Shown one piece after another: positions 1-32,281 of a DNA stretch of 32,281 bases. The stretch's first letter is position 1; each line of letters begins with the position of its first letter. A program made the translations under genes and the position numbers. The DNA comes from Spirochaetota bacterium (GTDB lineage: Bacteria > Spirochaetota > Spirochaetia > B11-G9), in contig JAJRQE010000095.1 in assembly GCA_024280415.1 (NCBI GenBank), positions 1-32,281 on the forward strand, in the 5' to 3' direction. The notes under the pieces are model-generated. The model was not told the DNA's origin, searched no databases, and saw nothing but the letters and a program-made list of their open reading frames with translations.

Positions 1-41
1 CCAATTGCCAGGTCTGTTATATAAACGAACGCCATAAACAT

Positions 42-69
42 TTGACGTTCAGGGTAGAGATTATAAGAA
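42..69 (+). promoter_or_regulatory. possible promoter upstream of the excisionase-like gene
   Basis: A TTGACG hexamer at 42-47 is followed after 16 nt by TAAGAA at 64-69. This is a fair -35 and a weak -10, placed 65 nt before the first start codon. The rest of 1-133 shows no ORF with a ribosome site and no recognisable attachment core. The call is inference from hexamer match and position only. Confidence 0.25.
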
Positions 70-133
70 TACTTAAAACGACTCCCTTTATGAGCCTTGA
101 AAGAAGAATGAAAGAATATTTCAGGAGAGCTAT

Positions 134-313
134 ATGACAACACTTCTTAAAGCACCAGAGGTTGCAGAACGATTAAAGATATCTATCAAAACCGTCCGTA
201 AATGGACATGCGAGAAGAAAATCCCCTATATCAAGATTGGTTCCTCAGTACGCTTCCGGGAAGATGATATAGAAGCCTGGCTAATATCACATTACAAGGA
301 AGCAATATCGTGA
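134..313 (+). CDS. excisionase-like helix-turn-helix protein (MerR/Xis type)
   Basis: This 59-aa protein has the compact fold signature of the excisionase/DNA-binding HTH_17 family. It opens with LLKAPEVAERLKIS (a helix-turn-helix), then TVRKWTCEKKIPYIKIG (recognition helix and wing), and ends with the typical VRFREDDIEAWL motif. Members bind att-site DNA to direct the integrase towards excision, or act as small transcriptional regulators. The ATG at 134 is preceded by CAGGAGAG with good spacing. The stop overlaps the next gene's GTG by 4 nt, implying coupled translation. Its position at the prophage end opposite the integrase becomes close to attP after circularisation, which fits an Xis role. 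Family assignment is strong; Xis rather than generic regulator is inference. Confidence 0.75.
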   Translation: MTTLLKAPEVAERLKISIKTVRKWTCEKKIPYIKIGSSVRFREDDIEAWLISHYKEAIS

Positions 314-495
314 ATGAAAAGATAGCAATAGATTTAATTAGAGTAACAATCAACGAGTACAGAAAAGTTGATTCAACTATTGAATCGGGGCATCAAGCCT
401 TAATCAGAATTAAAAATATCGTTGATGCTCTGAATAAAGAAGCAGCTCCCCTCCAGAGAGTTGAAGGTCCCGGTGTTTCGACCCGGACCGCATAG
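310..495 (+). CDS. small hypothetical phage protein
   Basis: A 61-aa ORF starts with GTG inside the stop of the preceding gene (GTGA overlap), the coupling style used throughout this prophage. The first 45 residues look helical and amphipathic; the tail (EGPGVSTRTA) looks disordered. I do not recognise the family. It is followed by the non-coding tRNA interval, so it is the last gene of a two-gene leader operon. The overlap supports it being translated; no function can be assigned. Confidence 0.5.
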   Translation: MNEKIAIDLIRVTINEYRKVDSTIESGHQALIRIKNIVDALNKEAAPLQRVEGPGVSTRTA

Positions 496-503
496 CCTTT
501 TCA

Positions 504-520
504 GCCGGGTAGGCTCCGGC
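504..520 (+). other. short hairpin before the tRNA interval
   Basis: GCCGG (504-508) and CCGGC (516-520) form a 5-bp GC stem with a 7-nt loop just after the stop of the 61-aa ORF. There is no T-run after it, so it is not a standard intrinsic terminator. It could be a processing or attenuation structure ahead of the tRNA at 527. Confidence 0.3.
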
Positions 521-526
521 ATACAC

Positions 527-599
527 AGCAGGGTAGAGCAATTGGAAGCTTGTCTGGCTCATTACCAGGAGGCTGATGGTTCGAATCCATCCCCTGCTA
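527..599 (+). tRNA. tRNA with CAT anticodon (Met; initiator-like features)
   Basis: A complete 73-nt cloverleaf can be drawn: acceptor AGCAGGG/CCCTGCT with discriminator A599, D stem GAGC/GCTT, anticodon stem TCTGG/CCAGG closing the loop CTCATTA (anticodon CAT), a 5-nt variable loop, and T arm GATGG-TTCGAAT-CCATC. CCA is not encoded. The D arm and the A11:T24 pair resemble bacterial initiator tRNAs. However, position 1:72 is a weak A:T pair rather than a C:A mismatch, only two of the three G:C pairs above the anticodon loop are present, and position 37 is T where a purine is usual. It could be an initiator-like Met tRNA, an elongator Met tRNA, or a lysidine-modified Ile tRNA; the sequence does not decide. 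Confidence 0.85.
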
Positions 600-731
600 A
601 CGAGCTAATAATCGTGGGTATTAACATTGGCGCCCATTAGAATGAGGGCTGGTATTTTCCGGGTTCCTGTACGGATTAAACCCTCTTGGCAATCAGGAAT
701 ACCGGGCTACCTGGGAATTAGGTAGATGTGT
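600..731 (+). other. structured non-coding spacer between tRNA and tRNA-like gene
   Basis: This 132-nt spacer has no ORF but several pairing segments. GGTATT (651-656) can pair with AATACC (698-703), enclosing GGGTT (661-665) with AACCC (679-683). A separate perfect hairpin has arms CTACCT (707-712) and AGGTAG (720-725) with a 7-nt loop. It may be the processed part of a polycistronic tRNA transcript or a small RNA. I do not recognise an RNA family. Confidence 0.35.
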
Positions 732-830
732 AGAGCTGTGGCGGAATTGGTAGACGCTGAACAAAAGGATGATGATGTACACAAAACTTTAAGGGGATCA
801 CAAATGCAGGTTCGAATCCTGCCAGCTCTA
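732..830 (+). tRNA. Leu-type tRNA-like gene lacking a foldable anticodon arm
   Basis: Three arms of a class II tRNA are intact. The acceptor is AGAGCTG (732-738) with CAGCTCT (823-829) and discriminator A830. The D arm reads GCG-GAATTGGTAGA-CGC, as in bacterial tRNA-Leu. The T arm is GCAGG-TTCGAAT-CCTGC (806-822). The 48 nt between D and T arms, where about 32-36 are normal for tRNA-Leu, contain no 5-bp stem closing a 7-nt loop at any offset I tried, so no anticodon can be named. It may be a degenerate tRNA, one carrying a short insertion, or a tRNA mimic. Conserved arms argue against random decay; decoding function is doubtful. Confidence 0.6.
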
Positions 831-862
831 TATCAGGGTGCCCGTATGGGTGGCTACTGATA
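831..862 (+). other. hairpin directly after the tRNA-like gene
   Basis: Arms TATCAG (831-836) and CTGATA (857-862) pair perfectly, and CCC/GGG can pair inside them. It abuts the tRNA-like discriminator base. No clear T-run follows, so it is more likely a 3' processing or stabilising element than a terminator. Confidence 0.35.
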
Positions 863-1055
863 ATTCCTGCTGCACATGGAGGCGGGATAAAAATATTTAG
901 TTTTCGAATCTTTTTTGATCTTGTGAAGTAGGTCAGTTCGTAGGGTTTGAAATTAAAACGAATGGTTGTTCAAAACGCAAGTGCCGGTGCCATGGCCGGC
1001 CATTTAAAAACTGGTTGTTTATAGGCTACTTGCTTATACATCCAAAGGAGAAGGT
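863..1055 (+). promoter_or_regulatory. leader of the early operon with palindrome and repeats
   Basis: This 193-nt leader has no supported ORF. It contains a perfect 12-bp palindrome, ATGGCCGGCCAT (992-1003), two copies of TGGTTGTT (963-970 and 1012-1019), and an inverted pair GCAAGT (978-983)/ACTTGC (1028-1033) that could fold the whole leader into a stem. The ribosome site AAAGGAGAAGG lies immediately before the ATG at 1056. I could not place a convincing promoter. Operator or RNA-switch function is inference. Confidence 0.35.
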
Positions 1056-1403
1056 ATGAGTATAGAACATTTGACATTAACGAATGTCGCCAGGGGGATG
1101 GCTCCGCAGATATTCCAGAGGGAGTTTGAAAGGGTTCTTGAAAACATAAAAGACACCAGAACGTCTGCAATTAAACAAAGAAAAATTACCCTTGATTTTA
1201 TAATAATCCCCGACCAGGAAAGACACACTTTTTCAATAGAGGTCAAAGGTAAAAGCAATCTTGCAGAAGGATCAGGGGCAAAGGGATTTGCTTTCGCTTC
1301 TTTGGATTCAGAAGGAAATCCTGTTGCAACACTTAATGATCCCGAGCAATTGTCCCTGGCTGACCAGCTGGGTGAAAAACAAAAGGTTATAGGAGAGAAG
1401 TGA
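1056..1403 (+). CDS. conserved phage protein upstream of a YfdQ-like gene
   Basis: This 115-aa protein resembles a small phage family often found beside DUF2303/YfdQ genes. It has a beta-rich middle (KITLDFIIIPDQERHTFSIEVKGKS, residues about 43-67) and a conserved-looking C-terminal pattern ending LDSEGNPVATLNDPEQLSL, where the protein-DP/Q-L motif is typical. A strong Shine-Dalgarno precedes the ATG at 1056. The stop overlaps the next start by 1 nt, so the two are co-translated and probably act together. No biochemical role is known to me; the family resemblance is from memory, without a search. Confidence 0.65.
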   Translation: MSIEHLTLTNVARGMAPQIFQREFERVLENIKDTRTSAIKQRKITLDFIIIPDQERHTFSIEVKGKSNLAEGSGAKGFAFASLDSEGNPVATLNDPEQLSLADQLGEKQKVIGEK

Positions 1404-2146
1404 TGGAAGGACTTACAAAAGCAGCAATCGAAAAGATTGAGGAAATGGCTGTCGCTGCACACAAAAAAGAAAATGCAGTTATCAAGATTGGTAAGAATGA
1501 ATACTGGGTTGAAGGGAAAAGTATTATTGTTGATGATCCCCGGCATGCAAGAATTGATGTAAATTCGTTGTCAGCAATTGTAACTTTTATAAAAGACAAT
1601 AGAGAGGGATTTAAAAAAGAGGATCTTTTTATTCACGTACGTTCTCCTTACGAAGTACGGCTTTTTCAGAAAGCTGGTGAAAGAAACATCAGAACATTCA
1701 TTATGTCTGCAGGGCTTGATAATGATGTAAAGCCTTTTCCTTTTGAAAGATTTATGAGTACAGAGGAATTTATTATTGGAATTATGTCCAGATTTGAAGA
1801 TATGGGGGAACGACCAGACCTTGTATCTATTGCCGGTTCCCTTAGATCAGAAAGAAGTATACAGAATGATGATGATGGTGCAACTACAAGATACGAAGCC
1901 AAGCATGGAGTCGTTTCTCTAAGCAATGTAAAGATTCCCGATGTAGTTGAGCTCTATCCCTTCCGGACATTTAGACAGGTTGAACAGCCCGGGAGTATTT
2001 TTATCTTCAGATACAGAGCTGATGAAGATGGATCAATCAAGGTTGGTCTTTTTGAAGCAGATGGTGGAGCCTGGAAGCATGTAGCAATGTCCTCTATAGA
2101 GGGATATTTCAAGGCTGCACTTCCAGAGGTACAGGTTATAGCGTAA
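1403..2146 (+). CDS. YfdQ-like protein (DUF2303 family)
   Basis: This 247-aa protein fits the DUF2303/YfdQ family found in many prophages (for example E. coli CPS-53). Family hallmarks are near the C-terminus: YPFRTFRQVEQPGSIFIFR (about residues 189-207) followed by LFEADGGAWK. The ATG at 1403 has AGGAGAG at 1391-1397; a GTG at 1400 is an in-frame alternative too close to the ribosome site. The family's function is not established. Its place at the head of an early recombination/replication operon suggests DNA metabolism, which is inference. The gene is intact and of normal family length. Confidence 0.75.
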   Translation: MEGLTKAAIEKIEEMAVAAHKKENAVIKIGKNEYWVEGKSIIVDDPRHARIDVNSLSAIVTFIKDNREGFKKEDLFIHVRSPYEVRLFQKAGERNIRTFIMSAGLDNDVKPFPFERFMSTEEFIIGIMSRFEDMGERPDLVSIAGSLRSERSIQNDDDGATTRYEAKHGVVSLSNVKIPDVVELYPFRTFRQVEQPGSIFIFRYRADEDGSIKVGLFEADGGAWKHVAMSSIEGYFKAALPEVQVIA

Positions 2147-2165
2147 TTAAAACTGGAGGGGTAAT

Positions 2166-2765
2166 TTGACCAAGATTATTTGTTTATCCGGGGAAACCGT
2201 TTTCTTTGATTCAGAAAAACATGCCTACTACCTGGAATCTGGAGAAATATTAAAATCAGTAACAGAGGTACTAAAGTCCAATGGATATATTAGTACAAAA
2301 TATATGTCAGAAGATGCAGCAATCCGGGGGTCTCGTGTTCATCTTGCAATAGAGCAAATGAATAATGGCGAACGGTCTTTAAATGACTTCAGCTCATCAA
2401 GGATATATCCATACCTGGAAGCATATTATTGGTTTCTGATAGATACCGGATTCAAGCCTGATTTAGTCGAGAAAACAGTAATTGATCCTGATTCCAAGAT
2501 TGCCGGAACTCTGGATATCACAGGCACAATTGAAAATGCGAACGTATTGATTGATATAAAAACCGGTATTCCGTGTGACTGGCATCCAATCCAATTGGCA
2601 GCTTATGCAAAACTAGCCCAGAAGGAGACATATCACAGATATACTCTGCATTTAAACGCAGGAACAACCTACAGATTAAAAGATACCCACAGAAGGCTTG
2701 GGGATTACAACAATACAAAATGGGTAGATATCTGGAACAGAATTGTCGAGGCCTCAGGTGAGTAA
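2166..2765 (+). CDS. PD-(D/E)XK superfamily nuclease (phage exonuclease-like)
   Basis: This 199-aa protein carries the RecB/Cas4-like PD-(D/E)XK core. Visible are GSRVHLAIE near residues 55-63, acidic E102, the metal-binding D117 in AGTLDITG, D130-I-K132 in LIDIKTG, and the later Q143-x3-Y147 motif (HPIQLAAYAKL). Such phage enzymes degrade or trim DNA ends during recombination or replication. The start is TTG at 2166 behind CTGGAGGGG. The stop overlaps the NinG-like gene, so a nuclease and a junction-processing protein are made together, suggesting a recombination module. Exonuclease rather than endonuclease activity is inference from the family; no single-strand annealing protein is recognisable next to it. 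Confidence 0.8.
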   Translation: MTKIICLSGETVFFDSEKHAYYLESGEILKSVTEVLKSNGYISTKYMSEDAAIRGSRVHLAIEQMNNGERSLNDFSSSRIYPYLEAYYWFLIDTGFKPDLVEKTVIDPDSKIAGTLDITGTIENANVLIDIKTGIPCDWHPIQLAAYAKLAQKETYHRYTLHLNAGTTYRLKDTHRRLGDYNNTKWVDIWNRIVEASGE

Positions 2766-3138
2766 AGAAAGAAAGGTTGCAATACGGTTTGCAGATAAAT
2801 GGTTTTCTCTGTTTATCAGAGCTAGAGATAAGTTTTGTTATACGTGTGGAACTAGACGTAATCTGGAGTGTGGGCATTTATTTCCAAGAACATTTCTAGG
2901 AACCAGGTGGCATGAAGCTGCTGCATTTGCTCAATGTCATAACTGTAATTCACTCCACGAATCGGACACAGAACCCTTTTATGGTAAGTTTATAAACGAT
3001 AATGGGTTGGAGCTTTTTGAATATCTGCAGAGACTTACTAGATCCCCTGTTCTTAAAACTGATCATGAAATTAGATATATCGGGGAAAAATACAAACATA
3101 GATACGAACAACTGAATAGAGGGAATTGGAATGGGTAG
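2758..3138 (+). CDS. ninG: NinG/Rap-like recombination protein
   Basis: This 126-aa protein resembles lambda NinG (Rap), a structure-specific endonuclease acting on branched recombination intermediates. Visible zinc/HNH-like ligands are C27-x2-C30, C38-G-H40 and C60-x2-C63, in the characteristic order FCYTCG, LECGHLFPR, AQCHNCN. It is shorter than lambda NinG, lacking much of the N-terminal extension. I chose GTG 2758, which overlaps the previous stop by 8 nt and has GAGG about 6 nt upstream; TTG at 2743 in the same frame is possible. Neighbouring nuclease and initiator genes support a role in phage recombination or replication. Confidence 0.75.
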   Translation: MSKERKVAIRFADKWFSLFIRARDKFCYTCGTRRNLECGHLFPRTFLGTRWHEAAAFAQCHNCNSLHESDTEPFYGKFINDNGLELFEYLQRLTRSPVLKTDHEIRYIGEKYKHRYEQLNRGNWNG

Positions 3139-3415
3139 GAATAATAGGACAATCCAGTTTAGTGTTAATAGTTTAAAAAAGAAAAGAGAGATTGATAATT
3201 ACGCCGAACAGAAAGGGTTTGGAAAATCGGGAACTTTGGCTCAGGTTGCACTATTTCAGTATATGGCCAAGAACCCGTTAAAACAAAAAGAGCCTCGTGA
3301 CCGCTCCCAAAAACCAAGAGTTGTAAAACGTATCAAAAACAAAAGAATAACCCCCAGTCTGTACAGCCTTAAGCATTTGAGGGTAAAAAAGGGGGGAGTC
3401 TGCAACCATGAATGA
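3131..3415 (+). CDS. ribbon-helix-helix-like small protein
   Basis: In this 94-aa basic protein the N-terminal half looks like a ribbon-helix-helix fold: a beta strand (TIQFSVNSL) followed by two helices, with FGKSGTLAQVALFQYMAKN as the likely second helix. The C-terminal half is very rich in Lys and Arg (KRIKNKRIT), consistent with DNA binding. The gene overlaps its neighbours on both sides by 8 nt and sits directly before the replication initiator, so it may regulate or assist replication. The fold is suggested by pattern only, with no recognised family name. Confidence 0.6.
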   Translation: MGRNNRTIQFSVNSLKKKREIDNYAEQKGFGKSGTLAQVALFQYMAKNPLKQKEPRDRSQKPRVVKRIKNKRITPSLYSLKHLRVKKGGVCNHE

Positions 3416-4292
3416 GGAAAATATCGAAATAGAAAGAGAGAGGTATCCTTTTATTGTTGTGGAAAAGGCTATTTTTGATGATCACAGAACAGTTCTGCTT
3501 GATGGAAAACCGGTCACAGTTGGCAAGTATGAGATTCTGACTTATGCAGCTGTTTGCTATTTTGCTGATGGGAAAAATGGTACTGCTTACCCCTCTTACG
3601 ACACGATTTCAGATATTGTCAGGCTGGGAAGAACAACAGTGTATCGTGCCCTTAAACACCTGGTTGCTTTGGGATATTTGGAGGTAAAAAACAGGCGGAA
3701 ACGAGACAGCACGGGCGAATATTACCAGACTTCAAACCTCTATACGATCCTTTCTCAGTATAAAGTTATCCACGAAAAGGCTGTGGATAACTTGGGGATA
3801 AGTGGGGGGCTGAGTTCGCCACACGAACTTACCCCAGTTCGCCACACGAACTCTAACAAGAATTATATAACAAGAATTAGTAATAGAAGAGACTGTGGAC
3901 TTGTGGATAACTTTTTCCAGGAGCTTTTTTCAACATACAAAATCTACTCTGATTTTAAACTAAGCATTTCAGATTCAGAGAAAATAAAGCTCGAAGAATT
4001 GATATCGAAATACGGGTCAGAAAAGGTTCTTGATGTTTGGGGGGATTATCAAAAACAAAAACCAGGGAAGCCTGTAAAGATCTTTATTGAAAATTTTGGA
4101 GTTTATAACAAAACACCCGAAACGAAGAAAAATCCAAAATCTGTCACTTTGAAAGAAATTCCAAAAAAATGTCCGGAATGTGGCAGTAGGGAACTTCAGA
4201 AGGTTATTGATGCTTTTCGTTGTCTGCACTGCTCAGCATGGTGGGATTTCGTTGAAGGTGAATGGGTTCAGGCAGTCAAGGATATACCGTGA
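3408..4292 (+). CDS. phage replication initiator (winged HTH plus zinc ribbon)
   Basis: This 294-aa protein has a winged-helix domain at about residues 40-115, with TAYPSYDTISDIVRLGRTTV as the HTH_36-type core and ALKHLVALGYLEVKNRRK as recognition helix and wing. A linker encoded by the origin-like repeats follows (residues about 120-168), then a helical region (about 180-232) and a C-terminal zinc ribbon (C255/C258, C272/C275). The layout matches lambda O-like initiators, which bind iterons inside their own gene and load the host helicase. The ATG at 3408 overlaps the previous ORF. No separate helicase or helicase loader is recognisable nearby, so host proteins are probably recruited. The C-terminal zinc ribbon is an unusual addition. 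Confidence 0.75.
   Translation: MNEENIEIERERYPFIVVEKAIFDDHRTVLLDGKPVTVGKYEILTYAAVCYFADGKNGTAYPSYDTISDIVRLGRTTVYRALKHLVALGYLEVKNRRKRDSTGEYYQTSNLYTILSQYKVIHEKAVDNLGISGGLSSPHELTPVRHTNSNKNYITRISNRRDCGLVDNFFQELFSTYKIYSDFKLSISDSEKIKLEELISKYGSEKVLDVWGDYQKQKPGKPVKIFIENFGVYNKTPETKKNPKSVTLKEIPKKCPECGSRELQKVIDAFRCLHCSAWWDFVEGEWVQAVKDIP
3766..3774 (+). promoter_or_regulatory. DnaA-box-like site
   Basis: TTATCCACG matches 8 of 9 positions of the DnaA box consensus TTATCCACA. It is the left edge of the origin-like cluster inside the initiator gene. Confidence 0.5.
3782..3790 (-). promoter_or_regulatory. perfect DnaA box
   Basis: TGTGGATAA on the plus strand is TTATCCACA on the minus strand, an exact consensus DnaA box. 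It lies 7 nt from the degenerate box at 3766-3774 and faces it. Confidence 0.6.
3813..3852. repeat. two palindromic 17-bp iterons in the initiator gene
   Basis: AGTTCGCCACACGAACT occurs at 3813-3829 and again, identically, at 3836-3852, with a 23-nt period. Each copy is an inverted repeat (AGTTCG/CGAACT) around a 5-nt centre, the form expected for a dimeric initiator binding site, as with lambda O iterons. Because 23 is not a multiple of 3, the two copies are read in different frames. Repetition is therefore not explained by a repeated peptide, supporting a DNA-level role. Confidence 0.7.
3855..3879. repeat. AT-rich direct repeats beside the iterons (possible unwinding element)
   Basis: AACAAGAATTA is present at 3855-3865 and 3869-3879, a 14-nt period, separated by TAT. 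The block is AT-rich and directly follows the iterons, the place where lambdoid origins carry their melting region. Function is inference. Confidence 0.5.
3902..3910 (-). promoter_or_regulatory. perfect DnaA box
   Basis: A second exact TTATCCACA box, on the minus strand, closes the right side of the origin-like cluster, 22 nt after the AT-rich repeats. Confidence 0.6.
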
Positions 4293-4465
4293 ACAAAAAG
4301 ATACAGGCCGAGAATGCCTGCCTGAGGAAAATATATACGGATTTGCTAATTTACCTTTCGGCAATCAGAAACAAAAATTATCAATTGGCATCTATAAAGG
4401 CATCAACGATATATAAATCAACCTCAATCCTGGCGAAGGAAGGGAGTTTGTGTGAAGATTCTTAA
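4289..4465 (+). CDS. small hypothetical protein
   Basis: A 58-aa, lysine-rich, probably helical protein. The GTG start at 4289 overlaps the initiator's TGA by 4 nt, and its end overlaps the next gene by 14 nt, so it fits the chain of translationally coupled genes. An upstream in-frame ATG at 4262 lies inside the initiator and has no ribosome site. No family recognised. Confidence 0.5.
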   Translation: MNKKIQAENACLRKIYTDLLIYLSAIRNKNYQLASIKASTIYKSTSILAKEGSLCEDS

Positions 4466-4808
4466 AAAATATGTATTGCAGTATGAACCTTTTCTGGGTG
4501 CACTAATTATCAGGTACACTGATTACAAAGGTGCCCCTAAATTAAAACTTCATTTGCAGTTGTCAGGAGGAGTTGGTTGTTTTACAGAAAATATCTGGGC
4601 ACCTCCGAGTTTAGATAAACAGATTGATTCGGTCGAACTCAAATTAAAACAGGAATTAAACCAGATCATAAATTTCAACTGGGGTAATGGAAATCATATT
4701 ACAAACAGCATGAGAGTGGCCAATAGGGAAAACCAGCAATATGCTCAAAAACTATTGGAGCTTATAAAAACCGGAGCAATCCAGCAAGAACTATTCGAGG
4801 TGGTGTAA
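4452..4808 (+). CDS. hypothetical early protein
   Basis: A 118-aa protein of unknown family. The first half looks beta-rich (VLQYEPFLGALIIRYTDYKG) and the second half helical (residues about 55-118), ending in QQELFEVV. A GTG start with GAAGGGAG upstream and a 1-nt overlap with the following ATG support expression. It lies between replication and nucleotide-related genes; function cannot be assigned. Confidence 0.6.
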   Translation: MKILKKYVLQYEPFLGALIIRYTDYKGAPKLKLHLQLSGGVGCFTENIWAPPSLDKQIDSVELKLKQELNQIINFNWGNGNHITNSMRVANRENQQYAQKLLELIKTGAIQQELFEVV

Positions 4809-5197
4809 TGGGAAAACATGATGACAGGTTTGAATACCTTTTTAACAATCTGGTGGATGATGTAAAAGCACTCAGAGATGCCTTTGAAAAACAGGAAGTG
4901 GGTATCGAAGGGTATGAAGTTATCCGGTCAAAAGCCAGAGATATTGCTGAGGTAACTCATCGACTAATTATCAAATGTGATCTTGTTATTGCAGGGTGTG
5001 AGATAAGTTTGTTCCAGCGCAAAGAAGGGGATCATATCTGTTTTTCCACTGATGCCACATCGAGGCTGTATGATGTTAAGAGGTGTAACGATATTGGCCA
5101 GCTAAAATATACATTAAGTACTCCTGGCCTCCAGCAAACTGTAAAGAAAGCAATTTTATCCAGGATCAAGAAACTGGAGAGGTGTCCAGGGAAATGA
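4808..5197 (+). CDS. hypothetical early protein
   Basis: A 129-aa protein, mainly helical in the first 60 residues (FEYLFNNLVDDVKALRDAF) and with three cysteines in the middle and C-terminal parts that do not form an obvious zinc motif. Start and stop overlap neighbouring genes (TAATG and ATGA), so it is translated as part of the operon. I do not recognise it. Confidence 0.6.
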   Translation: MGKHDDRFEYLFNNLVDDVKALRDAFEKQEVGIEGYEVIRSKARDIAEVTHRLIIKCDLVIAGCEISLFQRKEGDHICFSTDATSRLYDVKRCNDIGQLKYTLSTPGLQQTVKKAILSRIKKLERCPGK

Positions 5198-5490
5198 AAA
5201 TATACATATCAAGCAAGATAACAGGAAATGACAATTATGTATGGGATTTTGAAAGAGTAGAAAAACGTCTTATTGCAGAAGGCCATGAAGTAATAAACCC
5301 TTGCGAACTCCCTCATGAACATGAGGATGCTTATGAAGAGTATATGAAAGAAGATATACAGGCTCTCCTAGAGTGTGACCGGATATACATGTTTGGAGAG
5401 TGGTTTAAATCTGAAGGTGCGGTAATGGAGCGTGCAGTAGCTCGGATCTGTGGTATTCAGTGTATGTATGAAAGAAGGGAGAATATATGA
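5194..5490 (+). CDS. DUF4406 family protein (nucleoside deoxyribosyltransferase-like)
   Basis: This 98-aa protein starts MKIYISSKITG, the first strand and loop of the DUF4406/nucleoside 2-deoxyribosyltransferase-like Rossmann fold. It continues with GHEVINPCELP, YMKEDIQALLECDRIYMFGEW and SEGAVMERAVA, matching the order of family motifs: NP loop, catalytic-region D, and SxGAxxE. Family members are common in phages, and related enzymes cleave N-glycosidic bonds of nucleosides. I chose ATG 5194 because it gives the family's usual N-terminus and a 4-nt ATGA overlap; GTG 5182 is an alternative. The actual substrate is unknown. Confidence 0.75.
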   Translation: MKIYISSKITGNDNYVWDFERVEKRLIAEGHEVINPCELPHEHEDAYEEYMKEDIQALLECDRIYMFGEWFKSEGAVMERAVARICGIQCMYERRENI

Positions 5491-5654
5491 AAAAGGTATT
5501 TGTAATAGAAAACGCAGACAAACCAGAAAGAATGGAACTCTTAAAAAATACATCCGGGGAAACAGTCTTCTTTGGCTCCAAAGAAGAAGCCAGGGGAAAG
5601 GTGTTATTTATGGATGCAATACAACCGGTTCAGTTTATACAGGTGAAGCTATAG
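5487..5654 (+). CDS. small hypothetical protein
   Basis: A 55-aa protein (MKKVFVIENADKPERM...QFIQVKL) in a different frame from the long open frame around it. It has AGAAGGGAGA upstream of ATG 5487, a 4-nt overlap with the DUF4406 gene and a 1-nt overlap with the methyltransferase start. These joins make it a better candidate than the N-terminal extension of the methyltransferase frame over the same bases. No family recognised. Confidence 0.6.
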   Translation: MKKVFVIENADKPERMELLKNTSGETVFFGSKEEARGKVLFMDAIQPVQFIQVKL

Positions 5655-6487
5655 TGAAACCAGCTCTTGTTTACTATGGAGGGAAACAAACAATGCTTAA
5701 TTATATCATGCCTCTGCTCCCGGAACACGGCTGCTATGTAGAACCTTTCTGTGGCGGTGCCACTGTTTTCTTTGCTAAAAAAAAGAGTTCGGTTGAAGTT
5801 TTAAACGATACAAACGATAATCTTATCAATTTTTACAGGATCCTGCATGATTCAAAAAAAAGTCAGATGCTTCTGGAATTGTGCAAGGGAACACTTTATT
5901 CCAGATCTGAGTACAATAGAGCTATTGAGCTGTTTAAATCCGGATCTGAGGTAGAGAAAGCTTGGGCTCTCTGGTTTAAAATCAATGCTGGTTTTTCCGG
6001 GAAGCTGAATGGTGGGTTTAGTGTTACTAAAATTCCTGGAAGCTCTCCAAGTATAAAATTTAACAATTATAAAAAGAATATGTTCCAAATTTCTGACGGG
6101 TTACAAAATGTTCAGATAGAGAATAAAGATGCAATTGAGTGTATTGATTCTTATGACAGGGAAACCTCCTTTTTCTATATAGATCCTCCGTATCTGGAAG
6201 CGGATCAGGGACACTACAAGGGGTACAAACCAGAGGATTTTAAAAAACTATTGAATAAACTCACCACTATTAAAGGGAAATTCCTTTTATCCTGTTATCC
6301 CGGGAGAATGATCAAGGATTTTGTAGCTATAAATGACTGGAGTTTCTTTGCAATTCAGCAACGAATAAGAGCCAGAAACCAGAACCATAACAAAAAGAAC
6401 TGCAAAAAATTTAAAACAGAAATGCTGGTCTGGAATTATGACAAAATACTGATTCATCAAAATGAATTATTTGAGGAAGCAATATGA
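5654..6487 (+). CDS. dam: DNA adenine methyltransferase (Dam, D12 class)
   Basis: This 277-aa protein has the full set of motifs of D12-class N6-adenine methyltransferases: an N-terminal YYGGKQTMLNYI (substrate/SAM loop), motif I VEPFCGGATVFF (residues about 29-40), and catalytic motif IV DPPY at 177-180. It transfers a methyl group from S-adenosylmethionine to adenine, probably in GATC. The likely start is GTG 5654, overlapping the previous TAG. The open frame extends upstream to 5450, but that part lacks family similarity and covers another gene. A phage Dam may protect against host restriction or mark its own DNA; GATC specificity is inferred from class only. Confidence 0.9.
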   Translation: MKPALVYYGGKQTMLNYIMPLLPEHGCYVEPFCGGATVFFAKKKSSVEVLNDTNDNLINFYRILHDSKKSQMLLELCKGTLYSRSEYNRAIELFKSGSEVEKAWALWFKINAGFSGKLNGGFSVTKIPGSSPSIKFNNYKKNMFQISDGLQNVQIENKDAIECIDSYDRETSFFYIDPPYLEADQGHYKGYKPEDFKKLLNKLTTIKGKFLLSCYPGRMIKDFVAINDWSFFAIQQRIRARNQNHNKKNCKKFKTEMLVWNYDKILIHQNELFEEAI

Positions 6488-6633
6488 CAAAAGGAACGCC
6501 TCTTTCTTCCAGGGAGGAAAGGGAATATGAAAAATTGTTTAAAGAAATGGAGGAGCTAAAATGCAAAAATGTATCTGTGGATCAGAGCAAAAAATCAGCA
6601 CAGATCCCTTTAATTCTGACTCTATCTACTTAG
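6484..6633 (+). CDS. very small hypothetical protein
   Basis: A 49-aa ORF starting with ATG in a 4-nt overlap with the methyltransferase stop. The first 27 residues are charged and helical (SSREEREYEKLFKEMEEL). Its last 73 nt overlap the next gene in another frame. Only the start overlap supports it; the second half may be fortuitous. Confidence 0.35.
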   Translation: MTKGTPLSSREEREYEKLFKEMEELKCKNVSVDQSKKSAQIPLILTLST

Positions 6634-6770
6634 AATGTCTGAAATGTGGAATAACTAAAGAAGTTGGAATATTGGAGGAGATTGTGTCAGAATGTCTGTC
6701 GTTTAGAGAAATTTCACCAATAATACATGAGATGTATAAAGACATATCTTCTGCTAAAGAGGCAGTATGA
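6561..6770 (+). CDS. small zinc-ribbon protein
   Basis: A 69-aa protein with two cysteine pairs, CIC near residues 4-6 and CLKC near 26-29, forming a probable zinc ribbon, followed by a helical C-terminus. ATG 6561 has GGAGG just upstream. Small phage zinc-ribbon proteins often restore nucleic-acid or protein contacts, but no specific role can be named. The stop overlaps the DUF5662 gene by 4 nt. Confidence 0.6.
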   Translation: MQKCICGSEQKISTDPFNSDSIYLECLKCGITKEVGILEEIVSECLSFREISPIIHEMYKDISSAKEAV

Positions 6771-7315
6771 AATATAACAGTGCTAACGAAACAAGAAAAC
6801 ATATAAGAAGAGTAAGAGGCTACCTCCTAATGATTGAAGCCGACCTTGAGACTCGTGGTTATATTCATGACAGATCAAAACTACAGAAGCCGGAAAAACC
6901 CATATTTGATGAGTTTACCCCTAAGTTGAAGGGTTGTACGTACGGATCAGAAGAATACAAGGGGTTTCTCAAAGGGATGGGTGTTGCTTTAGAACACCAT
7001 TACAAAAACAACCGGCACCATCCGGAACACTTTATTTACTATGAATGTAATGGATGCTTTAAAAGATTCTACGAAGAACCGAAGGTTTGTGATGTATGTG
7101 GTTATACTCAGTTTCAAATCAGATCCGATATCACTCAAATGAATCTCATCGATCTTATTGAAATGTTAATGGACTGGAAAGCAGCAACCCTCCGACATGC
7201 TGATGGAGACATTTTGAGGTCGATAGAATTGAACCAGAAGAGATTTGAATACTCTGATGAGCTTAAGAAGATATTTCTTAATACTATTGAGTATTTGGAA
7301 CTGGGAAGGAGGTAA
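6767..7315 (+). CDS. DUF5662-like protein with an inserted zinc ribbon
   Basis: This 182-aa protein matches the DUF5662 pattern found in phages and some bacteria: IHDRSKL at 33-39 (His-Asp pair), ALEHHYKNNRHHPEHF at 74-89, LIDLIEMLMDWKAA at 127-140 and RHADGD near 143-148. The many conserved His/Asp residues look like an HD-type metal centre; the activity is not established. Between the HHPEHF motif and the C-terminal helices there is an insert with C94/C97 and C108/C111, a zinc ribbon not usual in the family as I remember it. The gene is coupled to the preceding zinc-ribbon gene by a 4-nt overlap. Confidence 0.7.
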   Translation: MKYNSANETRKHIRRVRGYLLMIEADLETRGYIHDRSKLQKPEKPIFDEFTPKLKGCTYGSEEYKGFLKGMGVALEHHYKNNRHHPEHFIYYECNGCFKRFYEEPKVCDVCGYTQFQIRSDITQMNLIDLIEMLMDWKAATLRHADGDILRSIELNQKRFEYSDELKKIFLNTIEYLELGRR

Positions 7316-7528
7316 ATGAACCACAGTGATTGCAAGTATTATTACCGTACTGAGTGCGAAAAAACGGCAATAGTATATGAGAGCCTACTTAAGAAAGAGA
7401 TTGAGAAAACAATAACGGAAGTAAAACCGTGTTGTGGGATAGATCCAGTAGCGGTCATCCTTGATAAAGAGCAGCTGGTATGCCAGTTGTTTCAAACACA
7501 AATAGTCTATGGAGGACAATATGAGTAG
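7316..7528 (+). CDS. small cysteine-containing hypothetical protein
   Basis: A 70-aa protein with Cys at 6, 14, 39, 40 and 56, which could bind metal. ATG 7316 directly follows the previous TAA with GGAAGGAGG as a strong ribosome site. The end overlaps the Acb2/Tad1-like gene by 8 nt, suggesting co-translation and perhaps a related job. No family recognised. Confidence 0.55.
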   Translation: MNHSDCKYYYRTECEKTAIVYESLLKKEIEKTITEVKPCCGIDPVAVILDKEQLVCQLFQTQIVYGGQYE

Positions 7529-7886
7529 ATCATTAACAATCGGAACAAGAAGATTCACAGAAGTACTGGCAAATGACAAACCAGGACCAGGTGGAGCAAA
7601 TCATGAGTATTTGGTTGTGTCTCATTCAGAGGGAGATGAGGGTAGTCAGATTTTCACCACAGTAAAATTTCAGAAGGGTCCAGTTAAAGAAACCGGGATA
7701 AATGGGATCCACAATGAAGACCTTATTGCTATCGTAGTAGATCGTCTGAGGGGATTTCAATCTGGGGAGTTTGCCTGCAGGGAGAATGCACTTGCTCTAA
7801 CGAAACTTGAGGAAACTCTTCATTGGCTCAATCACCGTACAAATGAACGGATAGGAAGAGGCGTTGAGGGGACAAATCAGATATAG
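7521..7886 (+). CDS. Acb2/Tad1-type hairpin-domain protein (putative cyclic-nucleotide sponge)
   Basis: This 121-aa protein closely resembles phage proteins now grouped with the Acb2/Tad1 hairpin domain. Characteristic segments are GPGGANHEYLV (residues 21-31), a strand FTTVKFQKGPVKE, and the helical hairpin from about 62 to 118 with LIAIVVDRLRGFQ, ACRENALALTKLEETLHWL and RIGRGVEGTN. Acb2 binds cyclic di- and trinucleotide signals of CBASS; Tad1 binds the Thoeris signal. Both disarm host defence by sequestering the messenger. I prefer ATG 7521 with GGAGG at 7511-7515 over the upstream ATG at 7509. The gene is last before a terminator, at the early/late boundary. The family call is from recalled sequence patterns; ligand binding is inference. 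Confidence 0.75.
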   Translation: MSRSLTIGTRRFTEVLANDKPGPGGANHEYLVVSHSEGDEGSQIFTTVKFQKGPVKETGINGIHNEDLIAIVVDRLRGFQSGEFACRENALALTKLEETLHWLNHRTNERIGRGVEGTNQI

Positions 7887-7907
7887 GAGATAGCATAACA
7901 ATTGCAG

Positions 7908-7937
7908 GGCTGGTGGTACCTCTACCAGCCGCTTTTT
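7908..7937 (+). terminator. intrinsic terminator at the early/late boundary
   Basis: Arms GGCTGGT (7908-7914) and ACCAGCC (7924-7930) pair perfectly over 7 bp with a 9-nt loop, followed by GCTTTTT. The T-run merges into the AAGGAGG ribosome site of the next gene, so late transcription must read through it or start inside a very short space. Confidence 0.75.
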
Positions 7938-7948
7938 AAGGAGGAACC

Positions 7949-8152
7949 ATGCAAACAAAAATGATGGATGGTCTAGTTGGGGCGGTAGAAGAATTTGATC
8001 TTGAGAAGATGATTTTACAGATTACAAACCCTGAAGTAAAAAAGGTTGAAGTATTTGAAAGAGATTCTATTGCTGATATGGAAGCAAAGAAAGCCTGGGC
8101 AGGAATGAACAGACGGCAGCGTAGGGATATTAAGAAGAAGTTAAGAAGATAA
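7949..8152 (+). CDS. small basic hypothetical protein
   Basis: A 67-aa protein: an acidic N-terminal half and a strongly basic C-terminus (NRRQRRDIKKKLRR) suited to nucleic acid contact. AAGGAGG lies 6 nt before ATG 7949. It is the first gene after the terminator and directly precedes the terminase genes, so a packaging-related role is possible but unproven. The RRQRRxxKKxxR tail recurs in small phage proteins; no named family recognised. Confidence 0.6.
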   Translation: MQTKMMDGLVGAVEEFDLEKMILQITNPEVKKVEVFERDSIADMEAKKAWAGMNRRQRRDIKKKLRR

Positions 8153-8192
8153 ATTAAACTTTTAAGAGTTTTAGCCATGGAGGAATAACGGG

Positions 8193-8693
8193 ATGAATAA
8201 TGCTATAAAATATAAATCAAAATATCATCCAGCAAAGATAGAGGAGTTTGCACGATCCGGTTATACAGTGAGACAAATCTGTAAAAAGCTCAATATTTCC
8301 CCCGAAACTTTCTATAAATGGAAGAGAGAAAAGGTTGACGTATCTGACGCTTTTGAGAGGGGGCGTAAGGTTCTTTCAGATTCCCTGGTTCCCCATCTAA
8401 GAAAGAGGGCAAAAGGATTTTCATATACAAAAACAACAAAAGAAATGCAATTTACCAAAGATGAAGAAGGAAACGAAACAAGGGAGATGGTTATTGTTAA
8501 AAAAGTTAAGAAACAATATCCTCCTGATGTATCTGCACTGAAGTTCTTTCTTAACAATAGGCTGCCTGATGAATGGCAGGAAAGATCAACAATTGAACAT
8601 GATGTACCAGAAGATTCCGGAATTATTATACTTTCAGGGAAGATATCGGTGGATGAATGGCAGAAAAAACAACAGCAGCCAAAAAAACAATAA
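8193..8693 (+). CDS. terminase small subunit
   Basis: This 166-aa protein has an N-terminal helix-turn-helix (SGYTVRQICKKLNISPETFYK, split here as residues about 24-44), followed by a family-typical region with SDSLVPHLRKRAKGFSY and the C-terminal signature PPDVSALKFFLNNRLPDEWQ (residues about 110-129). Small terminases recognise the packaging site and regulate the large subunit. Its gene overlaps the large terminase start by 37 nt, and order and length are normal. Family membership is clear from the HTH plus the PDxxAxxFxLxNRxPxxW pattern. Confidence 0.85.
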   Translation: MNNAIKYKSKYHPAKIEEFARSGYTVRQICKKLNISPETFYKWKREKVDVSDAFERGRKVLSDSLVPHLRKRAKGFSYTKTTKEMQFTKDEEGNETREMVIVKKVKKQYPPDVSALKFFLNNRLPDEWQERSTIEHDVPEDSGIIILSGKISVDEWQKKQQQPKKQ

Positions 8694-10054
8694 TCTGGAA
8701 ACCTCAGCCGAAACAAGAGCTTGCATTATCCTGCCCCGCAGATGAAGTTTTCTTTGGTGGAGCTGCTGGGGGTGGAAAGACAGATTATTTACTGGCAGAC
8801 TTCCTTGATGGAGTTGGTCATGGTCATGGACATAGAGGTGTTCTTTTCCGGAGATCATATCCTGAACTTGAAGAAGTAATAATCAGGTCTAAAGAATTAT
8901 TTTATCCTCTAGGTGCTACATATAAAGAGTATAAAAATATCTGGACATTCCCATCCGGATCAACCCTCAAATTCAGACAATTGGAAAGAGATAAAGATGT
9001 ACATAAATATCAAGGCCACGCTTATACCTGGATAGGATTTGATGAGCTTCCGAACTGGGCAACCGATTACTGTTACATTTATATGCGGTCAAGACTGAGA
9101 TCTGCAGAAGGATTGCCGTGCCGATTTAGGGCAACCGGAAACCCTGGATCGGTTGGGCATACATGGGTCAAGCTACGGTTTATAGATTTAAAAGATGCAA
9201 ATATAATATATCTGGATAAAGAAACAGAACTCACTCAGTGCTTTATTCCTTCCAGGCTGGAAGATAACCAGATATTGATGCAGAACGATCCTAAGTATGA
9301 GAAGAGGCTCCTTTCTCTTCCGAAACACTTACAGAAGGCTCTCCGATGGGGTGAATGGGATGTATTTGCAGGTCAGATCTTTGAGGAGTTTACACGGGAT
9401 ACACATACTATTGATCCAATCCCTCTGGATCCGGACTGGATACGTGTATGCTCAATGGACTGGGGATATTCAAAGCCGTTCTCTATAGGATGGTGGGCAA
9501 TTACTCCTGCAGGGAGAGCAATCCGTTACCGGGAATGGTATGGCTGTGTGGATGGTGAAATGAATACAGGATTGAAGCTCGGGGTAACAGAGGTTGCAAA
9601 GAGAGCGTGGGCTTTATCGGTAGTAGAAGGCTGTCACACTATGGTTGCAGATCCTGCATGCTGGAGTAAAATAGATGCAGAGAATCCTACTGTAGCTGAA
9701 AAATTTAAAGATGTTGGATGGGATATGGTTAAAGGTTTAAATAGTCGCTTTCTGGGGTTGGTTCAAGTGCATGATATGCTTAAACAGCTGGGAGAAGATG
9801 GCCGTCCAATGATGCTGATTTTTAAAAGCTGTCATGCATTTATTAGAACCATTCCAGGACTGGTAGCTGCAGAGAACCGTCCTGAAGATGTTGATACCAA
9901 TGGAGAGGATCATTGTTACGATGAAACCAGATATATGATGATGAGTGAGTATGTAAAGAATCCTGCTAAATTCCAGGATCTGAACAAGGTGTTTGCTCAG
10001 AAAGAAGGGAGGGAGCTTGAAGATTATGATCCACTCAGATACAACCTTGATTGA
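8657..10054 (+). CDS. terminase large subunit (packaging ATPase/nuclease)
   Basis: This 465-aa protein has both catalytic halves. The ATPase part shows Walker A FFGGAAGGGKT at about 32-42 and Walker B TWIGFDE at 124-130. The RNase H-like nuclease part shows D268 in CSMDWGYSKP, D332 in MVADPACW and D422 in DHCYDETRYM. It cuts concatemeric DNA and pumps it through the portal. Length is typical. The ATG at 8657 lies inside the small subunit gene in another frame. No insertion or damage is visible. Confidence 0.93.
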   Translation: MAEKTTAAKKTIIWKPQPKQELALSCPADEVFFGGAAGGGKTDYLLADFLDGVGHGHGHRGVLFRRSYPELEEVIIRSKELFYPLGATYKEYKNIWTFPSGSTLKFRQLERDKDVHKYQGHAYTWIGFDELPNWATDYCYIYMRSRLRSAEGLPCRFRATGNPGSVGHTWVKLRFIDLKDANIIYLDKETELTQCFIPSRLEDNQILMQNDPKYEKRLLSLPKHLQKALRWGEWDVFAGQIFEEFTRDTHTIDPIPLDPDWIRVCSMDWGYSKPFSIGWWAITPAGRAIRYREWYGCVDGEMNTGLKLGVTEVAKRAWALSVVEGCHTMVADPACWSKIDAENPTVAEKFKDVGWDMVKGLNSRFLGLVQVHDMLKQLGEDGRPMMLIFKSCHAFIRTIPGLVAAENRPEDVDTNGEDHCYDETRYMMMSEYVKNPAKFQDLNKVFAQKEGRELEDYDPLRYNLD

Positions 10055-10220
10055 TTGCAAAGATGGAAGAATGTATGAATCGATAAAATGGTTACTCCAG
10101 GAGATAGACAAATTATCCTTCGGGGAAGTTACTCTTGGTTTTACAATTCATCAGGGGCAGATTAGATCGATTGAAAAAAACAGTAAAATTAAGGAGCATA
10201 AAGAGAAAAAATATGAATGA
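10026..10220 (+). CDS. small hypothetical protein, DUF2292-like
   Basis: This 64-aa protein starts with ATG 10026 inside the terminase end (29-nt overlap) behind GGGAGGGAG. The central FGEVTLGFTIHQGQIRSIEK resembles the short DUF2292/YezD-type fold, whose members have the pattern helix, GxVxIxxHxGxVxxIE. The C-terminus is lysine-rich. Similar tiny proteins are common in phages, without known function. The in-frame extension to 9993 lacks a ribosome site. Confidence 0.55.
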   Translation: MIHSDTTLIDCKDGRMYESIKWLLQEIDKLSFGEVTLGFTIHQGQIRSIEKNSKIKEHKEKKYE

Positions 10221-10237
10221 TGTAAAGGAAAATTGAA

Positions 10238-10266
10238 TTGTATTCCAATACACAGCATGATATATT
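10238..10266 (+). promoter_or_regulatory. sigma-70-type promoter for the membrane-peptidase-like moron
   Basis: TTGTAT (10238-10243) and TATATT (10261-10266) are separated by exactly 17 nt. A perfect inverted repeat, TGTATT-CC-AATACA (10239-10252), covers the -35 region and could be an operator. It lies just upstream of the gene at 10283, inside the otherwise continuous late operon. Confidence 0.55.
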
Positions 10267-10282
10267 AAAAGAAGGTGATGTA

Positions 10283-10804
10283 ATGAAAAAGTCAATTAAA
10301 GTATTTATAGTTTTCGTTTTCCTTTTTGGAATAGGTTTTTTCGCAGCAGATCACAATGTATTGGCACCAATACATGAAATGTGGCATTTTATAATTGCCA
10401 GGATTACAGGCTCATATTCTAGAATTGTTTCATGGAACTCCACAACAGTAGGGAAATCTAATTATGCAATTACTATCGCCGGTTTTTATGGGGAATTATT
10501 TACCTTTATCATTCTATCATTATTATTTAATTACAAAAATAAATATAAACTAATGGCTTTTTTTATGGGATCTGCACATAATAGTTTATTATTTGCGATG
10601 ACCTCTACAGACTTTTCTAAGATCAGAACTGGTTATGGGTGGACTGATACTATATGGGTAATGGTAGCTTTCTTTTTATTAGTAGCCTGTTGGTTGCTAA
10701 ATTTAGTCATCCGTCTGGAAAAAAAGAGCAGGGAGAAAAGGGTTATTATCAAAAAAAGTACAAAAAGATTGACAACACAGAGAAAGAGGTATAGTTTTAA
10801 ATAA
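10283..10804 (+). CDS. membrane protein with HExxH metalloprotease-like motif (moron)
   Basis: This 173-aa protein has hydrophobic segments at about 6-22, 62-83, 88-106 and 122-144 and a Lys/Arg-rich tail. In the first half, H31-E-M-W-H35 is an HExxH motif inside or next to a membrane helix, as in M50/site-2-protease-like intramembrane peptidases. Asp110 in HNSLLFAMTSTD could be the third ligand. The usual M50 glycine is Trp here, so activity is uncertain. I chose ATG 10283 behind GAAGGTGATG; an upstream extension overlaps the promoter. The gene has its own promoter and terminator and looks more AT-rich than its neighbours, so it is likely an accessory gene expressed by the lysogen. Confidence 0.7.
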   Translation: MKKSIKVFIVFVFLFGIGFFAADHNVLAPIHEMWHFIIARITGSYSRIVSWNSTTVGKSNYAITIAGFYGELFTFIILSLLFNYKNKYKLMAFFMGSAHNSLLFAMTSTDFSKIRTGYGWTDTIWVMVAFFLLVACWLLNLVIRLEKKSREKRVIIKKSTKRLTTQRKRYSFK

Positions 10805-10810
10805 ATAACT

Positions 10811-10830
10811 TGATCAGCAAGAACTGATCA
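10811..10830 (+). other. perfect hairpin after the moron
   Basis: TGATCAG (10811-10817) pairs with CTGATCA (10824-10830) over a 6-nt loop. It lacks a T-run. It sits between the moron stop and the strong terminator and contains two GATC sites, one per arm. Confidence 0.45.
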
Positions 10831-10856
10831 CAGCTTTGCCGACCGAAATACCAACG

Positions 10857-10915
10857 GAGGCGAATTAAGTAAATGGGTAAAATTTACCTGCTTACTTAAT
10901 TCGCCTCTTTTTTTT
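10857..10915 (+). terminator. strong intrinsic terminator closing the moron
   Basis: Arms at 10857-10871 and 10893-10907 pair perfectly over 15 bp, with a further inner GGTAAA/TTTACC pairing in the loop, and are followed by eight Ts (10908-10915). This is one of the clearest terminators in the window, and it lies in the middle of the late gene cluster. Confidence 0.9.
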
Positions 10916-10929
10916 GTCCGGAGGGATTT

Positions 10930-11436
10930 ATGGGTGATTTACCATGGTGGACAATAGGAAGTCCACTGGGAAAGAAATATGCGCAAAACCAATTTGGAAA
11001 TTATATCCAGGGAAGGAATAGTCTCCAGGGAGGAATAGTTGCAAATAACGTACAGGACAGGTGGAATAGATCAGGAACAGAAGATAGAAGCACCTCTCCT
11101 GTAAGATCTTACAATACAAACCAGCAGGAAACTGTCAAATCTTACGACACAACAGGTAGAGGTCCTAAAACAGGAACCGATGAGACAGCTCTGCAAATAA
11201 AAGCTAGAGAGAAAAGAAACACAGAGGCAGAGTCCCTAAAAGAAATAACCAAAGATAATATTGACAAACAAACACCTGAAAGGTTGAAATCTGAATATCA
11301 AAAACTCACAAATGTAATTTATGAGGAATCGGATTTTTTTAAGGAGTTTAATAGAAAGCGGAATCTGTATGATACAAACCTTCCTGAAATTGACGCTCTG
11401 AAGGAAGAAGTAAAAAGACTTAAAGGCTGGGAATAA
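10930..11436 (+). CDS. hypothetical protein upstream of the portal
   Basis: A 168-aa, highly polar protein. The N-terminal third is Gly/Asn/Gln-rich (residues about 15-60), the middle is low-complexity and probably disordered, and the C-terminal part is helical (about 115-168, IDALKEEVKRLKGWE). CCGGAGGG precedes ATG 10930, and the stop overlaps the portal start. The location suggests a minor head or packaging-associated protein, but no family is recognised. Confidence 0.6.
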   Translation: MGDLPWWTIGSPLGKKYAQNQFGNYIQGRNSLQGGIVANNVQDRWNRSGTEDRSTSPVRSYNTNQQETVKSYDTTGRGPKTGTDETALQIKAREKRNTEAESLKEITKDNIDKQTPERLKSEYQKLTNVIYEESDFFKEFNRKRNLYDTNLPEIDALKEEVKRLKGWE

Positions 11437-13097
11437 TGCCAACTACAAAAGCCGTTAAAGATGTTCTTGAAAAACTCAACCAACTTAAGAGTGAAAGATC
11501 ATCCTGGGAGGCAGAGTGGAGAGAAATAGGCACCTATGTTTTTCCACGAAGAAGTAATTTTGAGAAACTAAAAGGAAGAGCAACCCGTGTTGGTTCCAAG
11601 GTATATGATGGAACCACCATAGGAGCATTAAACTTATTAGCCAATGGTCTCGTGGGTTATCTTGTTTCCCCGGCTACCAGATGGTTTAAGCTCAAATTAC
11701 CACAAACAGAACTTATGGAAACAAAAGGTGTAAGGCAATGGTTGGAAGAAGTTGAAAAAATTCTTTATGCAGATTTTCATGATTCGAACTTCTACGAAGA
11801 GATTGTAGAATTATTCAAAGATGGTGGTGCCTTTGGTACGGCCAGTATGTATGTCCAAGAAGATTTAGACCGGCAACAGCCAAATTTCTCCTGTAGACAT
11901 CCTAAAGAAATTTTTATAGCAGAAAACAGATATGGAAGAGTAGACACAATATTCCGTGTTTTTGAGCCAACAGTCAGAGAGCTTGCAGAGGAGTTTGGAG
12001 AAGATAATCTATCCACAAATAGCAGAAATGTCTTAGAAAAGTCTCCTTATGACCGTATTGAAGTAGCCCATTGTGTATTTCCCAGACAAGCTCGGGATAT
12101 AAATAGTAAACATAATAAAGATAAAAAATGGGCTTCTTTTTATATTGAAACAGTTGATCAACACACTTTAACTGAATCCGGATACGACACACTGCCCTAT
12201 ATTATATGGAGGTGGGGAACCAACTCTGATGAAGTTTATGGACGTGGACCCGGCTTTGATGCGTTATCAGAGGTGTTAAAGCTTAACCAGATTGGTAAAA
12301 CAAAAATGAAGCAGGCGCAGATGGCTGTTGACCCTCCTTTGAATGTACCTGAACACATGAGGGGGCGTGTAAAATGGGTTCCAAGAGGCCTTAACTATTA
12401 TAAGAGTAAAGAAGACCTTCTTCATGTTGCAGATGTAAAAACAAATTACCCTATAGCTTTGGAAGAACTTAAGGCTGTTCAGCAGACAGTAGAACAATTT
12501 TTCATGACTGACTTCTTTCTCATGTTACAAAAGGCTCCGATGAAAATGACAGCGACAGAAGTTATGGAACGGCAAGCAGAGAAAGCAGCTGTTTTGGGTA
12601 CCGTTATTGGTAGAATTGCGAGCGAATTTCTCGATCCTGTAATAGACCTTGTTTTCGAGATGGCATATAAAGCTCGTCGGCTGCCTCCTCCACCTCAGAT
12701 ACTTATACAAACTCCTGGGGTAAAACTTGAGGTAGATTATATGGGTCCATTAGCACAAGCGCAAAAGAAATTTCATGTAACACAAGGTGCGACCCAGGCG
12801 ATTCAGGCAATTATACCACTTGCCAAAATTAACCAGGGAATTCTTGATTTTATAGATTTTGACGAACTTACAAAGGAGATGCTTGAGGCGTATGGAATGC
12901 CTCAGAAGGTAATCCGGGATAAAGAATTAGTTGCTAAAATGAGAGAGGCCAAACAGAAACAGATTCAACAACAACAGCAACAAGCACAGCTCAATGAAAC
13001 AATTAAACAGTATCCATTAGATAAAGAAGCTCCTCCAGATTCCCCGATGGCCGATATGTCTAACCAGCTTAGAGCTGCAATTGGGGGTGTGAAGTGA
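11436..13097 (+). CDS. portal protein (head-to-tail connecting, T7 gp8 family)
   Basis: This 553-aa protein matches the podovirus head-tail connector family. Near the N-terminus are SSWEAEWREIGTYVFPRRSNF and the signature DGTTIGALNLLANGLVGYLV followed by SPATRWFKLKL (residues about 48-80). Later come RWGTNSDEVYGRGPG and MTATEVMERQAEK, a region of conserved portal core. The C-terminus has a poly-Gln stretch (about residues 506-514). Twelve subunits form the DNA entry channel and tail attachment ring. Length is standard, and the start is ATG 11436 in a 1-nt overlap. Confidence 0.92.
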   Translation: MPTTKAVKDVLEKLNQLKSERSSWEAEWREIGTYVFPRRSNFEKLKGRATRVGSKVYDGTTIGALNLLANGLVGYLVSPATRWFKLKLPQTELMETKGVRQWLEEVEKILYADFHDSNFYEEIVELFKDGGAFGTASMYVQEDLDRQQPNFSCRHPKEIFIAENRYGRVDTIFRVFEPTVRELAEEFGEDNLSTNSRNVLEKSPYDRIEVAHCVFPRQARDINSKHNKDKKWASFYIETVDQHTLTESGYDTLPYIIWRWGTNSDEVYGRGPGFDALSEVLKLNQIGKTKMKQAQMAVDPPLNVPEHMRGRVKWVPRGLNYYKSKEDLLHVADVKTNYPIALEELKAVQQTVEQFFMTDFFLMLQKAPMKMTATEVMERQAEKAAVLGTVIGRIASEFLDPVIDLVFEMAYKARRLPPPPQILIQTPGVKLEVDYMGPLAQAQKKFHVTQGATQAIQAIIPLAKINQGILDFIDFDELTKEMLEAYGMPQKVIRDKELVAKMREAKQKQIQQQQQQAQLNETIKQYPLDKEAPPDSPMADMSNQLRAAIGGVK

Positions 13098-13384
13098 AGT
13101 GGTTCGGGAAAGACCAGGGAGACCCTGACAAAGATATAAGAGATGCCTATAGGAGAGTTTTTCTGACTCCGGAAGGGAAGATAGCTTTTGCATATCTGTT
13201 AATTGATCTTGGATATTTTGAAGAATCGAAAAATGAAGAAGAAGTAGTTCGAAAGAATTTTGCAATTAGATTACAGGAGCAACTCGGGATTCTCCACGAA
13301 TTCAATGCAGTTGAATACGTGGATAGGATTTTGAGTCTTCCGGTATATATCGAAGATAAGGAGCAAAAGAAACATGGAAATTAA
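13094..13384 (+). CDS. Bbp19-like phage protein
   Basis: This 96-aa protein resembles the Bbp19 family named after Bordetella phage BPP-1, a small protein always near the portal and scaffold genes. The core YRRVFLTPEGKIAFAYLLIDL (split here, residues about 19-39) and the later RKNFAIRLQEQLGI match the family pattern of FxTPxGxxVLxxLL and GxRxxxxxI. The GTG start at 13094 overlaps the portal stop. Its role is unknown; a structural or assembly function is presumed from context. Confidence 0.7.
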   Translation: MKWFGKDQGDPDKDIRDAYRRVFLTPEGKIAFAYLLIDLGYFEESKNEEEVVRKNFAIRLQEQLGILHEFNAVEYVDRILSLPVYIEDKEQKKHGN

Positions 13385-14144
13385 CACAATTACGAACTCC
13401 CAGACAGTGGACGACTCGGTAGTTGTACCTGGGGCACCTGATCCAAATACACCTGATAATACACCAGGCGATGGTAATCAGACTCCAGGAAAAGACAAGT
13501 GGGTTTATCAGTTGGAGAAGGATCTACAGGAAGAAGACAGGATTGTTAGCATGGGTGGAGTATCCAAGCTTGCGAGGACCTATCTGGAAACTGTGGGCAA
13601 AATTGAAAACATGGTAGAGCTTCCTGGCGAAAAAGCGGATGCAGAAGCTATTAATACTTTCTATGGAAAGCTTGGTAGACCTGAAAAAGCAGAAGCTTAT
13701 GATTTTACAGGGGTTGATAAGGTTGATCTTGTTAAGGATGAGGAGATCCTGGGGTTCAAACAGAAATGTCATAATCTCGGTCTTAATCAGAAACAGGCTA
13801 AAGAACTTTATCAATCCTCCATGTCGGATCTTGCTGCTCAGCAGAAAGCTAATAAAGAAGCGAGAGTAAAAAGAGATGCTGAGTGGGAAGCAGAACTCAA
13901 AAAAGATTTTGGCGACAAGTACAACTCAAAAATTGAACAGGCTACCAGAGCTTTTGCCGAGGTAGGAGGAAAAGAAGTTGCCGAACTTTTCGAGTCAGTA
14001 GGGATGGCTCAACATCCAAATCTCATTAAGGGATTTGTAAAGATTTACGAGCAACTGGGAGGGGATCGATTTTTTACCGGATCTTCTAACCCTGGTGGGT
14101 CTGAAGGTGATGGCTGGTATCCCAATACTGACTTTGGAGAATAA
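13374..14144 (+). CDS. scaffolding (capsid assembly) protein
   Basis: This 256-aa acidic protein has a Pro/Thr-rich disordered N-terminus (residues 14-42) and then the pattern LGRPEKAEAYDF, FKQKCHNLGLNQKQAKELY and AEWEAELKKDFGDKYNSKIE seen in scaffold proteins of BPP-1-like podoviruses. These guide capsid protein assembly and leave the prohead. It is placed directly before the major capsid gene, as expected. The C-terminus (GDGWYPNTDFGE) may be the capsid-contacting tail. Confidence 0.8.
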   Translation: MEINTITNSQTVDDSVVVPGAPDPNTPDNTPGDGNQTPGKDKWVYQLEKDLQEEDRIVSMGGVSKLARTYLETVGKIENMVELPGEKADAEAINTFYGKLGRPEKAEAYDFTGVDKVDLVKDEEILGFKQKCHNLGLNQKQAKELYQSSMSDLAAQQKANKEARVKRDAEWEAELKKDFGDKYNSKIEQATRAFAEVGGKEVAELFESVGMAQHPNLIKGFVKIYEQLGGDRFFTGSSNPGGSEGDGWYPNTDFGE

Positions 14145-14154
14145 GGATATTTAA

Positions 14155-15138
14155 ATGGCTGATGTGACTCAGAATATGTTGAGTTTACACGAAGCAGCAA
14201 AACGTTTCCACAACAAGCAACTTGTTGAAATTGTCGAACTGCTTGAAGAACAGGATGACTTTGTCAAGGATTTACAGGTAACAGAAGCTAACAATGTAAC
14301 GTCTCACCTGACCACACTCCGAACAAGTCTCGCACAGGGTGACTTCTATATGATCAATGAAGGCGTCGCCTCAAAAATGACTACAACCCGTCAGATTGAA
14401 GAAGGTATTGCCATGCTCATGGGATATAGTAAGGTGTCGCAAAAACTTGCACGCATTTCCGGAAACCCAGAAGCGTTTCGCAAAGGGGAGGATAAAGGGT
14501 TTATCGAAGGATTTACACACCAGATTTCAGGTATGGGGTTTTATGGTGATAAGTCTACTAACCCCCGAAAAGTAGACGGTTTGGCAACCAGATACAATGC
14601 TCTTGCATATACCAATGTTCATGGTGCTGGCGGATCAACTGCAGATGAGCAGACTTCTATTTATATTGTGCAGCATGGTCTGGATAAGTTTCACGGGATT
14701 TATCCCAGAGGCAGCCAGGCAGGAATTGTTGTCACTGATGAGGGAACGGAAACAGCAGTGGTTGATGGAAAGGAATTCCCTATTTATAGAACACGTTTTG
14801 ATTGGGATCTGGGGATAGTAGTCAGGGATGACAGATGTGTCCAGCGAGTCTGTAACATACCAACAGGCGTTGATGTAACATCTCAGACAGCAGTGGATGC
14901 AATGAAACTGTTTGAAAATCTGGCAATCAAGGCACTTAACCTGATGCCCAAGAAAGGTAAAGGTGCAGTACTCTATTGCAACAACGAACTTATGACTTAC
15001 TTTGACATCAAGGCCAAGGATAAGGGAAATGTTGTCTGGGGAACAGGAAATCTGTGGGGTGAAGAGGTAACAACCTTTAGAGGACATCCTGTGCGATTGT
15101 CCGACACCATCGTTTCGACCGAAGCTGTTGTATCCTAA
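14155..15138 (+). CDS. major capsid protein
   Basis: This 327-aa protein has the sequence pattern of the BPP-1-like major capsid family, an HK97-fold shell protein. The N-terminal helix contains NMLSLHEAAKRFHNKQLVEI, then TLRTSLAQGDFYMINEGV, GFTHQISGMGFYGDKS, and near the end GKGAVLYCNNELMTYFDIKA. Codon use is relatively even and GC-richer than neighbouring genes, as often seen in a highly expressed capsid gene. Its position between scaffold and cement genes confirms the assignment. The N-terminus is not obviously a cleaved delta domain. Confidence 0.9.
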   Translation: MADVTQNMLSLHEAAKRFHNKQLVEIVELLEEQDDFVKDLQVTEANNVTSHLTTLRTSLAQGDFYMINEGVASKMTTTRQIEEGIAMLMGYSKVSQKLARISGNPEAFRKGEDKGFIEGFTHQISGMGFYGDKSTNPRKVDGLATRYNALAYTNVHGAGGSTADEQTSIYIVQHGLDKFHGIYPRGSQAGIVVTDEGTETAVVDGKEFPIYRTRFDWDLGIVVRDDRCVQRVCNIPTGVDVTSQTAVDAMKLFENLAIKALNLMPKKGKGAVLYCNNELMTYFDIKAKDKGNVVWGTGNLWGEEVTTFRGHPVRLSDTIVSTEAVVS

Positions 15139-15148
15139 GGGGGATAAA

Positions 15149-15541
15149 ATGATTTTAGATAAAAAAGGGTTATTCGATGATGGAAAAGCCCTAACTTCAA
15201 TCGGCACTACTTATTCCGACGTGCTTCCTATGCCTGCTGGCGATATAGGCAGAGGTACTCCTGTATACCTACATACCCAGGTAGTGGAAGCATTTGCTTC
15301 TGGGACAAGTATAGGGACTCTCGCAGTAACACTCCAACATTCTTCTGATGGAGTTACTTATACAGACACCGTTCTTACCACAGGTGTAAAAGCAGTTACA
15401 GATTTAACTGTGGGGACAAGGTTGTTTCAGACAGCTCTCCCGGTTGGTCTCGACAAGAACCTGAGACTTAAATATGTGGTTGCAGCTGAAGCAATGACAG
15501 CAGGAAAACTTACCTCGGGGTTGAATATCAGCACCGAGTAA
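15149..15541 (+). CDS. capsid cement protein (Bbp16 family)
   Basis: This 130-aa protein begins MILDKKGLFDDGKALT, typical of the Bbp16 family, and then shows an all-beta pattern with AGDIGRGTPVYLHTQVVEAF and TLQHSSDGVTYTDT. Bbp16-type proteins decorate and stabilise the BPP-1 capsid. ATG 15149 lies behind AAGGGGGATAAA; the in-frame start at 15128 would overlap the capsid gene and lacks a ribosome site. The gene directly follows the capsid gene, as in related phages. Confidence 0.82.
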   Translation: MILDKKGLFDDGKALTSIGTTYSDVLPMPAGDIGRGTPVYLHTQVVEAFASGTSIGTLAVTLQHSSDGVTYTDTVLTTGVKAVTDLTVGTRLFQTALPVGLDKNLRLKYVVAAEAMTAGKLTSGLNISTE

Positions 15542-15556
15542 AAAAATCTATTAAAA

Positions 15557-15580
15557 GAAGGGTATCGAAAGGTACCCTTC
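15557..15580 (+). other. intergenic hairpin after the cement gene
   Basis: GAAGGGTA (15557-15564) and TACCCTTC (15573-15580) pair perfectly over 8 bp with an 8-nt loop. No T-run follows, so it may act as a weak attenuator or mRNA-stabilising structure that keeps capsid and cement expression higher than that of downstream genes. Confidence 0.5.
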
Positions 15581-15595
15581 CAAAAAGGAATTAAT

Positions 15596-15793
15596 ATGGG
15601 AAAAGAAAAAAGCAAACCTGTAGTGGCAGTATGCCTTGCAAAATGCAATTTGGTTGGGTATGACGAAGAGTTTAAAGCTAACACTACTTATACTTTTGAA
15701 GAGCCGGTAAAGCTGTCTCCAGCTATGTGGAGGATTTTGGTTAATCCTGAATCAAAGAAAGTAAAACCGGCAAAAGTTAAAAAGGTTGAATAA
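15596..15793 (+). CDS. small hypothetical structural-region protein
   Basis: A 65-aa protein with a beta-rich centre (KANTTYTFEEPVKLSP) and a lysine/proline tail (KKVKPAKVKKVE). AAAAAGGAATTAAT precedes ATG 15596, and the stop overlaps the next start. No family recognised; the location suggests a minor virion or assembly role. Confidence 0.55.
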   Translation: MGKEKSKPVVAVCLAKCNLVGYDEEFKANTTYTFEEPVKLSPAMWRILVNPESKKVKPAKVKKVE

Positions 15794-16383
15794 TGACTGC
15801 ACTGGAACTGGTGAATAAAGCTTTAATAAAGTTGAATCAACCAGAAGTAACACTATTGTCAGACACAGCGACCGGAGTGGGGGCACTCCGGTCTGTTTTT
15901 AGTGATACGGTTAATGAGCTTTTTGAGGCAGGATCTTCAAAGAGAGGTTGGAGCTTCATGAAGAAAAGAGTAGCTCTTGTTGCTCATGTTGGGACAAATA
16001 TCACAGATTATACTTATATGTACGATTTCCCTTCCGACTGTGTTGTACCCTTAGAACTAAAGGATGGCGGACAGTATGAGATTGAATCCGGAGTACTTTA
16101 CACTGATGATGATGAACCGGTACTTATCTATACCTATAATCCAGTAACAACAACAGTTGAAAATTCAGTTACGATCCCGGTAATGGATGTCGATCTTCCT
16201 TCTTCTTTCCAGGAAGCACTGGCTGCAAGAATGGCAAGTAAGGTTGCTGGCAAGGTTACAGAATCAAAAGATCTTCCACAATCTCTCTTCCAGGAATACT
16301 TTATGATGCTCAGAACTGCCCTTCAGTATGATGCGATGCTGACACCAGTCAATGACGACGAAGAGGATATCTGGGGTGAGTAG
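15793..16383 (+). CDS. tail adaptor protein (T7 gp11-like, tail tubular A)
   Basis: This 196-aa protein resembles T7 gp11-type tail tubular protein A. Its N-terminal helix starts LELVNKALIKLNQPEVTLL, followed by SDTVNELFEAGSSKRGWSF, where such proteins typically read TxxRxxLLxxxxWxFA. Then comes a beta region with YMYDFPSDCVVPLEL and a closing helix FQEALAARMASKVAGKVTES. The protein forms the ring between portal and tail nozzle. Length and order (before a gp12-like gene) fit. Confidence 0.85.
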   Translation: MTALELVNKALIKLNQPEVTLLSDTATGVGALRSVFSDTVNELFEAGSSKRGWSFMKKRVALVAHVGTNITDYTYMYDFPSDCVVPLELKDGGQYEIESGVLYTDDDEPVLIYTYNPVTTTVENSVTIPVMDVDLPSSFQEALAARMASKVAGKVTESKDLPQSLFQEYFMMLRTALQYDAMLTPVNDDEEDIWGE

Positions 16384-18064
16384 AAAGCGATTACTTATAA
16401 CTGACTTCTCCCGGGGGATGGTATCTGATCGTCTGGCCGGCAAAGCAGAGACAGGTTTATTTCAAAAAGCAAGCAGCGAATTGACAAATTTTATTGTTAA
16501 TCCGGATGGTGGAGTTTCCCGAAGAAGAGGGACAATTTTTGTTAGAAGGGGCGCTGGTGTTGCAACGGGTATTCCTGCTTTCACGGTGTTCTCGAAAACT
16601 TCCGGAGCGACTGAAGTTCCTTATGTTGGATTCATTGAACCGGATACAACTAATAAATTTACAGTTATGAACGGACAGGATCATGTAGCAACCTCTCTTC
16701 TGAGCGCAAATCTAGAACCTGGTGAGAAATTATACGATTCCGGAAAGTTTAATGATAATGTTCTTGCCTCACAGCAGCAGTTGCATATTTGGGGACCTAC
16801 AAAATCATTCCTGGTAGATATAGAAACCCTCGCCACAATTACAGAATGGACTGAACAGGATATCTCATCAATCTTTCAGGGCAGAATGATTGCGGTAGAT
16901 AGGGAAACTTCAAAACTTTTTTTCTCTGTCGCATATGATTTTGACAATTTTACAGGAATAGGCGCTCTTAACTTTATGCCTGATCATTTTTATTCTGAAA
17001 AAACTCTTTGGATTAAGAGCCGGACTGGGGTGTATATAGGGACAACCAGAGCAGAATATGAAGTTGTTTCCGCATATCCTGCTTTTACCGAGGATATGGG
17101 AGGAATCCAGACAAAAAAAATCTCATCAATTGGTACGGATAATGCAGTTTATTTCGGCCCTGCAATGGTGATGAGTAAAGATAACCGATTACTACGGATG
17201 AATTATGTTGGTGCAAACCAGTATCAGTCGAATAGTATTGCTGAGTACATAGACAATGAAAATATAGTTACTATGGATACAATTGAATACGGATCTCATA
17301 GGTACCTTTTCTTTGTTGATGATGTTCATGACCTTTACTGTTTAACCGAAAGTCAGCAGTCAGAAGTAGCTGGTTGGACAAAAATAATGGAAAATGTGTA
17401 CTGGTGTAAGAGTTTTGACCAGGATCTTTATATAACACGCAAAAGAGGAGCTGAATTCTGGATTGAAATACTTCCTCTCGATTCTTTTAAATATCCATGG
17501 AATAGGATAGATAATTCAGATTCACTATTTAGGCATAACAATATCCATGCGGATGCAGGCGGATACATTAATGCTTACATCGATGCTACTCTTGGGAATA
17601 TTGTTACTTCGGATTATTTACCAGAATCTGAAACTGTAAGTGTCTATAACCTTACAACCTTAGCAGACTTAGGGACAAACTTAACAACAGCAACAGGGGA
17701 ACTTGGGACTGATGCTGAGATTATAACCCTACTGGGTGTTGTTGATGATACTCCTGTTGATGCCTACACTTATCTGGATGAATTCACATCGGTTCTAAAA
17801 ACTCTTCCTATCCCAACTGGAAGTGTAGGAGCAAAAAAACAGATTAAAAATATTGTTGTAAAAGTCTTTAATTCAGAAGCAATGAAGGTTCGTGTTAATG
17901 AAGGAACCTGGCAGGACTGGAGTAGTACAACCTTTTCCGGCAATGTTAAGTTCAATGTTGAATGTGAAAGTTCTGATACTGTCCAGGTAGAAATTCAGTC
18001 AGTAGGTGTGAAACCTCTTAATATTCTACTAATTGAAGCTGATATATCTGGAGGTGATTTGTAA
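16376..18064 (+). CDS. tail tube/nozzle protein (T7 gp12-like, tail tubular B)
   Basis: This 562-aa protein has the familiar podovirus nozzle N-terminus: ITDFSRGMVSDRLAGKAE, then LTNFIVNPDGGVSRRRGTIF. This is the FSGGxLSPxLxGRxD...NFxVxPxGGxxRRPG pattern. The body is beta-rich, as expected for a propeller-like nozzle. GTG 16376 overlaps the gp11-like gene by 8 nt and has GAGG upstream; ATG 16352 is an in-frame alternative with a 32-nt overlap and no ribosome site. It forms the tail tip through which DNA leaves. Confidence 0.83.
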   Translation: MSRKRLLITDFSRGMVSDRLAGKAETGLFQKASSELTNFIVNPDGGVSRRRGTIFVRRGAGVATGIPAFTVFSKTSGATEVPYVGFIEPDTTNKFTVMNGQDHVATSLLSANLEPGEKLYDSGKFNDNVLASQQQLHIWGPTKSFLVDIETLATITEWTEQDISSIFQGRMIAVDRETSKLFFSVAYDFDNFTGIGALNFMPDHFYSEKTLWIKSRTGVYIGTTRAEYEVVSAYPAFTEDMGGIQTKKISSIGTDNAVYFGPAMVMSKDNRLLRMNYVGANQYQSNSIAEYIDNENIVTMDTIEYGSHRYLFFVDDVHDLYCLTESQQSEVAGWTKIMENVYWCKSFDQDLYITRKRGAEFWIEILPLDSFKYPWNRIDNSDSLFRHNNIHADAGGYINAYIDATLGNIVTSDYLPESETVSVYNLTTLADLGTNLTTATGELGTDAEIITLLGVVDDTPVDAYTYLDEFTSVLKTLPIPTGSVGAKKQIKNIVVKVFNSEAMKVRVNEGTWQDWSSTTFSGNVKFNVECESSDTVQVEIQSVGVKPLNILLIEADISGGDL

Positions 18065-18933
18065 TGGGTTTTTGGTCGTGGTTGACTGAGACAAAAGACG
18101 ATGGCGTAGTTACCGGATTTGCTGATTTTTTTAATGAACTTGGTGATGCAATAACAAAGGACTGGAACAACTGGACAGGGAAGACAGCAAAAGAAACAAA
18201 AGCAGCTCTTGATGAACAGTATAACAACGACTTATTTGATATTGCTCAACAAACAGCGAACCTGCACCGAAAACAGGCGCTTGAGACATTGGAAAATGTA
18301 CAAGAAAATATAGATTTAGCAGCAGATAAAAACGAATTTGTATTTGGTCAGGCTCAGGAATATTTTAACGATGCAATGCTGGAGCTTGATTTGGCTAAGA
18401 GGCGTACTGATGAATCAATCGGGCGTGCAGAAGTACAAAATACCACAATTCTTGCAGCAATGGGGGGACGAGGAGGATCTAATTATAAATGTGCAGATGA
18501 AACGATAAGCAAAGCAAGAAGCGACACTCAATTTCAATACAACCAAAATGCAGATAAAATTGCGGATGCAGAGGTTGCAGCCGAATTCCAGTACGATCAA
18601 ACAAGTACCGCTTTATCTCAGGCATTAGCAAGTGCTGGTACTGCTTACGATCTGGCCAATAATGCGATTGATATAAATTTAGATAAGGCTGAAACAGGCA
18701 AGGACTACAATTCAGATCAAATAGATCTTCAAATTGATGAAATAAATAGAGAAGATTTCTTTAATAAGATAAAATTTGGTATCGATATTGCAAGTTTTGC
18801 AATTGGTGGATATACCCAACTTGCCAATATTCCAGCATTGGCACTACCAAGTTTTTCTACATTAACCAATAGACTTTATGAACCTCCACGAACAAATGAT
18901 ATTTATCAATCTAATTGGTTAAAAGGATATTAG
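18064..18933 (+). CDS. probable internal virion protein (T7 gp14-like position)
   Basis: This 289-aa, mostly helical protein is rich in Ala, Gln, Asp and Asn, with long coiled stretches at about 55-140 and 150-220. A hydrophobic segment lies at about 238-262 (KFGIDIASFAIGGYTQ). The segment ILAAMGGRGGSN resembles a glycine-rich loop often seen in internal core proteins. Its place after the nozzle gene and before two larger internal proteins matches T7-like ejection proteins, which form a channel across the host envelope. The family call rests on order and composition rather than on a conserved motif. Confidence 0.6.
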   Translation: MGFWSWLTETKDDGVVTGFADFFNELGDAITKDWNNWTGKTAKETKAALDEQYNNDLFDIAQQTANLHRKQALETLENVQENIDLAADKNEFVFGQAQEYFNDAMLELDLAKRRTDESIGRAEVQNTTILAAMGGRGGSNYKCADETISKARSDTQFQYNQNADKIADAEVAAEFQYDQTSTALSQALASAGTAYDLANNAIDINLDKAETGKDYNSDQIDLQIDEINREDFFNKIKFGIDIASFAIGGYTQLANIPALALPSFSTLTNRLYEPPRTNDIYQSNWLKGY

Positions 18934-18934
18934 A

Positions 18935-20833
18935 ATGGCCAATATTTACGATGTAGGTAACAGTTTAATGAATCTTGCCGGAAATGTTATAAATGCTATT
19001 GGGCAGCAAACACCTTTAGAGATAGCAAAAAGGGATTCATCAGTGTCTGCAGCTGTTAGTCAAGCAAAATTAAAAATACAGGACTATAACCAAAATATCC
19101 ATAAAATTACGGATCCTGTTAAAGGGTGGGATGATTACAAGCAGTCGATTTATAATGATATTATTAAATCAAAAGAGTCAGATTCTACCTGGGGTAACAT
19201 TGATCTGAGTGATCCTATTGCAGCGCAAATGTTTGAAGATAAATGGCTGGAGCTAAATGACCTGGAGAATAGTTTTGTTTCCGATTTTGCATACAAAAAA
19301 GAATTAAAAGATATCCAATATACCCATCAGCAAAATATTGGGAATGCGCTACAGTTAAACAATGCTCTGGATGCTTCCCAGGAACTAAACAGAGTTTTCC
19401 AGAGTATGGAAAGTTCAGGTATGTATTCTAAGGAAGAAATCACTGTAGCTGAGGTAAAGGGTTATCAGTCATTATGGAGAAGGGAAGCACAAAAGAGCCT
19501 TTTACATAATGCAAATAATCAAGGATTTGAGTATGCCCATGAAGTTTTAAACACTATGAAACCTCCTGAAGGTATTTCTGAAGACGATCCTAGGAATTTC
19601 CTCAACTCCGAATCAAAAACTTCATTGCACGAATGGTTAGATAGCGAAGAACTTAAATATAAAGAACAGTTAAAAGTCCAACAAGATGAAACCTATAGTA
19701 AAGGCTTTACAATGATAACCGAAAACAGCTTCACAAGTGCAGATCAGATTGTCAGAGAGTGTAGTAAAAATGGAAAGTTTTCTATATTAAATCAAAAACA
19801 GCGTAAGGATATGTTGTACGACTTTTTCTGGTGGCAGGGAAAACGAGAAAAAGCTGTTAACGGTGAAGAAGATAAATCTTCGTCCGAATGGCAGTTAGGA
19901 CTTGATTTTATTTTACTTGACTATGATGCAGATAGAACCGACTTGGTAAATTATGCCAGAGCTGGGATTGAAAGTGGCGAAATGTCAGTAGATGACAAAA
20001 AAAAAGTAGATAAAATCCTGGAGAATGACATACAGTTCCGGAATATAGGGATTTCAGAAGTTGCTGGCAGAATTAAAAATCTTGATGAAGATGATTACGG
20101 GAAAGGGGTTCAGCAGGAACTTCTTGATGGCTTGAAAAATTTTATCAGAATGGATGAGTTTGGAGAGATTCGTAAAGACAATGAAAAAGTACCCGGTCCT
20201 GCAGAAATTCACCAATGGCTTGATAATCAATTAGAGCCCATTGAATGGAATCGTTTAGAAGGTAACATAGGCACTGTATATGATAAATACAGGGATTACA
20301 GACGGGATATTAGTTTTATAAATGATTTTGAACAGGTTGATCTTGATGTAGAGAATGGTAAGCTAATTGGTCTGGCACAACCAGAGTTAATTATGAAGCA
20401 CTTTAACAATCCTGATATTAACACTAAGGACAGTATTAAGTCTGATATTTCCAAAAATATGTTTGGATATGATTATGAAAACCTTACAGAGAACCAGATG
20501 AAACAGGTTGATGCAAATATGACTGTCCTGGATCTTGCAGAAGCGCAAAGGAATTATACTGCAACTGAATTAAATATCCCTACTGATAAAATCAGAGTCC
20601 TTCTTGATAGGAATGGGAACCCTCAGTTTCAGGATATGCGTAATGCAGCTTTATACGAAATTAAAGTAGAAGGGAATGTGAATACGATCTATAGGTATGT
20701 TCCTGAAAAGGATCAATGGGATCTGTTTAAAGGAAAGGATATTCCCTTAAAAAAACCAGACCTGAATCCCGTTATACCTTCAGTTCAATCAACACAAGAT
20801 AAGGTAAATAATGCACTAGGACGTATCTGGTAA
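18935..20833 (+). CDS. probable internal virion protein (T7 gp15-like position)
   Basis: This 632-aa protein appears almost wholly helical and highly charged, without cysteines or clear catalytic motifs. The N-terminus MANIYDVGNSLMNLAGNVINAI looks amphipathic. It lies between a gp14-like gene and the giant polyvalent gene, with a 1-nt overlap to the latter (TAATG). By position and composition it is probably a second DNA-ejection protein. I do not recognise a domain, and it could also be a tail-associated structural protein. Confidence 0.55.
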   Translation: MANIYDVGNSLMNLAGNVINAIGQQTPLEIAKRDSSVSAAVSQAKLKIQDYNQNIHKITDPVKGWDDYKQSIYNDIIKSKESDSTWGNIDLSDPIAAQMFEDKWLELNDLENSFVSDFAYKKELKDIQYTHQQNIGNALQLNNALDASQELNRVFQSMESSGMYSKEEITVAEVKGYQSLWRREAQKSLLHNANNQGFEYAHEVLNTMKPPEGISEDDPRNFLNSESKTSLHEWLDSEELKYKEQLKVQQDETYSKGFTMITENSFTSADQIVRECSKNGKFSILNQKQRKDMLYDFFWWQGKREKAVNGEEDKSSSEWQLGLDFILLDYDADRTDLVNYARAGIESGEMSVDDKKKVDKILENDIQFRNIGISEVAGRIKNLDEDDYGKGVQQELLDGLKNFIRMDEFGEIRKDNEKVPGPAEIHQWLDNQLEPIEWNRLEGNIGTVYDKYRDYRRDISFINDFEQVDLDVENGKLIGLAQPELIMKHFNNPDINTKDSIKSDISKNMFGYDYENLTENQMKQVDANMTVLDLAEAQRNYTATELNIPTDKIRVLLDRNGNPQFQDMRNAALYEIKVEGNVNTIYRYVPEKDQWDLFKGKDIPLKKPDLNPVIPSVQSTQDKVNNALGRIW

Positions 20834-23139
20834 TGGAAATACAAGGAAGTGGTCTAACCCCTATTGCGTTACCTGAAATAGATCTAAACAAATACCTGCC
20901 TCCTGGATCTGTAATACTTGATCAACCAAAACAACCAGAGGTTATTCAACCAGAAGCAGACGGATTACCTCCCGGGACTTCTGTACTTTATGATCCGGTA
21001 GACTTTAAAGCAGCAGAGAATGTAATAAAGAGTATTGCAGCAGATCCCAGAGGAGTAGGAAACAGGGTCCGGGCAGCTACCCAACTTTCTGAGATATACG
21101 GGAGCACAATCGAACAAGCATATAAAAACCTTGATAAACTGATAGAAAAGTATACTGGCCAGAGGATGGAACCTGCAAAAGCGACACAGGTAATCGCAGA
21201 CTCATGGAAAAGAGCAAACCTCGATATCCAGATAATGGATCTTGAAGCCAGGTTACTTGAGAATCCTTACGATGAAGGGTTAATGAATCAGATAGAAGAT
21301 TTTGAGAGCCAAATGCCAATGGCGGACAATTTTCAATATGGGATTATTACTGATGTATTATCAGCGACAGCAAACACACTTCCATTTACTATGAAAACAA
21401 CGAGTAAAGGAATGGAGTTGGCTATAAAGGCTGGATCAGTTGCTGGTCTCGGAGCAGGGATTATTGGACAACTGGGTCCTCAGGTAGCACTCCCTGAAGA
21501 AATAATAACTGTACCAGCAGCAGCCTTTTCTGCCGGCGTAATAGCATTCAAAGCAGGGAATACCTTCGAAGCTGCCCGGTTATCTGCAGGAGGAATATCA
21601 GCTGAAATGCGAAAAGCTGTAGATGCAGACGGGAATAAAATACCGTATCCTGTCAGGCTTGCATTTTCACTTGGAGGAGGGTTGATTTCAGGAGCTTTGG
21701 AGCAGGCACAGTTTGATGTTATGTTTAAAGGAAATGCACCTTTAGCAAGAATAGTCCAGAAGGCAGGTGCTAAATTCCTTCAAAAAACTCATATAACTGG
21801 AAGTCTTGTAAAAGGTGCTCTCGACTTTATGGCAGGTATGGCCGGTAATATTACAACAGAGGTTCTTCAAGAGGTATCTCAGGAAACAGTAGAGACTCTT
21901 GCAGATGATTTAGCAAGAGCAGTATCAAATGAAATACAAAATTCTAATCTGGAACCAACTACTATTGATGAATATGGGAGGGTGTGGAAAGAGACAATCT
22001 CTCAGACTTTCAAGGCCCAATTACTTATGGCCTTTCCTGGTACATTCAATTCAACAGTTTCAAGAGCAGTTGATGAATATAATACAACCAAAGAGACTGT
22101 AAAGGTAGAAGAAGAAGTTCGTACTGAAATAGAAAAAAAGATTGAAGAGGTTCTTACTCCGGAAGAATTAGACTATGCCCTTGAGAATACAAAAAATCAG
22201 ACACCTACATCTTTTGAGATTAAAGATAACAGGGGAGTGGCTAAAACAGATGAAGGTATTGAAGTTGGGAATATAGAATACATTCCCGAAGGAGAGGCAA
22301 TAACAATCACCTCCCTTAGTTCATCCACAAGTAAAACCGGTTATCAGGCAGCAATAGGTATGGTTAGGAAAATAGCTGAAGAGAATCCGGGGAAAGTTAT
22401 CTGGTTTAATGAGGCCTCAAGCGATGCGCCAGCGATAAGAAAAGCAATCGAAGGACTTAACCCTGATATCTCTCAAACAATTCTGAATATTGATGCGTTG
22501 AAATTTGATCTGGGAGCACTTGAGAAAGAAAGAGCAGATCTGGTTGATTTAAAAACAAAATACAAAACGCTTGAGGCCGAAGGAAAAGACTTTACAACCA
22601 TAGAGAAAGAGGATCTGGAAGCAGGTTTTGGAAGAGAAATTCCACTATCTCTTGAAGAGGTAGAACTAAGGCTTTCTCAAATTGAAGGGGATTCTATACG
22701 CCTTGAGAACCGAATAGGTGATTTGGAAAATCTCCGGAAGAATCAATCCATTTATGATATTAGAGCTAATTGGCAAAAAACAGCGTTTGAATATCGATCA
22801 CAGAAGGTAGATCCTAAAAATGATCCTGCAGTAGAAAATTTCAAGATTAAAACCGAACTTCAATTCCCTTCTTTTAAAAAAGAAGAAGTAGATGCAGCCT
22901 TTGAACTGATAAGTTTACGGTCTGATGCAATGGGTATGAGTCCAAAGGATTGGATCGGCAAGTATATTGCTGATATCCAGCAGATGAACCCCAAAACAGC
23001 CCAACTGAACGCAGGAGATGCAAAAGGAGCAGTTTCTTTTCTTGAGGATGGACGGGCGGTAATACATGCTACAGAGGCAAGTGATTTTACTACTTTTGTT
23101 CATGAGATGGCTCATATCTTTCGGAGACAGCTGAGTTAA
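20833..23139 (+). CDS. N-terminal part of an interrupted polyvalent virion protein (metallopeptidase domain cut by TAA)
   Basis: These are the first 768 codons of a gene that originally ran to 27968. The N-terminus is acidic and proline-rich, followed by a helical region with hydrophobic, Gly/Ala-rich segments (residues about 170-235 and 275-350) that may cross or insert into membranes. Coiled-coil is likely at about 550-640. At the end, FVHEMAHIFRR contains H757-E-M-A-H761, the zinc site of a zincin-like peptidase found in phage polyvalent proteins. The TAA at 23137-23139 cuts the domain before its third ligand region; the same frame stays open afterwards. Related proteins enter the host with the DNA. 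Confidence 0.7.
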   Translation: MEIQGSGLTPIALPEIDLNKYLPPGSVILDQPKQPEVIQPEADGLPPGTSVLYDPVDFKAAENVIKSIAADPRGVGNRVRAATQLSEIYGSTIEQAYKNLDKLIEKYTGQRMEPAKATQVIADSWKRANLDIQIMDLEARLLENPYDEGLMNQIEDFESQMPMADNFQYGIITDVLSATANTLPFTMKTTSKGMELAIKAGSVAGLGAGIIGQLGPQVALPEEIITVPAAAFSAGVIAFKAGNTFEAARLSAGGISAEMRKAVDADGNKIPYPVRLAFSLGGGLISGALEQAQFDVMFKGNAPLARIVQKAGAKFLQKTHITGSLVKGALDFMAGMAGNITTEVLQEVSQETVETLADDLARAVSNEIQNSNLEPTTIDEYGRVWKETISQTFKAQLLMAFPGTFNSTVSRAVDEYNTTKETVKVEEEVRTEIEKKIEEVLTPEELDYALENTKNQTPTSFEIKDNRGVAKTDEGIEVGNIEYIPEGEAITITSLSSSTSKTGYQAAIGMVRKIAEENPGKVIWFNEASSDAPAIRKAIEGLNPDISQTILNIDALKFDLGALEKERADLVDLKTKYKTLEAEGKDFTTIEKEDLEAGFGREIPLSLEEVELRLSQIEGDSIRLENRIGDLENLRKNQSIYDIRANWQKTAFEYRSQKVDPKNDPAVENFKIKTELQFPSFKKEEVDAAFELISLRSDAMGMSPKDWIGKYIADIQQMNPKTAQLNAGDAKGAVSFLEDGRAVIHATEASDFTTFVHEMAHIFRRQLS

Positions 23140-23196
23140 GAAGAGCTTACAACAGCATCAGTATGGGCAGGCGAAGAAGATGTAAACAACTGGTCT

Positions 23197-24177
23197 GTGG
23201 ATGGGGAAGAAAGATTTGCAGAAGCTTTTGAAAGATATATCTGGGAAGGCCGGGCACCAAGCGAGAAAATGAAGAATATCTTTCAGAAGTTTGTAGAGTT
23301 TATGAGATCTGTTTATGACTCGGTTATGAGCAAGCCGGATATCTCGGAGGATATCCGGGGAGTGTTTGATAATCTTCTATCAAAGGAAAGAATTGAAGCT
23401 TTAAGAGCAGATGAAGCAATCTCAAGTAAAATCTCCATGAAAGAGAATTTTCTCTTTCAATCTGTTGAAGAAAGTGATATATTTACTGATGAAGAGTTGG
23501 AAGAAATAGGAGTTTCCTATGGATCGAAAGAGAAATACAGAAAAGCCCTTAACGAAGCCCTTGAAGAATTCAGTAGTATATCCTCCCGGCAGAAACGACG
23601 CTATATTAATACTGGAGGACAGCAACTCAGTCAAAACAAAAGCATCGTCCCCTATGATAAAATTAAAAGGGTAGATATAACCGGAAAGACTGTACAATCC
23701 CCTCACGAGCTTGCTGCATTATTACAATTTTTTAGAAATCCAAGAATAGAGATAATGAATATCTTATACCTAAGTAGTACTGGTGAGGTGTTGGCTCATA
23801 CTGCTTTTAGTTCCGGTCTACCATCCAGAACTCAAGGTGTGGAGAAATTTCAGGACAACTTCATTTATATCACCAGGATGGCAAAATCTCTTAATGCTGA
23901 AAGTGTCTATTTAGCACATAATCATCCATCAGGGAATCCTGAATCATCTACTGAGGATATCCATCTTACTGCTGTCTATAAAAAAGAATTGGGAGAGTTG
24001 TTCAAGGGGCATTTAATATTGGATCATGATAAGTATAATTATATTGATTCAAAGGCATTATACGATGATATATACCCACTAGACAGTAATTTTAAAAAAT
24101 ATACGGATGAGAGAAGAGAAAAGGTCAAGTTATTGTTCAACCTCATGATATTGCCACAGTTTTTAAAAAAACATTGA
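23197..24177 (+). CDS. middle part of the interrupted polyvalent protein (RadC-like JAB domain)
   Basis: This is the continuation, in the same frame, of the preceding ORF after the TAA. It begins with EERFAEAFERYIWEGRAP, which supplies the expected downstream Glu of the metallopeptidase. From about residue 152 a RadC-like JAB/MPN+ domain follows, with the full JAMM motif H241-N-H243-P-S245-G and D254 (LAHNHPSGNPESSTED). JAMM domains are zinc isopeptidases; in phage polyvalent proteins they may process host or viral proteins. The frame ends at 24177 after a frameshift near 24120, so the last 18 or so residues are not original. GTG 23197 is only a nominal start, with no good ribosome site. Confidence 0.6.
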   Translation: MDGEERFAEAFERYIWEGRAPSEKMKNIFQKFVEFMRSVYDSVMSKPDISEDIRGVFDNLLSKERIEALRADEAISSKISMKENFLFQSVEESDIFTDEELEEIGVSYGSKEKYRKALNEALEEFSSISSRQKRRYINTGGQQLSQNKSIVPYDKIKRVDITGKTVQSPHELAALLQFFRNPRIEIMNILYLSSTGEVLAHTAFSSGLPSRTQGVEKFQDNFIYITRMAKSLNAESVYLAHNHPSGNPESSTEDIHLTAVYKKELGELFKGHLILDHDKYNYIDSKALYDDIYPLDSNFKKYTDERREKVKLLFNLMILPQFLKKH

Positions 24178-27100
24178 TGCAGGAAGAGGATATAGCTGTT
24201 TATGTTGGTTTAGATAATACGCACCGGATAGTTTTCTGGGCATATGCTGATGAAAATATTTCTTATGACAAGTATCTAACATTACTCAGAACTATTGGTG
24301 GAAGCAAGGCTATGATGGTAACAAATAGTTCTGGAAAATATACCGAAGAAATTAGCAAACAAAAAGAGGCCGGCCAGAGGAATGATGTATTTCTGGATAT
24401 AATTTTAGTAGATAGAACTGATGGATTGATGATTACTAACAGCGAACTCCATGATACAGCCTGGGCCTCTTATGTTACAAATCTTGAGAGGAATACACTT
24501 TCAGGACCAAAGAAAATTGTCAATAATCGATCTGATCAAAGAGTTCTTTTCCAGCCAGATCCGGAGCACGAAGCAGAAGTTAAGAAAGCAGTAGAAGTAG
24601 GGCGACCAGTACCGGATAATGTTCTTCAGTCATATTCTGACAGAGACTGGGCACAGGCTGAAATAGAAAGGAGAGATAAAAAAGAGCTGCAGGATGAAAC
24701 TCTTTCCTGGCTTGAAGATGAAGCAAGGGATTTTAAGACTGCTGGTGAATTTGTAGCTTATGCGCAATCAATGCTTGAGATTGATGAGAAATTAGGACAG
24801 AACGACCCCGAATGGTTTGAAGCTTTCTGGCGTAGGGCAACTAAATATGATGAATCCCGGGAATGGAAAGATCAGTGGGATCGGCAGTCGATTATCTCTC
24901 TCCTGGAGCAGGTTGGTTCTTTGAGAAAAGAAGCAACGGACGCAAGGTTTCATGGAACAATAATATCAGCAGCTATCAGGATGCAGTCAGGGAAGGAAAT
25001 TACCGATAAGCTATTTGGTACAATCCAAAAGATCCTTACAAATAATCCTGAACTCTACAGACTGAAAATAGCAGAGCTCAACAACGATCCGGAAGAAATG
25101 AGATCAGCCTGGGAGGCCTGGCAGGATAAAGAAGAAAAGGATCGACTTAATGCAGAGGCGAAAGAGAAACTCCCCACGAGAAGAGAAAGGATTAAAGTTG
25201 CAAAGGATCTTGAAAAGTATAAAAATCTTTCCAAAAAAATAGAATCCGGGGAAATACTCCTTTCTGAGATAGATGAGTTAGGCGAGGATGTTACTAAAGA
25301 AATTATTGCCAGTGATCGGAAGCTCAAGAAACTCCAGGATGAACTCCTTGAGGGCGATCGAAAAAGAGACAGAATGATTGATTCCCATATGGAAACTGTC
25401 TCTGAGTTGGAATTTGAAAAGAAAAGATCGTCCCGACTGGAAAAAAAGCTTGATACTAAAGACAGAAATATTGAGAAATTAAAAAATCGGGAAAAAGAGA
25501 AGAGGGTAAAGACAAAGATAAATAAAAGTATAGATACTGTACTTAATGAAAAAAAGATAAAAGAGATCCGTGCTGCACACAGGGAACGTATGGGAGTATT
25601 AAGGGATAGGGTTTTAAAAGAGAAAGCAAAACGTACAGCATTAAAGAGGAAGCAAAAAGCTATCAAAGACCTCCGGGAGCAGAAAAAGAACCTTGCCAGA
25701 TCAATCATACGACCTGTTGCAAAAAATGTTGATATTGAATATCGGGAACAAATACAAGCTCTCCAGGGGCAGCTTGATCCAGACTTCAGATCTCCTAAAA
25801 CAGTGAACACCTGGAATAAGAGGAAGGAACATTTTTTAAAACATCCGGAAGAAATTGATAATCTGTCTACTGATGTAAAAATGAAGCGTGCAAGTACGAG
25901 TTTAAGCGAATTATCTCTCGAGGACCTTAAGGAACTGGCCGATCAGATAGACCATCTCCGTTCAGTCGGAGAAACGAAACGCAGATTGAAAGCAATTATA
26001 GGTACGAAAGAAATACAGGATATTATTAGCAGTGCTGTTAAAACCCTGATTGGCAACAAACCTCTTAATCCTCCCAGGGAACCTATAGTGGGAGATCCTC
26101 ATACTCCTGGTGATAAAATAAAAGCATTATACTGGTCAACAATGAGACCTTCCAGGCTTGTGGACGCCCTTGACGGCAAGGCAGATTTCAGTGGGGTACT
26201 ACATAAAACCTTTATCGACGATGTAAATGAAGCAGTTTCAAAGGAAATAACTAATCGTAATGCACGGGTGAAAAAATTAAACACAAAGATGAAATCCTTG
26301 AGTATTGAACTTAAGGATTTTACTCGAAAGATTACTGTCGAACCCACTGGCAAAGGATCTTCCTTTACTGTAACAATGGACCAGGTCCTTAAGGTCTATG
26401 TTAATACAAAAAACGAACGAAACCTTGCTCGAATGGTTGCCCAAAATGGGAATAATGTTGATTTAAACCTTGCAAATCTTCTTATAAGTAAGTTATCAAA
26501 AAATGAATTGGCTTTTGCAAAAGCGATAATTGATGACTATGATGAAAATTTTAATCGCCTTGATGAAGCCCACATAGAGCTTACCAATGAACGCCTGGTA
26601 CGTGAATCGGGTTGGTATTCTCCTATGGATGTTTTGACTCGTGATTATAGTGGCCCTAAAGGGTTAGAGAAGGAAATGAGTCAACAGCATGGGATAACAA
26701 GAGGTACTGTAAATAGAAGCATGACTAAATCAAGAATTGACATCTCTCCGAAACATCAAACACCAATGAAGATAGACGGCCTCTATTCTGAATGGTTAAT
26801 GCACTCTTACAAACAGGAACACTACATTGAGATGGCGAAAACTGTTCATAAAATGCGTAGAGTTCTTGCCAATAAAGATTTTCAAGCTGCAGTACGCAAT
26901 CATAAGGGTGGTGTTTATTTAACAGAACTTAATAGTTATGTTTCCAGGGTTGCCAATCCAAATGTTATGTGGTCGAACGATCCTGCGAGTAGATTAGTAA
27001 GAGCTGCGAAAAAGAATTTTGCCCTGGCTGCCCTCGCATATAATACAGTAACAATGTTCAAACAGCTTCCATCGGTTGTTTTTTATACCGCTGATTCTTC

Positions 27101-27968
27101 ACCTGGTGAAATGTTATCAGCACTGGGAGAAGTTGGGAAGAATTGGAAAAAATGGAGACAGTTTGTCGAAGAACGGGATCCATTAATGATGGAGCGTTCA
27201 ACTGAACGGGAAATTGAAGCCTTGAGGCGTAACAGAGATATGCAGATTCAGAATACTGTTAAGAAAGTCCAGTGGGCAGGAATGCAGGGTATTCTGATGA
27301 TGGATAAGATTGCAACTACTGCAGGATGGCTTTCTGTGTATAACTACAACATGAATCTTAAGGGTGATAAGGCTGTAAGTGAAAAAGAGGCGATACGCAG
27401 GGCGAGGAACTCTACTTTACGAACACAGCCTGCATCCCATGCAAAAGATGTAGCCAGTTTATTTACGAGTGAAACTCTATCGACATTCACCATGTTCTCA
27501 AATCAGCTTAATCAGATCTGGAATATGGCAACTTACGACGCACCGGCAGCATTAGGTAAAATGAATCTTAAGCGTGGTTTTACAATATATGGATCTCTTG
27601 CTTTATCTGCAGCTTTAATCTGGATGATTAGTAATAGAGATATCCCGGATGAGAAAGATAAGTTTATGGATTTTATGGGATCTTTTACAAATTATGTACC
27701 GTTATTGGGTCCTGTTATTGTCCAGGTTTCCAAGGGTTGGGATGTTCAAAACCCCCTTTATAAAATACCGAGTGATTTAACTAAAGGAAGTAACTATCTG
27801 TCTAAAGGTGAGTATATAAAAGCAGCAAAGAAATTACTTGAAGGGATCTCTTTTGGTGCTGGCCTTCCATATGTTGAGGCCAGGAGAATCGGTAAAGGAA
27901 TAGAATCCGGGGAGTTGGGTACTGGAATTCAGTATACTCTTTTTGGAGGAAAATGGTTTGAGGAATAA
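24177..27968 (+). CDS. C-terminal part of the interrupted polyvalent virion protein
   Basis: About 1263 codons. The frame is open back to about 24111 and joins the JAB ORF if one base is restored near 24120. The first 100 residues resemble a degenerate second JAB-like domain lacking the HxH motif. A very charged coiled coil follows (residues about 330-530). The C-terminal part has hydrophobic stretches (NFALAALAYNTVTMFK, GSLALSAALIWMIS) and the style of conserved C-termini of giant podovirus proteins, with SNQLNQIWN and GPVIVQVSKGWDVQNPLYKI. It probably forms part of the ejected core. ATG 24177 is nominal. Whether this piece is made alone is unknown. Confidence 0.65.
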   Translation: MQEEDIAVYVGLDNTHRIVFWAYADENISYDKYLTLLRTIGGSKAMMVTNSSGKYTEEISKQKEAGQRNDVFLDIILVDRTDGLMITNSELHDTAWASYVTNLERNTLSGPKKIVNNRSDQRVLFQPDPEHEAEVKKAVEVGRPVPDNVLQSYSDRDWAQAEIERRDKKELQDETLSWLEDEARDFKTAGEFVAYAQSMLEIDEKLGQNDPEWFEAFWRRATKYDESREWKDQWDRQSIISLLEQVGSLRKEATDARFHGTIISAAIRMQSGKEITDKLFGTIQKILTNNPELYRLKIAELNNDPEEMRSAWEAWQDKEEKDRLNAEAKEKLPTRRERIKVAKDLEKYKNLSKKIESGEILLSEIDELGEDVTKEIIASDRKLKKLQDELLEGDRKRDRMIDSHMETVSELEFEKKRSSRLEKKLDTKDRNIEKLKNREKEKRVKTKINKSIDTVLNEKKIKEIRAAHRERMGVLRDRVLKEKAKRTALKRKQKAIKDLREQKKNLARSIIRPVAKNVDIEYREQIQALQGQLDPDFRSPKTVNTWNKRKEHFLKHPEEIDNLSTDVKMKRASTSLSELSLEDLKELADQIDHLRSVGETKRRLKAIIGTKEIQDIISSAVKTLIGNKPLNPPREPIVGDPHTPGDKIKALYWSTMRPSRLVDALDGKADFSGVLHKTFIDDVNEAVSKEITNRNARVKKLNTKMKSLSIELKDFTRKITVEPTGKGSSFTVTMDQVLKVYVNTKNERNLARMVAQNGNNVDLNLANLLISKLSKNELAFAKAIIDDYDENFNRLDEAHIELTNERLVRESGWYSPMDVLTRDYSGPKGLEKEMSQQHGITRGTVNRSMTKSRIDISPKHQTPMKIDGLYSEWLMHSYKQEHYIEMAKTVHKMRRVLANKDFQAAVRNHKGGVYLTELNSYVSRVANPNVMWSNDPASRLVRAAKKNFALAALAYNTVTMFKQLPSVVFYTADSSPGEMLSALGEVGKNWKKWRQFVEERDPLMMERSTEREIEALRRNRDMQIQNTVKKVQWAGMQGILMMDKIATTAGWLSVYNYNMNLKGDKAVSEKEAIRRARNSTLRTQPASHAKDVASLFTSETLSTFTMFSNQLNQIWNMATYDAPAALGKMNLKRGFTIYGSLALSAALIWMISNRDIPDEKDKFMDFMGSFTNYVPLLGPVIVQVSKGWDVQNPLYKIPSDLTKGSNYLSKGEYIKAAKKLLEGISFGAGLPYVEARRIGKGIESGELGTGIQYTLFGGKWFEE

Positions 27969-29339
27969 ATGAGAAACACGAGTTATAACGAAAATCAGAT
28001 TGCCGGGATTATGCAGAAAACAACTCCTGAAGAATCCGTTGCAAATCTACTACGAGTGAATGATTCAATTAAAATTGGATTTACAGGGACAGATATCAAT
28101 AATCCTGAAGACGGGGATAGATTACATTATATCGATGGGGACGAGGAGGCATATCTTGAATTTACAAGAGGTGTATGGAGTGCGGTTAACGGAATTCAAA
28201 TTGGTGGTACTGATAGTAATGGTGTTTTTATCAGTGGGGTATCCTGTAGACAGGTTGTAAATCCCCTGGTAAGTGCGATGGGTCAGGAATTCTATCCAGC
28301 TCCTGAATTTCTTATATTTAACTGGGAAAATTCTTACGTATCTCATGAGGGTGCGAATACTCTTGATAATGTTAATACAGACTTTTTTCCCACTGCAAGA
28401 TTTGGGACATACAGCCTTGGCTCGTTGGCGGGGTATGATGGTTATGTTAGTAGTGTACATGGTACAACAACATGGAGCTGGGATTCGTCTGCTGATAATT
28501 GCGCATTCGGTGAATATTTTTATCCTGTGTTGCTTAATACAAAAGCAAGTGGATTTTACGGTATACAAATAAAGTACTTCAATATAGCCGATATTATAGC
28601 AGTTGAGGGTTATTCTGATGAAGTATTTGTCAGTGTTACTAAAAATAGTGTTGTGTATACTTTTGATATTCCAATGACATTAACTCTTTCAGAATGGCAT
28701 TACATATCTATGGTTTATGATATCACTTTAGATAAAATTTACATTACTGTGGATTCTGTACTATATGATTTAGGGGTTATTGGCGGTACATGGTATGGAA
28801 CCACGTTAGGAGGTGTGTATGCGTATGCGCCTAATATATCCGCCAATAATCAGGTGGCATATATTGATGAAACATTATTTTCTAAAGGTAGTTATTTAAC
28901 CGATCCCGACATCTTCATCCAACACTACAACCATAACATCCCATGGAACACCAATTACTCTGCTAAGGATCTGGTTTTAAAACCAGCAGATGGTGGTAGG
29001 GTTATTATTGATGATGAAAAAGTTTATAGCATAACCACTGACATAGGATACCAGAATGGTTGGACGGCTTATAATGAGACTATATTCAAGCCTAAAATTG
29101 TTGTTAAAAATAATATATGTCACATGACAGGGTTAATATGCCCCGGGACGTTAGACGTTACTGCTTTTATTTTGCCACCGGAATTGAGACCTTCGAGTTA
29201 TGTATGCGCTTCATCAATGGAAGGTGCCTCACCATTCCAGTCATATTTATTAGCCATTAACGGTACTGGGGAAGTAAGGCCATATGGGTCTGCAACCAAT
29301 TATCGATCAATAGTGGCGTCTTGGATAATAGGGCAATAA
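27969..29339 (+). CDS. tail fibre / receptor-binding protein with LamG-like lectin domain
   Basis: This 456-aa protein has an N-terminal virion-attachment region (residues 1-110), then a concanavalin/LamG-like beta-sandwich (about 115-300) with the pattern ARFGTYSLG, FYGIQIKYF, LSEWHYISMVYD and DKIYITVDSVLYDLG. The C-terminal module (about 350-456) resembles phage fibre tips (GWTAYNETIFKPKIVVKN, LPPELRPSSYVCA, WIIGQ). It likely binds the host surface. It starts directly after the previous TAA. No template/variable repeats or reverse transcriptase are nearby, so diversification as in BPP-1 is not supported. Confidence 0.75.
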   Translation: MRNTSYNENQIAGIMQKTTPEESVANLLRVNDSIKIGFTGTDINNPEDGDRLHYIDGDEEAYLEFTRGVWSAVNGIQIGGTDSNGVFISGVSCRQVVNPLVSAMGQEFYPAPEFLIFNWENSYVSHEGANTLDNVNTDFFPTARFGTYSLGSLAGYDGYVSSVHGTTTWSWDSSADNCAFGEYFYPVLLNTKASGFYGIQIKYFNIADIIAVEGYSDEVFVSVTKNSVVYTFDIPMTLTLSEWHYISMVYDITLDKIYITVDSVLYDLGVIGGTWYGTTLGGVYAYAPNISANNQVAYIDETLFSKGSYLTDPDIFIQHYNHNIPWNTNYSAKDLVLKPADGGRVIIDDEKVYSITTDIGYQNGWTAYNETIFKPKIVVKNNICHMTGLICPGTLDVTAFILPPELRPSSYVCASSMEGASPFQSYLLAINGTGEVRPYGSATNYRSIVASWIIGQ

Positions 29340-29351
29340 AAGGAAGAATAA

Positions 29352-29669
29352 TTGGACGACGCTGAAAAAATTGCAACTAAAGTATCTCGGGACTTACAAC
29401 AGCTAATCCAGCTCGTAAAGGGGAACGGGACAAAAAAGGGATCTATAGTAGGGCGACTCGACGCTCTCGAAACTCAAAATGATACAATTGTTGATAGACT
29501 TGTTACTGTTGAAAATTATCCCTGTAAAAATGGTTGTGTTTTTGAGGAGTATGAACAGGAGGCAGAGGAAATGAGAGAAAAAAAACGAACCTGGAGAGTA
29601 GGTGATGTTGCAAATTATATCCAGTTGGCAGTTTTGTTTCTGATCGTGTATGGAATGTTTGTCCAATGA
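29352..29669 (+). CDS. XhlA/holin-accessory-like protein with C-terminal membrane anchor
   Basis: This 105-aa protein has an N-terminal coiled-coil-like region (residues 1-75, with VGRLDALETQNDTIVDRLVTV), a CKNGC pair, a charged stretch, and one transmembrane helix at about 87-104 (YIQLAVLFLIVYGMF). This is the layout of hemolysin XhlA-type holin helpers. The start is TTG 29352 behind AAAAGGAAGAAT. The stop overlaps the amidase gene by 4 nt, placing it in the lysis cassette. A pore-forming or anchoring role is inference from topology and neighbours. Confidence 0.55.
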   Translation: MDDAEKIATKVSRDLQQLIQLVKGNGTKKGSIVGRLDALETQNDTIVDRLVTVENYPCKNGCVFEEYEQEAEEMREKKRTWRVGDVANYIQLAVLFLIVYGMFVQ

Positions 29670-30199
29670 CAATTACCGAAATGCTTATCCCTGTAAACGA
29701 ATACAGCCGGCCGGCGAAGTCGCTTAAAAACATCTCCGGTATTGTCCTTCATTGGGTTGCAAATCCAAAATCATCGGCTCTGGCAAACAGAAACTTTTTT
29801 GAAACAAAACAGTATGGCCAGCATGGGTACGGATCAGCCCATTATGTCGTTGATATGTCTGGATCGATAATACAGTGTATACCAGATAAAGAAATGGCCT
29901 ACCATTGCGGATCAAAATCGTACACTGAATACGCATATAAGAAATACGGGTCTTATCCTAACAATTGCACTATAGGGATCGAACTCTGTCATCCGGACTG
30001 GGAGGGGAGTTTTACGGACGAAACATTTACTGCTGCAGTAGAGTTGTCAGCAGAACTCTGCAGGAAATATATGCTCAATCCGTATGCTGATATTACAACA
30101 CACAGAAATATTGTCGGGTGGAAGAGCTGCCCAAAATGGTTTGGCTCTCATCCTGAAGATTTTCAACTATTTCAACTAGAGGTCGCAGACATTTTATAA
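29666..30199 (+). CDS. endolysin: N-acetylmuramoyl-L-alanine amidase (Amidase_2)
   Basis: This 177-aa protein cleaves the bond between N-acetylmuramic acid and L-alanine in peptidoglycan. The T7 lysozyme-type zinc site is visible: H29 in IVLHWV, H146 in TTHRNIVG and C155 in WKSCPKW, with catalytic-helper K153 and a Tyr in AHYVVD (Y60). GIELCH (about 104-109) is a further family strand. It has no signal peptide, so a holin must let it through. The start overlaps the upstream membrane gene, and membrane proteins follow, forming a lysis cassette. Confidence 0.92.
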   Translation: MTITEMLIPVNEYSRPAKSLKNISGIVLHWVANPKSSALANRNFFETKQYGQHGYGSAHYVVDMSGSIIQCIPDKEMAYHCGSKSYTEYAYKKYGSYPNNCTIGIELCHPDWEGSFTDETFTAAVELSAELCRKYMLNPYADITTHRNIVGWKSCPKWFGSHPEDFQLFQLEVADIL

Positions 30200-30221
30200 T
30201 TATATTTTTTGGGAGGGAAAT

Positions 30222-30464
30222 ATGAAAAAAATTACATTTGGAAGGAAGTTTTATGCCGGGCTACTGGCAATTATTGTCCTTGTCTATTTTTTTACGATGG
30301 CAGTAATGCTGGATCCGGATGCACTTAACCCTGGGGCGCTGATATTTTTCGGTGGGATGGTGGTTACTGTCTGTTTTATGTACATCGGGGGGAATGTCTG
30401 GAAGTCCTGGATAAAATCAAAATATTTTCGGGCAGAACTGCACCAGGTTCCTCCGGGCGCATAG
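30222..30464 (+). CDS. two-TM holin-like membrane protein
   Basis: This 80-aa protein has a basic N-terminus (KKITFGRKF), transmembrane segments at about 10-30 and 38-57, and a basic soluble tail. Size, topology and position just after the amidase match class II holins. GGGAGGGA precedes ATG 30222. There is no sequence-specific holin motif, so this is a contextual call; it may instead be another lysis-associated membrane protein. Confidence 0.55.
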   Translation: MKKITFGRKFYAGLLAIIVLVYFFTMAVMLDPDALNPGALIFFGGMVVTVCFMYIGGNVWKSWIKSKYFRAELHQVPPGA

Positions 30465-30465
30465 T

Positions 30466-30894
30466 GTGAAAAAGTTAGTTTATATTCTGGCCGGAGTGGG
30501 GTTACTTCTCCTTCTCACTCTGGCCTTTTACCTGGGGGTGAAAAGTGAAACAATCATTGGAGCGGTTCTTGGCGGTGGAGGTGTTATTGGTCTTATTGCT
30601 TCTGCTTTTTATAGGTCTAAATCCGGCATACACAATAACCGAGGACGAAGTGGTGGAGAGCTTGGTATTAGTATCGACGAGCTTGAAGGGATTAGGGGGC
30701 GATATAGAGACGTTGACAGAAGACTGGAAAACGGACTCAGCAAATCAAAATCTGAGGCTGGACAGCTTAGAGCAGGGCTTGAGCGAGATCGAGAGCGTAT
30801 CCGTGGACTTGAAGGAACTGCCGTCAGAGTTAGAGACGCTGCAAATAAACTGGACGAACTCATTCGACGAATACAAGCAGAAGGAATTGATTGA
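30466..30894 (+). CDS. lysis-region membrane protein with coiled coil
   Basis: This 142-aa protein has two hydrophobic segments (about 4-24 and 31-48) followed by a highly charged coiled coil (about 68-138, rich in Arg, Glu and Leu). The GTG start at 30466 follows the previous TAG by one base. Most of its length overlaps the ORF at 30545 in another frame. The arrangement resembles inner-membrane spanins or other lysis accessories, though two hydrophobic segments would leave the coiled coil in the cytoplasm unless the second one does not cross. No family recognised. Confidence 0.5.
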   Translation: MKKLVYILAGVGLLLLLTLAFYLGVKSETIIGAVLGGGGVIGLIASAFYRSKSGIHNNRGRSGGELGISIDELEGIRGRYRDVDRRLENGLSKSKSEAGQLRAGLERDRERIRGLEGTAVRVRDAANKLDELIRRIQAEGID

Positions 30895-30967
30895 GGATGT
30901 TGTTCAGTGGACCATAATAACTGTCTTGAGTGCGTATCTAGTTAAAGATATTTGGGGTTTCAAATGA
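30545..30967 (+). CDS. overlapping lysis-region protein, spanin-like topology
   Basis: This 140-aa ORF lies in the +1 frame relative to the preceding gene, overlapping it by 350 nt. It has an N-terminal hydrophobic segment (about 9-25, LAVEVLLVLLLLLFIGL), a helical, heptad-like middle (about 35-112) and a second hydrophobic segment at the C-terminus (about 119-133). The GTG start at 30545 has GGGGGTG upstream. Only this ORF covers the last 73 nt. The layout is that of a unimolecular spanin without the lipobox cysteine. Both ORFs keep long open frames and membrane segments, suggesting a true nested pair, as with Rz/Rz1. Confidence 0.5.
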   Translation: MKQSLERFLAVEVLLVLLLLLFIGLNPAYTITEDEVVESLVLVSTSLKGLGGDIETLTEDWKTDSANQNLRLDSLEQGLSEIESVSVDLKELPSELETLQINWTNSFDEYKQKELIEDVVQWTIITVLSAYLVKDIWGFK

Positions 30968-30972
30968 TGAAT

Positions 30973-30995
30973 GGCTGTCTGGTAAAAGGGCAGCC
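30973..30995. terminator. probable hairpin terminator between convergent lysis and integrase genes
   Basis: GGCTGTC (30973-30979) pairs with GGCAGCC (30989-30995), including one G:T, over a 9-nt loop, between converging genes. The following T-rich sequence is weak on both strands, so termination may be partial. Confidence 0.45.
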
Positions 30996-30998
30996 TGT

Positions 30999-31799
30999 TC
31001 ATTTAATGTTAAAAAGTTCCTCCTGGGCATCTACAATTTCCTGATAATGCGATAGTTCAAAATGTGTGTAATGATCAATCATTCGCTGAGTTTGATGGCC
31101 AGTAACAGCCTGAACTTTTGAGTCTGCAATATTCATCCCTCTCATATATGTATTAAAAAAGTGTCTCCAGGAATGAAATGTAATATTCCTGTCCTTCCTA
31201 TTATTTTCTGTAATTTTAATTTTCCGTAATGCTGAATATAAATTATCAGTAACATCACGGGAGGTATATGGAACAAGCCCCTGATGTAGCGAGAAGAAGT
31301 ATCCATCAGGATCATCACCTTTTATCATCTCCATGTATTTTGAAACTGTCGACGGGATGGGGATATACCTGGATCGCTTTGTTTTTGTATCTTTAAGTCC
31401 TTTTGTAATTTGACCATAAGCCTGTACTATTTCAACATGATCTTTGTAAACATATTTATTCAGTAATCCCAGGGATTCTCCTTTTCTGATTCCGGTTGCT
31501 GCAGAGAATAGATTTAGAGTATATGAGATAAGATCGTTGTTCCAAATATACAGAATTTGATTTGGATCAAATAATAGCCTAACTTCGTCCAGAGTTAAGA
31601 TTCCTCTTTCTTTAGTTTTAGCTTGTAGTTGTCGAATTCCCAATGCTGGATTGTTATGAATATGCCCCTGATCATATGCGAATCTCATGATAACCTTTAG
31701 GTTTCTAAGAAGATGATTAATTGTACTATCGGACACCCTCCCTTTTAATGATAAAATCCAATTTTCTACGTGATGGGATTTTATGGCAGATAGATTCAT
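30999..31799 (-). CDS. int: tyrosine integrase, C-terminal part (core-binding and catalytic domains)
   Basis: This 266-aa fragment contains most of the core-binding domain and the entire catalytic domain of a phage tyrosine recombinase. Active-site residues are R105 in ATGIRKGE, a Lys in TKTKRSRYIP, H209-x2-R212 in FHSWRH, H235 in TGHQ and the nucleophile Y244 in DHYTHF. It would integrate and excise the phage at the adjoining tRNA gene. The frame continues upstream without shift through an in-frame TAA (31815-31817) into the N-terminal domain, so ATG 31799 is an internal Met rather than the original start. Unless the stop is read through or translation restarts, the enzyme lacks its arm-binding domain. 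Confidence 0.88.
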   Translation of the reverse strand: MNLSAIKSHHVENWILSLKGRVSDSTINHLLRNLKVIMRFAYDQGHIHNNPALGIRQLQAKTKERGILTLDEVRLLFDPNQILYIWNNDLISYTLNLFSAATGIRKGESLGLLNKYVYKDHVEIVQAYGQITKGLKDTKTKRSRYIPIPSTVSKYMEMIKGDDPDGYFFSLHQGLVPYTSRDVTDNLYSALRKIKITENNRKDRNITFHSWRHFFNTYMRGMNIADSKVQAVTGHQTQRMIDHYTHFELSHYQEIVDAQEELFNIK

Positions 31800-31814
31800 T
31801 GTTTTAAAGTAGGG

Positions 31815-32147
31815 TTAGATATGGTTTTTAAGATACCCACGTTCAGTATTGCAGTGTTCCTTACTAATGGAGTTTTCCTTTCTGTTGTTTTTCATCTGCA
31901 CATATTTACACTTATCGAAGATCCAGAAATTCTCAGTAAAGTCTGCGAACCTCATATCTTTCTTGGGGATCAATTCTCCCTTTCTGATTAACTCAGCCAT
32001 ATAGTGTCTAAATGAGGCGAAAGTTGTACATCCGGTTGAAATGCCGCTAGTTCTTCTGTCCTCTTCGTCATAAGTTCGGTAGTAAAAGACAGTTTTTCCG
32101 GATTTTGTTTTTCTTTTGTAATAGGAATATGGTTCTTTGTAGCGCAT
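31815..32147 (-). pseudogene. int: tyrosine integrase, N-terminal part ended by in-frame stop
   Basis: The 110-codon fragment carries the arm-type DNA-binding strand region (YSYYKRKTKSGKTVFYYRTY) and the beginning of the core-binding domain. ATG 32147 has AGAGG upstream and is preferred over an in-frame start at 32174. The stop is TAA directly after GYLKNHI, and the next codons read PYFKTMNLSAI in the same frame. In related integrases this segment usually reads like HILPYF, so a TTA Leu codon changed to TAA would explain it by one base. Together the parts make a 382-codon gene of normal integrase length. Confidence 0.75.
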
Positions 32148-32202
32148 AGTAACCTCTTTATTCTGGCTACACAACAGGTGACATCAATTTATGATATCCA
32201 AC

Positions 32203-32230
32203 ATTTTATTTTAATTCCTTACATTGTAAA
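32203..32230 (-). promoter_or_regulatory. possible integrase promoter
   Basis: On the minus strand TTTACA (32230-32225) and TAAAAT (32208-32203) are 16 nt apart, about 55 nt before the integrase ATG. TTACA-A-TGTAA, an inverted repeat, overlaps the -35 and could be an operator or integrase/Xis site. No other promoter-like pair is stronger in 32148-32239. Confidence 0.4.
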
Positions 32231-32239
32231 GAGTTAAAA

Positions 32240-32281
32240 TACGTCCAACAGGATTCGAACCTGTGACCTACGGCTTAGAAG
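32240..32281 (-). tRNA. 3' half of tRNA-Arg (anticodon TCT), presumed attachment site; cut by the window end
   Basis: On the minus strand one reads the anticodon loop CTTCTAA, the 3' stem strand GCCGT, a variable loop, the T arm ACAGG-TTCGAAT-CCTGT, the acceptor strand TGGACGT and discriminator A at 32240. The 5' half lies beyond the window. The tRNA's 3' end faces the integrase, which is the classical arrangement for phages that integrate into tRNA 3' ends. No second copy of this segment is present near position 1, so the other att site must lie to the left of the window. Confidence 0.85.

Follow-up and report, generated by a model that had tools for sequence, protein, structure and literature searches.

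A Tad1-family gene beside the terminase genes of a spirochaete prophage, and CBASS as its probable counterpart in the host

The Tad1 family owes its name to the Thoeris defence. Acb2 (anti-CBASS 2) is built from a short N-terminal helix and two antiparallel helices and has no beta sheet. It is reported to bind CBASS di- and trinucleotides (PMC12043709), and the protein described here has the helical hairpin domain and, presumably, the sponge strategy in common with it. In Tad1, the pocket for gcADPR and dinucleotides is formed by four conserved loops and the C-terminal tail of one protomer together with the two helices of the other, and the trinucleotide site is separate and lies at the trimer interfaces (PMC12043709). 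The ligands reported for Tad1 comprise 3',2'-cGAMP, 2',3'-cGAMP, cA3 and cAAG, both CapV and NucC were found to be blocked, and gcADPR binding was described as conserved among Tad1 homologues (PMC12043709). Structures have been solved for CbTad1 from a Clostridium botulinum prophage (7uav, 7uaw, 8smd, 8kbe and 8kbf) and for CmTad1 (8kbb, apo; 8kbc, with cAAA; 8kbd, with cAAG).

The DNA analysed here, referred to as the window, is a stretch of 32,281 nucleotides that makes up one whole contig (C112) of a draft genome of a Spirochaetota bacterium (3.9 Mb, 338 contigs, 97.7% complete). This genome also encodes a FlaA flagellar sheath protein, which is typical of spirochaetes. A preliminary description of the window had proposed a cyclic-nucleotide sponge of the Acb2/Tad1 type, encoded in a prophage early operon by an open reading frame of 121 codons with the segments GPGGANHEY, FQKGPVKE, RENALALTKLEE and GRGVEGT. 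This reading frame and all four segments were confirmed in the sequence, and the gene is called tad1 in the following. Its surroundings, and the CBASS loci found elsewhere in the genome, are listed in Table 1.

Table 1. Features around tad1 in the window and CBASS loci on other contigs of the host draft genome.
Feature	Position or contig	Strand	Description
Gene for DUF5662 protein, upstream of tad1	6767-7315	+	PF18907, E 3e-33
70-aa Cys-containing ORF	7316-7528	+	Own GGAGG at 7308-7312; overlaps tad1 by 8 nt
Shine-Dalgarno sequence GGAGG of tad1	7511-7515	+	Within the 3' end of the 70-aa ORF; read from the sequence
tad1	7521-7886 (including stop)	+	121 aa; putative Tad1-family cyclic-nucleotide sponge
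Terminator-like hairpin	7908-7930	+	9-pair stem, then CTTTTT; right after tad1
Small gene between hairpin and terS	7949-8152
terS	8193-8693	+	PHROG 309 terminase small subunit, E 6.8e-39
terL	8657-10054	+	54% identical to a Rhodobacteraceae phage terminase
CBASS locus	G000:C283 (L067)		CapV-like patatin phospholipase adjoining a CD-NTase with AGS_C domain
CBASS locus	G000:C206 (L065)		CdnG/Cap5-like operon: HNH-SAVED (PDLC01997, E 5e-128), cyclase (PDLC00780, E 1e-120), E2 (PDLC00859, E 2e-63)
CBASS locus	G000:C254 (L066)		Broken: truncated CD-NTase; HNH-SAVED split in two frames

The start of tad1 is the ATG at 7521. An alternative in-frame ATG lies 12 nt upstream at 7509, but the spacing of the Shine-Dalgarno sequence suits the ATG at 7521, which is therefore the better start. 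The codon usage of tad1 matches that of other phage genes in the annotated frame only. The hairpin that follows the gene has a fold energy of -19 kcal/mol (z -1.9) and is likely where the transcription unit in front of it ends. Since the terminase genes lie downstream, tad1 sits in a phage genome. For the idea of an early operon, gene order could be checked: tad1 is the last gene of a same-strand run on the forward strand, just upstream of terS and terL and with the hairpin behind it. Its early timing is presumed. The same gene run contains, at 5182-5490, a gene for a DUF4406 or nucleoside 2-deoxyribosyltransferase-like protein.

Comparisons of the 121-aa protein with all PDB chains by phmmer returned Tad1 proteins, one more distant protein, gp184, and nothing else. 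The best match was CmTad1 (8kbb, E 9.2e-28, residues 8-121 against chain residues 18-132), with 53 of 115 residues identical (46%). The match to CbTad1 (7uav, E 1.3e-26) covered residues 19-119, with 51 identities in 103 residues (50%). The Tad1 of Bacillus phage SBSphiJ7 (OM982674) was 64.5% identical over residues 45-120, the N-terminal part lying outside this match. A profile search, as proposed in the preliminary description, placed residues 8-120 in PHROG 2428 (E 2.5e-37). The Pfam model Acb2_Tad1_hairpin (PF24729) gave only a partial match of 23.2 bits (E 7.8e-5), which is below its curated cut-off of 27 bits, so that the protein is not assigned to this Pfam family; pipelines that apply Pfam cut-offs would therefore miss tad1. 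It is the full-length Tad1 comparisons and not the PF24729 score that decide the family of this protein. Neither PADLOC nor NCBIfam held a model for it. Relatives of tad1 were found by tblastn in 151 phage records, and further related loci were present in IMG/VR (33) and in the GTDB genome set (7). Judged by the PHROG, PDB and phage-record matches, tad1 is no chance reading frame.

The predicted fold points in the same direction. An AlphaFold2 monomer model, built on a 31-sequence alignment, reached a pLDDT of 92.7 and a pTM of 0.80. It consists of an antiparallel N-terminal sheet (residues 13-50, with strands 13-17, 29-34 and 43-50), the helical hairpin on which the earlier proposal had hinged (helices 65-81 and 87-113) and a C-terminal tail. 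When this model was compared with the PDB by Foldseek, ranks 1-20 were all taken by Tad1 chains, some of them with gcADPR, cAAA or cAAG bound, and the top match was 7uaw_A, Tad1 with 1''-2' gcADPR (TM 0.90). The E-values of the Tad1 chains extended to 2e-9 and that of the next match was 0.8, so nothing else was significant. Profile, sequence and predicted-fold comparisons thus agree, and they sharpen the Acb2/Tad1-type proposal to a full-length Tad1. The 121-aa protein is almost certainly a Tad1 homologue. The reading of tad1 as a prophage counter-defence gene is supported as well.

Residues conserved in the family are retained. In the 31-sequence alignment, the protein keeps the C-terminal tail RGVEGTN as well as the loops GPGGANHEY, FQKGPVKE and NGIHNED, and Y30, Q51, G53, G62, L68, N89 and R106, which are invariant across the 31 Tad1 proteins, are all present. 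The counterparts of F79 and N89 in CbTad1 are F82 and N92 (the PDB chain numbering is one higher), which we take to be pocket residues. It is highly likely that the protein would bind at least one of gcADPR and the CBASS cyclic nucleotides.

No Tad1 was found in 97 other genomes of the class, and there is therefore no vertical history to trace. In the Tad1 tree, the window protein lies close to CmTad1 and apart from the branch of the clostridial CbTad1, a placement with moderate support in which CmTad1 sits on a long branch. Compared with CbTad1, the window protein has the same full-length fold and the same loops and is likewise prophage-borne, but it occurs in another host phylum and on another branch of the tree, and its host has CBASS and no detected Thoeris. 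The closest phage relatives by terL (L045-L048, 50-51% identity) showed no Tad1 within 2.7-6 kb upstream of that gene, and tad1 therefore looks accessory here. Two distant phages bear a divergent Tad1 relative directly upstream of terL (L057, 2145-2495; L058, 1332-1700). This suggests that the placement near the terminase genes is conserved, although the cases are too few to claim it. On one viral contig (L006), two Tad1-like reading frames lie in tandem (5001-5357 and 5361-5717); the second is without the FQKGPVKE loop and is perhaps a diverged copy.

A CD-NTase search of the host genome, with identification by PADLOC and Pfam, revealed three CBASS loci (C283, C206 and C254). The C206 operon is of the CdnG-Cap5 type, having a CD-NTase beside an HNH-SAVED effector and an accessory gene. 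Its CD-NTase resembles a solved cyclic GMP-AMP synthase (9woo) over nearly the full length (E 3e-118) and also CdnG. LlCap5 reads 3',2'-cGAMP with R234, S274 and R281 (PMC8568899), and the alignment shows that the HNH-SAVED protein of C206 keeps the equivalents of these residues. The CapV-like protein of C283 closely resembles CBASS phospholipases of known structure. Elsewhere in the class CD-NTases are rare, with a match in only 4 of 58 relatives. Directly ahead of the first gene, a segment of about 220 bp with 80% identity is common to the C206 and C283 operons (L065, 4723-4941; L067, 4638-4856); it is perhaps regulatory or transferred. Searches for ThsB_TIR and TIR_2 gave no match in the host genome and did give matches in control genomes. 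The STALD (ThsA) profile also had no match in the host, but it matched no control genome either and hence says little about an absence of ThsA. In tetranucleotide use, the CBASS contigs and the window lie near the remaining contigs in the bin, with correlations of 0.92-0.97, values with which misbinning may still be compatible. The CBASS loci are located on small contigs of the 338-contig draft, and all of them may be derived from mobile elements or misbinned.

Tad1 would be made in quantity after induction or during infection. By homology, it would assemble as a hexamer of three dimers, in which six pockets take gcADPR or cyclic dinucleotides and two sites at the trimer interfaces take cyclic trinucleotides. 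It would then tightly bind the cyclic nucleotides with which the host raises the alarm upon phage detection, so that the signals are sequestered and the effectors stay off. Since such a sponge sequesters its ligands and does not degrade them, it must be in excess once the host launches its defence. Here, the sponge would act mainly on the cyclic dinucleotides of CBASS, for instance 3',2'-cGAMP, and possibly also on trinucleotides, with gcADPR binding kept. The dinucleotides would come from the CdnG-type cyclase, which supplies the Cap5 (HNH-SAVED) nuclease with its signal, and from the cyclase beside CapV, and the pressure in this host would be CBASS rather than Thoeris. CBASS is proposed as the main target because the host has three CBASS loci, no Thoeris TIR or STALD was detected in it, and CD-NTases are rare in the class. 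Taking homology, predicted fold, residues and host gene content together, we consider it very probable that the gene encodes a Tad1 sponge for which the pressure in the host most likely comes from CBASS. For CBASS as the main pressure in this particular host, taken by itself, we lean towards the affirmative with modest confidence.

The view that competes most seriously is that the true target is Thoeris, through gcADPR, in other hosts of the phage, and that the CBASS loci are present here by coincidence. The prophage may indeed meet other hosts too. Thoeris gave the family its name, and the top fold match is a complex with 1''-2' gcADPR; gcADPR binding by homologues is, moreover, reported as conserved (PMC12043709). 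Among the seven other genomes bearing Tad1, a CD-NTase was found in one and a ThsB-type TIR in a different one, that of Ruminococcus albus. In this small set there is therefore no general association of Tad1 with CBASS, and the link to CBASS is one case. What speaks against Thoeris as the target is the host genome itself, which is 97.7% complete and has no TIR or STALD match, yet carries three CBASS loci. We therefore regard the Thoeris view as doubtful, though a genuine contender. A more specific idea is that this branch of Tad1 has specialised in CBASS in place of Thoeris, being tuned to 3',2'-cGAMP from the CdnG-Cap5 system and to the dinucleotide of the CapV operon, with little or no activity on gcADPR. 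This we consider unlikely.

It is very unlikely that the protein has kept the Tad1 fold as a relic that lost its binding, or that it has another role in the phage, for example as a virion protein. Some relatives are labelled 'structural protein' or 'ABC transporter ATPase', but the second of these names is also attached to CbTad1, a Tad1 of solved structure, so that such labels have little weight. Some decay of the prophage is conceivable, as its integrase gene is interrupted. The tad1 reading frame, in contrast, is intact, is preceded by a ribosome-binding site, has phage-like codon usage and retains the residues conserved in the family. The integrase gene (30999-32174, reverse strand) consists of two pieces in the same frame, 32174-31815 and 31799-30999, with an in-frame stop between them, which may reflect a defective prophage or an assembly error. 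Beside it, the contig breaks off within an apparent tRNA gene, of which the 3' half would be present (32240-32281, reverse strand), a likely attachment site. The left end of the prophage carries, on the forward strand, a tRNA-Met gene and a second tRNA gene, at 527-599 and 732-830. The second was detected by Rfam only (41.5 bits) and not called by ARAGORN, and its middle part is unusually long.

The Cys-rich reading frame in front of tad1 had been suggested as a possible partner. Its 8-nt overlap with tad1 (7521-7528) was confirmed, and this overlap and the consecutive ribosome-binding sites are what would favour a two-gene counter-defence module. Short overlaps are, however, ordinary in phage operons, and the codon usage of the reading frame is not distinctive. 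No relatives of it were found in phages or IMG/VR viral contigs, at 40 Tad1 loci or in the PDB. The partner role was not borne out by these searches, and we rejected the reading frame as a conserved partner of Tad1; a two-gene module appears very improbable. A sub-threshold match to PF18671 (E 0.046) amounts to a faint likeness to the small subunit of 4-hydroxyphenylacetate decarboxylase, and a single-sequence model was unusable (pLDDT 55). The reading frame is probably an orphan that is translationally coupled to tad1 and no more. Lastly, an Acb2-type protein in place of a Tad1, for which the Pfam match to a hairpin common to Acb2 and Tad1 might be quoted, was rejected and is hardly conceivable, as the full-length Tad1 match covers the N-terminal beta sheet, this three-strand sheet is present in the model and absent from Acb2, and neither the PDB sequence search nor the significant hits of the fold search included an Acb2 chain.

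The mechanism is already established for the Tad1 family, and the value of the present case is its host context and not a new mechanism. To our knowledge, little is known about counter-defence in spirochaete prophages, and our findings add a Tad1 from such a prophage, in a genome with three CBASS loci. They also offer a concrete pairing, namely this Tad1 with the CdnG-Cap5 or the CapV system of its own host. If a Tad1 branch tuned to CBASS did turn out to be real, it would mean that the target has switched naturally inside a single sponge family.
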